Positions 1-64,000 of a DNA stretch of 64,000 nt are shown piece by piece. Every line of letters begins with the position of its first letter. The stretch's first letter is position 1. Below the pieces are notes generated by a model that did not search any database, was not told the DNA's origin, and saw nothing but the letters and a program-made list of their open reading frames with translations. The position numbers and the translations under genes are program-made. Source of the stretch: Desulforadius tongensis (GTDB taxonomy: Bacteria > Bacillota > Desulfotomaculia > Desulfotomaculales > Desulfohalotomaculaceae); NCBI RefSeq assembly GCF_016907915.1, contig NZ_JAFBCW010000011.1, positions 1 through 64,000 on the forward strand, read 5' to 3'.

Positions 1-86
1 GGACACCCTTGCCTTAAGCTAACGTTTACTGCTACCTTCAACGTTCGGGACTTTCACCCTATAGACATTGCCCATGCCGGGCACAC
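1..86 (-). mobile_element. Group IIC intron, 5' end (partial)
   Basis: Read on the minus strand, the intron begins at 86 with GTGTGCCCGGCATGG and continues through CTATAGGGTGAAAGTCCCG and CAAGGGTGTCC before leaving the window. This matches, almost base for base, the start of domain I of the Oceanobacillus iheyensis group IIC intron as I remember it. The intron lies directly behind a rho-independent terminator, which is the known insertion preference of the IIC class. The reverse transcriptase and 3' end would lie outside the window to the left. Confidence 0.88.
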
Positions 87-88
87 AT

Positions 89-117
89 AAAAAACGACCC
101 CGCGGGGTCGTTTTTTT
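89..117 (-). terminator. Terminator of trkA-trkH
   Basis: Perfect hairpin with arms CGACCCCG/CGGGGTCG (95-110), flanked by A and T runs on either side, so it could work in both directions. The trkH stop codon (116-118) lies inside its flank. On the minus strand the T run is followed within a few bases by the 5' end of the group IIC intron. Confidence 0.9.
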
Positions 118-1555
118 ATTCCCAGAATTTTACTGTAAATACCACCAGCACAGTATAAATCTCCAACCTGCCGATGAGCATGCAGAACGCCAGCACCACT
201 TTTGCTGCGGCGGGCAGTGCGCTGTAGGTTTCAGCAGGACCCACCAATCCCAAACCGGGGCCGATATTACTTAATGTAGCTATGGTGGCTGAAAAAGCAC
301 TGATTATATCCAACCCCAGCAGGGTTAAAAAAGCCGTCACCGCTGCTAAAATAAAAATATGCAGTATAAAAAAGTTCTGCACCGCCTGCACCACTTCTTT
401 GGACATCACCAGCCGCCCCACCCGCAGTGGTATCACCGCCTGGGGATGCACCAGCTTTTTCAATTGATGGGCAGCAGCTTTAAAAAGGATTATAAAACGC
501 ACAACCTTGATTCCCCCACCGGTTGAACCGGCACAGGCCCCAACAAACATCAGCATTACCAGCAGGTACCTGCTGAAATCCGGCCAGCGGTCAAAATCTG
601 CCGTGGCATAGCCTGTGCTGGTCATAATAGAGGCCACCTGGAACAATGCCTCGCGGAAGGCTTTCACCATTTCATAATCTGCAGTTTTGACCAAATTTAT
701 GCCGATTAAAAATACGGCGATGAAAATTATGCTTAAATAAACCCTGGTTTCCGCATCTTTAAACAGTGCCAGCCTGTCACCCTTAATTAAACTAAAATAA
801 AGTCCGAAATTAATGCCGCAGGCAATCATAAAAACAACTATAATCAATTCTATAATCGGGTCGCCATAGGCACCGATACTGCTGGCCTTTGAAGAAAAAC
901 CACCGGTGGCAACGGTACCAAAGGTGTGAATAAAGGAATCAAACCAGGTCATGCCGGCCATTTTAAGCAGCAAAACCAGCATCAGCGAAACACCAAGGTA
1001 CAGCTTGTAAAGCTGCCTGGAAGTTTGTGCCACCCGGGGCAAAGCCTTGCTTTTAGTGGGGCCGGGAACTTCCGCTTTAAACATCTGCAGCCCGGCAATA
1101 TTTAAAGACGGTATTAACGCCAGTGTAAGCACGATAATACCCATACCGCCCAACCAGTGGGTTAAGCTGCGCCAAAATAAAAGCCCTTTTGGTAAGGATT
1201 CTATATCATCAATCACCGAGGCCCCGGTGGTGGTAAAACCGGACATGGTTTCAAAAAACGCATCCACCGGGTGTACCAATTCACCGCTGATTATAAAGGG
1301 CAGTGTACCAAACAGTGCCAGCAGTAACCAGCCAAAGGCAGCAATAACAAAACCTTCTTTGGGACCCGTCTTTGTTGTCTGCGGTCTAATCAATGCCAGC
1401 GAAAAACCTATAACTCCAATCACCAATATGCTGTATAAGAAAGCACTTAAATCGCTGCCTGCCCGGGCAGCGGCAATGGCCAAAGAAGGCAGCATGGCCG
1501 CCGCCTCACAGCACAGCAGCATCCCCAGTATTTTGGCAACCAGTTTAATATTCAA
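116..1555 (-). CDS. trkH: Trk/Ktr-type potassium uptake membrane subunit
   Basis: Integral membrane K+ translocating subunit of 479 aa. The four pore-loop filters are visible as TTTGAS, TVATGGFS, MTSTGYA and LSNIGPGLG, each near the end of an M-P-M repeat, and the length is normal for TrkH. The start is TTG, 2 nt after the trkA stop, so the two genes are co-transcribed and probably translationally coupled. It works with the cytoplasmic TrkA ring encoded just upstream. The gene ends against a strong hairpin. TrkH and KtrB are similar; the paired two-RCK TrkA favours TrkH. Confidence 0.95.
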   Translation of the reverse strand: MNIKLVAKILGMLLCCEAAAMLPSLAIAAARAGSDLSAFLYSILVIGVIGFSLALIRPQTTKTGPKEGFVIAAFGWLLLALFGTLPFIISGELVHPVDAFFETMSGFTTTGASVIDDIESLPKGLLFWRSLTHWLGGMGIIVLTLALIPSLNIAGLQMFKAEVPGPTKSKALPRVAQTSRQLYKLYLGVSLMLVLLLKMAGMTWFDSFIHTFGTVATGGFSSKASSIGAYGDPIIELIIVVFMIACGINFGLYFSLIKGDRLALFKDAETRVYLSIIFIAVFLIGINLVKTADYEMVKAFREALFQVASIMTSTGYATADFDRWPDFSRYLLVMLMFVGACAGSTGGGIKVVRFIILFKAAAHQLKKLVHPQAVIPLRVGRLVMSKEVVQAVQNFFILHIFILAAVTAFLTLLGLDIISAFSATIATLSNIGPGLGLVGPAETYSALPAAAKVVLAFCMLIGRLEIYTVLVVFTVKFWE

Positions 1556-1557
1556 TG

Positions 1558-2910
1558 CTATAAACCTCCAGAGCCGGCCAATGCTTCAACCTTCTGCAAA
1601 TAATTACCCAGTGAAAATACTACCAAGCGATCTCCCTCTCGAATTATTTCTTTCCCCTCGGGAATAATGGCTTTGTTTTGGCGCAGTATAGCCCCGATAA
1701 TAATTCCCCGGGGTATCCCGGCCTTTTCCAACGACTTATCTGCCAGTTTACTGCCTTTCTGCACAATTAATTCCACCACTTCAGCCTGGCCGTTAGGTAA
1801 TAAAAACATGTTCAGCAGCTTACCGCCGCGAATAAAGCGCAGTATTTTACTGACCGTAATCAAACGAGGGCTGACAGCATTGTCCACCCCTAATCGCTCC
1901 ACCATGGCAGCATAACTGGGCCTGCTGACCTTTGCCACCACCTGCTTGGCTCCCATCTGCTTGGCCAGCAACGATATTAATAAATTTTCTTCATCAAAAC
2001 CGGTCACGGCCACAAAACCATCAGTATCTTTAATTCCTTCATTTTGCAAAAAATCAATATCAGTACCGTCTGCATTCAATACCAAGACGTTGGGCAAACG
2101 TTCTGCCAGTTCTTCGCATTTATCCTCATCCCGTTCCACCAGTTTTACTTTAATGCCCATACTTTCCAGTTTTGAAGCCAGGTAATAGCCAATGCGGCCG
2201 CCGCCAAGTATCATTACATTTTGCACCCGGCGTTTTTTACCCTTTAAACGGTAGCACAGTTGGCTGATACTATCTAAGTTGCCCAGTACGTAAATCCTAT
2301 CTCCCGGCAGCAAATAATCTTTCCCGCCGGGTATTAACATTTCACCCCTGCGGGAAATCGCCACCACCCTGATGGACTTCGGGAAAAAGCAGTCCAGTTC
2401 ATGCAATCTTTTTTTAGATATGTCAAATTTAACATCATCCACAGCTATTTCAGCCATCAATATTTTTCCGGCACCAAAAAGCTCTGTATGAGTAGGAAAA
2501 AGCAGCGTTAACTGCTGCGCTATTTCTGTCGCCGCAGCATACTCCGGGTTTATCAACAGATCAATACCCCACTCATCTTTACTGGCCAAAAGGTCGTAAG
2601 CATAATCGGGGTCCCGAACCCTGGCCACAGTTTTGCCCACACCGTTTTTCTTGGCTTTCATACAGGCAATAATATTTATTTCATCACTGCTTGTCACAGC
2701 CACCAGCAGATCGCTCTCTGTCACTACCGGGTTGTTTATAATTTGTGAAGTTCCACCGTTACCTTTAATAGTCAGTACATCCAGCTTTTCCGTAATCGCT
2801 TCCAGTTTATCACCATTGCGGTCAATTAATATTACATCATGATTATCTTCAATTACCCGTTTCGCAATTTCCAACCCTACTTTACCGGCTCCAATAATGC
2901 ATATTTTCAC
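1558..2910 (-). CDS. trkA: Trk system potassium uptake regulator TrkA
   Basis: Cytoplasmic 450-aa protein with two tandem RCK units. Each has an N-terminal Rossmann domain (GAGKVGLEIAKRV at the start; LGGGRIGYYLASKLE near residue 235) followed by a TrkA-C domain. It binds NAD(H)/nucleotides and gates TrkH. The start is GTG with AGGAGGG placed 6-7 nt upstream. It is first in a two-gene operon with trkH. Confidence 0.95.
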   Translation of the reverse strand: MKICIIGAGKVGLEIAKRVIEDNHDVILIDRNGDKLEAITEKLDVLTIKGNGGTSQIINNPVVTESDLLVAVTSSDEINIIACMKAKKNGVGKTVARVRDPDYAYDLLASKDEWGIDLLINPEYAAATEIAQQLTLLFPTHTELFGAGKILMAEIAVDDVKFDISKKRLHELDCFFPKSIRVVAISRRGEMLIPGGKDYLLPGDRIYVLGNLDSISQLCYRLKGKKRRVQNVMILGGGRIGYYLASKLESMGIKVKLVERDEDKCEELAERLPNVLVLNADGTDIDFLQNEGIKDTDGFVAVTGFDEENLLISLLAKQMGAKQVVAKVSRPSYAAMVERLGVDNAVSPRLITVSKILRFIRGGKLLNMFLLPNGQAEVVELIVQKGSKLADKSLEKAGIPRGIIIGAILRQNKAIIPEGKEIIREGDRLVVFSLGNYLQKVEALAGSGGL

Positions 2911-3102
2911 TGTGGAACCCTCCTGACTTTATCCAATGAACTAAAAAAACAAACCCTTTTAAATTTCTACTGTAGAATAAAACAAAAATCAAGTGTTTTA
3001 AACAAAAAAAGCAGCCAGATAAATATTCCAGCTGCTAACAAGCCATATTTCAATAATATTGATAATTTTCACGATTACAACAAAAATTTTACTGGCACAG
3101 CA

Positions 3103-3134
3103 AAAAAACCTGCGGCTTTTTAACCACAGGTTTT
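3103..3134 (-). terminator. Terminator after tRNA-Val
   Basis: Minus-strand hairpin AAACCTGTGG/CCGCAGGTTT followed by a T run, beginning 3 nt past the encoded CCA end of the tRNA. This is a normal processing and termination arrangement for a single tRNA gene. Confidence 0.75.
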
Positions 3135-3136
3135 AC

Positions 3137-3212
3137 TGGTGGGCGGTGAGAGGCTCGAACTCCCGACCCCCTGCTTGTAAGGCAGGTGCTCTCCCAGCTG
3201 AGCTAACCGCCC
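3137..3212 (-). tRNA. tRNA-Val (anticodon TAC)
   Basis: A 76-nt cloverleaf on the minus strand. The acceptor stem is GGGCGGT/ACCGCCC, the D arm contains AGCTCAGCTGGGAGAGC, and the anticodon loop CTTACAA closed by CCTGC/GCAGG gives TAC, reading Val. The T arm contains GTTCGAGC, and the discriminator A and CCA are encoded. Confidence 0.96.
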
Positions 3213-3292
3213 TCAGCTCCTATTCCCTTGCGACGTATAGTAATATAACATAAACACCTGTCACAGTCAATAGTTTTTTATAAAATTATTAT

Positions 3293-3325
3293 CCAAGCCC
3301 CTCATATTTATTACGAGGGGCTTGG
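3293..3325 (-). terminator. Hairpin after the Hdr fusion gene
   Basis: Eleven-base-pair stem CCAAGCCCCTC/GAGGGGCTTGG lying 10 nt past the stop of the Hdr fusion. The following sequence on the minus strand is AT-rich but lacks a continuous T run, so it is a terminator or 3'-end stabiliser of moderate certainty. Confidence 0.6.
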
Positions 3326-3334
3326 AACTGCTTA

Positions 3335-6300
3335 CTATCCCAGTGCCGCATCCAACATGGTCAGCAGCTGATCTGTTTCAAAACCTTTCTGTTGAGTGGC
3401 ACCGCTGGGGCAAACCGATGCACATGCCCCACAACCCTGGCAGAGCACTTCCCGCACCCAAGCCACTTTAGTTTTTTCATCCAGTACCCTGGCACCATAG
3501 GGGCAGGCGTCAACACACAACCCACAGCCCTTACACAGTTCCTCATCCACTGTGGCGGTAATTCCCAAGGACTCCAAACCTTCCTTGGATAACAGCGTTA
3601 CCGCCCGCACCGCCGCGGCATTGGCCTGGCCGATACTTTCTTCAATGGTCTTCGGCCCGTGGGCCATACCGCAGAGATATAAACCATCCGCCGCAAAGTC
3701 CACCGGACGCAGTTTCATGTGCGCTTCAGAGAAGAAGCCATCGGCATTAAGCGGTACTTTAAAGTGCTGGCTTAATACCTCGTTATCTTTTCGAGGCTCT
3801 ATACCGCTGGAAAGAACCAGTAAGTCCGCTTCGATATTAATTTGCTGCCCCAAAACGTGGTCGGTAACCTGTACCGATACCTTATCCCCGCTGGCAGCAA
3901 CGGCCGGTTTATTGTCCAGGCTGTAGCGAATAAAGATAACACCCTTCTGACGGGCCCGGGTATAGTATTTTTCCTTAAATCCATAAGTTCTAATGTCCCG
4001 GTACAGCACAAATACATTGGTACCAGGATTCTGCTCTTTAATCTTCAGGGCATTTTTAATGGCCTGGGTACAACAAATTCTGCTGCAGTAAGGCCTGTTC
4101 TCCTGCCGTGAACCCACACACTGGATCATAACCACATTTTGGGCATTTATCCCGGAACCTACTATACGTTCTTCCAGCTCCTGCTGGGTAACAACGGCCG
4201 GGTGTTCTCCATACAGGTATTCATCCGGTTTTATTGCCTCAGCACCGGTGGCAATAACCACCGCACCGTGTTCAATTTCTTTAGTGCTGCCGTCTGACAG
4301 CTTAAGTTTGGTGCTGTAGTTGCCAAGATAACCGGAAACCTCTGACACTTCAGCATTTAATATTACTTCAATTTGGGAATGGGCATTAACCTTTTCAATT
4401 AATTCATTAACCAGTTCCCCAGGATTATTGCCGTTGATTGTATATTTAATATGCCTGGCGTGGCCGCCCAGCTCCCCGGTTTTTTCCACCAGCGAAACTT
4501 CAAACCCCTGCTCGGCCAGTGAAAGGGCATTGGTCATGCCGGCTACTCCACCGCCAACCACCAGCGCCCGGCGGTTAATGTCAATGGTGCTGGTTTGTAC
4601 CGGCTTCAGCAGGCGCACCTTGGCCACCGCCATTCTCACCAGGTCCTTAGCCTTCTCAGTGGCTTTTTCCGGCTGCTCCCGGTGTACCCAGGAAACATGC
4701 TCCCTGATATTGGCGTGTTCATACAGGTACGGGTTCAAACCGGACTCCTTCAAACTGGCCTGGAACAGCGGAGCGTGGGTACGGGGAGTACAGGAAGACA
4801 CCACCACCCGGTTCAGGTTATGTTCAACAATGGCTTCTTTTATTTTGACAATATTATCTTGGGAGCAGGTAAACAGGAACTCCTGGGCGTAAACCACATC
4901 TTTTAAGGTTTTGGCATACTCCACAACATCGGGTACGTTTACCACCCCACCGATATTAATACCGCAGTTGCAGACAAACACACCCACCCTTGGTTTCTCA
5001 TTAGAAACATCCCGCTCCGGGGGGTATTCCTTGGTTCTTATCATCGTACCCCGCACCGGGGCCAGCAGCCTGGATGCATAGGCAGCAGCAGAGCTGGCAT
5101 CCACCGCCGTTTCCGGAATATCCTTCGGTTCACAAAAAGCACCGCTGGCATATATTCCTTCCCGGGAAGTGCAGCCGGGTTTAAATTCTTCCGTTAAGCA
5201 GAAACCGTGTTCATTTAAATCTATATGGGCTGCCTGGGCCAGTTTAACAGCATCACTGTTGGGACTCAAGCCCACAGACAGGATTACCATGTCAAATCTT
5301 TCTGTGTTGATTGAGCCATCTTCGGCAGCATAGCGAATAATCAAATCATGACTGCCATCCCCTGCCTCGGTAACTTCATAAATCCTGGAACGAACAAACT
5401 TCACCCCGTGCTCCTGGCGGGCCCGGTTGTAGTAACGCTCAAAATCTTTACCGTGGGTACGCATATCCATAAAGAAAATGGTGGTATCCAGCGGATGGTG
5501 GCTGTGTTCCTTGGCAATTACCGCTTCTTTAATAGCATACATGCAGCATACCGAAGAACAGTAACCCTTGCCTTCCCTCTCGTTACGGGATCCCACACAC
5601 TGGATCCAGGCTATCTTCTGCGGTTCTTTATTATCCGAGGGGCGCACCATATGCCCGCTGTAAGGACCGGAGGCAGACAGCACCCTTTCAAACTGCATAC
5701 TGGTTAAAACATTGGGGTAACGTCCAAAACCGTAGTATTCCAACTTAGAAGCATCATAGGTTTCATAACCGGGACTCAGTATAACAGCCCCCACATCCAA
5801 CTGTATATCTTCGTCTTCCATGTCGTGATCAATGGCCTTGGCCACACAGGCATCCACACACTGCAGGCACTCGGAACAAACAGCACAATTCAAGCACCGT
5901 TCCGCTTCTTTTTGTGCTTCTTCCGGCGTATAACCCAAAGCCACCTCTTCAAAATTTGTCACCCGCTGCTCTGCCGGAGCGTACTGCATAGATACAGCCG
6001 GCCGCTTCTCCAGCTCCTCCGGGTTTTGACGCAGCGGAGCAATTTTTTCTTCCGGCACTTTAAATTCCCTGTTGGCCCGCAGGTCTTCACCCTGAATGTA
6101 ACGGTGAATGCTTTCTGCCGCCCGCTTACCGGCACCGATGGCATCTACCAGCAAACGGGGACCGCTTTGGGCATCACCGCCGGCAAATACACCGGGAACA
6201 CCGGTGGCCAGTGTATCGGGATCAGCTTCTATACGGTTACCCCTTTCGTTTACCAGCGGCATATCCTTTTCTACAAAGGACAGGTCAAGAGTTTGACCGA

Positions 6301-7780
6301 TGGCCACGATAACATTGTCCACATCCCGGTAGTCGGTTATTTGGTCACCATATTTAGGTGCAAAACGTCCCTCTTCATCAAACAATGATGTTACGTTAAC
6401 AGCTTTCAGACCCGTCACCCTGCCATCGCGGCCCAAAATTTCTTTCACACCGGTTTGGTAATGGAATTGCACGCCCTCTTCAACGGCCTCTTCAATTTCT
6501 TCAGCTGCCGCCGGAAGCGTTCCCTCTGCTTCCAGGCACAATACATGTACTTCAGAACCCAGGCGGCGGGCCGTTCTGGCAGCATCCATGGCTACGTTAC
6601 CGCCACCGATAACCAGCGTCTTTTTACCCAGCGTTACTTTTTCGCCCAGACCCACTTTACGCAGCATTTCCACCGCGGGAATAACCCCGTCCAAATCCTC
6701 ACCGGGTACTCTCAACTGCAGACCCTTATGGGCACCAATACCTAAAAATACAGCCTTATAACCCTGGTCAAACAACCCTTTAATGGTGATGTCCCTGCCC
6801 AGGGCAGTGTTTAATTTAATTTCCACACCCAGCTTTTTAATCAGTTCCACTTCTAAATCCACCCAGCGCCTGGGCAAACGATACTCCGGAATACCAACCC
6901 GCATCATACCGCCGGTAACAGGTAAAGCTTCAAAAACGGTAACTTTGTAACCGCGTTTGGCCAGGTAATGGGCGGCAGTTAAACCGGCAGGACCGGAACC
7001 TATAACAGCAACCTTTTCCTCCCGCTCCGCTTCTACTTCCGGAAGTGGTAACGACTCTAAATCCCGGTACGCAACATCACAGGCCGTTCTCTTTAATTTT
7101 TGTATTTGAACGGCTTGGTCAATATCCTTACGGTTACATGCCGATTCACAGGGATGGGCGCAAACCCTGCCGCATACGCTGGGCAGCGGGTTATCTTCGT
7201 AAATCATCTTCCAGGCTTCTAAAAACTTGCCGGATTTAATTAATTGTACATAACCCTGTACATTAATTCCTGCCGGACAGGCAGCACGACAAGGGGCCAC
7301 CCCGCGCTTTTCCACCGCAAAGGCGTTTGGTGTTGCCTGGGCATACATTTTATAAATGGCCTTGCGTCCGGCCAGGTTACCGTTAAATGCATCCTTTAAA
7401 TCCACCGGGCATACCTTGGCACACTCACCGCAGCCGGTACACTTGGCCAGGTCAACATACCGGGCTTTTTTATGTAATTTAACTTTAAAGTTACCGGGCT
7501 CGCCGGCTATATCAACCACCTCTGCCCCGGCAATGATGTCAATATCTTTATGCCTGCCGGTATCCACCAGTTTGGGAGACATAATACACATGGAACAGTC
7601 GTTGGTGGGGAAGGTTTTATCCAAACGAGCCATTACACCACCAATAGCCGGTTTTTTCTCCACCAGGTAAACCCTGTAACCGGCTTCCGCCAAATCCAGC
7701 GACGACTGCATGCCGGAAATACCGCCACCTACAACCATCACTGAACCCACCATATTACTGGTTGCTTGTTCTTTACTCAT
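3335..7780 (-). CDS. HdrA-GltD-HdrA fusion flavo-iron-sulfur oxidoreductase
   Basis: Very large (1481 aa) cytoplasmic redox protein. About 1-150 is the front of an HdrA: FAD motif GGGISG near 18-23, then a CTGCGECAKVCP cluster site. Into this is inserted a complete GltD/NfnB-like module (about 160-600), with CRAACPAG and CGRVCAHPCESAC cysteines, GSGPAG near 261, GGGNVAMD near 392 and GGD near 534. The first HdrA resumes with CLNCAVCSECLQC and QCVGSRN (about 630-910). A second HdrA follows (930-1400: VFVCNCG, SSCTPRTH, GGGVAG near 1076, QCVGSR) and two C-terminal 4Fe-4S sites (about 1416 and 1447). The HdrA family bifurcates electrons between NAD(P)H, ferredoxin and thiol/disulfide partners. 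No hdrB, hdrC or mvhD is adjacent, so the partner is unknown. The ATG at 7780 follows GGGGG; a TTG one codon earlier is possible. Confidence 0.88.
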   Translation of the reverse strand: MSKEQATSNMVGSVMVVGGGISGMQSSLDLAEAGYRVYLVEKKPAIGGVMARLDKTFPTNDCSMCIMSPKLVDTGRHKDIDIIAGAEVVDIAGEPGNFKVKLHKKARYVDLAKCTGCGECAKVCPVDLKDAFNGNLAGRKAIYKMYAQATPNAFAVEKRGVAPCRAACPAGINVQGYVQLIKSGKFLEAWKMIYEDNPLPSVCGRVCAHPCESACNRKDIDQAVQIQKLKRTACDVAYRDLESLPLPEVEAEREEKVAVIGSGPAGLTAAHYLAKRGYKVTVFEALPVTGGMMRVGIPEYRLPRRWVDLEVELIKKLGVEIKLNTALGRDITIKGLFDQGYKAVFLGIGAHKGLQLRVPGEDLDGVIPAVEMLRKVGLGEKVTLGKKTLVIGGGNVAMDAARTARRLGSEVHVLCLEAEGTLPAAAEEIEEAVEEGVQFHYQTGVKEILGRDGRVTGLKAVNVTSLFDEEGRFAPKYGDQITDYRDVDNVIVAIGQTLDLSFVEKDMPLVNERGNRIEADPDTLATGVPGVFAGGDAQSGPRLLVDAIGAGKRAAESIHRYIQGEDLRANREFKVPEEKIAPLRQNPEELEKRPAVSMQYAPAEQRVTNFEEVALGYTPEEAQKEAERCLNCAVCSECLQCVDACVAKAIDHDMEDEDIQLDVGAVILSPGYETYDASKLEYYGFGRYPNVLTSMQFERVLSASGPYSGHMVRPSDNKEPQKIAWIQCVGSRNEREGKGYCSSVCCMYAIKEAVIAKEHSHHPLDTTIFFMDMRTHGKDFERYYNRARQEHGVKFVRSRIYEVTEAGDGSHDLIIRYAAEDGSINTERFDMVILSVGLSPNSDAVKLAQAAHIDLNEHGFCLTEEFKPGCTSREGIYASGAFCEPKDIPETAVDASSAAAYASRLLAPVRGTMIRTKEYPPERDVSNEKPRVGVFVCNCGINIGGVVNVPDVVEYAKTLKDVVYAQEFLFTCSQDNIVKIKEAIVEHNLNRVVVSSCTPRTHAPLFQASLKESGLNPYLYEHANIREHVSWVHREQPEKATEKAKDLVRMAVAKVRLLKPVQTSTIDINRRALVVGGGVAGMTNALSLAEQGFEVSLVEKTGELGGHARHIKYTINGNNPGELVNELIEKVNAHSQIEVILNAEVSEVSGYLGNYSTKLKLSDGSTKEIEHGAVVIATGAEAIKPDEYLYGEHPAVVTQQELEERIVGSGINAQNVVMIQCVGSRQENRPYCSRICCTQAIKNALKIKEQNPGTNVFVLYRDIRTYGFKEKYYTRARQKGVIFIRYSLDNKPAVAASGDKVSVQVTDHVLGQQINIEADLLVLSSGIEPRKDNEVLSQHFKVPLNADGFFSEAHMKLRPVDFAADGLYLCGMAHGPKTIEESIGQANAAAVRAVTLLSKEGLESLGITATVDEELCKGCGLCVDACPYGARVLDEKTKVAWVREVLCQGCGACASVCPSGATQQKGFETDQLLTMLDAALG

Positions 7781-8070
7781 CAACTAGCCAGCCCCCTTTG
7801 TTCTACATAGAGTTTGTTACCAAATGCACAAGTACATTCAAAAAAACACCCTGCCTATAACCATGGGTTAAAAGCATCACCCGCCTTCTAAACCCGCTGA
7901 ATTTCACTTATTTTATATTTAAATTCAGTTTATCATATATTTCAGCGAAAATCAAAAAGCATTTATAAGGTGTTTTTGTCGAATTATGTAGAATTATTAT
8001 AAACGTTATTAGACCTTTATTGCGGTGCAATATGCATAACGGTGGAATTTGGTTGTTAAACAGCGAAAAG
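7781..8070. other. Non-coding stretch upstream of the Hdr fusion
   Basis: About 290 AT-rich bases with no supported gene. They must hold the promoter of the Hdr fusion. An inverted repeat CTGAATTT...AAATTCAG lies near 7898-7929 and could be an operator, but I cannot assign it to a regulator. Confidence 0.4.
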
Positions 8071-8097
8071 AAAGTCCAGAGGTGAGCTCTGGACTTT
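8071..8097 (-). terminator. Terminator of the feo operon
   Basis: Perfect 11-bp stem AAAGTCCAGAG/CTCTGGACTTT with a 5-nt loop. On the minus strand it lies just beyond the small zinc-ribbon gene and is followed by TCTTTTC. Confidence 0.75.
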
Positions 8098-8105
8098 CTG
8101 GACCG

Positions 8106-8264
8106 TTATTTCTTTTTAGAAGCACAACTTCTGCAGTTGCCGCTGCAGGACAAGGCAGGTACCAGTGAAGCATAGCACCGGGGGCACCTTAAATCACTTA
8201 ATTCTTTAATCACATAACCGCACTTGGGACACGTTATAGCGGGGCAAACTTTATTTTTATCCAA
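8106..8264 (-). CDS. Small cysteine-rich zinc-ribbon protein behind feoB
   Basis: An unbroken 52-codon frame starting with TTG and ending in TAA. The product has a CPKCG...CPRC zinc-ribbon pair and a C-terminal CSGNCRSC cysteine cluster with a lysine tail. AGGGTG lies about 8 nt before the TTG. It begins 26 nt after feoB and ends just before a hairpin, so it is the last gene of feoA-feoB. It occupies the slot where many Firmicutes carry a small FeoB-associated or FeoC-like Cys-rich protein, but it has no membrane segment. A role in Fe(II) uptake or iron sensing is inferred from position only. Confidence 0.72.
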   Translation of the reverse strand: MDKNKVCPAITCPKCGYVIKELSDLRCPRCYASLVPALSCSGNCRSCASKKK

Positions 8265-8290
8265 TTTTAATCACACCCTGATTTTAAAAA

Positions 8291-10273
8291 CTATTTATTA
8301 ACCACTGCAGCGGAACGGTTCTTTACAGAACGATTTCTGTTTAATACACGGCATCCAATGATAATAAGTACCGACACCGCAATGATGGCAGCGGTTATCA
8401 ATGATACCCGGTGGTTTTGGCCCAAAATATCTGATAATTGAGCCACCATACCGCCCACCAGGAAAGCAATTACCCAAGAACCGCACCACATTAAAGCGGC
8501 TTCAAACTTACTGCGTTCTTTAAACAGCACCAAAATAGAAGCTATACAGGGAACAAACAAAGTAATGGTAATCAGCGCCACCACCGTTTCCATGGCTCCC
8601 ATGGACATACCGGCAAGGCCTGCCGCCCCGAAATCCCGTCTTACTATACCCATTATAAAGGCAGTGGATGCTTCCGCCGGCAGCTGCAGCCAGCCCACCG
8701 TCAGCGGAGCCAGCAGATTCTGCAGCACTTCCAAAATACCTGTAACCTGAAAGACACTAATAAGAAATGAACCCAGGGCAAAGAGAGGAAAAGCTTCTTT
8801 TAAAAACTGGTACGATTTAGTGGCGGTCTTTTTAATTACGTTATCTATACGCGGTAATCTAAGGGGCGGTAAATCAATCAATAAATCAGTGGATTTGCCG
8901 GACAAAGCGGTATGCATTAATGTACCCACCACAACCAGCACACTGAAAACAGCCACCGAGTATAAAATGATATACTGTGTACCAAGGGGAGCCAGTAAAC
9001 CTAAAATTACACCCAATTGGGCAGAACAGGGAATGGTTAAACCCAGTAAAAAGATGGCTATCCGCCGCTCCCGCTCGGACCCCAGCAGCCTGGTTACAAT
9101 GGTGGCCATTGTTACGCAGCCGAATCCCAAAATTAACGGGATAATGGCCCGGCCGTTCAAACCGATTCCGCTCAGCACCCGGTCAACTAAAGTAGCAATG
9201 CGGGGTAAGTACCCGGAATCCTCAAATAACGACAGGAAGAAGTAAAAACCGGCCACCAGGGGCATTAACAATCCCAGGGTATAGGTAAATGTCATGGTCA
9301 GCACCCCAAATTCACCGGTCAGGATGGTGCCCAGAACACTGTCCTCAGAAACAAATTGCCCCACCAACCCCCTTACCGCCGGCTCATAAATACCCAGCAT
9401 GATAGACTCTTCAGTAATACCGACCACTGTACCGGCCACAAATACGCCAATCACTTTAAACATCACATATAAGGCCAGGGCCAAAATCGGTATTCCCGTT
9501 GCCGGCCTGATCATTAAACGGCCCAGGCTTTCTGCCAGGCCGGTACTGGAGGATGTTTCCTTCATTACCCGTTTTACCACATCGTTAACCCTTTCCCGGC
9601 GTTTTTTATATATTTCTTCCCGCCGGTCACCCGGTTTCAGGCCGTGCCGTTCAGATACCGCCGGATCTCCTTCCAGTATCAGCAGCGCTTCTCCCTGACT
9701 GCCAACCCGGTTCAGCATAGTGCCCAACTGCCGCCGCAGTTCAGGATCTATCCACCCGGGCCGGGCTTGGGAAATATTGTTTTTAACTTCTTCCAACCCC
9801 TTTTTCTTAACTGCCACTGTGGGTATCACCGGCACTCCCAGCAGTTCTGACAACAGGTCTATATCTATTTCCACTCCTTGTTTTTCAGCTTCATCAATCA
9901 TATTGAGAGCTACTATCACCGGCACCCCGGTATCTATTACCTGCTGGGTTAAAAATAAATCCCGTTCCAGCTGTACTGCATTGACAACATTAATCACGGT
10001 ATCTGCGGCTAAGATTACATCCCTGGCCACCTTCTCCTCATCATTAAAAGAGGAAATTCCGTACACCCCGGGTGTATCTACAATCACATTTTTGCCCATT
10101 CGACCGTGGGAAATTTCTAACGTGGTGCCGGGGTAATTTGATACATCCACATACATGCCGGTTAAATAGTTAAAGAACACCGATTTACCGGCATTGGGGT
10201 TGCCCACCAGCACCACTTTTTTACCCCCGCCGGGAACTTCTATATGCATGCCAACATTATGACAGTGCGCCAT
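8291..10273 (-). CDS. feoB: Ferrous iron transport protein B
   Basis: Inner-membrane Fe(II) transporter, 660 aa from the ATG at 10273. The N-terminal G domain has P-loop GNPNAGKS, the G3 motif DTPG and G4-like NMID. A linker leads to the membrane region with two Gate-type cores (for example GFGCVTMATIVTRLL and GLTIPCSAQLGVILGLL) and a C-terminal membrane bundle. GAGGTG precedes the ATG by about 6 nt; an in-frame GTG three codons upstream is less well placed. It follows feoA by 82 nt and is presumably under the same Fur-type control. Confidence 0.96.
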   Translation of the reverse strand: MAHCHNVGMHIEVPGGGKKVVLVGNPNAGKSVFFNYLTGMYVDVSNYPGTTLEISHGRMGKNVIVDTPGVYGISSFNDEEKVARDVILAADTVINVVNAVQLERDLFLTQQVIDTGVPVIVALNMIDEAEKQGVEIDIDLLSELLGVPVIPTVAVKKKGLEEVKNNISQARPGWIDPELRRQLGTMLNRVGSQGEALLILEGDPAVSERHGLKPGDRREEIYKKRRERVNDVVKRVMKETSSSTGLAESLGRLMIRPATGIPILALALYVMFKVIGVFVAGTVVGITEESIMLGIYEPAVRGLVGQFVSEDSVLGTILTGEFGVLTMTFTYTLGLLMPLVAGFYFFLSLFEDSGYLPRIATLVDRVLSGIGLNGRAIIPLILGFGCVTMATIVTRLLGSERERRIAIFLLGLTIPCSAQLGVILGLLAPLGTQYIILYSVAVFSVLVVVGTLMHTALSGKSTDLLIDLPPLRLPRIDNVIKKTATKSYQFLKEAFPLFALGSFLISVFQVTGILEVLQNLLAPLTVGWLQLPAEASTAFIMGIVRRDFGAAGLAGMSMGAMETVVALITITLFVPCIASILVLFKERSKFEAALMWCGSWVIAFLVGGMVAQLSDILGQNHRVSLITAAIIAVSVLIIIGCRVLNRNRSVKNRSAAVVNK

Positions 10274-10355
10274 TGCTTTCACCTCAATGCTTTTCGTTAC
10301 TTAAAGTGAGTGTTCGAAAAGGACTTTTCGAACATCCTCTTAAAGATAATTGTTA

Positions 10356-10568
10356 TTACTCTACAATAATGCCGGCCGCCAGCTTACGCCCCACTGCTAT
10401 CTGCTGCCGTTTTTTTCGCAGTACAATGGGGCCGGCAGGAATCACCTCGTCGCAGGTTACCACTTCACCTTCAGCAATTCCAAAACGAATGGCCTGGGCG
10501 CGCACGCCATTATCGGGAATAGATACAATGCGGAACGATTGGCCCCGTTTTACTGTGTCCAGCGTCAT
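10356..10568 (-). CDS. feoA: Ferrous iron transport protein A
   Basis: A 70-aa SH3-like FeoA protein that assists FeoB on the cytoplasmic side. Family features include a GQ..RIVSIPDNG strand pair and a C-terminal AVGRKLAAGIIVE segment. The ATG at 10568 is chosen because GGAGG lies 7 nt upstream; a longer frame reaching 10607 would run into the operator region and has no ribosome site. First gene of the feo operon. Confidence 0.92.
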   Translation of the reverse strand: MTLDTVKRGQSFRIVSIPDNGVRAQAIRFGIAEGEVVTCDEVIPAGPIVLRKKRQQIAVGRKLAAGIIVE

Positions 10569-10591
10569 ATGCTTACCTCCTAATGCGAATA

Positions 10592-10606
10592 TGAAAATCA
10601 TTATCA
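10592..10606 (-). promoter_or_regulatory. Fur-type operator 1 of feoAB
   Basis: TGAAAATCATTATCA fits the Gram-positive 7-1-7 Fur/Zur/PerR consensus with one mismatched arm base. It sits just 5' of the feoA ribosome site, so occupancy would block transcription of feoAB. Given the iron-transport target, Fur is the natural candidate. Confidence 0.75.
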
Positions 10607-10632
10607 TTAATTAAGCAAAAATTTACAGATAC

Positions 10633-10647
10633 TGAAAATCATTTTCA
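10633..10647 (-). promoter_or_regulatory. Fur-type operator 2 of feoAB
   Basis: TGAAAATCATTTTCA is a perfect 7-1-7 palindrome 41 bp from operator 1 (four helical turns), so two dimers could bind on the same face of the DNA. Confidence 0.75.
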
Positions 10648-10716
10648 CTTATTTAAAGTATATTTCTTCCCCTGCTACCTGTCAACAATAAAGTTTTAAC
10701 TTAAAATATTACCATT

Positions 10717-10755
10717 AAACCCGCAAATCCTTCACCGAAGGGCCTGCGGGTTTTA
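10717..10755. terminator. Terminator between feo and deacetylase
   Basis: Stem AAACCCGCA/TGCGGGTTT enclosing a smaller GAAGG-containing loop, with short T runs on both strands. It lies just past the stop of the deacetylase gene, so it most likely ends that transcript. Confidence 0.65.
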
Positions 10756-10762
10756 CCTGCCG

Positions 10763-11482
10763 TTAATATACATTAATTTTGGGATTCCTTTTGATATATT
10801 CTTCAATAAACTCTTTACCTTCCGCAGATGAGGGATCAACAAATGAAAAACCCTGTTTTTGCAGTTTTTTAATTAAGCCGGGCAGAGCCTTCACAGTGGT
10901 ATTTCTGTTGTGGCGATTAAAAGGAGCGCCATCATGCATTAAAATAATTAATTCCCGGCGTATTCCTATCCTGGAAATTAAATTATCCACCTGGCCGCCA
11001 GCCGTTTTAATATTTCTCTTTTCCAGGCCCAAGTCCCACATCAATACTTCTTGTCCCAGCTCATTTAATATTAGGGCTTCTCTTTTTCCATAGGCACCGG
11101 TGGGGGGTCTGAAATATTTGGCTGATTGATTGGTTAGTTTATAAATAATTTTTTGGGTAGAAGTAATTTCGTTAATAATCTGTTCTTCATCCATTCCCTT
11201 AATTACTTTGTGAGAAAAAGTATGATTGGCCAGCACGTGTCCCTCATCAGCAATTCTCTGTAATAATTCCGGGTGCCTCCGGCATGCTTTTCCCGTTACA
11301 AAAAAAATACCTTTAATTTTATGCTCGGCCAGTATGTCCAGTATATCAGGAGTACACCGGGGATCCGGCCCATCATCAAAGGTTAACAGCACCGCTTTAG
11401 GCAGTGTATCGGCGGCAGTGGCAGCAGTAAACAAAAAGGCCATCATCACCAATATTATTAAGAAGCTGGGAAAACTCTTCAA
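10763..11482 (-). CDS. Secreted polysaccharide deacetylase
   Basis: A 239-aa NodB-domain (carbohydrate esterase 4) protein with an N-terminal signal segment MKSFPSFLIILVMMAFLF. The metal and catalytic motifs are present: TFDDGP, the HTFSH zinc-binding pair, RPPTGAYG and the late LILMHDG histidine motif. It would remove acetyl groups from cell-wall or spore-cortex sugars, as PdaA/PdaB-like proteins do; which of these it resembles most cannot be told by eye. It stands alone between terminators. Confidence 0.9.
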   Translation of the reverse strand: MKSFPSFLIILVMMAFLFTAATAADTLPKAVLLTFDDGPDPRCTPDILDILAEHKIKGIFFVTGKACRRHPELLQRIADEGHVLANHTFSHKVIKGMDEEQIINEITSTQKIIYKLTNQSAKYFRPPTGAYGKREALILNELGQEVLMWDLGLEKRNIKTAGGQVDNLISRIGIRRELIILMHDGAPFNRHNRNTTVKALPGLIKKLQKQGFSFVDPSSAEGKEFIEEYIKRNPKINVY

Positions 11483-11559
11483 ACCCCCACCCCCTTTTTG
11501 CTCACTACAATATTCTACAAAAAATTCACCGACCCTTTTTTAATGCCAGACATAAATTT

Positions 11560-11583
11560 ACCCGGTTTATGTTTAAACCGGGT
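11560..11583. repeat. 24-bp palindrome, copy 1
   Basis: Hairpin with arms ACCCGGTTTA/TAAACCGGGT and loop TGTT. An identical 24-nt copy lies at 13311-13334, so the two bracket the hypothetical gene and decayed IS. Here it follows the region upstream of the deacetylase gene, so it is not an obvious terminator for it. Confidence 0.8.
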
Positions 11584-11587
11584 CACA

Positions 11588-11634
11588 CTGTCGACAAAGT
11601 CGACAGTCTGGAGAACGCTTTAAAAGCGTTCTCT
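11588..11634. repeat. Two further perfect hairpins in tandem
   Basis: Immediately after copy 1 come ACTGTCGAC/GTCGACAGT (loop AAA) and GAGAACGCTTT/AAAGCGTTCTC, the latter followed by TTATTTTT. Three hairpins within 75 bp suggest a terminator cluster or an insertion scar. Confidence 0.7.
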
Positions 11635-11717
11635 TATTTTTAGAAAGGAACATAGGCAGTATAAATTGAATACCTATATATGGAAGCTTTATAACATTAA
11701 CTAATTCGAGGTGTATC

Positions 11718-12416
11718 ATGGAAGGAATTAAAATCTTTGCTCTTTGTCTATCTATTATTGGAATATTGATAGTGGTTGTCAGCGTTTTATATAAAAAATA
11801 CAGAATTCATAATAAAGACGATAGTAAGAACGAATATGCAGACATAGCAATTTTACAGGGATTATTTATTATACTTTATAGTTTGGTAATGTACTTTTAT
11901 TTACCCAATAAAAGGTTAATGTTTGTTTTTATCAGTGTATTTATTGTATTAGAATCTTTAATTTTAGTATATAGAAAAAACTCTGCCTATTGGCTGACAG
12001 CAAGAATAACAGCTTTAAGGGAATCTATCTCTGCTAAAATAAAACGTAAAGAAACTAAGGCAGATGATGGCTATTGGATGTACACCGTATTAATTGTAGT
12101 AATAATAGCAATATTATCACTGCCTTTTTGGATTAATCCCAATTACCCTCATAACTATGTAGCTACCATATACATTACCACTGGAATTTTAATGTATATT
12201 AGATCTTTTTTGTTTAAAAATGATGAAGGAAGAATTTCCGCGTATGATGTTTTTGCAGGCTTAGCCTGTCTTTGTTTTGGTTTGATTATGTCTACGATAG
12301 ATGATACGGGATTTACTGCCTTTCATGGCAAAATGTTTGTTAGCGCACTGTTCCTTATATTTAAAAGAAAGCCTCCAAAAAGGAGGGAGTGTAAACTATT
12401 TTGTGTAAATGGGTAA
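11718..12416 (+). CDS. Multi-pass membrane protein, tail replaced by IS end
   Basis: A 232-aa protein I do not recognise. Six or so hydrophobic helices are visible (about 4-24, 42-61, 66-84, 121-139, 145-163 and 170-195) with a basic, charged stretch around residues 100-118. It has a good GAGGTG ribosome site. Codon use is clearly more AT-rich than neighbours, which points to transfer. The last ten or so codons, ending at 12416, fall inside the terminal inverted repeat of the adjacent IS, so the natural C-terminus has been lost and replaced. Function unknown, possibly inactive. Confidence 0.65.
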   Translation: MEGIKIFALCLSIIGILIVVVSVLYKKYRIHNKDDSKNEYADIAILQGLFIILYSLVMYFYLPNKRLMFVFISVFIVLESLILVYRKNSAYWLTARITALRESISAKIKRKETKADDGYWMYTVLIVVIIAILSLPFWINPNYPHNYVATIYITTGILMYIRSFLFKNDEGRISAYDVFAGLACLCFGLIMSTIDDTGFTAFHGKMFVSALFLIFKRKPPKRRECKLFCVNG

Positions 12417-13252
12417 TTTCGTTGAATAACGGTTAACCTTATAGTGGCTCTTACCCTCTGGGAGGATAGGGCTCTGCTGGAGAGCAACCCGAGCACCCAG
12501 ACGGGGTTCTGCCGGGGATACGGTGGGGGGTATCTAATTATTCATTACATACACCAAGCCAAAAGCTGGCACTTTCATTTTCCCAATCCAGATACCAAGT
12601 ATGTCCTTTTGACCGGACATATTTATACCTAATACACTGTAGGCTGCTTTATTGACAATCCTGTTTTCTTTGCGCACTTTAAAGTGAATTGCATCAAGAA
12701 ATATAAGGGGATAAATGCGTTCTAACGGTCTGGACTGCCATTCAGCAATCATTGGTAATATTTTATCGGTTATTTTACTCACCATAGCAGGGGATACATC
12801 AATGCCATAGATATCCCGCATATGGTCTTCGATATCCCGGGTGGACATGCCTTTGGCATACATGGCTATAATTTGATCTTCTATCTGGTTACAGTTTTTT
12901 TCGTATTTGCCGATAATTCTAGGTTCAAATTCACCGTTACGATCTCTGGGGATATTAACTTCAGTTTTGCCAAATTTAGTTTGGATAGTTTTTTTACTGC
13001 AACCGTTACGACTGTTACCGCTATTATTACCTTGCATGCTGTGCTTCTTATAGCCGAGGTGTTCTTCTAACTCAGCCTCAAGTATACCCTGGAGGGTATC
13101 CCTAAAAAGGTTCTTTAGCATCTCGTGTACGTCGTCTACGGTACGGCAATCCTTGGTCAGTTCTCTTATGGTTTTGTCCTGCAAGTTTTGCATAAATGGT
13201 CATCTCCTTTATTTGTAATTATTACCATTTACACAAAACTTTTTACATTCTC
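12385..13252 (-). mobile_element. Decayed IS256-type insertion sequence
   Basis: Imperfect terminal inverted repeats at 12385-12412 and 13225-13252 match at 23 of 28 positions and share TTTTGTGTAAATGG. The enclosed 868 bp is far shorter than the usual 1.3-1.4 kb. The transposase reads from the right end and is cut short, with about 120 bp of unrelated-looking GC-rich DNA before the left repeat. I see no target-site duplication. Not mobile on its own; it might be moved in trans. Confidence 0.85.
12534..13193 (-). pseudogene. IS256-family transposase, frameshifted and truncated
   Basis: The first 200 or so residues are typical MULE/IS256 transposase: zinc-hook-free N-domain, LEAELEEHLGY, VNIPRDRNGEFEP, MYAKGMSTRDIEDH and LIFLDAIHFKVR with the first catalytic Asp. 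After GIWIG the expected family sequence ENESASFWLGV continues in another frame, showing loss of one base near 12580. A few codons later the gene is interrupted and the C-terminal half, with the last acidic residue of the DDE triad, is missing. Ribosome site GGAGATG precedes the ATG. Confidence 0.85.
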
Positions 13253-13260
13253 TTAATAAA

Positions 13261-13297
13261 ACACCGCTTCCAAGCCTTTCGGCCTGAAAGAGGTGTT
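13261..13297. terminator. Hairpin between IS and ptsI
   Basis: AAACACC/GGTGTTT outer stem with an inner imperfect GGCC-closing stem. It lies in the intergenic scar beside palindrome copy 2 and could end transcripts from either side. Confidence 0.45.
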
Positions 13298-13310
13298 TGT
13301 CTTCAATCTG

Positions 13311-13334
13311 ACCCGGTTTATGTTTAAACCGGGT
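13311..13334 (-). repeat. 24-bp palindrome, copy 2 (likely dha-pts terminator)
   Basis: Identical to the 24 nt at 11560-11583. Here it lies 23 nt past the ptsI stop and is followed by a weak T stretch, so it plausibly terminates the dha-pts operon. Confidence 0.75.
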
Positions 13335-13356
13335 TCTTAAAATATTAAAAATACAA

Positions 13357-15093
13357 CTAATTTCGTTTTAAAATACTGCCAACCACATCTTTCAAGTAAT
13401 TCCTGATTTCCTGTGACGATTCCATTTTGAATACCTTCTCCACTATCCCCTTAGCCTCTTCTAATGAAAGTGACCTTATGATCCTTTTAACCTGGGGTAT
13501 TGATGCAGCACTCATGCTTAGTTCATCTATTCCCATTCCCACAAGGATTGGAGCAGCAAGGGGGTCTCCCGCCATTTCCCCGCACATTCCCGTCCATTTG
13601 CCGTTATCATGGGATGAATCGATTACATTTTTAATCAGCCGGAGAACCGCAGGGTGGAAAGGATCATACATGTGGGACAATTTGGCATTCATCCGGTCTA
13701 CTGCAAGGGTATATTGAACTAAATCATTTGTTCCGATGCTGAAGAAATCCACTTCTTTTGCCAGCAGGTCTGCCGTAACCGCCGCGGAAGGAATTTCTAC
13801 CATTATACCTACCTGCAGTTTATTATCAAAAGATACACCTTCTCTTCTGAGCTCTTCTTTGGCTTCTTCCAATATTCCATTGGCCTTCCTGATCTCTTCC
13901 ACACTTGATACCATGGGATACATTATTTTAAAACTGCCATAGCCGCTTGCCCTCAAAATTGCCTTAAGCTGTGTTTTTAGTATTTCGGGCCTATCCAGGC
14001 ACATACGTATTGCTCTCCATCCGAGGAAGGGATTCAGCTCTTCCGGCATGTCCAGGTAAGGCAGCTTTTTGTCTCCCCCTATATCCAGCGTCCTTATGAT
14101 AACAGGTTTTCCCTGCATTTTTTCAGCCACTTCTCGATAAGCCTTAAACTGTTCTTCCTCGCTGGGCACTTCATCCCTGTGCATATATAAAAATTCGGTC
14201 CTGTATAAGCCTATGCCCTCTGCTCCATTTTGCAGTGCCCCACAAACATCTTCTGGAGTACCTATGTTGGCTGAAAGTTCTACCCTGCAGCCGTCAGTAG
14301 TTATTCCCGCCATTTCTTTTAACCTTTTTAGTTCCTCTTTGTACTCCATGTATTTTTGCTTTAAATTTAGGTATTCCTCATAAACTTGCTCATCGGGGTT
14401 AACAATTACCACTCCCTCGTTCCCGTCAACTATTATCCTGTCCCCGGTCTTTACATTTGCTGTTATTTTAGAAAGACCCAACACAGCAGGTTTCTCCAGG
14501 GAACGGGCCATTATTGCCATGTGGGATGTCCTTCCCCCTACATCAGCGGCAAATGCCAGAACCTTTTTCTTGTCTATTTGGGCCGTTTCTGAAGGGGTAA
14601 GATCTTTTGCTACTATTACCACTTCTCTATCCATGTCCGCGAGGGTATTCGCCTGTATCCCTAGTATATTTTTCATTACCCTTGCGCTGACATCTTTAAT
14701 ATCTGACGCCCTTTCTCTTAAATATTCATCTTCCATCTGCATAAATATATTTACATATTCTTCTGTGACTTGGTAAAGAGCATTTTCAGCAGTAATGTAC
14801 TCTTCTTTTATCTTTTTTTCAACCGCCTCTACCAGGGAAGGGTCTTCCAGTATCATCATGTGGGCTTGAAAAATCTGGGCCTTTTCTTCTCCCATTTCCT
14901 CCAGAGTTTTTTGCCGTATTTTATCAATCTGCTCTTTTGAAGCACTTATGGCTCTTCGAAATGTTTCAATTTCCCTTTGAATTTTCTCTTCCGGGATTTT
15001 CTCGGTAGAAATCTCTATTTCCTTTTCCTGGATTACATAGGCTTCACCTATGGCTATTCCCGGAGATGCTGCTACCCCTTTGAACACGGCCAT
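13357..15093 (-). CDS. ptsI: PTS enzyme I (PEP-protein phosphotransferase)
   Basis: A 578-aa full-length EI. The phosphohistidine motif GGRTSHMAIMARS lies near residue 190, the PEP-binding barrel has IGLYRTEFLYM, DIGGDKKLPYLD, MVEIPSA, IGTNDLVQY and TGMCGEMAGD. It transfers phosphate from PEP to HPr. It is the last gene of dhaK-dhaL-dhaM-ptsH-ptsI, 15 nt after ptsH. In this operon EI and HPr feed DhaM; it may also serve other PTS permeases such as the nagE at 62 kb. Confidence 0.95.
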   Translation of the reverse strand: MAVFKGVAASPGIAIGEAYVIQEKEIEISTEKIPEEKIQREIETFRRAISASKEQIDKIRQKTLEEMGEEKAQIFQAHMMILEDPSLVEAVEKKIKEEYITAENALYQVTEEYVNIFMQMEDEYLRERASDIKDVSARVMKNILGIQANTLADMDREVVIVAKDLTPSETAQIDKKKVLAFAADVGGRTSHMAIMARSLEKPAVLGLSKITANVKTGDRIIVDGNEGVVIVNPDEQVYEEYLNLKQKYMEYKEELKRLKEMAGITTDGCRVELSANIGTPEDVCGALQNGAEGIGLYRTEFLYMHRDEVPSEEEQFKAYREVAEKMQGKPVIIRTLDIGGDKKLPYLDMPEELNPFLGWRAIRMCLDRPEILKTQLKAILRASGYGSFKIMYPMVSSVEEIRKANGILEEAKEELRREGVSFDNKLQVGIMVEIPSAAVTADLLAKEVDFFSIGTNDLVQYTLAVDRMNAKLSHMYDPFHPAVLRLIKNVIDSSHDNGKWTGMCGEMAGDPLAAPILVGMGIDELSMSAASIPQVKRIIRSLSLEEAKGIVEKVFKMESSQEIRNYLKDVVGSILKRN

Positions 15094-15108
15094 TCCTCCC
15101 CCAGCAGT

Positions 15109-15375
15109 CTATTCTTCATCGAAGTTTCCCATTATTAAATTCACCAGGGCATCTACTGCTTCTTTTTCATCATCACCTTCAGCTCTAATAGTTATGACCG
15201 TCCCTTTTTTAATCCCCATGGCCACCACATCCATTATGCTTTTTGCATTGGCCTTCCGGCAATCCTTCTCCAAAGTAATTTGGGAATCGTATTTTCCGGC
15301 AGTCTGGACAATTTGAGCGGCCGGCCTCATGTGCAACCCTGCTTTGTTTGTAACTTCGACTTCTCGTACAATCAT
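15109..15375 (-). CDS. ptsH: HPr-type phosphocarrier protein
   Basis: An 88-aa HPr with the active-site histidine in KAGLHMRPA and the Gram-positive regulatory serine site in NAKSIMDV, so both PEP-dependent and HPr-kinase-dependent phosphorylation are possible. A perfect AGGAGG precedes the ATG. It sits between dhaM and ptsI, indicating a dedicated role in dihydroxyacetone phosphorylation. Confidence 0.94.
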   Translation of the reverse strand: MIVREVEVTNKAGLHMRPAAQIVQTAGKYDSQITLEKDCRKANAKSIMDVVAMGIKKGTVITIRAEGDDEKEAVDALVNLIMGNFDEE

Positions 15376-15402
15376 TTTTGCATCCTCCTAAAAACCATTA
15401 AT

Positions 15403-15795
15403 TTACAGCTTATTCAAGTTCTTGGCAGCTTCTGCAGCTGATTTTACCTCTTCTAATCCTTTTCCGAAGCTGGATTCCATAACAGCAGAAATAGCTCCCT
15501 CCAAAAACGGAGCATCAGCAATTATTACATTTTTTCTTTTTTCTTCTTCCATACTTTCAATAGCCATTTGGGCGCTCATCACTGCACTTCCCAAATCTAC
15601 AATTACCAACACTCCTGAGGGAGAATAAACCTTTTCTATCTTTTCCATTATTAAATTAACATCGGTACCCAGTCGTGCATCACTGGTTCCACCCGCTACC
15701 TCTAACGGAACACTACCTTTTGTCATCTGTTCAATAAGTTCCTGGGCCCCCATTGCTATTTTTTCACTGTGTGAAACGAGCACAATACCAACCAC
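15403..15795 (-). CDS. dhaM: Dihydroxyacetone kinase phosphotransfer subunit DhaM (EIIA domain only)
   Basis: A 130-aa mannose-type EIIA domain: GIVLVSHSEKIA with the phospho-accepting histidine near residue 9, GGTSDARLGTD, VLVIVDLGSA. It passes phosphate from HPr to ADP bound in DhaL. Unlike E. coli DhaM it lacks fused HPr and EI domains; these are the next two genes. The GTG at 15795 is chosen because GGGAGG lies 7 nt upstream; the longer frame to 15834 has no ribosome site. Confidence 0.92.
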   Translation of the reverse strand: MVGIVLVSHSEKIAMGAQELIEQMTKGSVPLEVAGGTSDARLGTDVNLIMEKIEKVYSPSGVLVIVDLGSAVMSAQMAIESMEEEKRKNVIIADAPFLEGAISAVMESSFGKGLEEVKSAAEAAKNLNKL

Positions 15796-15879
15796 AGTTT
15801 TACCTCCCTTATTGTGCAGATAAAATTTTTGCATATAAACATATAATAAAAGGTCAGGGGAGGCTTTGAAAAACTTCTG

Positions 15880-16509
15880 CTAAGCCTCCTGCGGTTCTAA
15901 AGTTTCGGCTAATGCCTCCAGCATCAGGCAGCATGATGTTGCCCCGGGATCCTGGTGACCAATGCTCCGATCCCCCAAATAACTTGCCCTGCCTTTTTTT
16001 GCACTTATACTCTTTGTATAATCAACACCTTCTCGCGCAGCTTCCAAAGCCTTTAACAGGGGATTGGGAGATTGAAGATTTTCCCTGAATGCCAAAACGG
16101 CAGGTTCTAAGGCATCCACTATAGTTTTGTCCCCCCGTTCAGCTTTACCCCTCATTTTTATACCCTCTAAAGCAGCTTCTAGAATTTCCAGGAAATCTTC
16201 CCGGTTTAATTCGTATTTATTGGCACTAACACCGCCTGCCCTCATAAAAGCGGTGCCATATAAAGGTCCCGATGCACCACCAACCGTTGATACCAGGGTT
16301 ATACCAACAGTTTTTAGAATAGTCCCACAGTCTTTATCAGCTAATGCCGGCAGCTTTTCCTGGACTGCCTGAAAACCTCTATCCATGTTTATGCCGTGGT
16401 CTCCATCACCAATGGCTGAATCTAATTCTGTAAGATATTCTTTATTCTCTTTTACCTTGACGGCTATATTTTCAATTATTTTTAACAATACTTTATTGTC
16501 AATGGTCAT
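15880..16509 (-). CDS. dhaL: Dihydroxyacetone kinase ADP-binding subunit DhaL
   Basis: A 209-aa DhaL: the Mg-nucleotide loop GDGDHGINMDRGF near residue 30, the GGASGPLYGTAF loop near 77 and the DPGATSC motif near the end. It holds ADP as a cofactor that is rephosphorylated by DhaM, and phosphorylates dihydroxyacetone bound to DhaK. GGAGGAGG precedes the ATG. Confidence 0.95.
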   Translation of the reverse strand: MTIDNKVLLKIIENIAVKVKENKEYLTELDSAIGDGDHGINMDRGFQAVQEKLPALADKDCGTILKTVGITLVSTVGGASGPLYGTAFMRAGGVSANKYELNREDFLEILEAALEGIKMRGKAERGDKTIVDALEPAVLAFRENLQSPNPLLKALEAAREGVDYTKSISAKKGRASYLGDRSIGHQDPGATSCCLMLEALAETLEPQEA

Positions 16510-16568
16510 ATATACTAATCCTCCTCCTGGTAAGCATTTTAAAAATATTGGTTATGCTGAATTATCTT

Positions 16569-17567
16569 CTACAATTGCTTGAAGGCTGGAGTATCTGCAG
16601 GAGCATCAAGCAGTTCCTTTAACTCCTCATCTAACTTCAGTATAGTTATAGAAAAACCAGCCATTTCTATGGAGGTCATAAATTCACCTACATAGGTTTT
16701 GTGGGTTTTTATTCCCTTTTCTTTTAGTATCTGGGATACTTTTCTGTTGATTATAAACTGCTCCATCAAGGGCGTAGCTCCTAAGCCATTGATCATTACA
16801 GCCACTTCGTCCCCTTCATTTAGCGAAATATCCCCGAGGATTTTATCCATTAGGTGTTCTACCACCTGGTCCGCAGGTTGAATTTTAGTCCTTTTAGTTC
16901 CGGGCTCCCCGTGAATGCCCATACCGATTTCCATCTCATCTTCTGCCAAGGTGAAAGTGGGCTTTCCTGCCGTTGGAACTACACAGGGTGTTAGGGCCAT
17001 ACCCATACTCCTTACATTGGCAATTACCTTCTCCGCCGTCCTTTTGACCTCTGAAAGATCAGCTCCCATGAAGGCTTTAGCACCCGCTATTTTATGCACA
17101 AAGACAGTACCAGCTATTCCTCTTCTACCTGTTGTATATGTGCTGTTCTCAACAGCTACATCATCATTTACAATTACACTTGCTACTTTGATACCTTCGG
17201 CCTCCGCCATTTCCTTAGCCATTTCGAAATTCATTACATCACCAGTGTAGTTTTTTATTATCAACAGTACGCCTTCGCCACTATCTACAGCCTTGATGGC
17301 TTCAAAAACCTGGTCAGGAGTTGGAGAAGTAAATACCGCCCCTGCAACACCCGCATCAAGCATGCCTTTTCCTACAAAACCGGCATGGGCTGGCTCATGA
17401 CCACTGCCCCCTCCGCTAACAAGAGCTACCTTACCTTCAACGGGAGCATCTGCCCTTACAATTACACTAAAGTTTTCAAGTTTTTTGATGTACCCCGGAA
17501 AAGCGGCAACCATCCCTTCCAGCATTTCCTCAACTGCTGCTTCTGGATTATTAATCATTTTTTTCAT
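16569..17567 (-). CDS. dhaK: Dihydroxyacetone kinase substrate-binding subunit DhaK
   Basis: A 332-aa DhaK. Substrate loop GGGSGHEPAHAGFVG near residue 52 and the histidine that binds dihydroxyacetone covalently in MGIHGEPG near residue 217. Product is dihydroxyacetone phosphate for glycolysis. First gene of the operon, with a near-perfect sigma-54 promoter 45 nt upstream of the start and a GGAGG ribosome site. Confidence 0.95.
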   Translation of the reverse strand: MKKMINNPEAAVEEMLEGMVAAFPGYIKKLENFSVIVRADAPVEGKVALVSGGGSGHEPAHAGFVGKGMLDAGVAGAVFTSPTPDQVFEAIKAVDSGEGVLLIIKNYTGDVMNFEMAKEMAEAEGIKVASVIVNDDVAVENSTYTTGRRGIAGTVFVHKIAGAKAFMGADLSEVKRTAEKVIANVRSMGMALTPCVVPTAGKPTFTLAEDEMEIGMGIHGEPGTKRTKIQPADQVVEHLMDKILGDISLNEGDEVAVMINGLGATPLMEQFIINRKVSQILKEKGIKTHKTYVGEFMTSIEMAGFSITILKLDEELKELLDAPADTPAFKQL

Positions 17568-17611
17568 TTAATCCAACCTCCTCAAATTAAATTCTTATAT
17601 ACCCTAAGATA

Positions 17612-17627
17612 TGCAACTTTCATGCCA
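17612..17627 (-). promoter_or_regulatory. Sigma-54 promoter of the dha operon
   Basis: TGGCATGAAAGTTGCA reads as a -24/-12 element (TGGCA..N..TTGCA) with correct 5-nt spacing, lying upstream of dhaK on the same strand. The neighbouring gene is a sigma-54 activator with a GAFTGA loop, which supports the call. Confidence 0.88.
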
Positions 17628-17661
17628 CAAAAACATACGGTTTTTTACAGGTTTTGAAGGC

Positions 17662-17703
17662 ATCTCTTGGGATTTTCTATCAACAGCCTTAAATCTCTTG
17701 GGA
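17662..17703 (-). promoter_or_regulatory. Paired direct repeats, candidate activator sites
   Basis: ATCTCTTGGGA occurs at 17662-17672 and 17693-17703 (plus strand), exactly 31 bp apart, about three helical turns. They are 35-75 bp upstream of the -24 element, where enhancer-binding proteins bind. Assignment to the adjacent activator is inference. Confidence 0.6.
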
Positions 17704-17723
17704 ATATTTATCAAAATAAAAAT

Positions 17724-17745
17724 GCCCGGCTTTTTACCGGGCGAT
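17724..17745 (-). terminator. Terminator of the activator gene
   Basis: Stem GCCCGG/CCGGGC closing an AAAAA loop, followed on the minus strand by ATTTTTATTTT. It separates the activator transcript from the dha promoter. Confidence 0.85.
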
Positions 17746-19773
17746 TTAAACTATACCATATTTCCTGGCCTTAAATGCAACGGTTTTATGGGTAATCCCA
17801 AGGGCCTTACCCGCCGCATTGAAGCTCCCGTATTTTTCCAGTGCCATCTTTATTATCTGTTTCTCATATTCTTCAAATGGGGCAATCTCGCCATTCAGGT
17901 CAGCAGATACCAGGTGCCTGTTCCCTTCTGTCACTTCACCAGAAATGTATGAAGGCAGGTCATCCACATCTATTATCTCGTCATCCGAAAGGTTGATAGC
18001 CCTTTCAATAATATTTTCTAATTCCCTTACATTTCCAGGCCAGTGATAGTTTAAAAAACATATCAATGCCTTCCTGGTAATATATCTGATATTTTTTTTC
18101 AAGCGTGTATTAAGCTTTTTCAAAAAATACTCGGCTAAAAGAGGTATATCTTCTTTTTTCTCCCTCAAACTGGGAAGGTTTATGGGAATAACATTTAACC
18201 TGTAATACAGGTCTTCTCTAAAGTCTCCCTTTTTCACCATTTCTTCTAAGTTTTTGTTAGTAGCCGCAATTATTCTGACATCTATTTTTATTGTTTGAGT
18301 ACCACCAACCCGTTCGATTTCTCTTTCCTGTAATACCCGCAGGAGCTTGGCCTGCATATCCTTTTCCATATCGCCAATTTCATCTAAAAATATAGTCCCT
18401 CCGTGGGCAAGTTCAAACTTTCCTATTTTTTGATTTACTGCCCCGGTAAAGGCTCCTTTCTCGTAACCGAACAGTTCACTTTCCAGCAGGGTAGTAGGAA
18501 TTGCAGCACAGTTTACCCTTATAAAAGGTCCCTTTTTCCTCGGGCTGGCAAAATGAATTGACTTGGCAAGAAGTTCCTTGCCTGTACCACTTTCACCCCT
18601 AATTAATACAGTTGAACAGGTTTCAGCAGATTTTGCAGCTATTGTAAGGGCATCCCTTAACTTGCCGCTCTTGCCAATGATTGAATCAAAAGCTTTATCA
18701 AGTTTCTGCACCCTTTTAAGTTCCTCTTCCAGGTATTGGGCCTTAGCCGTGGCCTTTGACAGCTTTTCAATCAATTCTTCTACCTCGTTGACTTCTTTTG
18801 ATACAGAAACCGCTCCCTGGATTTGTCCATCCACGTAAATGGGGGCAGCATTTGCAATGAAGGTAGTCCCATCATTCCTCTCACTAACAAACCCTCGAAT
18901 GGTTTTCTTTTCTTTAAGGGCACGAGCTATAGCACTTTCAGGAAAAAACTTAAAAACATTCTCTTTTTCTAATTCTGCTTTCGATTTTTTGACCATTGCC
19001 TCATAAGCAGGATTTACATAGGTAATATTCCCATCTTTGTCAACAGCACATACACCATCGGTAACAGATTTTAAAATCAAATGTAATTTCTCTTTAAGCT
19101 CTTTCACTTCATTTAATTCACCGGCCAGCTGCTCGATTTCCGAAATATCCTGGAATACTGCTACGGCTCCAATAACATTACCGTTTACAATAATAGGAGT
19201 TCTATTAGTTATTATTGTGGCCCTGCCTATGGTTTGTCTATAACCTAATTCCTGTTCACCCTTTTCCATGACAATATGAAGCCTTGAACCCGGGATAACT
19301 TCATCAGCCTTCCGGCCAATCACTTCAAAAGCTTTAATTCCCATGATACGTTCTGCAGATTTATTGAATACCGTAATAACATTGTTTTTATCAACAACAA
19401 TTAAACCGTTGGCAATTTTTTCAAAAACCTTTGCCGAGGTCAAGCTGGTTTCCTGGATAATGTCATCAACTTCTTCCAGGTTGGTGTTTGTTTTTACTTC
19501 AAAATTCCCCTCGATAAAGGCAGCTAATTCATTGACAGCTTTAACAGCATTGTTTCCTTTACCCAAAACGGTGACCTTGTCCTTATATCTGATATTCAGC
19601 GAAGTAACAGCCATGATAGTTGTTGCGGGAACATTCCTGTTCATTTCATCAGATAGAAATAATTCCACATTAAACTTGTTTTTAAGTTCATTGGCCCTCT
19701 GCACCAGCATTGCTGCAACCCTCACGTGCAAGCCCTTTTGATAATTAATAATTACTTGTTTTTTATAAAGCAA
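17746..19773 (-). CDS. Sigma-54 activator with HPr, two PAS, AAA+ and Fis-type HTH domains
   Basis: Enhancer-binding protein of 675 aa from a TTG at 19773, which has GGGGGTG 6 nt upstream; a frame opening at ATG 19803 has no good ribosome site. Residues 4-90 form an HPr-like domain with the phospho-acceptor motif KGLHVRVA (His16), but Thr replaces the regulatory serine. Two PAS domains follow (about 100-215 and 230-335), a coiled linker, then AAA+ with Walker A GESGTGKE near 393, GAFTGA near 440, IFLDEIGD near 461 and WPGNVREL near 578, and a C-terminal Fis HTH. It lies directly upstream of the dha operon and its sigma-54 promoter. Control by phosphorylation of His16 by EI, and so by the flux of the Dha relay, is inferred. 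Confidence 0.9.
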
Positions 19774-20019
19774 AGAGGACACCCCCGGCTTTAAATAGAG
19801 CATTTTTCTACTTTCTTTAAAATATATTCTTGATCTTCCCCTGGTAAATTAAACAGCAGGTTAAGCAAAAAACTCTCCCATTACAGCATTGTCCCAACAG
19901 ATGCCTTTCCTGCAGTTATTTATACTATACACCCTTAACCGGCTGTCCATCAAACCGGGTTGGTCAGCTGCAAACAGGGGTGGTTTTTACACTAAAAAAT
20001 TCTTATTAATTTTTCACTG

Positions 20020-20047
20020 TTGACTTGCCATCTTGGGGCAATATAAC
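20020..20047 (+). promoter_or_regulatory. Sigma-A type promoter of the cysteine desulfurase-thiI pair
   Basis: TTGACT and TATAAC separated by 16 bp, about 50 bp before the desulfurase start. The rest of 19804-20019 holds no gene that I can support. Confidence 0.5.
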
Positions 20048-20093
20048 ATAAAAAATAGTGCTTTAAATATAAAGGCTTTAGGGGGTACGTGCC

Positions 20094-21266
20094 TTGAAAC
20101 AAATTATTTACCTGGACAACAGCGCCACCACCAAACCGGCACCAAGTGTGGTACAAGCAATGATGCAATGTTTGGAAAATACATACGGCAATCCGTCTTC
20201 CGTTCATCGCCTGGGAGTTGAAGCGGAAAAAATCATCAGCCAGGCCCGGAATGAGGTGGCGGACATATTAAAGGTAAAACCCAAAGAGATAGTTTTTACT
20301 TCCGGCGGAAGCGAATCTAATAACCTGGCCATCAAAGGTGCAGCGTACTCTTTATCCAACCGGGGTAAGCATATAATCACCACAGAAATTGAACACCCGG
20401 CAGTATTAAATGTATGCCGTCAGCTGGAAGAGGAAGGGTTCAAAATAACATATCTACCCCCGGACAACGAGGGCGTAATTAGAACCCGGGATTTCCAGGA
20501 CGCTTTACAGGAAGATACCGTACTGGTTTCCACCATGTACGTCAATAATGAAACCGGTGCCATTCAGCCCCTTGAAGAAATTGCTAAAGTAATCAAGCGG
20601 GCCAGGTCAGGTAAAAAAACACCCGTCTGGCATGTAGATGCCGTGCAGGCCCTGGGCAAAGTGCCCTTGTACCCAAAAAAGCTGGGTATTGATCTGCTTT
20701 CATTAAGCGCCCATAAGGTTCACGGTCCCAAGGGGGTAGGTGCCCTTTTTGTGGCCGAAGGAACTCCCTTAAAACCTCAAATAGCCGGGGGCGGGCAGGA
20801 AATGGGCTTGCGTTCCGGAACTGAAAACGTTCCCGCCATAGCCGGTTTTGGCGCGGCGGTTTCCAGATTAAAAAAAGAAGCCGCCCGGAATAGCGAGCAT
20901 ATGGCCGCCCTAAAAAAAATGCTGGTGGAAGGTGTGCTGAAAAATATTCCCGATACCCGTTTAAACGGGCCGCCCGTTGGCAGTAACAGTTCTGCACCGC
21001 ACATAGCCAATATATCTTTTATCGGTGTACGGGGGGAGGTACTGCTGCACTATCTTGAACAGCAGGGTATATATACTTCCACCGGCTCAGCCTGTTCTTC
21101 CCGCAAAACGGAGGAACAGAGGGTATTAAAATCCATGGGCTTAAGCGCCAAAGAAATGGATGGAGCCCTTCGTTTCAGCTTCTGCGCTGAAAATACCGCC
21201 GAAGAAGTTAAAATAGTATTAAATAAGTTACAAGAATGTGTAAAGGAGTTGCGCAGCTTTGGTTAG
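20094..21266 (+). CDS. Cysteine desulfurase (NifS/IscS family)
   Basis: A 390-aa PLP enzyme that takes sulfur from cysteine as a persulfide. Visible are the N-terminal YLDNSATTKP, the TSGGSESNNLA phosphate loop, HVDAVQALG, the PLP lysine in LSAHKVHGPKG and the active cysteine loop GSACSSRK. TTG start with AGGGGG upstream. It overlaps thiI by 8 nt, so it most likely donates sulfur to ThiI for tRNA 4-thiouridine, like the NifZ-ThiI pair of Bacillus. Confidence 0.93.
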   Translation: MKQIIYLDNSATTKPAPSVVQAMMQCLENTYGNPSSVHRLGVEAEKIISQARNEVADILKVKPKEIVFTSGGSESNNLAIKGAAYSLSNRGKHIITTEIEHPAVLNVCRQLEEEGFKITYLPPDNEGVIRTRDFQDALQEDTVLVSTMYVNNETGAIQPLEEIAKVIKRARSGKKTPVWHVDAVQALGKVPLYPKKLGIDLLSLSAHKVHGPKGVGALFVAEGTPLKPQIAGGGQEMGLRSGTENVPAIAGFGAAVSRLKKEAARNSEHMAALKKMLVEGVLKNIPDTRLNGPPVGSNSSAPHIANISFIGVRGEVLLHYLEQQGIYTSTGSACSSRKTEEQRVLKSMGLSAKEMDGALRFSFCAENTAEEVKIVLNKLQECVKELRSFG

Positions 21267-22467
21267 CAAATTGTTATTAATCCGTTACGAAGAAATAGGT
21301 TTAAAAGGCAGAAATCGTTACAAATTTGAAAACAAGCTGATTTCTAATATTAAGCATGGGCTGGCTCCTTTGGGCCGTACCAAAATCACAACCCTAAGAA
21401 ACAGAATGCTGCTGGATATAGGTGAAATTGACCCCGGCGAGGCGGTTGAATGCCTGCGCAGGGTTTTTGGCATTGCCTCTTTCAGCCCGGTTACCCGGGT
21501 GGAAGCTGATGAAAAGCTGATTTATGAAACTGCGAAAACAACTTTAATGGAAGCATTGGAAAGGGAAGAAATTACCCCCGGTGAAAACGGAAAAGAGATT
21601 TCTTACCGTGTTACCGTCAAAAGGGCAGATAAATCCTTTCCCATCAGCTCCATGGACCTGGCCAGCAGGATAGGGGCTTACCTAATGGATAATATCCCCG
21701 GCCTGAAGGTTGACCTGCACAATCCCCGCATGGTGGTATCGGTGGATATACGCCAGGGGCAGGCCTATGTTTTTTCCGAAACAATCCCCGGCCCCGGCGG
21801 GCTGCCGGTGGGCGTAAGCGGCAAAGGAATTTTGTTTCTTTCCGGGGGCATAGACAGCCCGGTAGCTGGTTGGCTGGCCATGAAACGGGGAATTGAAATA
21901 GAAGCAGTACATTTTCACAGCTTCCCATTCACCGGGGAAAAATCTAAAGAAAAGGTTAAGGATTTATGCCGGGTTCTAACCAATTACGGCGGGCAGGTAA
22001 AGTTACATATGGTTCATTTTACCGATATCCAAAAGGCAATACACCAAAACTGCCCACCAAGTTTCAGAATCACAGTAATGAGACGCTTTATGTTCCGCAT
22101 TGGACAGCGTATAGCAGAAAACAGCGGAGCGCTGGCCCTGGTCACCGGTGAAAGCGTCGGCCAGGTATCCAGCCAAACTTTAGAGAATATGGCCGCTATA
22201 AATAAAGTTACTGTCATGCCTGTTTTAAGACCGCTGATTACTTACGATAAATTGGAAATTATTAAAATGGCCCAGAAGATAGGAACATACGATATTTCCA
22301 TTCAACCCTATGAAGATTGCTGCACCTTATTTCTCCCCAAGGGCCCTATTACTATCAAGCCCAACATGGGTAAAATTCTAAAAACCGAAAGTTTGCTGGA
22401 CGTGGACGGACTTATAGAAGATGCTTTGGAAAAAACCGAAACTTTTAATTTTACCTGGGAAGGTTAG
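21259..22467 (+). CDS. thiI: tRNA 4-thiouridine synthetase ThiI
   Basis: A 402-aa protein with an N-terminal ferredoxin-like/THUMP region (to about residue 165) and a PP-loop domain with SGGIDSPVAGW near 196. It adenylates U8 of tRNA and inserts sulfur. The C-terminal rhodanese domain of the E. coli protein is absent, as is usual in Firmicutes, fitting direct sulfur transfer from the overlapping desulfurase. TTG start. Confidence 0.94.
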   Translation: MVSKLLLIRYEEIGLKGRNRYKFENKLISNIKHGLAPLGRTKITTLRNRMLLDIGEIDPGEAVECLRRVFGIASFSPVTRVEADEKLIYETAKTTLMEALEREEITPGENGKEISYRVTVKRADKSFPISSMDLASRIGAYLMDNIPGLKVDLHNPRMVVSVDIRQGQAYVFSETIPGPGGLPVGVSGKGILFLSGGIDSPVAGWLAMKRGIEIEAVHFHSFPFTGEKSKEKVKDLCRVLTNYGGQVKLHMVHFTDIQKAIHQNCPPSFRITVMRRFMFRIGQRIAENSGALALVTGESVGQVSSQTLENMAAINKVTVMPVLRPLITYDKLEIIKMAQKIGTYDISIQPYEDCCTLFLPKGPITIKPNMGKILKTESLLDVDGLIEDALEKTETFNFTWEG

Positions 22468-22623
22468 ACCCTCATGCCGCATACGGCACAATCAGAGAAA
22501 TGAAAAGTGCCGCAGCCATTTGCAGCAGCGAACGTTTTTTGAGTAAGCCGCTGCCGGGCTCAGCCAGCAGGATAACCTTTCAAGGTAGAATTTAAATAAG
22601 GCTCCTTTGGGAGCCCTTTTTTT
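22468..22623 (+). ncRNA. Structured 3' region after thiI, ending in a terminator
   Basis: No frame of note. Several hairpins follow one another: TGCCG/CGGCA, GCAGCG/CGCTGC, ACCTT/AAGGT and finally GGCTCC/GGAGCC with a run of eight or more T (about 22598-22623). It does not match a riboswitch class I can recall and no gene on this strand lies close downstream. It may be only a long 3' UTR, or a 3'-derived small RNA. Confidence 0.4.
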
Positions 22624-22632
22624 TAATACTTA

Positions 22633-22670
22633 AAACGCCCGGGAAACCTTTTAAAACTTCCCGGGCGTTC
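22633..22670 (-). terminator. Terminator of tRNA-Arg
   Basis: Twelve-bp stem AACGCCCGGGAA/TTCCCGGGCGTT followed by TTTTAAG on the minus strand, 13 nt past the tRNA CCA end. On the plus strand it also has a CTTTTTC tail. Confidence 0.8.
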
Positions 22671-22682
22671 TTTTTCACAATA

Positions 22683-22757
<75 letters not shown>

Positions 22758-22981
22758 ATGTCCACACTAATGTATTATAGTAAACTTCGTTTAAAAAATC
22801 AAGTTTTTTAGCATCCGGCTAATTCAGCTTGGATTTTTATTATAACACAATATAATCATTAGTCAATATCATTAACTGCCAATAAAGCCGGGTTAACTTC
22901 CATTTTAAGGGTGGAACTTTGAATTTCAATTTAGTAAAATGAGGTACATCATTTACACTTTAGGAGGATTAAAATTAAACC

Positions 22982-23761
22982 ATGAAGATACTGCACAGGC
23001 TATTGTGTTCCTTGTTAATGCTGGGGATTATCTGCCTGCCGGTAACCCCTGCTCATGCAGGCATTTACACAGTACAGCCGGGAGACTCTTTATTTTCCAT
23101 CAGTGTAAAATACGGAACAACAATACACAACCTAATGAAAGTAAACCAGCTGGACAGTACATTAATTAAACCGGGCCAGCAGCTTAAAGTACCGGATAAA
23201 AATACCACTGCACAGCCCCGGGGTTACGTGGTAATGCCCGGTGATACCTTATATCAAATCGCTTTGCAATTTCACATCTCCACTCAAACCCTTATCGCTG
23301 CCAACAACCTGTCGCAAACTATTATTTATCCCGGCCAGGTACTGAAAGTGCCGGCCAGAACAAGCACGGCCAGCAGGGGCGGTGCAAGACCGGCAATTCC
23401 TTACACCAAGGAAGATCTGGATTTACTGGCCAGGTTAATTACAGCAGAGTCCCGGGGTGAGCCGGAACTGGGCAAAATCAGTGTGGGAGCAGTGGTAATT
23501 AATCGTGTAAAAAGCCCCAAATATCCCAATACAATAAAAGAAGTAATCTATCAACCGGGACAGTTTGGACCGGTACGCAGCGGGCGTATCAATAATCCCG
23601 CCCTGCCCGATTGTATTGAAGCGGCCAAGAAAGCTTTAAACGGTGCTGATCCCACCGGCGGAGCCCTTTACTTTTTCGACAATAAAACCGGAAACAGGTT
23701 TCTACGCTCTTTGCCGGTAGCTTTAAAGCAGGGCAACTTAATATTCGCCTACCCCAAATAG
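22982..23761 (+). CDS. Secreted LysM-LysM-SleB cell wall hydrolase
   Basis: A 259-aa protein with a signal peptide cut after about residue 26 (PAHAG), two LysM peptidoglycan-binding repeats (28-70 and 83-126, each opening with Y.V.PGD.L..I) and a SleB/CwlJ-type hydrolase_2 domain (about 140-259: LARLITAESRGEP, VGAVVINRVKS, FGPVRSGRI). This is the domain order of spore cortex-lytic enzymes, so it supports a spore-forming host. AGGAGG lies 14 nt before the ATG, unusually far, but an in-frame stop excludes earlier starts. Confidence 0.92.
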   Translation: MKILHRLLCSLLMLGIICLPVTPAHAGIYTVQPGDSLFSISVKYGTTIHNLMKVNQLDSTLIKPGQQLKVPDKNTTAQPRGYVVMPGDTLYQIALQFHISTQTLIAANNLSQTIIYPGQVLKVPARTSTASRGGARPAIPYTKEDLDLLARLITAESRGEPELGKISVGAVVINRVKSPKYPNTIKEVIYQPGQFGPVRSGRINNPALPDCIEAAKKALNGADPTGGALYFFDNKTGNRFLRSLPVALKQGNLIFAYPK

Positions 23762-23843
23762 TGGACGTAAATCGCGCCCACTATTTTAATTTTATTAACA
23801 GCTGCCGGGGTTCATTACCCACTGGCCCGTACGCGGTACGGGA

Positions 23844-24548
23844 TTATCCTGAAAGCACCAGTTCAGCCAAATAGGGCAGGTGATCTGAAGCCCGGCTGGA
23901 AATTACCCGCGCCCATTTAACATGCCATTTTTTGTCAGCCAGTATATAATCTATCTTTTCCGTTGGTGAATGTGACGGGTAAGTGTTCACCGTTCTGCTT
24001 TTACAAGGCAAACAATCCTTTAAAAAGCCATCCTTCAGCAGAATTTTAACCGCTTTACCCCCTGCCTGCTCATTTAAATCTCCCGTTAATATCACCGGTT
24101 CTTTGATATCAATAATTTCTTTAATGTATTTGGCTTGTTTAATGCGGCTGTCTTGATCTAACCCCAGGTGAGTATTAAAAAAACTGATTTTTACATCATT
24201 TATTTTTACCTCTGCTTTTAAAAGGCCTCTGCTTTCACCTTTACCGGGTAATTTGTAGTTGCAAAAATCAACAATGGGCCAGCGGCTGAGAACAGCCGTA
24301 CCATAAAAAGCAATACCGGCCAGGTGAATATTGGGGCCAAAAACATAATCCATCCCGCACAGTTCCGCTATCCTTTTAGCCTGATTGCACATACCGCTGC
24401 GGGGATTCCATTTATCCACTTCCTGAATACCGCAAATGTCAGCCCCGGAACTGTATATAACCCAAGCAATACGTTCCAGCGACAGCCTATTGTCCGTCCC
24501 TACTCCATGCCTGATATTGTATGTTAAAACTCTTACCGCCTTCGGCAT
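23844..24548 (-). CDS. Endonuclease/exonuclease/phosphatase family protein
   Basis: A 234-aa EEP-fold hydrolase with LTYNIRHG, GIQEVDKW, FFNTHLGL, LTGDLNEQ and SDHLPY motifs carrying the catalytic Asn, Glu, His and Asp. No signal peptide. The target (DNA, phospholipid or inositol phosphate) cannot be predicted. The ATG at 24548 is preferred, with GGGTGG 5 nt upstream, over a TTG four codons earlier. Confidence 0.88.
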   Translation of the reverse strand: MPKAVRVLTYNIRHGVGTDNRLSLERIAWVIYSSGADICGIQEVDKWNPRSGMCNQAKRIAELCGMDYVFGPNIHLAGIAFYGTAVLSRWPIVDFCNYKLPGKGESRGLLKAEVKINDVKISFFNTHLGLDQDSRIKQAKYIKEIIDIKEPVILTGDLNEQAGGKAVKILLKDGFLKDCLPCKSRTVNTYPSHSPTEKIDYILADKKWHVKWARVISSRASDHLPYLAELVLSG

Positions 24549-24633
24549 ACAACCACCCAAGATATATATATATGCCCCTTATCGACAAATTAAACTTCTT
24601 TATAAAGGCCAATCACTACCATAATTATCCAGA

Positions 24634-25398
24634 TTAACCCACAAAATAAGGGCCGGTACTGTCACCCAGCTGTTTTACAACTTCCGCCAGCACCTCACTT
24701 GAAGAATGGTGAAATACCACCTGGGCATTATCATCCCACGGGGTGGGGTCATAGTTAATTATAGCTACCTGCCGGGATAGGTAGGGTAAACCGGCCACCG
24801 GGTAAACCTGTAAGCTGCTGCCGATTACCAGTAACAGCTGGCATCCCGTCATCACTTTTTCAGCCGTATAATAATCTTCCGGCATGGGATCACCAAACAG
24901 CACTACATTGGGCCGCAGCAGCCCACCGCAGTGATGGCACCAGTAATTTTCTGCCAGGCGTTCCATGTCATATTCTTTTTTGCATTTCATGCAGCGGCAG
25001 CTTCTCAAATGACCATGTACTTCCCACACCTTTTGCGACCCAGCACGCTGATGCAGCCCATCAATATTTTGAGTTATCACCCCAAAAAGCCATCCTTTCT
25101 TCTCCATCTCAGCCAGCGCCTTGTGGGTTTCATTGGGTTGGGCCTGCAGGCATCCCTGCCACCATTTAAAATTATATTTATAAAAGGTGTCGGGGTCCCT
25201 TTTTAGCGCATCGATGCTGGCCACTTCCTCCGGTCTGAATTTATTCCACAGCCCGCTGTCCCTGCTGCGGAAGTCAGGAATACCGCTTTCCGTACTGACA
25301 CCGGCACCGGTTAGGGCAACGGTTTTGGCAGAGTTCTTAATTAATTTCACTAATAGTTCAATTTTATCCCGGTAATCCAACTGCAACATCCTTTCCAT
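24634..25398 (-). CDS. NAD-dependent protein deacylase, sirtuin family
   Basis: A 254-aa Sir2 enzyme: NAD loop LTGAGVSTESGIPDFRS, TQNIDGLHQ, catalytic His in VHGHL, zinc knuckle CMKC...CHHC, and VIGSSLQVYPVAGLP. It would deacylate lysines using NAD. It is divergent from a GNAT acetyltransferase gene 84 bp away, but that enzyme looks like an ArgA type, so they need not form a pair. Confidence 0.94.
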   Translation of the reverse strand: MERMLQLDYRDKIELLVKLIKNSAKTVALTGAGVSTESGIPDFRSRDSGLWNKFRPEEVASIDALKRDPDTFYKYNFKWWQGCLQAQPNETHKALAEMEKKGWLFGVITQNIDGLHQRAGSQKVWEVHGHLRSCRCMKCKKEYDMERLAENYWCHHCGGLLRPNVVLFGDPMPEDYYTAEKVMTGCQLLLVIGSSLQVYPVAGLPYLSRQVAIINYDPTPWDDNAQVVFHHSSSEVLAEVVKQLGDSTGPYFVG

Positions 25399-25482
25399 TA
25401 TTATTTTCCCGTTATTTTAAAAGAGGAGTTTACCTTTCAAAAGCGAAGTTATAATTAAATTATAGCAAAGAAGGCGGTTATT

Positions 25483-25941
25483 TTGGAAATCATATACAGA
25501 AAAGCAAAAATATCCGATGTAGAAGAAATTCATCAATTAGTTTCATATTATGCTGCTAAAAATTTAATGCTGGCCAGATCCAGGTCATCATTATATGAAG
25601 GAATCAGGGAATTTACCGTGGCAGAATACAATGGCCGGGTAATCGGAGCGGGTTCATTACATATAATATGGAGTGACCTGGCTGAAATCAGAGCACTGGC
25701 GGTGCGCCCCGCCCACATCCAAAAAGGCATCGGACGCAATTTGGTAAACTTGTTTCTCAAAGAAGCCCGACAGCTGGAAATTAAAAGAGTTTTTGCCCTC
25801 ACCTACCAGCAGGAGTTTTTTATTCGCTGCGGTTTTAAGGCCATTGCCAAGGAAGAATTGCCCCATAAGGTTTGGAAGGAATGCGTTAACTGCCCTCTCT
25901 TCCCCAATTGTGAAGAAAACGCGGTAATAATAAATATTTAA
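25483..25941 (+). CDS. GNAT acetyltransferase, short ArgA type
   Basis: A 152-aa single-domain GNAT with the acetyl-CoA loop VRPAHIQKGIGRNLV near residue 80 and the C-terminal LPHKVWKECVNCPLFPNC signature typical of short N-acetylglutamate synthases. If so, it makes N-acetylglutamate, the first step of arginine synthesis. No other arg genes are nearby. TTG start with AAGGCGG upstream. Confidence 0.82.
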   Translation: MEIIYRKAKISDVEEIHQLVSYYAAKNLMLARSRSSLYEGIREFTVAEYNGRVIGAGSLHIIWSDLAEIRALAVRPAHIQKGIGRNLVNLFLKEARQLEIKRVFALTYQQEFFIRCGFKAIAKEELPHKVWKECVNCPLFPNCEENAVIINI

Positions 25942-25948
25942 TTATTAA

Positions 25949-25977
25949 ACCCCTACAAGATAGGTTATTGTAGGGGT
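25949..25977 (+). terminator. Hairpin after the GNAT gene
   Basis: Stem ACCCCTACAA/TTGTAGGGGT lying 7 nt beyond the stop. It lacks a T run, so it is a weak terminator call. Confidence 0.5.
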
Positions 25978-26006
25978 GGATCATTTATATTAACTGTCTT
26001 TATCTT

Positions 26007-26429
26007 TTATGAAGGATTTTCCTGGCCGCCCTCTTCCTTCGGGGTGCCGCTTTGCTCGGCAGCTACCCGTATACCACATTTATAGCAATAAACACCATCA
26101 CTGGGCAATTCTATTTCACACCTGGGGCATACCAGCGGCTTGGGCTGCAGCTTTTCAATCTTACGTTCCATTTCCACGATATCTGCTTCCATCTTTTTAG
26201 TATTCTGCAGCAGCCTTTCAATTTCCCCTTCCAGCCCCATTTCACCTTTAAACTGACGGTAAACAAGTTCGCCAATGGCTTCCTTGTTATTTTCCATTAC
26301 TTTACTTAGTTTTGTTACTTCATATCTCAGTTTAGTCAACTCAATCAGTTCTGTGGGCCTGCGGGTTGCTTCTTTAGCCTTATCGCCAAACTCCTTGGCC
26401 CTCTCGCCCAGGCGATTAAAAAAATCCAT
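26007..26429 (-). CDS. Coiled-coil protein with C-terminal zinc ribbon
   Basis: A 140-aa protein of unknown function. Residues 30-92 are rich in heptad-like E/K/L patterns, suggesting a coiled coil; residues 98-118 form a zinc ribbon with CPRC and CYKC pairs; the tail is acidic and disordered. It lies 50 nt after the chemoreceptor-like gene in the same direction, so the two may be co-transcribed. Confidence 0.8.
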   Translation of the reverse strand: MDFFNRLGERAKEFGDKAKEATRRPTELIELTKLRYEVTKLSKVMENNKEAIGELVYRQFKGEMGLEGEIERLLQNTKKMEADIVEMERKIEKLQPKPLVCPRCEIELPSDGVYCYKCGIRVAAEQSGTPKEEGGQENPS

Positions 26430-26479
26430 ATTTTCTCCCCTCTCAAGTAGACTTACTTATATATTATCACTTTATTTAC

Positions 26480-27331
26480 TTACTGCATAGCAGATAGTTT
26501 TTGTGAAAACTTGTTTATATCATCAGCCAGTTGACTTAACTGATTTACAGCATAAACAATTTGTTCGGTGGCAGTAACCTGCCGTTCCGTCAGCTTATTG
26601 TTTTCTTCAACGCTATTAATGATGCCCCTCATTGATTCCTCTAAGTTTTTCATAATGGAGGATATCTTTTTAACAGAAACGGCACTGTGTTCCGCCAACT
26701 TTCTGACCTCTTCCGCCACCACAGCAAAACCCTTTCCGTGTTCACCGGCCCGGGCCGCCTCTATGGCTGCGTTAAGCCCCAGCAGTTTAGTTTGGTCAGC
26801 CACTTTACGGATAAATTGCAGCACCTCGTCTGTATCCTCCAGATGTTTTTCCACATCATTAATGGACCCGCTCAATGTATCGCCATAATTTTTAATAAAG
26901 TTAGATACCTCATTGATAATCTCCGGCACCTGCTCCACCGTGGCATTAAGCTGCTCACCCATACCGGCCAGCTGCTGGGCTTGTTCATTTAGTTCCCTCA
27001 GCATTTCTTCTTTTTGCTTGGCCAAAAACCACATTAATTTGGCCACTTTAGTTTCCACAAATATACTTTCCGCTGACTTATATTTTTCAATTTTTTCCCG
27101 TAATTCCTCAACCCCTGTAACATCAATGATAATTTCCAAGCCGGGCTGTTTTAACAATTCAACAAAATCTGTATAGGTGGGTATGCCGATTTCCCTGGCA
27201 AACTGCATCCCTTTGGCATCTTCTTTTATATCCGCAATTCCCATTATATGCACCTGGTCTATGTTTTTAAAAGCCCGCAGCATAGCATAACCACCTCTGC
27301 CACCACCAATAATACCTATAGCAGTCAACAC
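26480..27331 (-). CDS. Soluble chemoreceptor-like protein with NAD-binding N-domain
   Basis: A 283-aa protein with no membrane segment. Residues 4-95 resemble the Rossmann half of a GFO/IDH oxidoreductase: [29 protein letters not shown]. Residues 120-283 form a methyl-accepting signalling hairpin, with the CheW/CheA tip in [19 protein letters not shown] followed by [15 protein letters not shown]. It would read NAD(P)(H) or a bound dinucleotide and report to a chemotaxis kinase; ligand and output are inferred. Start TTG behind GGGGTGATG. No che genes are in the window. Confidence 0.88.
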
Positions 27332-27520
27332 TCATCACCCCATTAGCATAAATTACGTAATTTTTCACAAATTCATTTACAGTATTCTTCTTTGTAAAGT
27401 AGATTTTTCCTCCCTCAGAACATTTAATATTTCAAATATTCTTGCAAGAAAAAAATTATGCCAAAAGGTAAAGTATTCAGGTTAAACAGGCTGCGGAGCA
27501 CCCACAGCCCGGTACATATT

Positions 27521-27555
27521 AAAAAAGCAAAGGGTTTGGCATACCCTTTGCTTTT
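27521..27555 (-). terminator. Terminator after rhomboid
   Basis: Stem AAAAGCAAAGGGT/ACCCTTTGCTTTT with a short loop, followed by TTTAAT on the minus strand, 7 nt past the rhomboid stop. Confidence 0.8.
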
Positions 27556-27561
27556 CTACCT

Positions 27562-28221
27562 TCATATCCTTTTGCATGACGGGACAAAGAACCGCACTAA
27601 AACGGCGCCGGTTAAAAAACCGCCGATATGGGCCCACCAGGCCACACTTTGGGTAGAAGCTGACGAAACCGTAACTTGATTGATCACCTGTAAGAAAAAC
27701 CAAAAACCTAAAAATAACACCGCCGGTATACGAATGATGTTAATAAATATACCGATGGGCAGCAGTGTTAAAACCCTGGCCCTGGGATACAGTACCAGGT
27801 AAGCACCCAGTACACCGGCAATGGCACCGCTGGCCCCAACCATCGGCACTGTGGAATGAGGCATTGAATAAACATGGGTTAATGTAGCTATATATCCTGT
27901 AAAGAGGTAGAAAATAAGAAAACGCCCGTGTCCCATGCGATCTTCCACATTATCCCCAAAAATCCACAGGTAAAGCATATTGCCTAACAGGTGAAACCAG
28001 CCGCCATGCAAAAACATTGTAGTGGTAAGCCTGCTCACCATTTCCACCGGCCCATAAATATCCAGCAGGTGATAGGGTACCACAGCATAGTTCATAATAA
28101 ATTCATGGGCATAAAAACCAAGGGACTTTTGATAAAGAAATACCGCAATATTGATAGCTATTAAAATATAGTTAACAACAGGTACCCTTGATGAAGCAAT
28201 GTCATCCTTCAGCGGAATCGT
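27562..28221 (-). CDS. Rhomboid-family intramembrane serine protease, apparent ACG start
   Basis: A 219-aa six-helix rhomboid protease: catalytic Ser in GASGAIAGVLGAY, catalytic His in WAHIGGFLTG, and HGGWFHLLGNMLYLW in the first loop. The first ATG of the frame (28095) would leave out helix 1. Upstream the frame stays open for 42 codons encoding the expected rhomboid start (IPLKDD, then VPVVNYILIAINIAVF), and the codon in the Met position is ACG at 28221, 7 nt behind a perfect AGGAGGGG. Alternatively, an ATG at 28228 joined by a one-base shift in a TTTT run gives the same protein. The ribosome site overlaps the stop of the upstream gene. Confidence 0.88.
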   Translation of the reverse strand, partial: TIPLKDDIASSRVPVVNYILIAINIAVFLYQKSLGFYAHEFIMNYAVVPYHLLDIYGPVEMVSRLTTTMFLHGGWFHLLGNMLYLWIFGDNVEDRMGHGRFLIFYLFTGYIATLTHVYSMPHSTVPMVGASGAIAGVLGAYLVLYPRARVLTLLPIGIFINIIRIPAVLFLGFWFFLQVINQVTVSSASTQSVAWWAHIGGFLTGAVLVRFFVPSCKRI

Positions 28222-28234
28222 AAAACATCCCCTC

Positions 28235-28531
28235 CTACCGGCTGTAACCCTTTTCTTTTAAGAAATCTATGCCCTTCCTGCTTACAACCACCGGAAAACT
28301 GGCCACATAACCCGGGCGCAGGAAAAATTTCGGCTTGCATCCACCGGCCACCAGCCAACCCTCCTGCAGCATTCTTTTTAACATGGTGATGACTTGTTCT
28401 TCCGTTAAACCGGTACGTTCCATAAATATCTGCATTACCATTTCTTGAAATAAAATTTGTTTCTGGGCTTGATAAAGCTCTGCCAGCAGCTGACCTAGTT
28501 TTTCTCTATCGTCAAAATCCACTTGTTTCAT
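28235..28531 (-). CDS. Small winged-helix-like protein of unknown function
   Basis: A 98-aa protein I do not recognise. Helical N-half, then GLTEEQVITMLKRMLQEGWL resembling a helix-turn-helix, and a C-terminal VSRKGIDFLKEKGY wing-like end common in small winged-helix proteins. It is coupled to the rhomboid gene, whose ribosome site overlaps this gene's stop codon. Confidence 0.75.
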   Translation of the reverse strand: MKQVDFDDREKLGQLLAELYQAQKQILFQEMVMQIFMERTGLTEEQVITMLKRMLQEGWLVAGGCKPKFFLRPGYVASFPVVVSRKGIDFLKEKGYSR

Positions 28532-28653
28532 CTGCGCCTCCTAATAATATTAAATTATTAATAACTATATATTAAGTATACAGGTATTGTGAAAAAATCG
28601 GCAGGTTATCACTGTCATTATTTACAATATATACATAATATCTTTAATCTTAC

Positions 28654-28872
28654 TCATTTGATTAAAAGTTCCAGTACCCGCCCGGTAATAACTAATCCAG
28701 AAAGCAGGCAAACCGCGTACGCCGATATTTTGGCCAGATCAGTATCTTCTGCTTCCAACCAAGCAGCCGCCCGGTCGACTAAATTAAGTTTAACCCTGCG
28801 TATTTTAATCAAACGTCTGTTGGCTGTGAGCAGCGGCTGTTTGCGTGAAACGGACGAAACGGATTGGATCAT
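28654..28872 (-). CDS. Small protein with one C-terminal membrane helix
   Basis: A 72-aa unknown protein. The first half is basic (RRLIKIRRVKL); residues 53-70 form one hydrophobic helix ending in LELLIK. The ATG at 28872 is chosen because GGGAGGG lies 7 nt upstream. It begins next to the 41-nt palindrome at 28886. Real but uncharacterised, moderate certainty. Confidence 0.6.
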   Translation of the reverse strand: MIQSVSSVSRKQPLLTANRRLIKIRRVKLNLVDRAAAWLEAEDTDLAKISAYAVCLLSGLVITGRVLELLIK

Positions 28873-28885
28873 ACAGCGCCCTCCC

Positions 28886-28926
28886 AAAACACATGTTTGG
28901 TATATATTATACCAAACATGTGTTTT
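28886..28926. repeat. 41-nt perfect palindrome
   Basis: Two 19-nt arms, AAAACACATGTTTGGTATA and its exact complement, around a TAT centre. It can end the transcript of the gene at 28951-29205 (the right arm is followed by TTTTGGG on the minus strand) and lies just before the ribosome site of the 72-aa gene. It could be a terminator, an operator, or both. Confidence 0.8.
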
Positions 28927-28950
28927 TGTCCAGGGCTTTTTATTAAAAAT

Positions 28951-29205
28951 TTAATTATCTTTATTGTTATTTCGCAGGCTTTCTTCCATCATTTCGGCAG
29001 CCAATCTCAGGGTTGAAGTGGTATGGGTAATTAGAATTTCATAAAGCATCAACGGCAAAACCTCCTGTAAATTGGGTTTAACTTCCCCGGTGCTTACCCT
29101 CTTGTTTACAATATCCCCCGCCCGGTTGAGAGCAATGTTAACCAGATGCTCAATCTCCTGTTGGTGATCCTTTACAAACTTTTCTACATCAATTGTTGTT
29201 GACAT
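28951..29205 (-). CDS. Small helical protein of unknown function
   Basis: An 84-aa acidic, mostly helical protein with no motif I recognise; it contains LPLMLYEILITHTTSTLRLAAEMMEES. The ATG at 29205 has GAGGAAGGTGG 5 nt upstream. Ends 25 nt before the 41-nt palindrome. Confidence 0.75.
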   Translation of the reverse strand: MSTTIDVEKFVKDHQQEIEHLVNIALNRAGDIVNKRVSTGEVKPNLQEVLPLMLYEILITHTTSTLRLAAEMMEESLRNNNKDN

Positions 29206-29250
29206 ATTTTCCACCTTCCTCAATTTGTTTCCAGGTAAAATTCAACAATT

Positions 29251-29279
29251 TTGATATAGTATCCTGCTTTATCTATAAT
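29251..29279 (+). promoter_or_regulatory. Sigma-A promoter of the 38-codon ORF
   Basis: TTGATA and TATAAT with exactly 17 bp between them. The only plus-strand frame behind it before the next terminator is the short one at 29398. Confidence 0.75.
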
Positions 29280-29397
29280 ACAGCATCTAATACAGTATCA
29301 TATTTTTCCAAAAAATGTTACATTCATTTCGGTACTATTTTTTATTCCTTAAGCATATGATGATAAAGTCTTAAAATTTCGAGGGGGGTGACGCATT

Positions 29398-29514
29398 CTG
29401 AAAACCGGTGACACCATTGACATTTTTGAAATCAATAAAGATCTGCTGGATGAAATTCTTTGTGCCGTGGGGCTGGAAAAAATCCCCTCAATGGAAAAAA
29501 ATCCCGTCAAGTAA
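29398..29514 (+). CDS. Possible 38-aa small protein
   Basis: A short open frame with an acidic helical product (MKTGDTIDIFEINKDLLDE if CTG reads Met). A very strong GAGGGGGGTGA lies 6-9 nt upstream of ATT and CTG codons, neither a usual start. A consensus promoter lies 120 bp upstream and a strong terminator overlaps its end, so the unit is transcribed as a stand-alone gene. Could be a non-coding RNA instead. Confidence 0.45.
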   Translation: MKTGDTIDIFEINKDLLDEILCAVGLEKIPSMEKNPVK

Positions 29515-29529
29515 GCGACGGGATTTTTT
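29494..29529. terminator. Bidirectional terminator between small ORF and adhE
   Basis: Stem AAAAATCCCGTC/GACGGGATTTTT with A and T runs on the two sides, positioned between converging genes. Confidence 0.9.
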
Positions 29530-29570
29530 CTATCCTGAAAAATGGCATCTTACTGAGTATCCTGAAAAGG

Positions 29571-32180
29571 TTATCCCGCTAAGTCAGGCAGCGGCTGCCC
29601 GTAAGCCTTAACGTACAGCTCAGCCAGCTCGCTGATCAAAGGCATGCGCGGGTTGCTGGTGGTGCACTGGTCTTCAAAGGCCCTCTCGGCCAGAACATTT
29701 ACCACCGGGGCAAATTCATTGGGTTTCACTCCGCATTCAGCAATTGTAGCAGGCATGTCCAGCTGCTGCATTAAATCTTTTACAGCATTGACAAGACTTG
29801 TTACCCCTTCGGCGGGGGTGCCGGCGGGTAAACCTAATCTTTTAGCAATCTCCTGGTATTTAATATGTGCCACATAGTGCTCATAATTGGGAAATGATGT
29901 AAACTTAGTGGGTAAAGATGCGTTATATTCAATCACGTGGGGCAGCATGATAGCGTTGGCCCGGCCGTGAGAGATATGGAACTGCCCGCCTAATTTGTGG
30001 GCCAAACTATGATTAATACCCAGGAAAGCATTGGTAAAGGCCATACCCGCTATTGTTGAAGCATTGTGCATGCGAACGCGTGCTTCTTCATCATCCCCGT
30101 TTCTGTAGGCCTTGGGCAGGTATTTAAATACCAATTCTATTGCTTTCATCGCCAGCCCGTCGGTATAATCCGATGCCATGGCTGACACATAGGCTTCAAT
30201 GGCATGGGTCAGTACATCCATCCCTGTATCAGCGGTTACCTTGGATGGAATTGACATTACAAAATCCGCATCTACTATGGCCACATCAGGAGTTAATTCA
30301 TAATCTGCCAACGGGTATTTTATTTCCCGGCCCTGGTCGGTAATTACAGTAAATGCCGTTACTTCAGACCCGGTGCCGCTGGTGGTGGGAATGGCCACCA
30401 TTTTTACCTTGCGTCCCAGCTTAGGATATTTATAAGTACGTTTGCGAATATCTAAAAACTTTAATTTTAAGAACTCAAACTCCACCTCCGGGTGCTCATA
30501 AAACAGCCACATACCTTTGGCCGCATCTATGGCCGAACCACCGCCCAGGGCTATTATTGTATCCGGCTTAAACCGGCGCATAAATTCAACGCCATCTTTC
30601 ACCATCTCCAGCGGTGGGTCCGGTTCCACCCGGTCAAACACTTCTATGGCCACCTGATTGCGCCGTTTGCGCAAATGATAGGCCACTTTATCAACGTAAC
30701 CTAAATCTACCATTATTTTATCTGTTACAATAAGCGCTCTTTCTATGTCAGGCATTTTAGTAAGATATTGTACCGAACCGGGCATAAAATAAATCCGTTC
30801 CGGCACTCTAAACCACTGCATTTTTTCTTTTCGCTTAGCCACTCTTTTTACATTAATCAGGTTTTTCACGCTCACATTGGAGGTAGTGGAATTACGGCCG
30901 TAAGAACCACAACCCAAAGTCAACGACGGTACATTAGTATTATAAAGCTCGCCTATAGCCCCGTGGGTGGTGGGAGAATTTACAATTATCCTGCCCACAC
31001 GAACGGTATCGGAGAATTCTTGAACAACATCTTTATTTTCCGAATGGATGGCCGCGGAATGCCCCAAACCGCCAAACTCCACCACTTGTACACTTCGTTC
31101 AATGCCCTGTTTATAATCTTCCACCACATAAAAGGCCAGTATGGGGGAAAGTTTTTCCTGGGATAAGGGATAATCGGGCCCCACCCCATCCAGCGGCGCC
31201 ACCAGTATCTTTGTACCCTTGGGCACCGTTAAACCGGCCATTTCAGCAATTACCCAGGCCGGCTGACCCACTATTTGCGGGTTAATGTGGCAGCAGTCTT
31301 CGCTGGCAGCTATTTTGGTTAACTGTTCTACCTCCTGGGGATTTAAAAAATAGCAATTATTTGCTTTCAGCAGTTGTATCGTTTGGTCAGCAATTTCCCG
31401 GTCCACTATCAATGCCTGTTCTGAAGCACAAATTAACCCATTGTCAAAGGTTTTGCTCATTATTACATCAGTAACCGCCCGGCTTAGTTTAGCTGATTTT
31501 TCTATGTAACATGGCACATTACCCGGTCCCACCCCCAATGCCGGCTTACCGGCACTGTAAGCAGCACACACCAGTTTAGCACCGCCGGTGGCCAAAATTA
31601 GCGAAACGCCAAAATGATGCATTAAAGCCTGGGTAGCTTCAATAGAAGGTTCCTCAATCCAGGCGATAAAATTTTCCGGTGCCCCCGCTTTTAACCCGGC
31701 TTCATACATTACCCGTGCAGCTTCGACACTGCACCGCTGTGCACCGGGGTGAAAGCTGAAGATAACTGGGTTCCTGGTTTTAGCACAGATAAGGGCTTTA
31801 AACATGGTTGTGGAAGTGGGATTAGTAACCGGCACCACCGCCGCCACCACACCCACCGGCTCCGCCACTTCATAGTAACCCTCTTCTTCATTTTCATTTA
31901 TAACTCCAACCGTCTTCTCATACTTGATGCTGTGGTAAATATATTCTGTGGCAAAAATGTTCTTGGTTATTTTATCTTCATAAACCCCTCTTTTGGTCTC
32001 TTCCACCGCAAGTTTTGCCAGTTTCATATGCTTATCAAGCCCGGCTAAAGCCATGGCTTTAACAATTTTGTCCACCTGCTCTTGATTTAATTTCATAAAT
32101 TCATCTTTAGCAGCAATAGCTCTATTCACCAAACCATCAATGACGGCATTTACCTGCGGGCTGCCCTGCTGCTCGCTCAC
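29571..32180 (-). CDS. adhE: Bifunctional acetaldehyde-CoA/alcohol dehydrogenase
   Basis: Full-length 869-aa AdhE. The N-terminal CoA-acylating aldehyde dehydrogenase (about 1-440) has the catalytic cysteine in GLICASEQ; the C-terminal iron-dependent alcohol dehydrogenase (about 455-869) has GGGSAIDAAKGMW, IPTTSGTGSEVT and the metal-binding HSLAHKLGG..HG. It converts acetyl-CoA to ethanol or the reverse, using two NADH. Forms filaments called spirosomes in known members. Single-gene unit. Confidence 0.97.
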   Translation of the reverse strand: MSEQQGSPQVNAVIDGLVNRAIAAKDEFMKLNQEQVDKIVKAMALAGLDKHMKLAKLAVEETKRGVYEDKITKNIFATEYIYHSIKYEKTVGVINENEEEGYYEVAEPVGVVAAVVPVTNPTSTTMFKALICAKTRNPVIFSFHPGAQRCSVEAARVMYEAGLKAGAPENFIAWIEEPSIEATQALMHHFGVSLILATGGAKLVCAAYSAGKPALGVGPGNVPCYIEKSAKLSRAVTDVIMSKTFDNGLICASEQALIVDREIADQTIQLLKANNCYFLNPQEVEQLTKIAASEDCCHINPQIVGQPAWVIAEMAGLTVPKGTKILVAPLDGVGPDYPLSQEKLSPILAFYVVEDYKQGIERSVQVVEFGGLGHSAAIHSENKDVVQEFSDTVRVGRIIVNSPTTHGAIGELYNTNVPSLTLGCGSYGRNSTTSNVSVKNLINVKRVAKRKEKMQWFRVPERIYFMPGSVQYLTKMPDIERALIVTDKIMVDLGYVDKVAYHLRKRRNQVAIEVFDRVEPDPPLEMVKDGVEFMRRFKPDTIIALGGGSAIDAAKGMWLFYEHPEVEFEFLKLKFLDIRKRTYKYPKLGRKVKMVAIPTTSGTGSEVTAFTVITDQGREIKYPLADYELTPDVAIVDADFVMSIPSKVTADTGMDVLTHAIEAYVSAMASDYTDGLAMKAIELVFKYLPKAYRNGDDEEARVRMHNASTIAGMAFTNAFLGINHSLAHKLGGQFHISHGRANAIMLPHVIEYNASLPTKFTSFPNYEHYVAHIKYQEIAKRLGLPAGTPAEGVTSLVNAVKDLMQQLDMPATIAECGVKPNEFAPVVNVLAERAFEDQCTTSNPRMPLISELAELYVKAYGQPLPDLAG

Positions 32181-32354
32181 ACAATCACCTCCAAAGGACT
32201 ATTTGACATATATTTTCTACAGATCATTCAACAGCTATGTATGGAAAACAATTTTCCACTTTCTTGCAATAATATTTTTATCAAAACAGTTGTATTTCAT
32301 TGTTAATTAAGATATACTGGTCTTGCCTCTATGAGTAACAGCATACAAACCGCT

Positions 32355-32422
32355 CTCTCCCATTGGGATGATGAGAAGTGTTTGACGGCTATTATCTCTG
32401 GAGAGTACATTCAATGGGAGAG
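32355..32422 (+). promoter_or_regulatory. Inverted repeat that would hide the zinc-ribbon start codon
   Basis: CTCTCCCATTG at 32355-32365 is the exact complement of CAATGGGAGAG at 32412-32422, which contains the ATG at 32414. If the leader RNA folds this way, translation would be blocked until the pairing is opened. This is inferred from sequence only. Confidence 0.5.
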
Positions 32423-32704
32423 ATTCTGGTGTATTCAGACAAAACGTTAACTTGTAAGGATTGTGGGGAGGATTTTGTATTCAGCGCCGGCGAACAGGCT
32501 TTCTACGCCGAAAAGGGTTTTGAAAACGAACCGGCACGTTGTCCCCAGTGCAGGGCAGCACGTAAACAAAGAAACAGCGGTGGTTTTCGCCGGGAGCGTG
32601 AAATGTACCCTGCAGTTTGTGCACAATGTGGGGCCGAAACCGAAGTTCCTTTCCGCCCCAGCGGCGACCGTCCGGTTTACTGCCGTGACTGCTTCAGACG
32701 CTAA
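32414..32704 (+). CDS. Zinc-ribbon protein with three CxxC pairs
   Basis: A 96-aa protein of the CxxC-rich probable zinc-ribbon family: CKDC, CPQC, CAQC and CRDC pairs, with the FxxxGEQAFYAEKGFENEPARCPQCR signature shared by small bacterial proteins of unknown role. ATG at 32414 behind GGAGAG; a GTG at 32378 would add 12 residues. Confidence 0.85.
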   Translation: MGEILVYSDKTLTCKDCGEDFVFSAGEQAFYAEKGFENEPARCPQCRAARKQRNSGGFRREREMYPAVCAQCGAETEVPFRPSGDRPVYCRDCFRR

Positions 32705-32708
32705 AAAT

Positions 32709-32737
32709 TAACCAGCACGTTTTTCGTGCCGGTTTTT
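32709..32737 (+). terminator. Terminator of the zinc-ribbon gene
   Basis: Stem AACCAGCACG/CGTGCCGGTT with a TTTTT loop and TTTTTG tail, 5 nt past the stop. Confidence 0.85.
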
Positions 32738-32784
32738 GCTTTAAACTGCTTTTTTAAACATTTACTAAAAAATGTTTACCAAGC

Positions 32785-32825
32785 AAAAAAACTCCAGGGC
32801 TCTAAAGTCCCGGAGTTTTTTTATT
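32785..32825. terminator. Terminator of the five-gene unknown operon
   Basis: Stem AAACTCCAGGG/CCCGGAGTTT flanked by A and T runs; on the minus strand it follows the gene ending at 32830. Confidence 0.85.
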
Positions 32826-32829
32826 TTGA

Positions 32830-33027
32830 CTACTTTCTCATTTCATTTACCGTTACCTGCATATTAGTGTTATTTAATTTGGTCCACATTACCACTATCT
32901 GCTGGTATTCTTCTCTTTCGGCAAGCTCATTGGCATACTCATTTGCCGCTTCTTCTGTATCAAAAACAGCCACATCATCAATTTCATTATTCACCAATTT
33001 AACCACACTGTATACAGATTGGCTCAC
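32830..33027 (-). CDS. Small acidic protein, unknown (operon gene 5)
   Basis: A 65-aa protein I do not recognise. Its layout (VVKLVNNEIDDVAVFDTEEAANEYANEL) resembles small proteins in which a beta strand is followed by an amphipathic helix. GTG start behind GGGAGGGG. It follows the preceding gene after 1 nt, so they are coupled. Confidence 0.75.
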   Translation of the reverse strand: MSQSVYSVVKLVNNEIDDVAVFDTEEAANEYANELAEREEYQQIVVMWTKLNNTNMQVTVNEMRK

Positions 33028-33028
33028 G

Positions 33029-33214
33029 TTATTTCCCCTCCCGGCTTATGTAATCAGCACATTCTTTTAAGTAAGACCTAAGGGATGTAAGAGCCGCCTC
33101 CAATCCATCGGCAAACCCCTGGTTATACTCGCTGTTTTTCATTTCCCTGCTGTAGTGCAGGTACACAGTGGTGTCTTTTTCCCATTTTTTGATTGCTTCC
33201 CATACAGTCATCAT
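33029..33214 (-). CDS. Small helical protein, unknown (operon gene 4)
   Basis: A 61-aa protein, all-helical in appearance with a FADGLEAALTSLRSYLKEC segment. Two adjacent ATGs behind GAGGGACA. No family assigned. Confidence 0.75.
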   Translation of the reverse strand: MMTVWEAIKKWEKDTTVYLHYSREMKNSEYNQGFADGLEAALTSLRSYLKECADYISREGK

Positions 33215-33225
33215 TGTCCCTCAAT

Positions 33226-33732
33226 TTACGGTTTTCTTTTGGCTACAACGTGAACTAATCCATCCGGCGCGTCCACTATCTTAACAATGCTGTTTTTAAA
33301 ACTCCTGTATTCTTCCACTTCCTTAGTTTGCTCTTGTATATCGTATAAAAGGTTCCTAACTTTGGCATCGTAATCCAAGATAATATCTTTTAATGCTTGA
33401 TCCAATTCCTTACCCTCTAAAACCCGCATCAGCTTATCGCCCATTCTTCCCACTTCAACCACCAGCTTACTTGGTGCACCTTCACCAACATAAATATAAG
33501 AGTTGGGCAGCAGCGGGTTTTCATTTTCTTTTTCTATTACTGACCCTTCTGCTTTTAACTGTTCAATTACTTTGCGCACTGTATCTTCGGTTAACCCCAA
33601 AGCATAGGCCATTGTTTCTTTATCCTGCGTGCACTCACCGTTAATAGAATTGTCTCTAATATAAAAGCCGATCCTTTTCAACAAACCTTTGCTGATAGAT
33701 TTTTTTCTTCTTTTAGAATCATCAGTACCCAT
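33226..33732 (-). CDS. Winged-helix DNA-binding-like protein (operon gene 3)
   Basis: A 168-aa protein with a basic N-terminus, a helix-turn-helix region (TMAYALGLTEDTVRKVIEQL near residues 40-60) followed by a beta wing (GSVIEKENENPLLPNSYIYV), and a long helical C-half. Probably a replication-initiator-like or GntR-like winged helix. As part of an operon of unknown proteins it may be their regulator. Confidence 0.7.
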   Translation of the reverse strand: MGTDDSKRRKKSISKGLLKRIGFYIRDNSINGECTQDKETMAYALGLTEDTVRKVIEQLKAEGSVIEKENENPLLPNSYIYVGEGAPSKLVVEVGRMGDKLMRVLEGKELDQALKDIILDYDAKVRNLLYDIQEQTKEVEEYRSFKNSIVKIVDAPDGLVHVVAKRKP

Positions 33733-33752
33733 ACCCTACCCTCCGGCATTAA

Positions 33753-34211
33753 TTATTCAGGCCAGGATGCTCCTTTAGCCTTTTTAAATTCAACATCCCA
33801 CAACACGGTAAATTTCAAATTGCCCTGGTCCCAATTATTGGGCATTACCGGTTGATCTACCACCATCACATCAAATTTTCCTTTGGCTTCGGGATCCGAT
33901 AACATTTTACCGGCACCTTTTTTATCAAAAGCAATGGGCAAACGCAGGCCGCTGTGCCAAGTAAGCAGCAGGAAGTACAATTCATTTTCACGGTCGTAAG
34001 CCCATTTCCAAATGTAATCTCCCTGGGTTAAATCTAAGGCTCCGCTCCATTGAGGATTTCCTATAATCATGGTGGTTCGTTTATATTCCTGACCGTTTTC
34101 TTCATAACCCAGATCAGCCCAGGCGCCAAAGTCGGGACTGTAGGCAGAGCCGCCATACTCTTCAATAATTTCTTTAATAGATCTCTGTTTAACGAACGGT
34201 TGTTTTTCCAT
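33753..34211 (-). CDS. Unknown soluble protein (operon gene 2)
   Basis: A 152-aa acidic and aromatic-rich protein with no motif I recognise (eleven Trp). No signal peptide. Good AGGGGG ribosome site. Its place in the operon suggests that it acts with the neighbouring unknown proteins. Confidence 0.75.
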   Translation of the reverse strand: MEKQPFVKQRSIKEIIEEYGGSAYSPDFGAWADLGYEENGQEYKRTTMIIGNPQWSGALDLTQGDYIWKWAYDRENELYFLLLTWHSGLRLPIAFDKKGAGKMLSDPEAKGKFDVMVVDQPVMPNNWDQGNLKFTVLWDVEFKKAKGASWPE

Positions 34212-34360
34212 AATGTCCCCCTACTTGTTCATTTTTACTGCATTAAAATTATACCCCACAGCTGGATATAGTACCCTCCGCCATCATAGAGCAGTTTATT
34301 AAGTGTAAATTCTTTAACACTGCTTGTAGAATATCAAATTTGAAAAAGCGCTTCAACACT

Positions 34361-34711
34361 TTAGTTGTCAATTTGTACAGCCTTAACTGTTGTATACTGT
34401 TCCTCCCCGGATCCTTTAACAGATAATGTATCACACTGAACATTCCAAGTAATTTTAACAGCTAATTGTCCGGAATATTTACTAATATCAATTTTAGCCT
34501 GTCTCATCCAATCCTCAGTTACATGAACCAATATCAGTTCGAATTTATTATTGCGAAACAGCTTAAAACGGGATTCTTCCACTATGTTGTAAAACACGGT
34601 AAATTCTTTAACATCCTTATTAAATAGGTCTGCGTCAGCAATGGTAAACTCCACTTCACCTTTCTTATCACTCTTACCCACCAGCAGTTGAGAATAATCT
34701 GTAGACACCAT
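34361..34711 (-). CDS. Unknown soluble protein (operon gene 1)
   Basis: A 116-aa mostly beta protein with no recognised motif. ATG behind GGGGGTG. It is followed by a 149-nt gap before gene 2, holding no gene that I can support. Confidence 0.72.
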   Translation of the reverse strand: MVSTDYSQLLVGKSDKKGEVEFTIADADLFNKDVKEFTVFYNIVEESRFKLFRNNKFELILVHVTEDWMRQAKIDISKYSGQLAVKITWNVQCDTLSVKGSGEEQYTTVKAVQIDN

Positions 34712-34822
34712 TACACCCCCACAATTTAGTAAGCCTTAGCCCTCCCTTTATATTTGGACATTATTCATCAATATCCTTTTAAAAACACAATACTTACCTG
34801 CATTAATTGCGCACATTAACTC

Positions 34823-34851
34823 TTGCCTTTTTCAACATTTTATAGCATAAT
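34823..34851 (+). promoter_or_regulatory. Sigma-A promoter of the ferredoxin gene
   Basis: TTGCCT and CATAAT with a 17-bp spacer, about 50 bp before the ferredoxin start. Confidence 0.55.
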
Positions 34852-34902
34852 CATAGTTGATGTCTGTTAATTAGTCATTTACTTAAAGGAGGCTGACTAT
34901 TT

Positions 34903-35091
34903 ATGTTCATGGTTTCAATTGATGTGGACAAATGTGAAGGCTGCGGCGCATGTGTAGATCCCTGTCCTGCTACCCTGTTAGAGCTGGTAGACGGTAAAGC
35001 ACAGGTAGCCGGTGACGCTGCAGACTGCATGGGCTGTGAAACCTGTGTAGAAGTTTGCCCCACCGGCGCTGCTACAGTTCAAGAAGTTTAA
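34903..35091 (+). CDS. 2[4Fe-4S] ferredoxin
   Basis: A 62-aa clostridial-type ferredoxin with CEGCGACVDPCP and CMGCETCVEVCP, each binding one 4Fe-4S cluster. A small soluble low-potential electron carrier, probably serving the Hdr fusion, AOR and hydrogenase-type enzymes. AAAGGAGG ribosome site; single-gene transcript with its own terminator. Confidence 0.95.
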   Translation: MFMVSIDVDKCEGCGACVDPCPATLLELVDGKAQVAGDAADCMGCETCVEVCPTGAATVQEV

Positions 35092-35123
35092 TTAACTAAT
35101 ACAGGTTGATCTTTTATTGCCTT

Positions 35124-35154
35124 AAAAGGCTGGGGATTGTATCTCCAGCCTTTT
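35124..35154 (+). terminator. Terminator of the ferredoxin gene
   Basis: Stem AAAAGGCTGG/CCAGCCTTTT, 33 nt past the stop, with T run. Confidence 0.85.
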
Positions 35155-35639
35155 ACCGTTTCATAGGTTGATAATAATTTTACATGTAATATAAACGTTT
35201 TTATGAAATAATATTAAATATATATTAAATATATGTTAAAATTAACTTAAGAGCAATCAATGCTCATTCTGCTGCACAATTAGCTCTTTTATATTTGTCG
35301 AATGCATAAATATATTTTCGAATTAGCTTTATAAAATTTTAAATTAATAGCAGAGCTTTTGAAAAGTAAAATTTATTTTAGTTTAATATTCAGAAAAAGA
35401 GGATTTTTTCATTCGGTTGTCTAATTAGTTGGATGGTAGCCATGTTATGATGGCGGAACAGCGGGTTTAAGTAATCATAATTATACGCGGGAAGGAATGT
35501 GAAATAAATTTCTTTTTCTGAATAAAAATAAAATTTAAAATTAACTTTTAATTATCAGAATCGGACAAAAATTTGCTGCAAAGCAATAATCATTATAATG
35601 GCTATGCCATTAAAAATAAAGGCGGAGGTGGAAAATTTT
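35155..35639 (+). other. Long AT-rich leader of the hydrogenase operon
   Basis: 485 bases with no supported gene. AT-rich repeats (ATTAAATATATATTAAATATATG near 35213 are too low in complexity to interpret) and a GCCAT/ATGGC inverted repeat near 35439-35455. It must contain the promoter of hydA; no FNR, Rex or sigma-54 site fits well. Confidence 0.4.
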
Positions 35640-37193
35640 ATGGATAAGCAAAAGGCACGCAGTACAGAAATGACCAGGCGCGGCTTTCTCAAAATGTTCG
35701 GAAGCCTTGGCCTGGTTGGTGCCACAGCAACCCTGGCCGGCTGTTCCAAAGAGCCCATGGGTGGCAAGGGTTGGCTGCCGCAGCAGTATCAAGCAGCCAG
35801 TTCTTATCCGTCACAAGTGCGCGGTCGTGTACCCATCGACCCAAACAATCCATCTATCATGCGGGATGACGAAAAGTGCATCCTTTGCGGCCAATGCCTG
35901 GAGGTTTGTGAAAAGGTTCAAACTGTATTTGGCCATTACGAATTACCGGTTAAAGATGAAGTAATATGCGTAAACTGCGGCCAGTGCACTCTATGGTGCC
36001 CCACCGCTGCTATCACCGAAAAGGATGATACAGCCCGGGTACTGGAAGCAATTGAAGACCCAGACACTGTAGTGGTTGTTCAAACCGCACCCGCCACCAG
36101 GGTAGGTCTTGGTGAAGAGTTCGGCCTGCCGGCAGGCTCATGGGTAGAAGGTAAGCAGGTCGCCGCTCTTAAAAAACTGGGTTTTGACTATGTATTTGAC
36201 ACCAACTTCAGTGCTGACCTAACCATTATGGAGGAAGGTACCGAATTAATTAACCGGATAACCAAGAAGAGCAAGGCACCTCTACCGCAGTTTACCTCCT
36301 GCAGTCCCGGCTGGGTTAAATTCTGCGAGTATTATTACCCCGATCTGCTGGAACACATGTCTTCCGCCAAGTCACCCCAGCAAATGCTTGGCGCTTTAAT
36401 CAAGACATACTTTGCCAAAGAGAAAAATATCGATCCGAAGAAAATCTTCTCGGTATCAATAATGCCCTGTACAGCTAAAAAGTTTGAGTGTTCCCGCCCG
36501 GAAATGAATGATGCCGGTTTACACCACGGCGATGAAACAATGCGCGATGTGGATGCAGTTCTCACCGTCAGGGAATTAGCCCGGATGATTAAAAACAAAG
36601 GCATTGACCTGAACAAGCTGCCGGAGGAAAAATACGACCAGCTAATGGGCACGGGCTCAGGGGCAGGTTTAATCTTCGGTGCCACGGGCGGTGTTATGGA
36701 AGCTGCCGTTCGTACAGCCTATTTTGTACTCACCAAGCAGGATGTACCGGAAGGCCTGCTCAATCTGAAACCGGTACGGGGATTGGAAGGCGTAAAAGAA
36801 GCTTCCCTGGACATTCCCGGCGTGGGAACACTGAGAATTGCAGTGGCTCATGGCCTGAGCAATGCTCGTAAACTGATGGATGAAGTTCGCCGCGGCGAAT
36901 CTCCTTACCACTTTATTGAGATTATGTGCTGTCCCGGCGGGTGTATCAGCGGCGGCGGGCAGCCGCGTACCGCACTGCCCCCAAGCAACGAAGTGCGTGA
37001 AAAGCGTATTGCCAGCCTTTACGCCAAGGACGCTTCATATAAGCTGCGTTTAAGCCATGAAAACCCGGAAATTCTCGCTCTTTACGAAAAATATTTGGAA
37101 CATCCCATCAGCCATTTAGCTCATGAATTACTACATACAGAATATACAAGCCGGGGCGACAAGTTGACAGCCAAAGGTAGTAAATTAGGTTAA
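35640..37193 (+). CDS. Exported [FeFe] hydrogenase catalytic subunit with Tat signal
   Basis: A 517-aa protein. The N-terminus carries a twin-arginine signal (TRRGFLK, residues 12-18, then a hydrophobic core ending at AGC). Two 4Fe-4S sites follow (C80-C90, C110-C120), then the H-cluster motifs TSCSPGW (219), MPCTAKK (275) and MCCPGGCISGGG (429), all needed cysteines present, and a fused small-subunit-like tail (about 455-517). It is a catalytic group A type. With HybA-like and NrfD-like partners encoded next, it would oxidise or evolve H2 outside the membrane and exchange electrons with quinone. ATG at 35640 behind GGAGGTGG. Maturases are not in the window. Confidence 0.93.
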   Translation: MDKQKARSTEMTRRGFLKMFGSLGLVGATATLAGCSKEPMGGKGWLPQQYQAASSYPSQVRGRVPIDPNNPSIMRDDEKCILCGQCLEVCEKVQTVFGHYELPVKDEVICVNCGQCTLWCPTAAITEKDDTARVLEAIEDPDTVVVVQTAPATRVGLGEEFGLPAGSWVEGKQVAALKKLGFDYVFDTNFSADLTIMEEGTELINRITKKSKAPLPQFTSCSPGWVKFCEYYYPDLLEHMSSAKSPQQMLGALIKTYFAKEKNIDPKKIFSVSIMPCTAKKFECSRPEMNDAGLHHGDETMRDVDAVLTVRELARMIKNKGIDLNKLPEEKYDQLMGTGSGAGLIFGATGGVMEAAVRTAYFVLTKQDVPEGLLNLKPVRGLEGVKEASLDIPGVGTLRIAVAHGLSNARKLMDEVRRGESPYHFIEIMCCPGGCISGGGQPRTALPPSNEVREKRIASLYAKDASYKLRLSHENPEILALYEKYLEHPISHLAHELLHTEYTSRGDKLTAKGSKLG

Positions 37194-37219
37194 CAAGCAC
37201 CACTGGGAGGTGAAATTAC

Positions 37220-38002
37220 ATGAGTAAAGGTGTACTGGTTGATTTAACTAAGTGCATCGGCTGTGGTAGCTGTACCGTAGCCTGCAAATTATATAACGAT
37301 AATAAATTTGAAAAGGATAGTCCCGCTATCGGCGAAAATCCCAAGTTAACCGATGAAAACTGGACTATCGTTACCGCCAAGAAAACAGAGAAGGACGGCC
37401 AGCCCGTATGGCGTTATGTAAAACAGCAGTGCCTGCACTGTGAGCATCCAGCATGTGCATCCGCCTGCTTTGCCAAGGCATTCCAAAAAACAGAAGAAGG
37501 GCCTGTTATTTACTACCCGCACCTGTGCGTGGGCTGCCGTTACTGCATGCTGGCCTGTCCCTTCGATATTCCCAAGTATCAGTGGGAAAAATCATTCCCG
37601 CTGGTTACTAAGTGTCAAATGTGCTCGGGCAAGGTGGCTAAAGGAGAAGCCCCGGCATGTGTCAGCGTTTGTCCTACCAATGTAATGACATTTGGTGAGC
37701 GTGATGAAATTCTGGCTTTGGCCAAGAAAACCATCGAAAGTGACAGTAAATACGTTAAGCATATTTACGGTGAAAAAGAAGCCGGCGGTACAGACTGGAT
37801 TTATATTTCCGACGTGCCCTTTGAGCAGTTAGGCTTCCGTACCGATGTCACCACAACACCGCTGCCCGAATACAGTCACAGTTTCTTGAAATACACCCCG
37901 TATGTGATAGTTGGCTGGGGTTCATTGTTAACCGGTATGTATCTGTACACCAAGCGGCGTAATAAGATTGCCCAAGAGGAGAAAAAAGACGTACACCTGT
38001 AG
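37220..38002 (+). CDS. HybA-like 4x[4Fe-4S] electron transfer subunit
   Basis: A 260-aa protein with four cysteine groups (CIGCGSCTVAC, CLHCEHPACASAC, CVGCRYCMLAC, CQMC...CVSVCP) and one C-terminal membrane helix (YTPYVIVGWGSLLTGMYLY). It lacks a signal peptide, so it may be carried out folded with HydA by the Tat system. It conducts electrons between hydrogenase and the NrfD-like subunit. Confidence 0.92.
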   Translation: MSKGVLVDLTKCIGCGSCTVACKLYNDNKFEKDSPAIGENPKLTDENWTIVTAKKTEKDGQPVWRYVKQQCLHCEHPACASACFAKAFQKTEEGPVIYYPHLCVGCRYCMLACPFDIPKYQWEKSFPLVTKCQMCSGKVAKGEAPACVSVCPTNVMTFGERDEILALAKKTIESDSKYVKHIYGEKEAGGTDWIYISDVPFEQLGFRTDVTTTPLPEYSHSFLKYTPYVIVGWGSLLTGMYLYTKRRNKIAQEEKKDVHL

Positions 38003-38056
38003 TAGCCAACAGTCACAGTTAAATAATAAACCAGTTAATAAAAGGGGGTTATAATT

Positions 38057-39196
38057 TTGGCGGCTACTAATACTCAAAGTTGGAGTTTTCGCTTAACTCC
38101 GACCAGGGTTTTGCTATTTATCCTGGCTGGCATGGCTGCAGCCATTGCCTTATGGCGTTTAATCGTGGGCCTAGGGCCAACAACCAACCTCAATGACCAG
38201 TGGCCCTGGGGGTTGTGGATCGGTTTTGACGTGTTGACAGGTGTTGCTTTGGCCGGTGGTGGTTACAGTACAGCACTTATCGTACACATTTTACACATTA
38301 ATAAGTTTAATGAAATTGGTCGCAGTGCAATGTTAACCTCAATGCTCGGGTACTTACTGGTAATGGCCGGTTTGTTCCTGGATATCGGTCAATGGTTTAA
38401 CTTCTGGCGTCCCTTCGTATCTTGGGGCTACCACTCTGTGCTGTTCGAAGTATTCTGGTGCGTATCCTTATATACCACCATTCAGGTAATCGAGTTCGGT
38501 GAAATTCTTACCGAAAGAGTTGCCAAACCATGGCACAAATTTTTCAGAAAAATCATGCCGTTCCTGTTGATTGTAGGTGTGTTGCTGCCTACTATGCACC
38601 AGTCTTCACTGGGCGGACTGTACCTGATTGAAGTTGGTAAACTGCACCCGCTGTGGTGGTCACCATTTATCCCGCTGTTCTTCTTAATGTCTTCGTTCTT
38701 TGTGGGTCCGGCTATGGTGGCTGTGGAAACATCACTGGCCGGCAGGGCATACAACCACCAGGTTGACCTTAAGGTTCTGCGCGGGTTGGCTAAAATTGGC
38801 GGAACTTTAATGGTGATTTACCTGGCACTAAAAGCCATCGACTTCAGCAACCGCGACGCTTGGCAGTATGTATTTGCCGGCGGGCTGGAATCTAATATGT
38901 TCTTACTGGAAACCATCGGTGGCGTAATTATACCCTTGATTATACTCATCAGTCCCTGGGGTAAAACCAGAAGCGGTTTAGTAACCTATGGTGCATTAAC
39001 AGCTTTAGGTGTAGTTGTAAACCGTCTCAATGTGGTAATTACCGGTATGGTCAACTACTATGGTCCCGGTTATATTCCGGCCTGGACGGAAATTGTGGTT
39101 AGTGCCGGTCTGGTAGCAGGTGGTATATTGGCATACTGCTTCATTGTAGAAAACTTTAACATCCTGGGTCATCATGAAGAACACGAAGCGGCGTAA
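38057..39196 (+). CDS. NrfD/HybB-family integral membrane subunit
   Basis: A 379-aa polytopic protein of about 10 helices, family-typical DQWPWGLWIGFDVLTG and TMHQSSLGGLYL motifs. It binds quinone in relatives (HybB, PsrC). It would anchor the exported hydrogenase and link it to the quinone pool. TTG start behind AGGGGG. Confidence 0.92.
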   Translation: MAATNTQSWSFRLTPTRVLLFILAGMAAAIALWRLIVGLGPTTNLNDQWPWGLWIGFDVLTGVALAGGGYSTALIVHILHINKFNEIGRSAMLTSMLGYLLVMAGLFLDIGQWFNFWRPFVSWGYHSVLFEVFWCVSLYTTIQVIEFGEILTERVAKPWHKFFRKIMPFLLIVGVLLPTMHQSSLGGLYLIEVGKLHPLWWSPFIPLFFLMSSFFVGPAMVAVETSLAGRAYNHQVDLKVLRGLAKIGGTLMVIYLALKAIDFSNRDAWQYVFAGGLESNMFLLETIGGVIIPLIILISPWGKTRSGLVTYGALTALGVVVNRLNVVITGMVNYYGPGYIPAWTEIVVSAGLVAGGILAYCFIVENFNILGHHEEHEAA

Positions 39197-39209
39197 AATA
39201 TGTTAAAAA

Positions 39210-39241
39210 ATTCCGGGGGTTAAAACCCCGGATTTTTTTTT
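39210..39241 (+). terminator. Terminator of the hydrogenase operon
   Basis: Stem TCCGGGG/CCCCGGA with nine T after it, 14 nt past the stop. Confidence 0.92.
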
Positions 39242-39309
39242 GTGTATAATATCGGTAATTAAGTCATATTAAGCTATAATAATGTATATTGCTGTATGGA
39301 GGAGTATTT

Positions 39310-40563
39310 ATGCATTATGACTTGGTAGTAATCGGCGGCGGCCCGGCAGGTATGATGGCCGCTGCAACAGCAGCTCAAAAAGGTCTGCAGGTACTGTTAA
39401 TCGAAAAAAACGAAAAACTAGGTAAAAAATTATATATCACCGGTAAGGGCAGATGCAACGTTACCAATTACGGGGATATGGAAGATTTCTTTGACAATAT
39501 AGTCACTAACAAAAAATTTTTATACAGCGCCCTATACACCTTTAACAACTACCAGCTGGTGGAATTATTAAATAATCTGGGTGTTAAAACAAAGATTGAA
39601 CGCGGCAGCAGGGTTTTTCCGGAAAGCGATAAATCAAGCGATATAATTAAAGGTTTTGAACGATATTTAAAAAAAAGCAGGGTGGATATAAGGTATAATA
39701 ACGCAGCCAAAAAAATACTGACCAAGGACAACCGGGTGACCGGGGTGCTGCTAAAAAACAATGAACAGATCAATTGTAACAATGTGCTGATAGCCACCGG
39801 CGGAATGTCCTATCAGCACACCGGTTCCACCGGGGACGGGTATCAGCTGGCCGGGGAGCTGGGACATACCGTTATCGAGCCCAAGCCCGCCCTGGTCCCC
39901 CTGGTGACCGGGGAAAGTTGGGTAAAAGAGCTGCAGGGATTAACTTTAAAAAATGTTACCGCCACTTTAACCGCCGGTGGAAAAACAGTGGCCAGTAAGT
40001 TCGGCGAAATGCTCTTTACTCACTTTGGAGTTTCCGGGCCAATAATTCTTTCCCTCAGCAGTTTGCTAAATAAAAATGCCCGCAGTGAAGTAAAATTGTT
40101 TATTGATTTGAAACCAGCCTTATCAGATGAGCAGTTGGACCAGCGTATACAAAGGGATTTCCGCAAATACATAAATAAACAGGTTAAAAACGCTCTCAAT
40201 GATCTGCTGCCCAAAAGATTAATACCGGTGATAATAAAGCTCACCGGACTCAGCAGCAAAGTGGTAAATCAAGTAACCAAAAAAGAACGTCTTACCCTGG
40301 TGCACACCTTAAAGAGTCTGCAGCTGACGGTAACCGGAACCAGGCCGCTAAATGAAGCCATAATTACCAGCGGTGGGATCAGCACCGGTGAAATTAACCC
40401 TTCCACCCTGGAGTCAAAACTGGTTCAGGGGTTGTACTTCGCAGGAGAAGTTATTGATGTGGACGCCTTAACAGGAGGATACAACCTACAAATTGCTTTT
40501 TCCACCGGTTATTTAAGCGGTAAAAGTGCCGCGGAAAAAACAAAAGGTAAACTTGGCCTCTAA
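39310..40563 (+). CDS. BaiN/HI0933-family FAD-dependent oxidoreductase
   Basis: A 417-aa flavoprotein with N-terminal [24 protein letters not shown] and C-terminal [16 protein letters not shown] and [24 protein letters not shown], the hallmarks of the family. Physiological substrate unknown. ATG at 39310 behind GGAGGAG. Overlaps the convergent broken gene by 4 nt. Confidence 0.92.
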
Positions 40564-40991
40564 CCTACCAACACGTTATATGCCCTGGATAAATTTAAAT
40601 CTGAGAGATACAGGTTTTCAGCACACTCCCGGAAACCGGATACCGAAAAGTAAGCGTTCCAATCCCTGTGATAGTCAAAGGACTTCTCTGCCCCCATCAC
40701 AACCCGGTGCCACTTTTCTCTAAAATATTGTCCAAACTGTGCTTGTAAATCTTTCATATCACCTGCTTCCTCCGTCAACAGCCAAACAGCATCCAGGTTG
40801 CCCACGGCAACCACTTTTCTTTCATTATCTCAGCCAGTCCGGTAAAAATATACCCGCATATTTTCCTCTCTTACCTGCTCCAGCACGGTTTTATCCATTG
40901 TACCAAACACGATAACCGTGCTTTGAGCAGCAATTGCTTTGGCTTCATTTAATTGGCTGCTGCCCATGGCCACCAGTAATGCTTCTGCCAA
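40560..40991 (-). pseudogene. Gene interrupted by an in-frame TGA
   Basis: From TTG at 40991 (GGAGGGTGA 5 nt upstream) a 53-codon frame runs into TGA at 40830-40832 and continues unbroken in the same frame for 89 more codons. The two halves look like one 143-residue protein of a family I do not recognise; the N-half has a TVIVFGTMDKTVLEQ strand-helix. The TGA could be a CGA(Arg) to TGA mutation. A hairpin with 7-bp stem (40796-40812) begins 17 nt after it, a spacing compatible with a bacterial SECIS, but no redox motif surrounds the codon, so a nonsense mutation is more likely. Confidence 0.6.
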
Positions 40992-41044
40992 CTGTCACCC
41001 TCCAGTGCATCTTTAACTGCTTTATTGGAAATAATATCAATAAT

Positions 41045-41422
41045 ATGAAAAAGTCAACAGTTTATTTACTCCCCACAATGGAAGACCGCCGCTGTGCCGA
41101 AACGGCACTAACAACCTTTCTAACGGTGCAAAGCAGCACAGCCAGGTCAGCTATGCTGGCAGCTTTAAAAGGTATTTTAAAAAAATACCGCCTGTCTAAA
41201 CTTAATCTGCATAATTGTACTGCAGAAATTAACCGCTCCGGTTGTATAGCAATAAAGCCTAAAAAATTTATTACCGGCAGCAGCTGTCCCGGTTGTAATG
41301 AAAATTTATATTCCGCCGATTCAAAGGTGCGAATACTAAGTATTTGTGAGGGAAATACCTGGGATACTGTAACTTACGGCTGCCGGTGTGGAGAAGTATT
41401 CGGCAAAATAGAACGCACTTAA
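41045..41422 (+). CDS. Unknown protein with C-terminal zinc-ribbon-like cysteines
   Basis: A 125-aa product with CPGCNEN and CRCGE cysteine pairs near the C-terminus. The frame is open upstream to 40934, where it would overlap the antisense of the broken gene; ATG 41045 is chosen as the first sensible start, although no strong ribosome site precedes it. Function unknown. Confidence 0.6.
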   Translation: MKKSTVYLLPTMEDRRCAETALTTFLTVQSSTARSAMLAALKGILKKYRLSKLNLHNCTAEINRSGCIAIKPKKFITGSSCPGCNENLYSADSKVRILSICEGNTWDTVTYGCRCGEVFGKIERT

Positions 41423-41465
41423 TTTAATTAAGTTCTTTACCGCACCACAGGCCCATGTGCTTGGC

Positions 41466-41513
41466 AAATCATGGGATATATACAGGATTTCCCTGCATTA
41501 CATCCCATGATTT
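41466..41513. terminator. Terminator between converging genes
   Basis: Twelve-bp stem AAATCATGGGAT/ATCCCATGATTT with a 24-nt loop, between the 125-aa gene and the ABC ATPase gene. T run on the plus strand. Confidence 0.6.
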
Positions 41514-41582
41514 TAAACAACCGTAAAAAGCAATATAATTAACTACAAAACAACTGCTCCAATAACACGTGCCAGCCCCAAC

Positions 41583-42680
41583 TTATACCCTATTTCTTCT
41601 TATTGAACCTTCACTAGTTTTATCAAATAGATGGATTTTAGCAAAGTTTAATGAAATATTGACTTTATCCCCTGTGTCTGCATTAAACTTTGGAGGTGCA
41701 ATTATTTTATATTTTCTTTCTCCTATAACGACATTAACCAGCTTATCTCTTCCTAAAGGTTCTACAACATAAATTTCCGCCTGCAGTGTATTGCACTTAG
41801 ATTCAGTTATTGTTAAATCCTCGGGGCGTATACCCAGTACCAGCTGCTTTGAACATGAAGAAAAATCAAACCGCTCCCTTGAACTTTCCGGCAGCTCCAG
41901 CTTAATTACTTCATTTTTTACAAAATATTTACCCTCCTCTTCTACAAGTTCCACATCTATAAAGTTCATCGGAGGATTACCTATGAAATTTGCAATAAAT
42001 AAATTTTTGGGGTTTTCATATAATTCCTCAGGTATATCAAAATCCTGCAATTTTCCGTTATTCATAATTGCAATTCTATCTGCCATAGTTAATGCTTCCG
42101 TTTGATCATGTGTTACAAGCACCATATTTATGCCCAAATCTTTCTGCAATTTTTTTATTTCTGCCCTCATATTTATCCTTAACCTGGCATCAAGATTTGA
42201 CAGCGGCTCATCTAAGAGCATTATTTGCGGTTCTTTAACCAGCGCCCTTGCCAGAGATACCCTCTGCTGCTGTCCCCCTGACAATTGTCCCGGTTTTCTA
42301 TCCAGTAAATGTCCTATTTCAACTTTATTAGCAGCCTGCATTACCCTTTTCTTAATTTCATCCTTGGACATTTTTTTCAGTTTTAAAGGAAAGGCAATAT
42401 TTTCAAATACTGTCATATGAGGGTATAATGCATAACTTTGAAAGCACATACCTATATTTCTATTCTTCGGCAGTACATCATTCATCACTTTATCATCGAA
42501 CATTATTTTCCCTGAACTGGGTTTATATATTCCTGCAATCATCAATAATGTAGTGGTTTTTCCGCATCCACTGGGGCCCAATAAAGCCACAAATTCGCCA
42601 TCTTTAAATTTCACATTTAAATTATCCACTGCCGTAAAGTTCCCAAATTTTTTAGTAACATTTTCAAAGATAACCTTCAA
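41583..42680 (-). CDS. ABC sugar transporter ATP-binding protein (MalK/UgpC type)
   Basis: A 365-aa ATPase from TTG 42680 (GGGAGG 10 nt upstream): Walker A GPSGCGKTT, signature LSGGQQQR, Walker B LLDEPLSNLD, H-loop VTHDQ, and a C-terminal TOBE/regulatory region (about 240-365). The frame is open 42 codons further but without homology. Last gene of a four-gene importer operon. Substrate probably a sugar or glycerol-3-phosphate, not resolvable by eye. Confidence 0.93.
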   Translation of the reverse strand: MKVIFENVTKKFGNFTAVDNLNVKFKDGEFVALLGPSGCGKTTTLLMIAGIYKPSSGKIMFDDKVMNDVLPKNRNIGMCFQSYALYPHMTVFENIAFPLKLKKMSKDEIKKRVMQAANKVEIGHLLDRKPGQLSGGQQQRVSLARALVKEPQIMLLDEPLSNLDARLRINMRAEIKKLQKDLGINMVLVTHDQTEALTMADRIAIMNNGKLQDFDIPEELYENPKNLFIANFIGNPPMNFIDVELVEEEGKYFVKNEVIKLELPESSRERFDFSSCSKQLVLGIRPEDLTITESKCNTLQAEIYVVEPLGRDKLVNVVIGERKYKIIAPPKFNADTGDKVNISLNFAKIHLFDKTSEGSIRRNRV

Positions 42681-42700
42681 TGATACCACCTCCCATTCTA

Positions 42701-43567
42701 TTAATTCGGGCCTTTTACTCCACCGAATGACACCTTCATAAGTGACTTCTGGGAAAATATGAAGAAAAGGATAGTAGGTATCATATAAAACAAACCTGCC
42801 GCACATAAGAGGCCATAATCTAACATTTTGAAATCTCCTATTAAATTTTTAAGGTAAATTGCCAGTGTATAGTTCTCAGGAGAGTATATAAATGTAAAGG
42901 CATATATAAATTCAGACCAACCAGACATAAATGCAAAAATTGCCACCGCAGCTATTCCGGGTTTCAGCTGGGGAATTATAATCTTCCACCATGTTTGTAA
43001 GCGATTACATCCATCTATATAAGACGCCCATTCAATATCCCAGGGAATACCATCAAAGAACCCCTTCATCATCCATGTTGCCATAGGCAGCTCCAAAGCA
43101 ACTTTAACTAATATAACTCCTAATAATTTATCAAGTAAATTTAATTTTTGAAGCACAATATATAAAGCAATTAACAGCGCTACTCCCGGGAATGCATGCA
43201 AAAATATCGTTAATTTCATTATCAAATCTTTTCCTGCAAATTTCATCCTGGACAATGCAAATCCAGATAAGGCAGCAATCAATATTTCAATAACAGTTAT
43301 TCCTGCTGCCAGCACAAATGTATTCCATGTTATGGGCCATATACTTTGAAAAGCAGTCGTCCCTATTCTTACTTCACTCCAAAGAAACCTCCAGTTTTGC
43401 AATGTAAATTTATTCGGAATTATTCCCCCAAAAGCTCCATCAGACAATGAATTTAAAAACAACCATCCGTAGGCGATAAATAAAGGTAAACTCACTATGA
43501 CAAGGACTACATACACCATAACCCTGGGGATTATTGTTTCCAGTCTATCTTTTTGGATTAATCCCAA
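42701..43567 (-). CDS. ABC sugar transporter permease (MalG type)
   Basis: A 288-aa six-helix carbohydrate permease with the EAA loop (MDGCNRLQTWWKIIIPQLKPGIA-like around residues 184-207; key residues E/D, G and P present). Start TTG behind GGGAGGG. It pairs with the MalF-type permease upstream. Confidence 0.92.
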   Translation of the reverse strand: MGLIQKDRLETIIPRVMVYVVLVIVSLPLFIAYGWLFLNSLSDGAFGGIIPNKFTLQNWRFLWSEVRIGTTAFQSIWPITWNTFVLAAGITVIEILIAALSGFALSRMKFAGKDLIMKLTIFLHAFPGVALLIALYIVLQKLNLLDKLLGVILVKVALELPMATWMMKGFFDGIPWDIEWASYIDGCNRLQTWWKIIIPQLKPGIAAVAIFAFMSGWSEFIYAFTFIYSPENYTLAIYLKNLIGDFKMLDYGLLCAAGLFYMIPTILFFIFSQKSLMKVSFGGVKGPN

Positions 43568-43583
43568 CTTTCTCCCTCCCTTT

Positions 43584-44549
43584 TTAATTACCTAGTTTTG
43601 AGGGATTCATCATTCTTTCATATCCAAAGAGCTTAAGCATCAGCAATGTTATGAGCGCACCTATAATAACGAGTACCATCGCACTTGCCGCTCCGTATCC
43701 AAATTCAAAATTTGCAAATGCCTTGTGGTAAGCAAATAACGACAGCACTTCACTATCAAATAGAGGTCCCCCGTCAGTGAGCAGGAGTATATATTCATAA
43801 GATGTTAATAATGACAGAGTCTGCCAAATTGTTGCAAACATTATTGGCCATTTTAAAAACGGGATTATAATATTTTTTATTATCTGGAAGTCATTTGCTC
43901 CATCAACCATTGCCGCCCTAAAATAATCTTCTGGAATTGATTTTATTGCTGCCGAAAAAACAATCATACCGAAAGATGCACCTATCATCCCGTTTGCAAA
44001 TATGATTACTTTCATTGGATTATCCTGTATCCAGTTATGAGGCTGCATATCAAATAGACTTTTAAAAATAATATTCAGCATGCCATTTTCCGTGGGTTCC
44101 AAAAACCATATCCATAACAGAGCATACACAACAGATGGTGTCATCCTAGGCAATAACCATAATGTTCTAAAAAACAGGCCCACGCTTTCATTTTTAATAA
44201 AGTAAGCTGTCATTACCGCCAGCAAAAACCCAAAACCCACATTTATGATGCAGGTAAATACCACATATACAAGAGTATTAGCAGCAACCTGAGGTATTAC
44301 CGGATCCTTAAGAATTCTGATAAAGTTATCCAAACCTACGAAATTCCACTGGAGTTTAAAATCCATTCCCGAGAAGGCTAAAACAGCAGTTAATATTACC
44401 GGCACAGCGAAAAATAGAATTATCATAATTAAGAAGGGAGCAAGAAAGGAAGCAGCTTGACAGGTATCTTTAAGTTTCTGAAACAAATTTTTTTCTTCAA
44501 GCTGCGCATCCCTTTCTAACATTACTGACCGTTCAGTTACCGGAGCCAC
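43584..44549 (-). CDS. ABC sugar transporter permease (MalF type)
   Basis: A 321-aa permease with six helices and the EAA loop (AAMVDGANDFQIIKNIIIP). Start GTG behind a run of eight G. Comes just after a strong hairpin that separates it from the binding-protein gene. Confidence 0.92.
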   Translation of the reverse strand: MAPVTERSVMLERDAQLEEKNLFQKLKDTCQAASFLAPFLIMIILFFAVPVILTAVLAFSGMDFKLQWNFVGLDNFIRILKDPVIPQVAANTLVYVVFTCIINVGFGFLLAVMTAYFIKNESVGLFFRTLWLLPRMTPSVVYALLWIWFLEPTENGMLNIIFKSLFDMQPHNWIQDNPMKVIIFANGMIGASFGMIVFSAAIKSIPEDYFRAAMVDGANDFQIIKNIIIPFLKWPIMFATIWQTLSLLTSYEYILLLTDGGPLFDSEVLSLFAYHKAFANFEFGYGAASAMVLVIIGALITLLMLKLFGYERMMNPSKLGN

Positions 44550-44574
44550 TACAACCCCCCCCTTTTTTCATTTT

Positions 44575-44602
44575 AAAAGTTGGGGGATATCCCCCAACTT
44601 TT
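44575..44602 (-). terminator. Intra-operon hairpin behind the binding-protein gene
   Basis: Perfect stem AAAAGTTGGGGG/CCCCCAACTTTT with ATAT centre, between SBP and first permease. Such hairpins reduce read-through or protect the upstream mRNA so that the binding protein is made in excess. Confidence 0.75.
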
Positions 44603-44610
44603 AATAACTA

Positions 44611-46023
44611 CTACATTATTATCAGTTTATCTCCCAGGTCATTTTTAAGCTGCTCTTCCATCCAGTTTACCGCTTCTTCTGGAGTTTGTCTTCCTAACTC
44701 CACAGCCTGTACCGCTTTATATAATACTCCTGTATACTTGTTCCATAAGGAAGTGTTAGGTTGAGTGATAGTATAGTCCAGCATATAAGAAACAGATGCG
44801 AGAAATCTATTTTCCTCATATTTGGGCTGTTTAGCTGTAGCAGGACTTATAGCCAGATGCCCGCTTTCCACAGCATGCACTGCATTATATTCAGGCTTTG
44901 ATGCAATGGCGGCCAGCGCAAAAGCCAAATCAGGATGTTTTGTTTTGCTGTTTATCATATACACATAAGGTTGAGTTAGCGTAATAGGTTCCCCACCTTT
45001 TTTAGCAGCCGGAGTTAAAGCATAACCCATATTATCAAACATATATTCTTCGGATAATTTTCCTAATTCGCTGTGATAAGGAACTTTCTGGTATTCGGCC
45101 CAGTGCCATGTTCCCCCGAACCAGAATAATACCTTCCCTTCAACCCAATCCTTGTGTATTCCTTTCCACTCTGCTGCAGTCATACCGCTGGGAGTAACCT
45201 TAGAGTCCCGGGCGATGTCTTTAAAGAATTTTAATGTTTCTATTACCGCCTTTTTATCAAGTACTATTTTTTCCTCTTTATCATCATAAACTTTTCCTCC
45301 AAAGTCCTTAACCATCATTGTAAAAAACGCACCATTAGTGGGCCTGTGATATATCCCCCATTTTACCAGTCCCTTATCCTTCGCTTCTTTAGCCAACGCT
45401 ACCATATCCTGCAAAGAGAATTCCCCATTTTCTATCTTCTCCGGAAGTTCATTGATTTGCTCTTCCGTCCAGCCCATTTTCCTTAATACATCTTTTCTGA
45501 AATATATCGGCCTCGTTTCAGCATCTTGTGGAATTGCATATGTTTTTCCGTTATACTTTGCAGCTTCCCATAAATTTGGATAAATCTCATCCAGATACTT
45601 TTTAAATTCTGAATTTGTAATTAAATCGTCCAATTGAAGAACATAACCGCCTTCAGCATATAAGGCAACGTTATTATGTCCCGTTACCAATATATCAGCA
45701 CCTTTCCCGCTCTGCCAAGCGAGAAAAAATTTTTTATTGAAATCATCATCTCCGCCCGTGGAGTCATGGTTATGTATGACTTCAACCCTTCTATTATCAT
45801 TCTTTTCTTCTAAGATCTTATTTAACTCCTTAGCAGCTTCAACGATATTTGTCCCTCTTGTTGAGTCAGCAGGTGACCCTTTAGACTCAACCGAAATAAT
45901 TACCTTTTCGATTTCCCCGGAACCTTCAAGTGCAGATTTTTCTCCTGCATTTTCCCCGCAGCCCGATAACATTAGGCTAAAAATAAATATACAAGCCAAA
46001 AAAACACCCATAACTTTTCTCAT
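44611..46023 (-). CDS. Extracellular solute-binding lipoprotein, sugar type
   Basis: A 470-aa lipoprotein: signal MRKVMGVFLACIFIFSLML then lipobox SGC (Cys near residue 22). Family 1-like binding protein with DDLITN, GKTYAIPQDAETRPIYFRKDVL. ATG at 46023 behind GGGAGGG. First gene of the importer. Codon use is AT-rich compared with the surroundings, suggesting transfer. Confidence 0.92.
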   Translation of the reverse strand: MRKVMGVFLACIFIFSLMLSGCGENAGEKSALEGSGEIEKVIISVESKGSPADSTRGTNIVEAAKELNKILEEKNDNRRVEVIHNHDSTGGDDDFNKKFFLAWQSGKGADILVTGHNNVALYAEGGYVLQLDDLITNSEFKKYLDEIYPNLWEAAKYNGKTYAIPQDAETRPIYFRKDVLRKMGWTEEQINELPEKIENGEFSLQDMVALAKEAKDKGLVKWGIYHRPTNGAFFTMMVKDFGGKVYDDKEEKIVLDKKAVIETLKFFKDIARDSKVTPSGMTAAEWKGIHKDWVEGKVLFWFGGTWHWAEYQKVPYHSELGKLSEEYMFDNMGYALTPAAKKGGEPITLTQPYVYMINSKTKHPDLAFALAAIASKPEYNAVHAVESGHLAISPATAKQPKYEENRFLASVSYMLDYTITQPNTSLWNKYTGVLYKAVQAVELGRQTPEEAVNWMEEQLKNDLGDKLIIM

Positions 46024-46189
46024 AAAATACCCTCCCATTACAGATATTTTTTCAACTTGTATCAACGTTAATTATTTAATTATATTGAATTTAAAGCCTG
46101 CCCAAACAATAGTATACATAAAACAAGTATTATTTTCAAATCTATACAGGTTTCACCAGTTGAGCCGCACCACATGCCCAAGCCCCCTT

Positions 46190-47200
46190 TTATTCTACTT
46201 TCTTAATCCCGTACTCCAGCGCATTACTATAACTCCTAATTCTGTTCAGCACTCTTTTCGCCTCCGGCCCTTCCAGCACCACCGGCTGGTAATTATTGCG
46301 GTACGGCACCGAAGATACAGATGCAGGAATAATTTTTACCACCCCTTTTTTTACTTCCCCTGCGGGAGTGACAATAAATTCCTGCTGGTAGATAAATGTA
46401 TCCTTATCGCTGGGATTTTTGTTTCCTCCAAATACAAAGTTTGCTAAACTGTAAACAATTATTTTACCCTTGTAATTTTCAATTCCCTGGATCACATGGG
46501 GATGGTGGCCCAGTACCAAATCGGCCCCACTGTCTATGGCCCAGCGGCCCAAATTTTTCTGCACGCTGTTGGGATAGTTGGCCCGCTCCTCGCCCCAGTG
46601 AAAACTAACTATTACCACCGGGGCCTGCTGTTTCAAACTGGCTATGTCGGTTTTAATTTGTGTTTTTATCCTCTGATTGTCCCACCAACCCCGGTAACCC
46701 AGCATACCCACGTTAACACCCTTTACCCGCTTAATTAACTTGATGTTATTTCCAAAATAGCCTATGCCCAGTGCATCAAGAACTGCCACGGTATCTGCAT
46801 AGCCCTGCTGCAGGTAATCCATGGTGTGATTATTTGCCAGGTTAACTGCATCAATCCCACCGGAAACCAGTATGCCGCCATATTCCGGTTTGCCGGCAAA
46901 GGCAAATTTCTTATCTGCCCTCACCACGGCATTGGTTAAAGTGGTTTCCAAGTTGGCAATGGTCAGGTCATCATTTTTAAAGATAGCGGCCACTTTTTTA
47001 AAGGGATAATCTATCCCGTTAACATCAATTGCTTGATTAAAGGAACCGTCGTAGCCAAAGTTAACGTCGCAGCCAATGGTGTTGTCACCCACTGCCGTGA
47101 CAACTATAACAATGTTTTTAGGAAGAGCCGCTGTAACTTGTTCCCCCATCGGCTGCATGGCGGCACTAAAAAAAATCAAAAAGCTCATAATATAAGGCAC
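46190..47200 (-). CDS. CapA-family (PGA_cap) metallophosphatase-like protein
   Basis: A 336-aa secreted protein with an N-terminal hydrophobic signal. Family motifs: AVGDNTIG, ANLETTL, LANNHTMDY, SFHWGEE, GHHPHV. CapA-type proteins function in poly-gamma-glutamate capsule making or as metallophosphoesterases; without capBC next to it the role is open. Confidence 0.9.
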   Translation of the reverse strand: MPYIMSFLIFFSAAMQPMGEQVTAALPKNIVIVVTAVGDNTIGCDVNFGYDGSFNQAIDVNGIDYPFKKVAAIFKNDDLTIANLETTLTNAVVRADKKFAFAGKPEYGGILVSGGIDAVNLANNHTMDYLQQGYADTVAVLDALGIGYFGNNIKLIKRVKGVNVGMLGYRGWWDNQRIKTQIKTDIASLKQQAPVVIVSFHWGEERANYPNSVQKNLGRWAIDSGADLVLGHHPHVIQGIENYKGKIIVYSLANFVFGGNKNPSDKDTFIYQQEFIVTPAGEVKKGVVKIIPASVSSVPYRNNYQPVVLEGPEAKRVLNRIRSYSNALEYGIKKVE

Positions 47201-47293
47201 TGCACTTCCTCCTTTAATGGTAATTTCTTCCTTTTTTATGTATATGCGCGAGAAGGAAATGAATGCCTAAAAAATAACAACATTTTCTGACGG

Positions 47294-47348
47294 CAGACAT
47301 GTTAAAGCCCCGTAATCCGCAGCGGATTACGGGGCTTTAACATGTCTG
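47294..47348. repeat. 55-nt perfect palindrome
   Basis: 27-nt arms (starting CAGACATGTTAAAGCCCC) complementary around a single central A. It follows the rubredoxin gene on the minus strand by 12 nt, so it may end the rubrerythrin operon, but it lacks a T run and is much longer than a normal terminator. Confidence 0.85.
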
Positions 47349-47359
47349 TCACCAGCTGT

Positions 47360-47686
47360 TTACCACTTGCCTTTATTTACATGTCCCTGCAGTTCAGCTT
47401 TAATCATCTGCTTTATGATGACGGCCTGTTCCCGGGCTGTTTGGAATACTTTTACACAGCCTGGATCCAGGTTGTCTTCTTCCCCTTCCTTGGCCACCAC
47501 CAAAACCTTGTCCATTAAACCGGCCAGTTCCATATGCAGGTCGTTAGTTTTTTGGGATCTCTTTACCAGCTCCGCTTGTTTTTCCTCTAAAACAACCAGC
47601 TTATCCTTCGGGGCACCACACTTGGGGCATTTTTCCGGTAAACTTTCACCTTCCATGGTAAAGTTACAGACGGTACATCTCCACAT
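47360..47686 (-). CDS. Rubredoxin-domain protein
   Basis: A 108-aa protein with a rubredoxin-type Fe(Cys)4 knuckle (WRCTVCNF and CPKCGAP) followed by a helical C-half. It is likely an electron donor for the rubrerythrin encoded 14 nt upstream. The helical extension is not part of ordinary rubredoxin. Confidence 0.88.
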   Translation of the reverse strand: MWRCTVCNFTMEGESLPEKCPKCGAPKDKLVVLEEKQAELVKRSQKTNDLHMELAGLMDKVLVVAKEGEEDNLDPGCVKVFQTAREQAVIIKQMIKAELQGHVNKGKW

Positions 47687-47700
47687 AAAAATTCTCCCCC

Positions 47701-48234
47701 TTAATAATTTTCCGCTTTCATTTCAAAGAAAGCCTGCGGGTGCAGACAGGTGGGGCATTTTTCCGGTGCTTCCACGCCGGTATGTATATGCCCGCAGTTA
47801 CGGCATTTCCACACCACTGCTTGATCTTTTTTAAATACTCTGCCCTCTTCTAGATTCCTTAACAGGGCTTTAAATCTTTCCTCATGATCTTTTTCAATTT
47901 CAGCCACGTTTTCAAAGAAAACAGCTATTTCTTCAAAGCCTTCAGCCCGGGCAGTTTCGGCAAATTCTTTGTACATTTCCGTCCACTCGTAATTTTCGCC
48001 TTCCGCTGCCGCTTTCAGGTTTTCCCTGGTGCTTCCAATACCATTTAAGAATTTTAAAGCCATCTTGGCATGTTCTTTCTCGTTGGCCGCCGTCTCTTCA
48101 AAAATTGCGGCAATTTGCTGGTAACCCTCTTTTTTAGCCACGCTGGCAAAGTATGTGTACTTATTGCGGGCCTGGCTTTCACCGGCAAAAGATGCCATTA
48201 AGTTTTTCTCGGTTTTGGTTCCTTTTAAATTCAT
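47701..48234 (-). CDS. Rubrerythrin
   Basis: A 177-aa peroxide-detoxifying protein: N-terminal di-iron four-helix bundle ([32 protein letters not shown]) and C-terminal rubredoxin knuckle (CRNCGH and CPTCLHP). It reduces H2O2 in the cytoplasm of anaerobes, in operon with the rubredoxin gene. Confidence 0.95.
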
Positions 48235-48310
48235 TTTTTAAAACCCCCTTATTGTATATTAATTTAGTACACATTTATAGTGCACTTAATTTTTTGTTCA
48301 TACTAAGTAT

Positions 48311-48748
48311 TTACCTGTCACTATTGTCATTATTAAATTTTATCAGGTCAAAAAAATTGTACTTTTCCAGTTCTTTATTGGTGGCCTGCTGTACATTTCG
48401 CAGCGCCCTGTGAATGGGGCACCAGGCTGTGGCGTTTTTGTTGCATTCTGCGGGGTTAACCAAACACCTGTTTATCTTAACCGGACCTTCAACGGCTTCA
48501 GACACATCTTTTAAAGTAATATCCCTGGTGTCTTTGGCTAAAGTGTACCCGCCTTTAAGCCCCCGATAGGACTTTACTATCCCGGCCTTGGTTAATGATC
48601 TGATTGTTTTTAAAAGAAACCTGATGGGGATATTTTCCTTTTCGGCAATCTGCCGGGCTTCAATTATCTCTCCAGGCTTCTGCTTGCCGAGGTAATACAC
48701 TATTCTAAAGGCATAATCTGTGGCCTGGTTAAACCTCATACTGGTCAC
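48311..48748 (-). CDS. Rrf2-family transcription regulator with Fe-S cysteines
   Basis: A 145-aa winged helix (MRFNQATDYAFR start, LKGGYTLAKDTRDITLKDV wing) with three cysteines CLVNPAEC..ATAWC arranged like the Fe-S ligands of IscR/NsrR. It likely senses redox or Fe-S state and controls the rubrerythrin operon next to it. GTG start; ATG three codons later is equally possible. Confidence 0.9.
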   Translation of the reverse strand: MTSMRFNQATDYAFRIVYYLGKQKPGEIIEARQIAEKENIPIRFLLKTIRSLTKAGIVKSYRGLKGGYTLAKDTRDITLKDVSEAVEGPVKINRCLVNPAECNKNATAWCPIHRALRNVQQATNKELEKYNFFDLIKFNNDNSDR

Positions 48749-48761
48749 CTTCTTCTATTGT

Positions 48762-48776
48762 ATACCTATTAGGTAT
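48762..48776 (-). promoter_or_regulatory. Candidate Rrf2 operator
   Basis: ATACCTATTAGGTAT is a perfect 7-1-7 palindrome just upstream of the Rrf2 gene; ATACC...GGTAT half sites resemble those of the Rrf2 family. A second 20-nt AT palindrome follows at 48777-48797. Autoregulation is inferred. Confidence 0.6.
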
Positions 48777-48928
48777 ATTTATATTCTAATATAAATATTA
48801 CCAATGTCAATAGTTTTTTATACCGTTATTTTAATTTTTCCAAATTCCATAATAACCCGCAGCAGGAATGTACGGCCATAAAACGAATAATGTTACTGGG
48901 TTATTCAACTTTTTCCGGAGGTATCATC

Positions 48929-49723
48929 ATGTTAATAGATATGCATGTGCACTTTTTCCCCGATAATGTGGCCCCCAAGGTAACCCAGCAGCTGGCCCGG
49001 CATTATGGCATGCCGGTTCCCTACCGGGGCACCGTTACCGAGTATCAAACCCTTCGCCGCCGGGCCAATGTGGATGCGGCGGTATTTTTCACTGCAGCCA
49101 CCAAGCCGGAACAGGTACCGCCGGCCAATCTTTGGGCCATACAAAACAGTAAAGACGGTTTAATTGGTTTTGGTACCCTGCACCCGGATTATGAAAATAT
49201 TGATGATGAAATAAACAGGCTGAAAAAAGCCGGTATAAAGGGAATAAAGTTTCACCCGGACTTTCAGCAGTTTTTTTTGGATGAAGAAAAGGCATTAATT
49301 ATGTACGAAAAACTGGCCCGGGACTTTATTTTAATCTTCCACATCGGTGATGATCAAAACAGCAGTAAAATAAATTATACTTCACCGGAAAGACTGGCCC
49401 ACGTGCTGGAAACCATACCCAATTTAAAGGTTATAGCCGCCCACATGGGGGGTTATCAAATGTGGGACCGGGCATTGCAGTGTTTGGTGGGGAAAAAATT
49501 GTATTTTGACACTTCCAGTTGTTATGAATTTTTGCCCAGTGATAAATTCCGTTATATGATTAAAGAACACGGTTATCATAAAATACTGTTGGGCAGTGAT
49601 TACCCTTATAATGACCCGGGAAGGGAGTGTTCATGCATTGCCAAATTAGGTTTAAAGGATAATGAATATACAGCAGTTATTGGTGAAAATGCTAAAAGAT
49701 TAATGGCCGAACTGGGCATTTAA
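48929..49723 (+). CDS. Amidohydrolase 2-family metal-dependent hydrolase
   Basis: A 264-aa TIM-barrel hydrolase with DMHVHF, IKFHPDFQ, IFHIGDD, AAHMGGY and LGSDYPY supplying metal ligands. GGAGG 9 nt upstream of ATG 48929. The substrate is unknown. It is followed after 33 nt by a nitrilase-family gene, so they may act together on amides or cyclic ureides. Confidence 0.88.
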   Translation: MLIDMHVHFFPDNVAPKVTQQLARHYGMPVPYRGTVTEYQTLRRRANVDAAVFFTAATKPEQVPPANLWAIQNSKDGLIGFGTLHPDYENIDDEINRLKKAGIKGIKFHPDFQQFFLDEEKALIMYEKLARDFILIFHIGDDQNSSKINYTSPERLAHVLETIPNLKVIAAHMGGYQMWDRALQCLVGKKLYFDTSSCYEFLPSDKFRYMIKEHGYHKILLGSDYPYNDPGRECSCIAKLGLKDNEYTAVIGENAKRLMAELGI

Positions 49724-49756
49724 TTTAACCAGCAGTTTAATATACGGGGTGCAGCA

Positions 49757-50590
49757 ATGAAAAATACCAGAATTGCCTTGGTGCAGATGAACTCTGTCTT
49801 TGGCCAAAGGGATCAAAATTTAAATAAAATCAAGCTGTTTGTAAAACAAGCGGCCAAGCAGCAGGTGGATATTATTTGTTTCCCGGAGCTTTCCGTGCAG
49901 GGGTACAGCCGGGACAAATCCCACCTTTACTGTGAGCAAATTCCCGGTGACAGCAGTAATTTAATCTCTGCCCTGGCCAGAAATCACAACATCACCATAC
50001 TGGCCGGTATAGCTGAAAAATGTACGGCAGGTAATAAGCCATATATTACCAGTTTAGCAGCCCTGCCCGACGGCAGCATGGAAAAATATAGAAAAACCCA
50101 CCTGGGCAGCAGTGAAAAACCTTACTTTACCCCCGGTGACCGGGTCCCGGTTTTCAATACCGCCAAGGCGGTATTCGGCATCCAAATATGCTGGGATTTG
50201 CATTTTCCTGAAATGTCCACTGTAATGTCTTTAAAGGGGGCGGAAATAATTTTTGCCCCCCATGCTTCACCATGCACGGCGGGCAGCAGAAAAGAAATCT
50301 GGTTAAAGTATTTAACCGCCAGGGCATATGACAATACCGTATATATAGCTGCCTGTAATTTAATTGGCGGCAGCGGAAAAGACCATCGTTTCTCCGGAGG
50401 CGCCATGGTCATTGATCCCAAGGGAAATGTCATCGCCGAGGATTTTAATAATCAGGAAAGCATGCTGGTTGTTGACTTGGATGCTGAATTGATAAATAAA
50501 ATTCGATATCAAAAAACAACTTCCATGCGCAGCATTTTTTACCTGCAGGCCAGAAGACCGGAATTGTATAAAACTTTGATTAAGAATTGA
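49757..50590 (+). CDS. Carbon-nitrogen hydrolase (nitrilase superfamily)
   Basis: A 277-aa protein with the Glu-Lys-Cys triad: FPELS (Glu), RKTHLG (Lys), QICWDLHFPE (Cys). Amidase or carbamoylase activity is expected, exact substrate unknown. Same direction and close behind the amidohydrolase gene. Confidence 0.9.
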   Translation: MKNTRIALVQMNSVFGQRDQNLNKIKLFVKQAAKQQVDIICFPELSVQGYSRDKSHLYCEQIPGDSSNLISALARNHNITILAGIAEKCTAGNKPYITSLAALPDGSMEKYRKTHLGSSEKPYFTPGDRVPVFNTAKAVFGIQICWDLHFPEMSTVMSLKGAEIIFAPHASPCTAGSRKEIWLKYLTARAYDNTVYIAACNLIGGSGKDHRFSGGAMVIDPKGNVIAEDFNNQESMLVVDLDAELINKIRYQKTTSMRSIFYLQARRPELYKTLIKN

Positions 50591-50720
50591 AATGATAACC
50601 CCGGCATTGAGCAGCAATTTTTTATTACTCCCGCTTTTACCGGTAATGAATAAATAACTTCATTTATAGAGATTATAAAAAGTACAGGAATATAAACTTT
50701 AACCAGGCGGGAGGGATATA

Positions 50721-51185
50721 ATGTCTCAAAAACTGCAAGATATCATGACCCAAAACGTGGCCACTGTAAGCCCGCAGCAAACGGTGGCCGAAGCGGCACA
50801 AATTATGAGCCAGTATAATGTGGGTTCCGTACCTGTGGTGCAAAACGGAAAACCGGTGGGTATCATTACCGACCGCGATATTGCTTTACGGGTGGCATCA
50901 AAAGGCCAAAGTGCCGGTACGGTCCAGGTGCAGTCAGTTATGTCTACAAATGTTGTAACCGGCAGCCCGGAAATGGACGTCCACCAGGCGGCCAGCATGA
51001 TGGCCCAAAATCAAATCCGCCGCCTGCCGGTGGTTGAAAACGGCCAGCTGGCCGGCATTGTTTCCCTTGGCGATTTAGCGGTAGAAAATATCTACCAAAA
51101 CGAAGCCGGCCAGGCACTATCCGATATTTCCAAACCATCACAGCCCCAAGGGCAGCCTTCCCCGCAGCAGCCGCAAATGTACTAA
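50721..51185 (+). CDS. Two-CBS-domain protein
   Basis: A 154-aa protein made of two CBS repeats (about 5-60 and 70-130: DIMTQNVATVSP..., SVMSTNVVTG..., both ending in GIITDRDIA or GIVSLGDLA) and a Gln/Pro-rich tail. CBS pairs bind adenine nucleotides and regulate partner proteins. Partner not evident. Confidence 0.92.
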   Translation: MSQKLQDIMTQNVATVSPQQTVAEAAQIMSQYNVGSVPVVQNGKPVGIITDRDIALRVASKGQSAGTVQVQSVMSTNVVTGSPEMDVHQAASMMAQNQIRRLPVVENGQLAGIVSLGDLAVENIYQNEAGQALSDISKPSQPQGQPSPQQPQMY

Positions 51186-51192
51186 GAACCAT

Positions 51193-51243
51193 TTACCCGG
51201 CCTGCCGGGTAAGCACATAAATGCCGGGTATATTACCCGGCAT
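51193..51243. terminator. Pair of terminator-like hairpins between CBS and cupin genes
   Basis: TTACCCGG/CCGGGTAA at 51193-51212 for the CBS gene and ATGCCGGGTA/TACCCGGCAT at 51221-51243 for the converging cupin gene. No long T runs. Confidence 0.6.
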
Positions 51244-51578
51244 CAGCTTTTAAAATTGGCCAGCAGATAGATGTCTTCTCCGGTGTTGTTTTTAACACCA
51301 TGCTCCACCCCTGCCGGCGCCACCACCACCGTTCCTTCACCGCAGTCTTTTCTTTCCCCGTTCACCAGCACACTGCCCAGCCCCTTGATAAAGCAGAACA
51401 CTTCTGCAGTGTCATGGGTATGGGGCAGTATCTCACCGCCGGGAACAATTTTTACATACATATTTTTAAAGCCCAACCCCTCATCCCCGGATAATATGGG
51501 CTGCACAAAAACCCCCGGGCTGGTGGGGTGCGGTTTCCAGTCACCCTGTTTTAAATTATATACCGATGTTTCTCTCAT
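51243..51578 (-). CDS. Cupin-domain protein
   Basis: A 111-aa single-domain cupin: motif 1 PHTHDTAEVFCFIKG and motif 2 VVAPAGVEHGVKN, giving likely His metal ligands. Function unknown; such proteins often store or sense small ligands. Confidence 0.88.
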   Translation of the reverse strand: MRETSVYNLKQGDWKPHPTSPGVFVQPILSGDEGLGFKNMYVKIVPGGEILPHTHDTAEVFCFIKGLGSVLVNGERKDCGEGTVVVAPAGVEHGVKNNTGEDIYLLANFKS

Positions 51579-51752
51579 TTAATCAGGTCCCCCTTAAATT
51601 TTTATTTTGTTACTTCTGCAATTCAATAATCTTTTCCTTCTATTGATTTTAAAACATGAAATTTGAAGAAATTTAGCATATTAAAAAAGGATTGCAGTAA
51701 TTATGTAGAATATATACCATTAAAGTAATATTTATATAGGGAGGTAATTACC

Positions 51753-52163
51753 ACGGCCAAGATACTGCAAGCCAAAGACATGACCAAGTGCATCGGTTGT
51801 TATTCTTGTATGCTGGCCTGTGCCCGGACCATCCGGCGCAGCCTTTCCCCTACCAAGGCAGCCATTCAAATAAGAACAGCCGGCGGTCTGCAGAGTAAGT
51901 TTGTCGCTGACATCTGCAGGGGATGTATAGATGCCCCCTGTGCTGCCGCATGCCGCTGCGGTGCACTAATTGCCAGGGAAGGGGGCGGGGTTCGTTTTAT
52001 TCCCCACAAATGTATTGGCTGTAAAGATTGTGTAGAGGCTTGTATAATTGGTGTACTGGAGTTTGATGAAGATAGCAATAAACCCCTGGTGTGTGTACAG
52101 TGCGGAACCTGTGCCCGTTTCTGTCCACACCAAGTATTAACCCTGGAGGAACGGCCAATATGA
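51753..52163 (+). CDS. AOR-associated polyferredoxin, apparent ACG start
   Basis: A 136-aa protein with four cysteine groups (CIGCYSCMLAC, CRGCIDAPCAAAC, CIGCKDCVEAC, CVQCGTCARFC). A GGGAGG lies 8 nt upstream of ACG at 51753, whose following codons (AKILQAKDMTKCIGC) fit the normal N-terminus; the first ATG (51780) is 27 nt later, immediately before the first cluster, and lacks a ribosome site. Its stop overlaps the aor start (ATGA), so it is the electron acceptor of AOR. Confidence 0.85.
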   Translation, partial: TAKILQAKDMTKCIGCYSCMLACARTIRRSLSPTKAAIQIRTAGGLQSKFVADICRGCIDAPCAAACRCGALIAREGGGVRFIPHKCIGCKDCVEACIIGVLEFDEDSNKPLVCVQCGTCARFCPHQVLTLEERPI

Positions 52164-53887
52164 GTGAACGAACCATTAAAGTGCTGGAAATTAATCTGAG
52201 CGAAGAAAAGATAGAAGTACATCATCGAAAGGATTTAAATTACCTGTTGGGCGGCATTGGTGTGGCCAGCAAACTCTTTGCCGAATCCGTCAACCCGCAG
52301 CTGGATCCCCTGGCTCCGGAACAACCGGTTGTTTTAGCCAACGGGCCCCTTTCCACCATTTTTCCTGTGGTTACCAAAGTGGTGGCGGTTTTCCGTTCTC
52401 CCTTGACCGGGGAATGGGGAGAAAGTTATGCCGGTATGAGGCTGGCACTGGCCATGCGCCTGGCCGGGTTCCAGGCCATTGTCATCCACGGCCGGGCCCA
52501 TGCCCCCACCTATCTCTCCATTGGCCCCCGGGGGGTAAAATTTAAAAATGCCTCCGCCCTGTGGGGACTGAATGTGGGTGAAACAGGCAGTATTTTACGC
52601 CGTTTGGAACCGAACAGGGGGCACCGCAGCACCATCCGCATCGGACCGGCAGGTGAAAAGTGTGTTTCCTTTGCCAGTGTTAATGTGGATACTTACCGCC
52701 ATTTCGGCCGGCTGGGTTTGGGAGCGGTTTTTGGTGCTAAAAACCTTAAAGCCATTGTTATCCACGGCGATAAAGATGAACCAATACCTGACTCCAAGGC
52801 CTACAACAAAGTTTACCGGGATATTTATCAGCGGGTGGTTAAAACTGATATTATGGATAAATATCACGGTGTGGGCACCGCCATAAACATTAACGCTCTA
52901 AACAACTTGGGAGGGCTGCCCACCAAAAATCTGCAATCGGGCACCTTTGAGCAGGCAGGTAATATCAGCGGTGAGTCCTTTGCGGAACAAAGTTTAATCC
53001 GCAAGATGGCCTGCTCCGGCTGTCCGGTGGGTTGTATTCACATTGCCATGCGCCGGCGGGAGTTCGGCCCCGGATATGAATACGAATCCAAAGCCATATC
53101 CTACGACCACGAATTGATATTTGCTCTGGGATCTTTTATCGGCATGACATCCCAGGAAAAGGTGCTGGATTTAATTGATCTGGTGGAAGAACTGGGCATG
53201 GATGCCATCACTGCCGGTGTAGCACTGGGTTGGGTAACAGAAGCCTACCAGAGCGGTATTGTGGATGAAGCAACCCTGGGCACCAAAGTGGATTTTGACA
53301 ACGCAGAGGGTTATATTGAAGTGCTAAAAAATATCGTCTATCCCCCTAACAGTTTTTACGCCACACTGGCCAGGGGAACAGCGGCGGCAGCAGAAAAATA
53401 TGGCGGCAAAGACTACGCTCTTACGCTGGCCAAAACAGAAATGCCCGGTTATCACACCGGTCACGCTAATGTTTTAGGACTAACTGTAGGCGCCCGCCAT
53501 TCTCACTTAGATAACGCCGGTTACTCGGTGGACCAAAAGCACCGCGAGCAAAGAGACTTGGAAAAAATGGTAGACGACTTGATAACCGAAGAAAAATGGC
53601 GCAATGTTTTAAACTCCCTGTGTATTTGTTTATTTGCCCGGGGAATATACGATCCGGAAACGGTGGTATCTGCACTGGGGTCCATAGGTATTAATACCAC
53701 CGCCGAAGAGTTAAATGCTTTGGGAGAAGAAATATTTAAAACCAAACACGAAATACGTATCAAGCTGGGTTATAACCTGGACCGGTTAACTTTCCCCAAG
53801 CGTTTCTTTGATACCCCATCTTTAACCGGCCGGTTAAGCAGCGAAAACATAAAACGGATGCTGGAGATTTATAAAAGCAGGTTATAA
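52160..53887 (+). CDS. aor: Tungsten-containing aldehyde:ferredoxin oxidoreductase
   Basis: A 575-aa AOR: N-terminal pterin-binding domain (GPLSTIFP, GEWGESYAG), Fe-S cluster cysteines CSGCPVGC (285-292) with a late cysteine (SLCICL, near 488). It oxidises aldehydes to acids with ferredoxin reduction, or reduces acids. ATG at 52160 behind GGAGGAA, overlapping the ferredoxin stop. Works with AdhE for acid/aldehyde/alcohol exchange. Confidence 0.94.
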   Translation: MSERTIKVLEINLSEEKIEVHHRKDLNYLLGGIGVASKLFAESVNPQLDPLAPEQPVVLANGPLSTIFPVVTKVVAVFRSPLTGEWGESYAGMRLALAMRLAGFQAIVIHGRAHAPTYLSIGPRGVKFKNASALWGLNVGETGSILRRLEPNRGHRSTIRIGPAGEKCVSFASVNVDTYRHFGRLGLGAVFGAKNLKAIVIHGDKDEPIPDSKAYNKVYRDIYQRVVKTDIMDKYHGVGTAININALNNLGGLPTKNLQSGTFEQAGNISGESFAEQSLIRKMACSGCPVGCIHIAMRRREFGPGYEYESKAISYDHELIFALGSFIGMTSQEKVLDLIDLVEELGMDAITAGVALGWVTEAYQSGIVDEATLGTKVDFDNAEGYIEVLKNIVYPPNSFYATLARGTAAAAEKYGGKDYALTLAKTEMPGYHTGHANVLGLTVGARHSHLDNAGYSVDQKHREQRDLEKMVDDLITEEKWRNVLNSLCICLFARGIYDPETVVSALGSIGINTTAEELNALGEEIFKTKHEIRIKLGYNLDRLTFPKRFFDTPSLTGRLSSENIKRMLEIYKSRL

Positions 53888-53936
53888 TAAAACTTTTTGG
53901 TAGGGGCTCAATTAATTGAGCCCTTTCCCCTTATAA

Positions 53937-54419
53937 TTAAAATTCTCCGGCAAACTGCTGAAACAGTTCCGCCCTAATTTGCTCGTGTTCCTCCCGGTTG
54001 GTTACCTGGCCGCTTTCCAGCAGCTGCTTGTAAAACCAGTGGTCATAAATGGCCTGCCGCAGTGTTCTGATACCCAGCAGAGAACAGTGTTTTTTCTGCT
54101 CCGGTAATCCTCCCAGATACTCCACCACGTCATCATCAGTTAACTGGAGAGCTTCATTACAGGTTTTCCCCTTGGCCAGCTCGGTGGTGGCGCTGGATGT
54201 GGCAATGGCACCGGCACAGCCGTGTACCCGGAACTTAATATCTACTATTCTGTCATTTTCAACACGCAGCGTTATTTCACAAACATCACCACAGCCCGCT
54301 TCACCAATTTTACCTCTGCCGTTATAATTTTCCACCACCCCCACATTGCGGGGATTTAAAAAATGATCCATGGTTTTTTCAGTGTATTCATCCCCCAGGT
54401 TATTTCCTTCATCATGCAT
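53937..54419 (-). CDS. IscU/NifU-type Fe-S cluster scaffold
   Basis: A 160-aa IscU: AGCGDVCEI (Cys and Asp), HGCAG, KHCSLLG, all three cluster cysteines and the Asp present, plus a helical C-terminal extension of about 30 aa. No desulfurase adjacent; the nearest in the window is at 20 kb. GGGAGGAGG ribosome site. Confidence 0.92.
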   Translation of the reverse strand: MHDEGNNLGDEYTEKTMDHFLNPRNVGVVENYNGRGKIGEAGCGDVCEITLRVENDRIVDIKFRVHGCAGAIATSSATTELAKGKTCNEALQLTDDDVVEYLGGLPEQKKHCSLLGIRTLRQAIYDHWFYKQLLESGQVTNREEHEQIRAELFQQFAGEF

Positions 54420-54478
54420 ACTTTTCTACCTCCTCCCGCCATTCTTTTAAACAAAATCCCTTCATATAAGTTATGTAA

Positions 54479-54516
54479 AATATTTGATAGTTCCTGCAAA
54501 AACATCAAATAAATAT
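54479..54516. promoter_or_regulatory. Inverted repeat in front of the H2-sensor fusion gene
   Basis: AATATTTGAT and ATCAAATAAATATT arms (gapped by one A each side) around a 15-nt centre, in the gap between the divergent IscU and sensor genes. A possible operator. Confidence 0.4.
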
Positions 54517-54693
54517 TCGCTGCCCAGTATGTTAATTGTTGTCTAAGAGTAAATATTAATTATCCAGGAGATTAAACAGCTGATAAGAAGAACACATTTT
54601 GTAAAAAATATATACTAATTTATTTAAAAATAATAAATTTTCACAAGGGTTTTCTCATATATTGCTAGAAATAGTTAGCAGAAACGTTTTTAT

Positions 54694-57096
54694 ATGGATG
54701 TGTTTAGTATGGATATACTTTATACCGATAACAAGCTTTGTGTGCAGTGTTATGCCTGTGTCAGAGTATGTCCGGTAAATGCCATATCCTTTCAAAACGG
54801 TAAAGCAACCATTGCCAAAGAAGACTGTATTTTATGCGGCAGCTGTGCTAAAGTTTGTTCCCAGGGTGCCAAGCTGCTGTTTAATGATGTTCCCATGGTA
54901 CAAAAATGGTTGGACCGTCAAGAAGAAACGGTAGCCATTGTGGCCCCCTCTTTTGCCGCTTCTTTCACCTGCAAACCCCGCCAATTAATTGGCGGGCTGC
55001 GCAGGCTGGGCTTTTCCAAAGTTTATGAAACTGCCTTTGGGGCAGAGATATGCGCCTACCAGTATCAAAAACTTCTGTCCTCCGGCCAATGCAGCACAAT
55101 CATCACTACCCCCTGCCCTTCCGTTGTTTTAATGGTAGAAAAACACTTTCCACAATTAATCAGCTGTTTGGCCCCGATAAAGTCTCCAATGATGATTACC
55201 GGTGAAGCAGCTAAAAAATTATACCCGCACTGCAAAACAGTGTTTATCGGACCCTGTATAGCCAAAAAAGCAGAAAGTGTCAATAAACACGCCGGTACTG
55301 CCATTGACGCGGTAATCACCTTTAACCAGTTAAAACAGTGGTTTAAAAGAGAAGAAATTATCCTGGAAAATATGCCCGAAGAAAACTGGGACTCCCCCGG
55401 TGCCAATACAGCCAGATTATTTCCCCTGGCGGGAGGGTTATTAAAAACGCTGGGTTTACACCGGGATGTGGGCTCCCTGGATGTCATTGAAGCCAACGGC
55501 CCGGCAAAGTGCAAAAGTATTTTGCGATCCATTAACAGCGGTTTTCTTACACCCCGAATCGTAGATTTGCTCTGCTGCGACGGCTGCATCGCCGGCAGGG
55601 AAATAGCCAGCAGCGACCTGTGCTTTGTAAAGTCTCAAAGAATAATTAATTACAGCAACGAAGAAAGAAAAAAGGGTGAATACAAATATCCCCGGGATTT
55701 TGCCGAACTGGCCCCCGATATAGACACCAGCCGTACCTTTGTCAATAAGCAGCGAATTAAAAAATTTTTTACCCGCCAGGAAATATGGGATGTATTGAAA
55801 AAAACCGGTAAGTACAGCCAAAAGGATCTGATAAACTGCGGTGCCTGCGGCTATAACTCATGCTGGGAAAAAGCCATTGCCGTACTGCAGGGTAAAGCAG
55901 ACATTCAAATGTGTTTACCCTTCTTATTAAAGCAGTACCAGGAAACCAGCAAACACATGGCTGCCATATACATGCTGAGCAGAAACTTAGAGTTCAAAGC
56001 GGCCACCGACAGTTTAACCGGCCTGTATAACCACAGAAAGTTTCAAGAAGAGCTGGATAAACAAATTAAAAAGGCCAAGGCAGCCAATCAAAGTTTTGCC
56101 CTTTTTATCATTGATATAGACAGCTTTAAACGGGTAAACGACTTGTACGGCCACCAGGTGGGAGATCAAATACTGCTGCAGGTTGCCGTCATGCTGAGGG
56201 AACTTTTTCCCAGCGGTTTTGTGGCCCGCTACGGCGGGGAAGAGTTTTCAGCCCTCCAGCCAAATGTGAGCCCCGAAGAGGCCCTGGCAATGGGCAGGCG
56301 TTTAAATCAAACGGTAAAAAACCGTTTTTACAAAATACAAAACAATAACATCAATATAAACCTGACTGTGTCAGTGGGGATAGCCTGTTTTCCCTTTAAC
56401 GCCACCAACAAGGATGATCTGCTCAAGCTGGCGGACTATGCCCTGTATAAAGCCAAACGCACCAAAGATACCGTTATACTTTATTCTTCCGTGCTGGATG
56501 AAATTTCACCTGGAGAACCAAGCTATACCGAAAACGATTTCAGCACCATTAAAACATTAAACATAGTAATCAACGCCAAAGATCATTACACCTATAAACA
56601 TTCCGAGCGGGTGGTTTACTACGCTGAAACTTTAGCCCGAAAGCTGGGCCTACCTGAAGAAGACATAAAGTATTTGAAGTACGGTGCCTTTCTACATGAT
56701 ATCGGAAAAATAAAAATAGATATGTCTATATTACAGAAACCCGGCCGGCTTACCGAGGAAGAATTCGAAAGAATTAAACAGCACCCTTTAATAGGAGCGG
56801 ATATTGTCAGGGAAATTCCCACCCTGCACAACATCATCCCGGTAATACTCTATCATCACGAGCGTTATGACGGAAAGGGTTATCCCTATGGAAAAAAAGG
56901 CAATGACATCCCACTGCTGGGCAGAATTGCATCAATAGCAGACAGTTTTGATGCCATGACCACCAAACGTCCCTATAAAAAAGCGCTTAATTATGACCAA
57001 GCGGTTAACGAGTTAATAAGAAACTCTGGATCCCAGTTTGATCCAGAGTTGGTAAAGGGGTTCCTATGCTGTGTCAAAAAGGTGGTGGAAGTATAA
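54694..57096 (+). CDS. Sensory [FeFe]-hydrogenase-like protein fused to GGDEF and HD-GYP domains
   Basis: An 800-aa soluble protein. Two 4Fe-4S sites (16-27, 45-55) precede an H-cluster domain of the HydS type: TTPCPS (138-143), GPCIAKK (186-192), CCDGCIAG (294-301). The H-cluster cysteines are present, but the proton-relay cysteine of catalytic enzymes is replaced (TPC for TSC), as in sensory proteins. Then a Fes-type 4Fe-4S domain (CGACGYNSC, 382-390, C407), a GGDEF domain with active RYGGEEF (512-518) and no RxxD I-site, and a C-terminal HD-GYP domain with HDIGK (668), HHE and DGKGYP. It would read H2 or redox state and set cyclic di-GMP. The start lacks a good ribosome site; ATG at 54709 is a second option. 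Confidence 0.9.
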   Translation: MDVFSMDILYTDNKLCVQCYACVRVCPVNAISFQNGKATIAKEDCILCGSCAKVCSQGAKLLFNDVPMVQKWLDRQEETVAIVAPSFAASFTCKPRQLIGGLRRLGFSKVYETAFGAEICAYQYQKLLSSGQCSTIITTPCPSVVLMVEKHFPQLISCLAPIKSPMMITGEAAKKLYPHCKTVFIGPCIAKKAESVNKHAGTAIDAVITFNQLKQWFKREEIILENMPEENWDSPGANTARLFPLAGGLLKTLGLHRDVGSLDVIEANGPAKCKSILRSINSGFLTPRIVDLLCCDGCIAGREIASSDLCFVKSQRIINYSNEERKKGEYKYPRDFAELAPDIDTSRTFVNKQRIKKFFTRQEIWDVLKKTGKYSQKDLINCGACGYNSCWEKAIAVLQGKADIQMCLPFLLKQYQETSKHMAAIYMLSRNLEFKAATDSLTGLYNHRKFQEELDKQIKKAKAANQSFALFIIDIDSFKRVNDLYGHQVGDQILLQVAVMLRELFPSGFVARYGGEEFSALQPNVSPEEALAMGRRLNQTVKNRFYKIQNNNININLTVSVGIACFPFNATNKDDLLKLADYALYKAKRTKDTVILYSSVLDEISPGEPSYTENDFSTIKTLNIVINAKDHYTYKHSERVVYYAETLARKLGLPEEDIKYLKYGAFLHDIGKIKIDMSILQKPGRLTEEEFERIKQHPLIGADIVREIPTLHNIIPVILYHHERYDGKGYPYGKKGNDIPLLGRIASIADSFDAMTTKRPYKKALNYDQAVNELIRNSGSQFDPELVKGFLCCVKKVVEV

Positions 57097-57104
57097 CCGG
57101 TTCA

Positions 57105-57130
57105 GGGTGCTGTTTTTACAGCACCCTTTT
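57105..57130. terminator. Terminator between sensor fusion and thrC
   Basis: Stem GGGTGCTGT/ACAGCACCC with TTTT loop and TTTT tail, placed between converging genes. Confidence 0.88.
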
Positions 57131-57132
57131 CG

Positions 57133-58632
57133 CTACACTCCAAGTATCTCCGCCACAGCTTTACCTATCCCGCCTGCCGGTGTTTTTTGATTGTGCAGCA
57201 CAGGCTTTTGCTCCAAGTTTTTTAAGCCCTGCGGAACTGGCCAGCCTGTATATTCCCACAGCATGTTCAAAAGAATAAACTCGCTTTTTCCTTCCGTTTT
57301 GTCAGCTCCCAGCACCGCTTTGGCCACGCTGGCGTTAAACTTGAAGGGACTGGCAGTGGAAACAACAACGGTTTTGGTGGTATCGCCGGTTTGTTCTCTG
57401 TACCTCCGGTATACATTAAAGGCCACCGCTGTGTGGGTATCAACCAAATAGTTGTACTCCTCCCACACTGCTTTAATCGTTCTCATTGTATCTTCATCAG
57501 AAGCGTAATGTGACCAAAAATGAGACTGCACCTTCACCTTGGTTTCCTCGTCCACCGCATACCTACCCTTTCCCTGCAGTTCATTCATCCATCCCCTTAT
57601 TCTCCCGTCATCGCAGCCGGTCAGATCAAACAGCAGGCGCTCCAGGTTGCTGGAGATCAAAATATCCATGGATGGAGATATGGTTTTCACCAGCACCCTG
57701 TTGCGGTCATATACTCCGGTGTTGATAAAATCAGTAAGTACATTGTTCGGATTGGCAGCACATATTAAACGGTTTACCGGCAGTCCCATCTGCTTGGCAT
57801 AATAGCCGGCTAAAATATTACCAAAGTTACCGGTGGGAACAACAAAGTTTACCCTTTCACCGATGTTAAGCCGGTTTTCACTAACTAGCTTTAAATAGGC
57901 CGCAAAATAATAGATTATTTGAGGCACCAAACGCCCCCAGTTAATGGAGTTGGCCGAAGATAACCGGTAATGCCTTTCTTTTAACCGCTGATTAAAATCA
58001 GCATCTCCAAATACCTGCTTCACCCCACTTTGGGCATCGTCAAAATTGCCCTGTACAGCCACAACATTAACGTTGGCACCCTCTTGGGTTATCATCTGCA
58101 GGCGCTGCACCCGGCTGACACCATCTTCCGGGAAAAATACAATTATTTTGGTTCCGTTTACATTTTTAAATCCTTCCAAAGCAGCTTTACCGGTATCGCC
58201 GGAGGTGGCCACCAAGATGACAATTTCATCTTTCTCCCCGGTTTTACCGGCTGCCAAGGGCATAAGCCGGGGCAGCAGCTGCAAAGCCATATCTTTAAAG
58301 GCACAGGTGGGACCGTGCCACAGTTCCAATACATGCAGCTGCTCGTTTATGGTATGAACCGGCGCTATATCCGGGTGATCAAACCTTTCTTCACTGTAGG
58401 CACCGGTTACACAGGCCTGCACCTCATCTTCCGTATAATCCGTGAGGTATTTGGTTAAAATCTCCCGGGCCAGCTGCCGGTAATCGGAACCCACCAGCTG
58501 CCGAAGTTTTTCCTCCGTTATGGGGACCAAGTTCTCCGGCACAAACAATCCCCCATCCGGTGCAATACCCTGCTTAATGGCCTGGGCAGATTGTACACGC
58601 CCAGTCTGCCCCCTGGTGCTTATATACTGCAT
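57133..58632 (-). CDS. thrC: Threonine synthase
   Basis: A 499-aa PLP enzyme converting O-phosphohomoserine to threonine. FKDMALQLLP holds the PLP lysine; SGDTGKAAL and PTGNFGNILAGYY are family motifs, and the N-terminal YISTRG...APDGGLFVP is typical. ATG at 58632 behind GGAGG. No other thr genes adjacent, no T-box seen upstream. Confidence 0.95.
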   Translation of the reverse strand: MQYISTRGQTGRVQSAQAIKQGIAPDGGLFVPENLVPITEEKLRQLVGSDYRQLAREILTKYLTDYTEDEVQACVTGAYSEERFDHPDIAPVHTINEQLHVLELWHGPTCAFKDMALQLLPRLMPLAAGKTGEKDEIVILVATSGDTGKAALEGFKNVNGTKIIVFFPEDGVSRVQRLQMITQEGANVNVVAVQGNFDDAQSGVKQVFGDADFNQRLKERHYRLSSANSINWGRLVPQIIYYFAAYLKLVSENRLNIGERVNFVVPTGNFGNILAGYYAKQMGLPVNRLICAANPNNVLTDFINTGVYDRNRVLVKTISPSMDILISSNLERLLFDLTGCDDGRIRGWMNELQGKGRYAVDEETKVKVQSHFWSHYASDEDTMRTIKAVWEEYNYLVDTHTAVAFNVYRRYREQTGDTTKTVVVSTASPFKFNASVAKAVLGADKTEGKSEFILLNMLWEYTGWPVPQGLKNLEQKPVLHNQKTPAGGIGKAVAEILGV

Positions 58633-58686
58633 AAATGCTTCCTCCATATCTATAAAGATTTTGCTGCTGAAACCAGCTGCCCAAAA

Positions 58687-59133
58687 CTATTGCCGTTGAT
58701 ACTGATACCTGGTACCATTAATTTCATAAACATAATTAATATTACACGCTTTATTTAACATATGAGCCACCGAGCAGTATTTCTCCACCGAAAGGCCAAT
58801 GGCCCGCTCCACTTTGTCCCGGGGTATGTCCTCCCCGCTGAACTTAAAAAATACGTTAATATCGGTAAAAATCTTGGGATGCTGTTCAGCCCGCCGGCCG
58901 TCAACTTCAATATTGAACCGCTCCACTTTAACCTTCATTTTACTTAATATTGTAACTATATCTATACTGCTGCACCCGGCCAAAGACATCAATACCAGTG
59001 TTAGAGGGCTGGGAGCAGTATTTTCTCCACCGGCCTGCACCGGGGCATCCATGGTAATGGAATGCCCAGCCTCATCGGTGGCAGTAAATTTCAAATTACC
59101 TTCCCATTCTACATTAACCTTAGGCATTATCAT
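58687..59133 (-). CDS. OsmC-family protein
   Basis: A 148-aa OsmC/Ohr fold protein with SLAGCSSIDIVTIL and a late SVEKYCSVAHML, containing the two cysteines of the peroxidatic pair. Likely reduces organic peroxides; a role as a housekeeping OsmC-like protein is also possible. Confidence 0.88.
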   Translation of the reverse strand: MIMPKVNVEWEGNLKFTATDEAGHSITMDAPVQAGGENTAPSPLTLVLMSLAGCSSIDIVTILSKMKVKVERFNIEVDGRRAEQHPKIFTDINVFFKFSGEDIPRDKVERAIGLSVEKYCSVAHMLNKACNINYVYEINGTRYQYQRQ

Positions 59134-59293
59134 TCACCTCTATTTTTATTTTAATTTATCTATTTATTATACATGGCCTGGAATTTATATACAAGTTAGT
59201 TTCCATCCCGGACATCAGCATATACGGTATTGATTTAGTACAGGTGAAATTGTAGAATTGTGGGAAGAATTAATGTATCCGGGGTGAGCCGCT

Positions 59294-59959
59294 GTGTCTT
59301 TATTCAACGGCAAGTATCTCAGTGATGAAGAAATATGGGCCAGAGCCAGCAGAATAGTGGAAGAATATAACCGAACCAGCGAACTTTTAGCCGATCCCGG
59401 TATCTGCACCGATCCGGAGAAAATGCCGCAGCTGGCCAAAAGGCTGCACCAGCTCAATCCTTATTATATGCTCATTAACAAATTAAAAAGTTATTTACAC
59501 GACCTGGAAGAACTGAAAAAAATGCTTGCCGGTGAAAACATGGAAGACGAGCAGAATGAAGATGTGCTTCTTTATCAAGAGTATGCCAGCCTGTGCAGCA
59601 GTACAGCCGGCGAACTTTACCGGCTGCTGCTGGAAAACGGTTATCTTGACGAGGAATTTGAAGATGAAACCGATTTGGAAATATTAAAATTTATTGATTA
59701 CGCCGGCCCGGAATATGCCTGGCGGTTGGGAATTAACATTGGTATTGATGTGGAAGAATCCCGGCAGCGGCTGGAAAAGCTGCTGCAAAAGGGCCTGCTG
59801 GAAAAAGTGCAGGGAACCATGCTTGAAGGTTACCACCGGGAAAAAGACTGGGTTAAACACATGAACCACACTTACTACAGGATATCCCGCCAGGGCAGGC
59901 ATTACTTAAGAAAACTCCGCCGGCAGGCGGAGCGGGAACAACAAAAAGATACTTTATGA
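59294..59959 (+). CDS. PCRF-like N-domain fused to a winged helix
   Basis: A 221-aa protein. About residues 20-85 resemble the N-terminal PCRF domain of class I release factors (ELLADPGICTDPEKMPQLAK, then LNPYYMLINKLKSYLHDLEE), but there is no GGQ or codon-reading part. The C-half (125-205) looks like a winged helix of the DUF2250 type (LEILKFIDYAG, HTYYRISRQGRHYLRK). No known function. GTG start behind GGGGTGAG. Overlaps the convergent phosphoesterase gene by 6 nt. Confidence 0.75.
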   Translation: MSLFNGKYLSDEEIWARASRIVEEYNRTSELLADPGICTDPEKMPQLAKRLHQLNPYYMLINKLKSYLHDLEELKKMLAGENMEDEQNEDVLLYQEYASLCSSTAGELYRLLLENGYLDEEFEDETDLEILKFIDYAGPEYAWRLGINIGIDVEESRQRLEKLLQKGLLEKVQGTMLEGYHREKDWVKHMNHTYYRISRQGRHYLRKLRRQAEREQQKDTL

Positions 59960-60697
59960 TTTTAGACCGGTGTCCCTTATCAATACCGGGGCAAACTGCA
60001 CATAGTCCGCACTAACCAGGTGAAAGTTAATACCCCAGGCTGTGTCCGGCAGACGGTACCTCTGGGCCCGGGAGTGCAGGTGACCGTAAATTACAGTGCT
60101 AACATTGTACTTCTCCAGTACATCAATAAAGGATGAACGCTCGTGTTTTTCATTGGTGGGCATGTAGTGCATCATAACAATAATTTCATCCACAGGCTGT
60201 TTCACGCTGGATAATGAGTTTTCCAAGCGAATTACTTCCCTCTTGTATATTTTCTCATCATGCTCGCTGAAACCGCCGCCATTGTTGGGACAAACCCACC
60301 CCCTGGTGCCGCATATGGCTATGTTGTCTACAATTATATGATCATTTTGAATAACCTGCATATTGGGGGGGATTTTTTTGCGTACTTTAGACAGGCTTTG
60401 CCACCAGTAATCGTGATTTCCCTGTACGGCAATAATACGGCCGGGCAAAAAACCTAAAAACTGCATATCATAACCGGCCTCATCCAACCTGGTGGCCCAG
60501 GATATGTCACCGGGCATTAAGACTATGTCCTGCCGGCCAACTATGTCACACCAGTTATAGTATATTTTTTTATAGTGCTGTTTCCACTCAGGGGCACAAA
60601 CATCCATGGGCTTATGTTCAACCACCGATTCCCAGTTGCTGGGATCCACCGGTTTACTAAAGGATAAGTGCACGTCACTTATGGCAAACAATTTCAC
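59954..60697 (-). CDS. Calcineurin-like metallophosphoesterase
   Basis: A 247-aa protein with the two-metal motifs ISDVHLS, PGDISWA, QGNHDYWW, MMHYMPT and GHLHS. Cytoplasmic; substrate unknown. First codon ATG without a strong ribosome site. Confidence 0.92.
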   Translation of the reverse strand: MKLFAISDVHLSFSKPVDPSNWESVVEHKPMDVCAPEWKQHYKKIYYNWCDIVGRQDIVLMPGDISWATRLDEAGYDMQFLGFLPGRIIAVQGNHDYWWQSLSKVRKKIPPNMQVIQNDHIIVDNIAICGTRGWVCPNNGGGFSEHDEKIYKREVIRLENSLSSVKQPVDEIIVMMHYMPTNEKHERSSFIDVLEKYNVSTVIYGHLHSRAQRYRLPDTAWGINFHLVSADYVQFAPVLIRDTGLKS

Positions 60698-60779
60698 AGT
60701 ACAACGCCTCTCCCCAGGATTTTACAACCATAATAAACATAACGCCCCCGGGTTGTCAACCAATCTTCTCCATCTCTCT

Positions 60780-61313
60780 TTAATATCCCATATATTCGGA
60801 ACTGAAAATGGGGGCCAGCACATCTTTTTCAATATAAACACATCTACCATCGATAGAAACAACTTTTATAGGCGTATTTTTGATGCCATTAAAACGCTGC
60901 CCTTCACTGCCGCAGGTTTGTTTATATTTGTGCATTATTTCGCTTTTAAAATTAGTAATTTCCCTTTTAAATTCCCCTTGATAACTTTCCGGTATCTCTT
61001 GTAAATAGGCCAGCACTGTATCATAATAATCGCCGGTTAAATCATTTTCACCTTTATATTCCATCTCAATCCTGGCCCAAACATACCTTTTCAAAACTTC
61101 AACATCTTTGTAGTTGGCCACCCGGTCCAGGCATTGTTCAGCCGCATCCCAGTTTTTGCTTTTAATCATCTCAACGGCTTCTAAATATTTTCTTTCCATT
61201 TTAATACTGGTGGCATAGTAAATGGCTGCAATAAAGAATACCAAAGCCAGCAGCGTTATAATATGAAACTTAATGTCTTCCGCCAGGTCCGTTCTAAATC
61301 TTCTTTTCACCAC
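60780..61313 (-). CDS. Unknown protein with one membrane helix
   Basis: A 177-aa protein with a short basic tail, one membrane helix (FHIITLLALVFFIAAIYYATSI), and a helical extracellular or cytoplasmic part with a TPR-like AVEMIKSKNWDAAEQCLDRV. Function unknown. Confidence 0.72.
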   Translation of the reverse strand: MVKRRFRTDLAEDIKFHIITLLALVFFIAAIYYATSIKMERKYLEAVEMIKSKNWDAAEQCLDRVANYKDVEVLKRYVWARIEMEYKGENDLTGDYYDTVLAYLQEIPESYQGEFKREITNFKSEIMHKYKQTCGSEGQRFNGIKNTPIKVVSIDGRCVYIEKDVLAPIFSSEYMGY

Positions 61314-61620
61314 ACTCCCCCCTGTTTTTTATTTATGTGCATTTTACCATTCATCCTTTATTATGTCACCAGTTTTTTACTATTCCGACATTAATAGTAA
61401 AAAAATAACCCCACCTATATTTACATAGGGGGGTAAGTTTTAATATACCGCTAACGCCGGTTCGCTGGTATATGGCTTTATTTAGCTTGTCCATCAAACT
61501 GGAGCAGGGTCAAGAATGTTTTATATGAATTTTGGAAATCATAAAAATACAGTAATACTATGTCCTGAAATATTTTCAAAAATATCAATTATATGGAATT
61601 TACAAAAAATTGCCTAAATG
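61314..61620. other. Non-coding stretch upstream of the nag promoter
   Basis: No gene found. A CCCC/GGGG-type hairpin with loop ATTTAC lies near 61410-61434, and a TATACCGC/GCTGGTATA imperfect repeat near 61444-61474. Possible terminator of a distant transcript; nothing else seen. Confidence 0.4.
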
Positions 61621-61649
61621 TTGATAAATGTTTTTCCTTGTGTTATTAT
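61621..61649 (+). promoter_or_regulatory. Promoter of the nag leader
   Basis: TTGATA and TATTAT with 17 bp between, ahead of the RAT and terminator. Confidence 0.7.
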
Positions 61650-61676
61650 TTATATGTAAAATTTCATAAATAATTT

Positions 61677-61707
61677 AGGTGTGTTACTGCTAAGCAGGCG
61701 TGAACCT
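61677..61707 (+). promoter_or_regulatory. RAT antiterminator hairpin (BglG/LicT type)
   Basis: AGGT...TTACTGC TAA GCAGGC...ACCT forms the imperfect stem-loop bound by BglG-family antiterminators and overlaps the 5' arm of the following terminator, so the two structures are mutually exclusive. It controls nagE, probably with a GlcT/LicT-like protein responding to PTS phosphorylation. Confidence 0.8.
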
Positions 61708-61759
61708 ATGTATAAATACAACGTGTAGTTGTATTTATATATACGTTCGCGCCTTTTTT
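61697..61759 (+). terminator. Attenuator terminator in the nag leader
   Basis: Long stem from GGCGTGAAC (61697) to GTTCGCGCC (61745-61753), with a central GTTGTATTTATA-type arm pair, followed by TTTTTT. It would stop transcription unless the RAT is bound. Confidence 0.85.
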
Positions 61760-61993
61760 GTTTTCAGACTTCATATTAGGAAGGACGTGGTATTGGGTGA
61801 AAAATTAGGTGCTTTGAATAACCGCGTTCGCTATAAAACAGGGTAAAAGAAGGACTCTAACAGAGAATCTTTTTGTTGATGTACTTAAGTTTTTGTATCC
61901 AGAAGAGTTCGGTACATTAGAAAGTAAAAAACGGAAAATATATATAAAACACTCTTTTAGAAAGTATTAGGCATAAAAGGGAGGAATTATATA
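61760..61993 (+). other. Region between nag attenuator and nagE, possible gene remnant
   Basis: No intact gene. Short coding-like frames occur (a TTG-started 17-codon stretch near 61795 and a frame ending ENLFVDVLKFLYPEEFGTLE before 61970), not contiguous. They may be a degraded gene. The nagE ribosome site GGGAGG lies at the end. Confidence 0.4.
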
Positions 61994-63373
61994 ATGGGTA
62001 ATGTTAATGTTTTTGGAAAACTTCAGAAGCTTGGTAAATCTTTAATGCTGCCTATAGCAGTAATGCCAGTGGTAGCTTTATTTCTTAGATTTGGTGTATT
62101 ACTAGATATACCTTTCATCACAGCAGCTGGAGATGCTGTATTTAATAATCTGCCAATATTATTTGCCATTGGTGTGGCAATAGGTTTAGCTAAAGATAAT
62201 AATGGTGCAGCAGGTCTTGCAGGTGTTGTAGGATACTTTACAGCAACAGCAGTTGCACCAGCAATAAACGAAGTTATAGAAGTGAAAAAGATGGGTGTTT
62301 TAGCAGGAATGATTGCAGGTGTTGTAGCAGGAATTTTATACAACAAATATCATGATATTAAGCTTCCGGATTTCTTAGGATTTTTTGCTGGAAAACGTTT
62401 CGTACCGATTATAACTTCTTTAGTATCCATTTTTATAGGTATTGCATATGGGTTTGTATGGCCGCAGGTTCAAGGAGCTATAGATATGGTAGCTAATTGG
62501 ACTACCGTTGCAGGATCAGCTGGATATTTTGTATATGGTACAGTAAACAGACTTTTAATTCCAACAGGATTACATCATATATTAAATAGTATCGTTTGGT
62601 TTATATTTGGTGAATACAATGGAGCTACAGGAGATTTAGGAAGATTCTTTGCAGGAGATCCAACAGCCGGTGTGTTTATGACTGGTTTCTTCCCTATAAT
62701 GATGTTCGGTCTTCCGGCAGCAGCTTTAGCTATGTATACCACTGCTAAGAAAGAAAATAAAAAAATAGTAGGAGGAGCTTTATTATCAGTTGCTTTTACA
62801 GCATTTTTAACAGGTATTACAGAACCAATTGAATTTATGTTTATGTTTTTAGCACCGGCGTTGTATGTTGTCCATGCAGTTTTAACAGGTATATCCTTAG
62901 CAGTTACGAATGCTTTAGGAATTCATCACGGATTTGGTTTCTCAGCAGGAGCAATTGACTATTTATTAAATATGAATTTAGCAACAAAAGGATGGCTATT
63001 AATACCTATAGGAATTGTATTTTTTGTTATTTATTATGTTATATTTGTATTCGCAATCAAAAAATTTGACATAAAAACTCCAGGTAGAGAAGATATCGAA
63101 GAAAATACCTCAGTAGATTTAAATGAAAAAGATGATATGGATAAATTAGCTATTGAGTATTTAGAAGCTTTAGGCGGAAAAGAAAATATCATTGAATTAG
63201 ATTCTTGTATAACCAGACTCAGACTTACTTTAAAAGATACTTCCATAGTTAAAGAAGATGAGTTAAGAAATCTAGGGGCATCAGGTGTGTTAAAAATGAA
63301 TGATAAAAATATGCAGGTGATTGTTGGAACAAAGGTAGATATATTATCCGAAAAAATGAAGAAGCTTATATAA
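61994..63373 (+). CDS. nagE: PTS N-acetylglucosamine-type EIICB permease
   Basis: A 459-aa membrane permease. EIIC of the glucose/GlcNAc superfamily (about 1-370, ten helices) with FVYGTVNRLLIPTGLHHILN and FLTGITEPIEF, then an EIIB domain with phosphocysteine in ELDSCITRLRL near residue 407. EIIA is not fused and none is adjacent. It takes up and phosphorylates GlcNAc, which is next handled by NagA. AT-rich coding, like recent clostridial DNA. Confidence 0.9.
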   Translation: MGNVNVFGKLQKLGKSLMLPIAVMPVVALFLRFGVLLDIPFITAAGDAVFNNLPILFAIGVAIGLAKDNNGAAGLAGVVGYFTATAVAPAINEVIEVKKMGVLAGMIAGVVAGILYNKYHDIKLPDFLGFFAGKRFVPIITSLVSIFIGIAYGFVWPQVQGAIDMVANWTTVAGSAGYFVYGTVNRLLIPTGLHHILNSIVWFIFGEYNGATGDLGRFFAGDPTAGVFMTGFFPIMMFGLPAAALAMYTTAKKENKKIVGGALLSVAFTAFLTGITEPIEFMFMFLAPALYVVHAVLTGISLAVTNALGIHHGFGFSAGAIDYLLNMNLATKGWLLIPIGIVFFVIYYVIFVFAIKKFDIKTPGREDIEENTSVDLNEKDDMDKLAIEYLEALGGKENIIELDSCITRLRLTLKDTSIVKEDELRNLGASGVLKMNDKNMQVIVGTKVDILSEKMKKLI

Positions 63374-63452
63374 GCTTCTTCATTTTATAAATTTATTTAT
63401 AAGATTTATAGCTATACTTCAATTTATGAATGATTTATTAGGAGATATTATT

Positions 63453-64000
63453 ATGAAGGCAATTATTAACGGAAAAATTATATTAGAAAATTGTGTATTA
63501 AAAGACTATGTGCTTTTATACGATAATGAAATAATTGACCTAATAAAAAAAGATGAATTTAAAATGTTTAATGATGTTGAAGAAGTTATAGATGCTAAAA
63601 ATAATTTTGTATCTCCTGGGTTTATTGATTTGCATATTCATGGTTCAGGAGGCTCTGATACCATGGATGCTACCCTCGATGCATTAAACAACATTTCTAA
63701 ATCTATAGTAAAGAATGGCGTGACATCATTTTTACCTACTACAATGACCATGCCCAAAAAAGATATAGTTAGAGCATTTGAAAGCATAAAAGATGCTATG
63801 AAAAGAAACTTAGAAGGAGCTAAAATCCAAGGAGTTCACATGGAAGGGCCGTTTATAAGTAAAAAAAATAAAGGTGCTCAAAATGAAAAATATATAATAA
63901 AGCCTGATTATGAATTTATAAAATCTTATTTAGATATTCTAAAAATAATAACATTAGCACCAGAAGAAGATGAAAACTTAGAATTTATAAAAAAAATGAA
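63453..64000 (+). CDS. nagA: N-acetylglucosamine-6-phosphate deacetylase, 5' part
   Basis: The first 182 codons of NagA, running off the right edge. FIDLHIHGSGGSDTMD and the metal-binding HMEGPF motif identify it. It removes acetate from GlcNAc-6-P. GGAGATATT ribosome site; 79 nt after nagE, same operon. Confidence 0.92.
   Translation, partial: MKAIINGKIILENCVLKDYVLLYDNEIIDLIKKDEFKMFNDVEEVIDAKNNFVSPGFIDLHIHGSGGSDTMDATLDALNNISKSIVKNGVTSFLPTTMTMPKKDIVRAFESIKDAMKRNLEGAKIQGVHMEGPFISKKNKGAQNEKYIIKPDYEFIKSYLDILKIITLAPEEDENLEFIKKM

Follow-up and report, generated by a model that had tools for sequence, protein, structure and literature searches.

Sensory [FeFe]-hydrogenases (HydS) form group C in HydDB, where all members are putative and are linked to a histidine kinase (C1), to chemotaxis (C2) or to a phosphatase (C3) (PMC5037454). 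A link between a hydrogenase and a diguanylate cyclase is listed there for [NiFe] group 2c only, and is again putative (PMC5037454). The group C (M2f) enzyme TmHydS has two N-terminal 4Fe-4S sites, conserved H-domain ligands and a lost proton-relay cysteine (PMC10055695), together with Gly at the position of CpI M353, a C-terminal Cx2Cx4Cx16C cluster and a PAS domain. This C-terminal cluster is the hallmark of group C/D HydS (PMC8163306). The group D (M2e) enzyme TamHydS has no PAS domain, carries three accessory clusters and Leu at CpI M497 (PMC8163306, PMC13104023), and ends after the C-terminal cluster; group D enzymes have Ser or Thr at CpI M353, Ser in TamHydS (PMC8163306). In the HydS literature cited here, no demonstrated signalling output was found for any HydS. 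Hydrogen sensing by these proteins has stayed open because kinase, phosphatase and MCP outputs are hard to read.

Here, we describe a gene in a 64,000-nucleotide stretch of the Desulforadius tongensis genome (the window) that joins a HydS module to both enzyme types of cyclic di-GMP turnover. In the open-access literature, no report was found of c-di-GMP enzymes in fusion with an [FeFe]-hydrogenase.

Architecture of the fusion protein

An earlier note, made from the DNA letters, had read this locus as one chain with a HydS-type H-domain, a GGDEF domain and an HD-GYP domain, an output that it considered unusual for a sensory hydrogenase. Pfam E-values and full-length orthologues in four genera rule out chance and bear out the single chain, and the kinase, chemotaxis and phosphatase outputs of HydDB group C agree with the second judgement (PMC5037454). 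The features are as follows.

54694..57096, plus strand: HydS-GGDEF-HD-GYP fusion gene, 800 codons (open reading frame, domain matches, orthologue starts)
54739..54771, plus strand: first N-terminal 4Fe-4S site, C16/C19/C22/C26 (Fer4 matches; invariant in 94/94 HydS rows)
54826..54858, plus strand: second N-terminal 4Fe-4S site, C45/C48/C51/C55 (Fer4 matches, HydS alignment)
54925..55596, plus strand: [FeFe]-hydrogenase H-domain, residues 78-301 (PF02906 Fe_hyd_lg_C, E 1e-49; fold matches)
55105..55119, plus strand: L1, TTPCP, residues 138-142, with ligand C141; Pro140 takes the place of the relay Cys (CpI C299)
55246..55275, plus strand: L2, IGPCIAKKAE, with ligand C188, K191 and Gly186 at the CpI M353 position
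55564..55596, plus strand: L3, DLLCCDGCIAG, residues 291-301, with ligands C295 and C298 (alignment)
55837..55914, plus strand: C-terminal 4Fe-4S site, Cx2Cx4Cx16C, C382/385/390/407 (PF04060 FeS, residues 380-409, E 9e-10)
55915..56004, plus strand: linker helix, residues 408-437, joining the Fe-S site to GGDEF (AlphaFold model, alignment)
55999..56466, plus strand: GGDEF diguanylate cyclase domain, residues 436-591 (PF00990, E 4e-43; PleD-like alignment)
56233-56247, plus strand: GGEEF signature, residues 514-518
56557..57051, plus strand: HD-GYP phosphodiesterase domain, residues 622-786 (PF13487 HD_5, E 5e-41; PmGH and V-cGAP3 alignment), with the motifs HDIGK at residues 668-672 and HHERYDGKGYP at 721-731
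57104..57127, plus strand: 10-bp perfect hairpin directly 3' of the fusion stop, before the convergent thrC (sequence)

The true start is likely the second ATG, at 54709, since this Met is where most orthologues start; it would give a protein of 795 aa. A terminator scan made no call at the 57104..57127 hairpin. The AlphaFold model computed from a 115-row alignment has a mean pLDDT of 92.7 and a continuous helix over residues 408-437, and supersedes a 6-row prediction (pLDDT 50.6). Its best PDB fold matches are [FeFe]-hydrogenases (E about 1e-19).

The number of Fe-S sites departs in part from the earlier proposal, which had placed three before the H-domain and one after it. The site after the H-domain is present (C382/385/390/407). 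Upstream, Pfam places Fer4 sites within residues 11-59, comprising the two at C16-C26 and C45-C55; a third site upstream of the H-domain was searched for in the fusion and was not found.

Distribution and origin

Full-length orthologues, at 58-70% identity, occur in six of seven genomes of the family Desulfohalotomaculaceae, the window's own included, and in four of its five genera. A search for the same domain order, which the earlier note had suggested, places the fusion in this family and nowhere else in the sets covered. Among 113 genomes of the order, the full architecture is confined to the family. A sample of 399 genomes from the phylum gave a list of roughly 150 matches outside the family, none of which aligns well into GGDEF; the one reaching furthest ends at query residue 465. 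Among the best 80 of 574 GTDB relatives, GGDEF appears at two loci only, both in one Desulfotomaculum MAG (apparently genome G005); for the most part, the other outputs seen there are PAS domains, sigma-54 activators and histidine kinases. Long HydS proteins from elsewhere (780-1088 aa) were considered as further GGDEF fusions, but their outputs identify them as sigma-54 activators or PAS/GAF-histidine kinases.

Two side observations came from these searches. A second copy of the fusion, on contig 96 of G005 (L021/L028), is disrupted within the GGDEF domain and has Tyr in place of one 4Fe-4S cysteine. In Bacillota, HydS modules are also fused to sigma-54 activators consisting of AAA+ plus HTH (L074, L107, L108, L121, L140, L159-L165, L168, L169, L171, L173, L175, L176); these are possible one-protein H2-responsive transcription activators, a type that is not among HydDB classes C1-C3 (PMC5037454).

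The linker between sensor and output has no indels across the six orthologues, at 40% identity, and shows a weak heptad pattern (p 0.04). Both features are as expected if the register of the helix matters. The lack of indels also bears on whether the fusion might be a product of read-through or assembly, with no joint function. The disrupted orthologous copy in G005 would fit such an origin, which is nevertheless extremely improbable given that the fusion is uninterrupted in six genomes of four genera with an indel-free linker. A chimera of assembly or similar accident is ruled out by this conservation across six genomes.

In the sister family f8, which the evidence suggests is Desulforamulus, the sensor half is present at 42-47% identity and is followed by a helical tail with no recognised domain. 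The sensor tree groups the fusions in a single clade (support 100), whose sister is that of f8 (support 100). The C-terminal half has its nearest relatives, at 45-49% identity, among membrane-type GGDEF-HD-GYP proteins from the same order (L053 and L068 are examples), which share its domain order. Where the fusion has HydS, these proteins have a hydrophobic input region of about 200 aa that apparently spans the membrane. One domain swap in the family ancestor would be the simplest history.

The HydS module

The earlier note had named an H-cluster region without conserved ligands on alignment as a finding that would refute it. Instead, C141, C188, C295, C298 and Lys191 are invariant in all 94 aligned HydS modules, as are the four C-terminal Fe-S cysteines; the eight N-terminal Fe-S cysteines are conserved in 92-94 of the 94. 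The absence of the proton-relay cysteine, also claimed at first reading, is confirmed by Pro140. This position is highly variable across the 94 modules. Work on TmHydS found Pro there in about 10% of sensory enzymes; loss of the cysteine does not abolish activity (PMC10055695).

The spacing of the L3 cysteines divides the sampled HydS. Every kinase, sigma-54 and f8-type HydS in the sample has Cx2C, as do five of six intact fusions, and Cx3C is found in 10/10 sampled PAS-only HydS. The window protein reads CCDGC, where the extra C294 could allow Cx3C besides Cx2C. We know of no characterised member of the Cx2C type, nor of any biochemical study of it. H-cluster assembly in this class is likely, as judged from sequence.

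Like TmHydS, the fusion has two N-terminal 4Fe-4S sites, intact H-domain ligands, no relay cysteine, Gly at CpI M353 and the Cx2Cx4Cx16C cluster; unlike TmHydS, it has Cx2C at L3, no PAS domain after the C-terminal cluster (Pfam) and GGDEF plus HD-GYP output in the same chain, which also separates it from the outputs of HydDB C1-C3 (PMC5037454). Like TamHydS, it has three accessory clusters, Leu at CpI M497 and no PAS, but it differs from group D in Gly186 and in continuing beyond the C-terminal cluster. Many other HydS relatives likewise pass straight into histidine kinase or sigma-54 domains. In the sensor tree, the fusion is nested among HydS with histidine kinase, sigma-54 and MCP outputs, in a sampled set that does not include TmHydS. 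The fusion probably functions as group C sensory hydrogenases do, with the same module but another output and no PAS domain.

The maturation genes bear on what the module senses. The hydG, hydE and hydF genes are clustered in the window's genome. Each of the six family genomes that carry the fusion has a HydG scoring above cut-off; the one lacking the fusion, a single case and a small genome, has no such match. If the module instead senses redox state (the ferredoxin pool), O2 or CO through its Fe-S sites or a modified cluster, the output would still be c-di-GMP. Low-turnover HydS could act as redox probes, and the Pro in place of the relay cysteine, the Cx2C of L3 and electron entry via two ferredoxin-like sites would all suit this role. 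We consider it rather unlikely, as a pure Fe-S sensor would not need the invariant C141, C188, K191, C295 and C298, and the fusion co-occurs with HydG. H2 is retained as the putative signal.

The output domains

The earlier note had described the GGDEF as active-looking and the HD-GYP as intact, and their residues agree. The GGDEF domain has GGEEF together with D474, N482 and D491, the metal and nucleotide residues; in the PleD-like alignment, its RxxD inhibitory site (I-site) is absent. The HD and HHExxDGxGYP motifs of the HD-GYP domain are complete by alignment, with one qualification: the third-metal Glu of PmGH is replaced by Tyr, as in V-cGAP3. This replacement suggests a two-metal site. 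The catalytic motifs of both domains are kept in the orthologues, with GGEEF reading AGEEF in one.

In some GGDEF-containing phosphodiesterases, the GGDEF domain is regulatory. By this precedent, one output domain alone could be catalytic in the cell and the other regulatory, for example a GTP-bound GGDEF activating the HD-GYP. The missing I-site and the AGEEF orthologue are consistent with this arrangement, to which we give perhaps one chance in four; conservation of GGEEF, D474, N482, D491 and every HD-GYP motif residue argues instead for two predicted catalytic activities.

The identity of the messenger can be considered in the same way. The best PDB match of the HD-GYP domain is the cGAMP phosphodiesterase V-cGAP3, so that another cyclic dinucleotide, such as 3'3'-cGAMP, might take the place of c-di-GMP. 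The Hypr cyclases that make cGAMP carry Ser where PleD has Asp. Here, Asp491 is Asp as in PleD, and a c-di-GMP-I riboswitch is predicted in the genome, making a messenger other than c-di-GMP quite improbable.

Genome context

The fusion gene stands alone beside the convergent thrC and does not adjoin a hydrogenase operon in its own genome. Of the five contexts read for the other full-length orthologues, four show the same solitary arrangement beside thrC. In G005 (L184:1232-5620), the fusion is followed 27 bp on by a HydS-MCP gene, a proximity suggesting that one control governs both the chemotaxis and the c-di-GMP output in that genome.

Nine H-domain proteins are encoded in the window's genome: four of group A, two group B-like, a HydS-PAS, a HydS-MCP and the fusion. 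The HydS-PAS gene adjoins genes for a SpoIIE-type phosphatase and HydABC-like genes. Elsewhere in the window, about 16 kb upstream of the fusion (35598-39196), lies an [FeFe]-hydrogenase of group A whose N-terminus is twin-arginine-like, together with a 4Fe-4S subunit and an NrfD-type membrane subunit.

Targets for c-di-GMP are present in the same genome. A YcgR-type PilZ gene lies inside the flagellar/chemotaxis operon. A c-di-GMP-I riboswitch (86 bits; L188:1011-1163, G000:C3:97410) precedes pilB (with an MshEN domain), pilT and pilC, and a strong terminator-like hairpin lies between the aptamer and pilB. By inspection, CUUAGG at the aptamer end is complementary to CCUAAG in the terminator, consistent with a switch that c-di-GMP would turn off. 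The number of such riboswitches varies within the genus, with 15 in G002 versus this one in the window's genome.

Proposed mechanism and its implications

Taken in aggregate, the data make it reasonably probable that the fusion is a cytoplasmic one-protein sensor-effector, responding to H2 or to an H2-poised redox state and acting on c-di-GMP. If so, signalling would involve: insertion of the H-cluster into the HydS module by HydEFG; H2 binding or oxidation, altering the H-cluster and the N-terminal clusters; a conformational change that travels via the C-terminal 4Fe-4S domain and the fixed-length 30-residue helix to GGDEF/HD-GYP; a shift in the balance of c-di-GMP synthesis and hydrolysis; and action of the messenger on two targets, the flagellar brake of YcgR type and the type IV pilus operon under riboswitch control. 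HydG co-occurrence within the family and the c-di-GMP targets in the genome add support to this H2/c-di-GMP reading.

For the coupling step, a conformational route would be favoured over electron transfer to the C-terminal cluster, because TamHydS changes secondary structure on H2 while its C-terminal cluster is not reduced (PMC13104023). Counting against the mechanism as a whole are the absence, from the HydS literature cited here, of a HydS with a demonstrated signalling output; the Cx2C of L3, which differs from the Cx3C of catalytic and PAS-type enzymes; the HD-GYP domain without its third-metal Glu; and the lack of an adjoining hydrogenase operon.

A parallel in output is [NiFe] group 2c, for which H2 control of c-di-GMP has likewise been proposed. 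The H-domain of the fusion is of the [FeFe] type, an unrelated metalloenzyme class, and HydDB gives 2c as a cyclase linkage, whereas the fusion has cyclase and phosphodiesterase in one chain (PMC5037454). The chances are about even that, in one soluble protein, H2 controls the making of c-di-GMP as well as its degradation, which would represent a fourth [FeFe] sensory output, with HydS taking the place of a membrane sensor and an H-cluster site of Cx2C spacing that has no characterised example.

A sensor and two assayable enzymes in one chain make H2 signal transduction testable in vitro with standard c-di-GMP assays. If the proposal is correct, H2, which serves as currency in communities that live in syntrophy or consume hydrogen, would be tied in a single step to the decision between a motile and an attached state, so that hydrogen may directly adjust how these bacteria move or attach.
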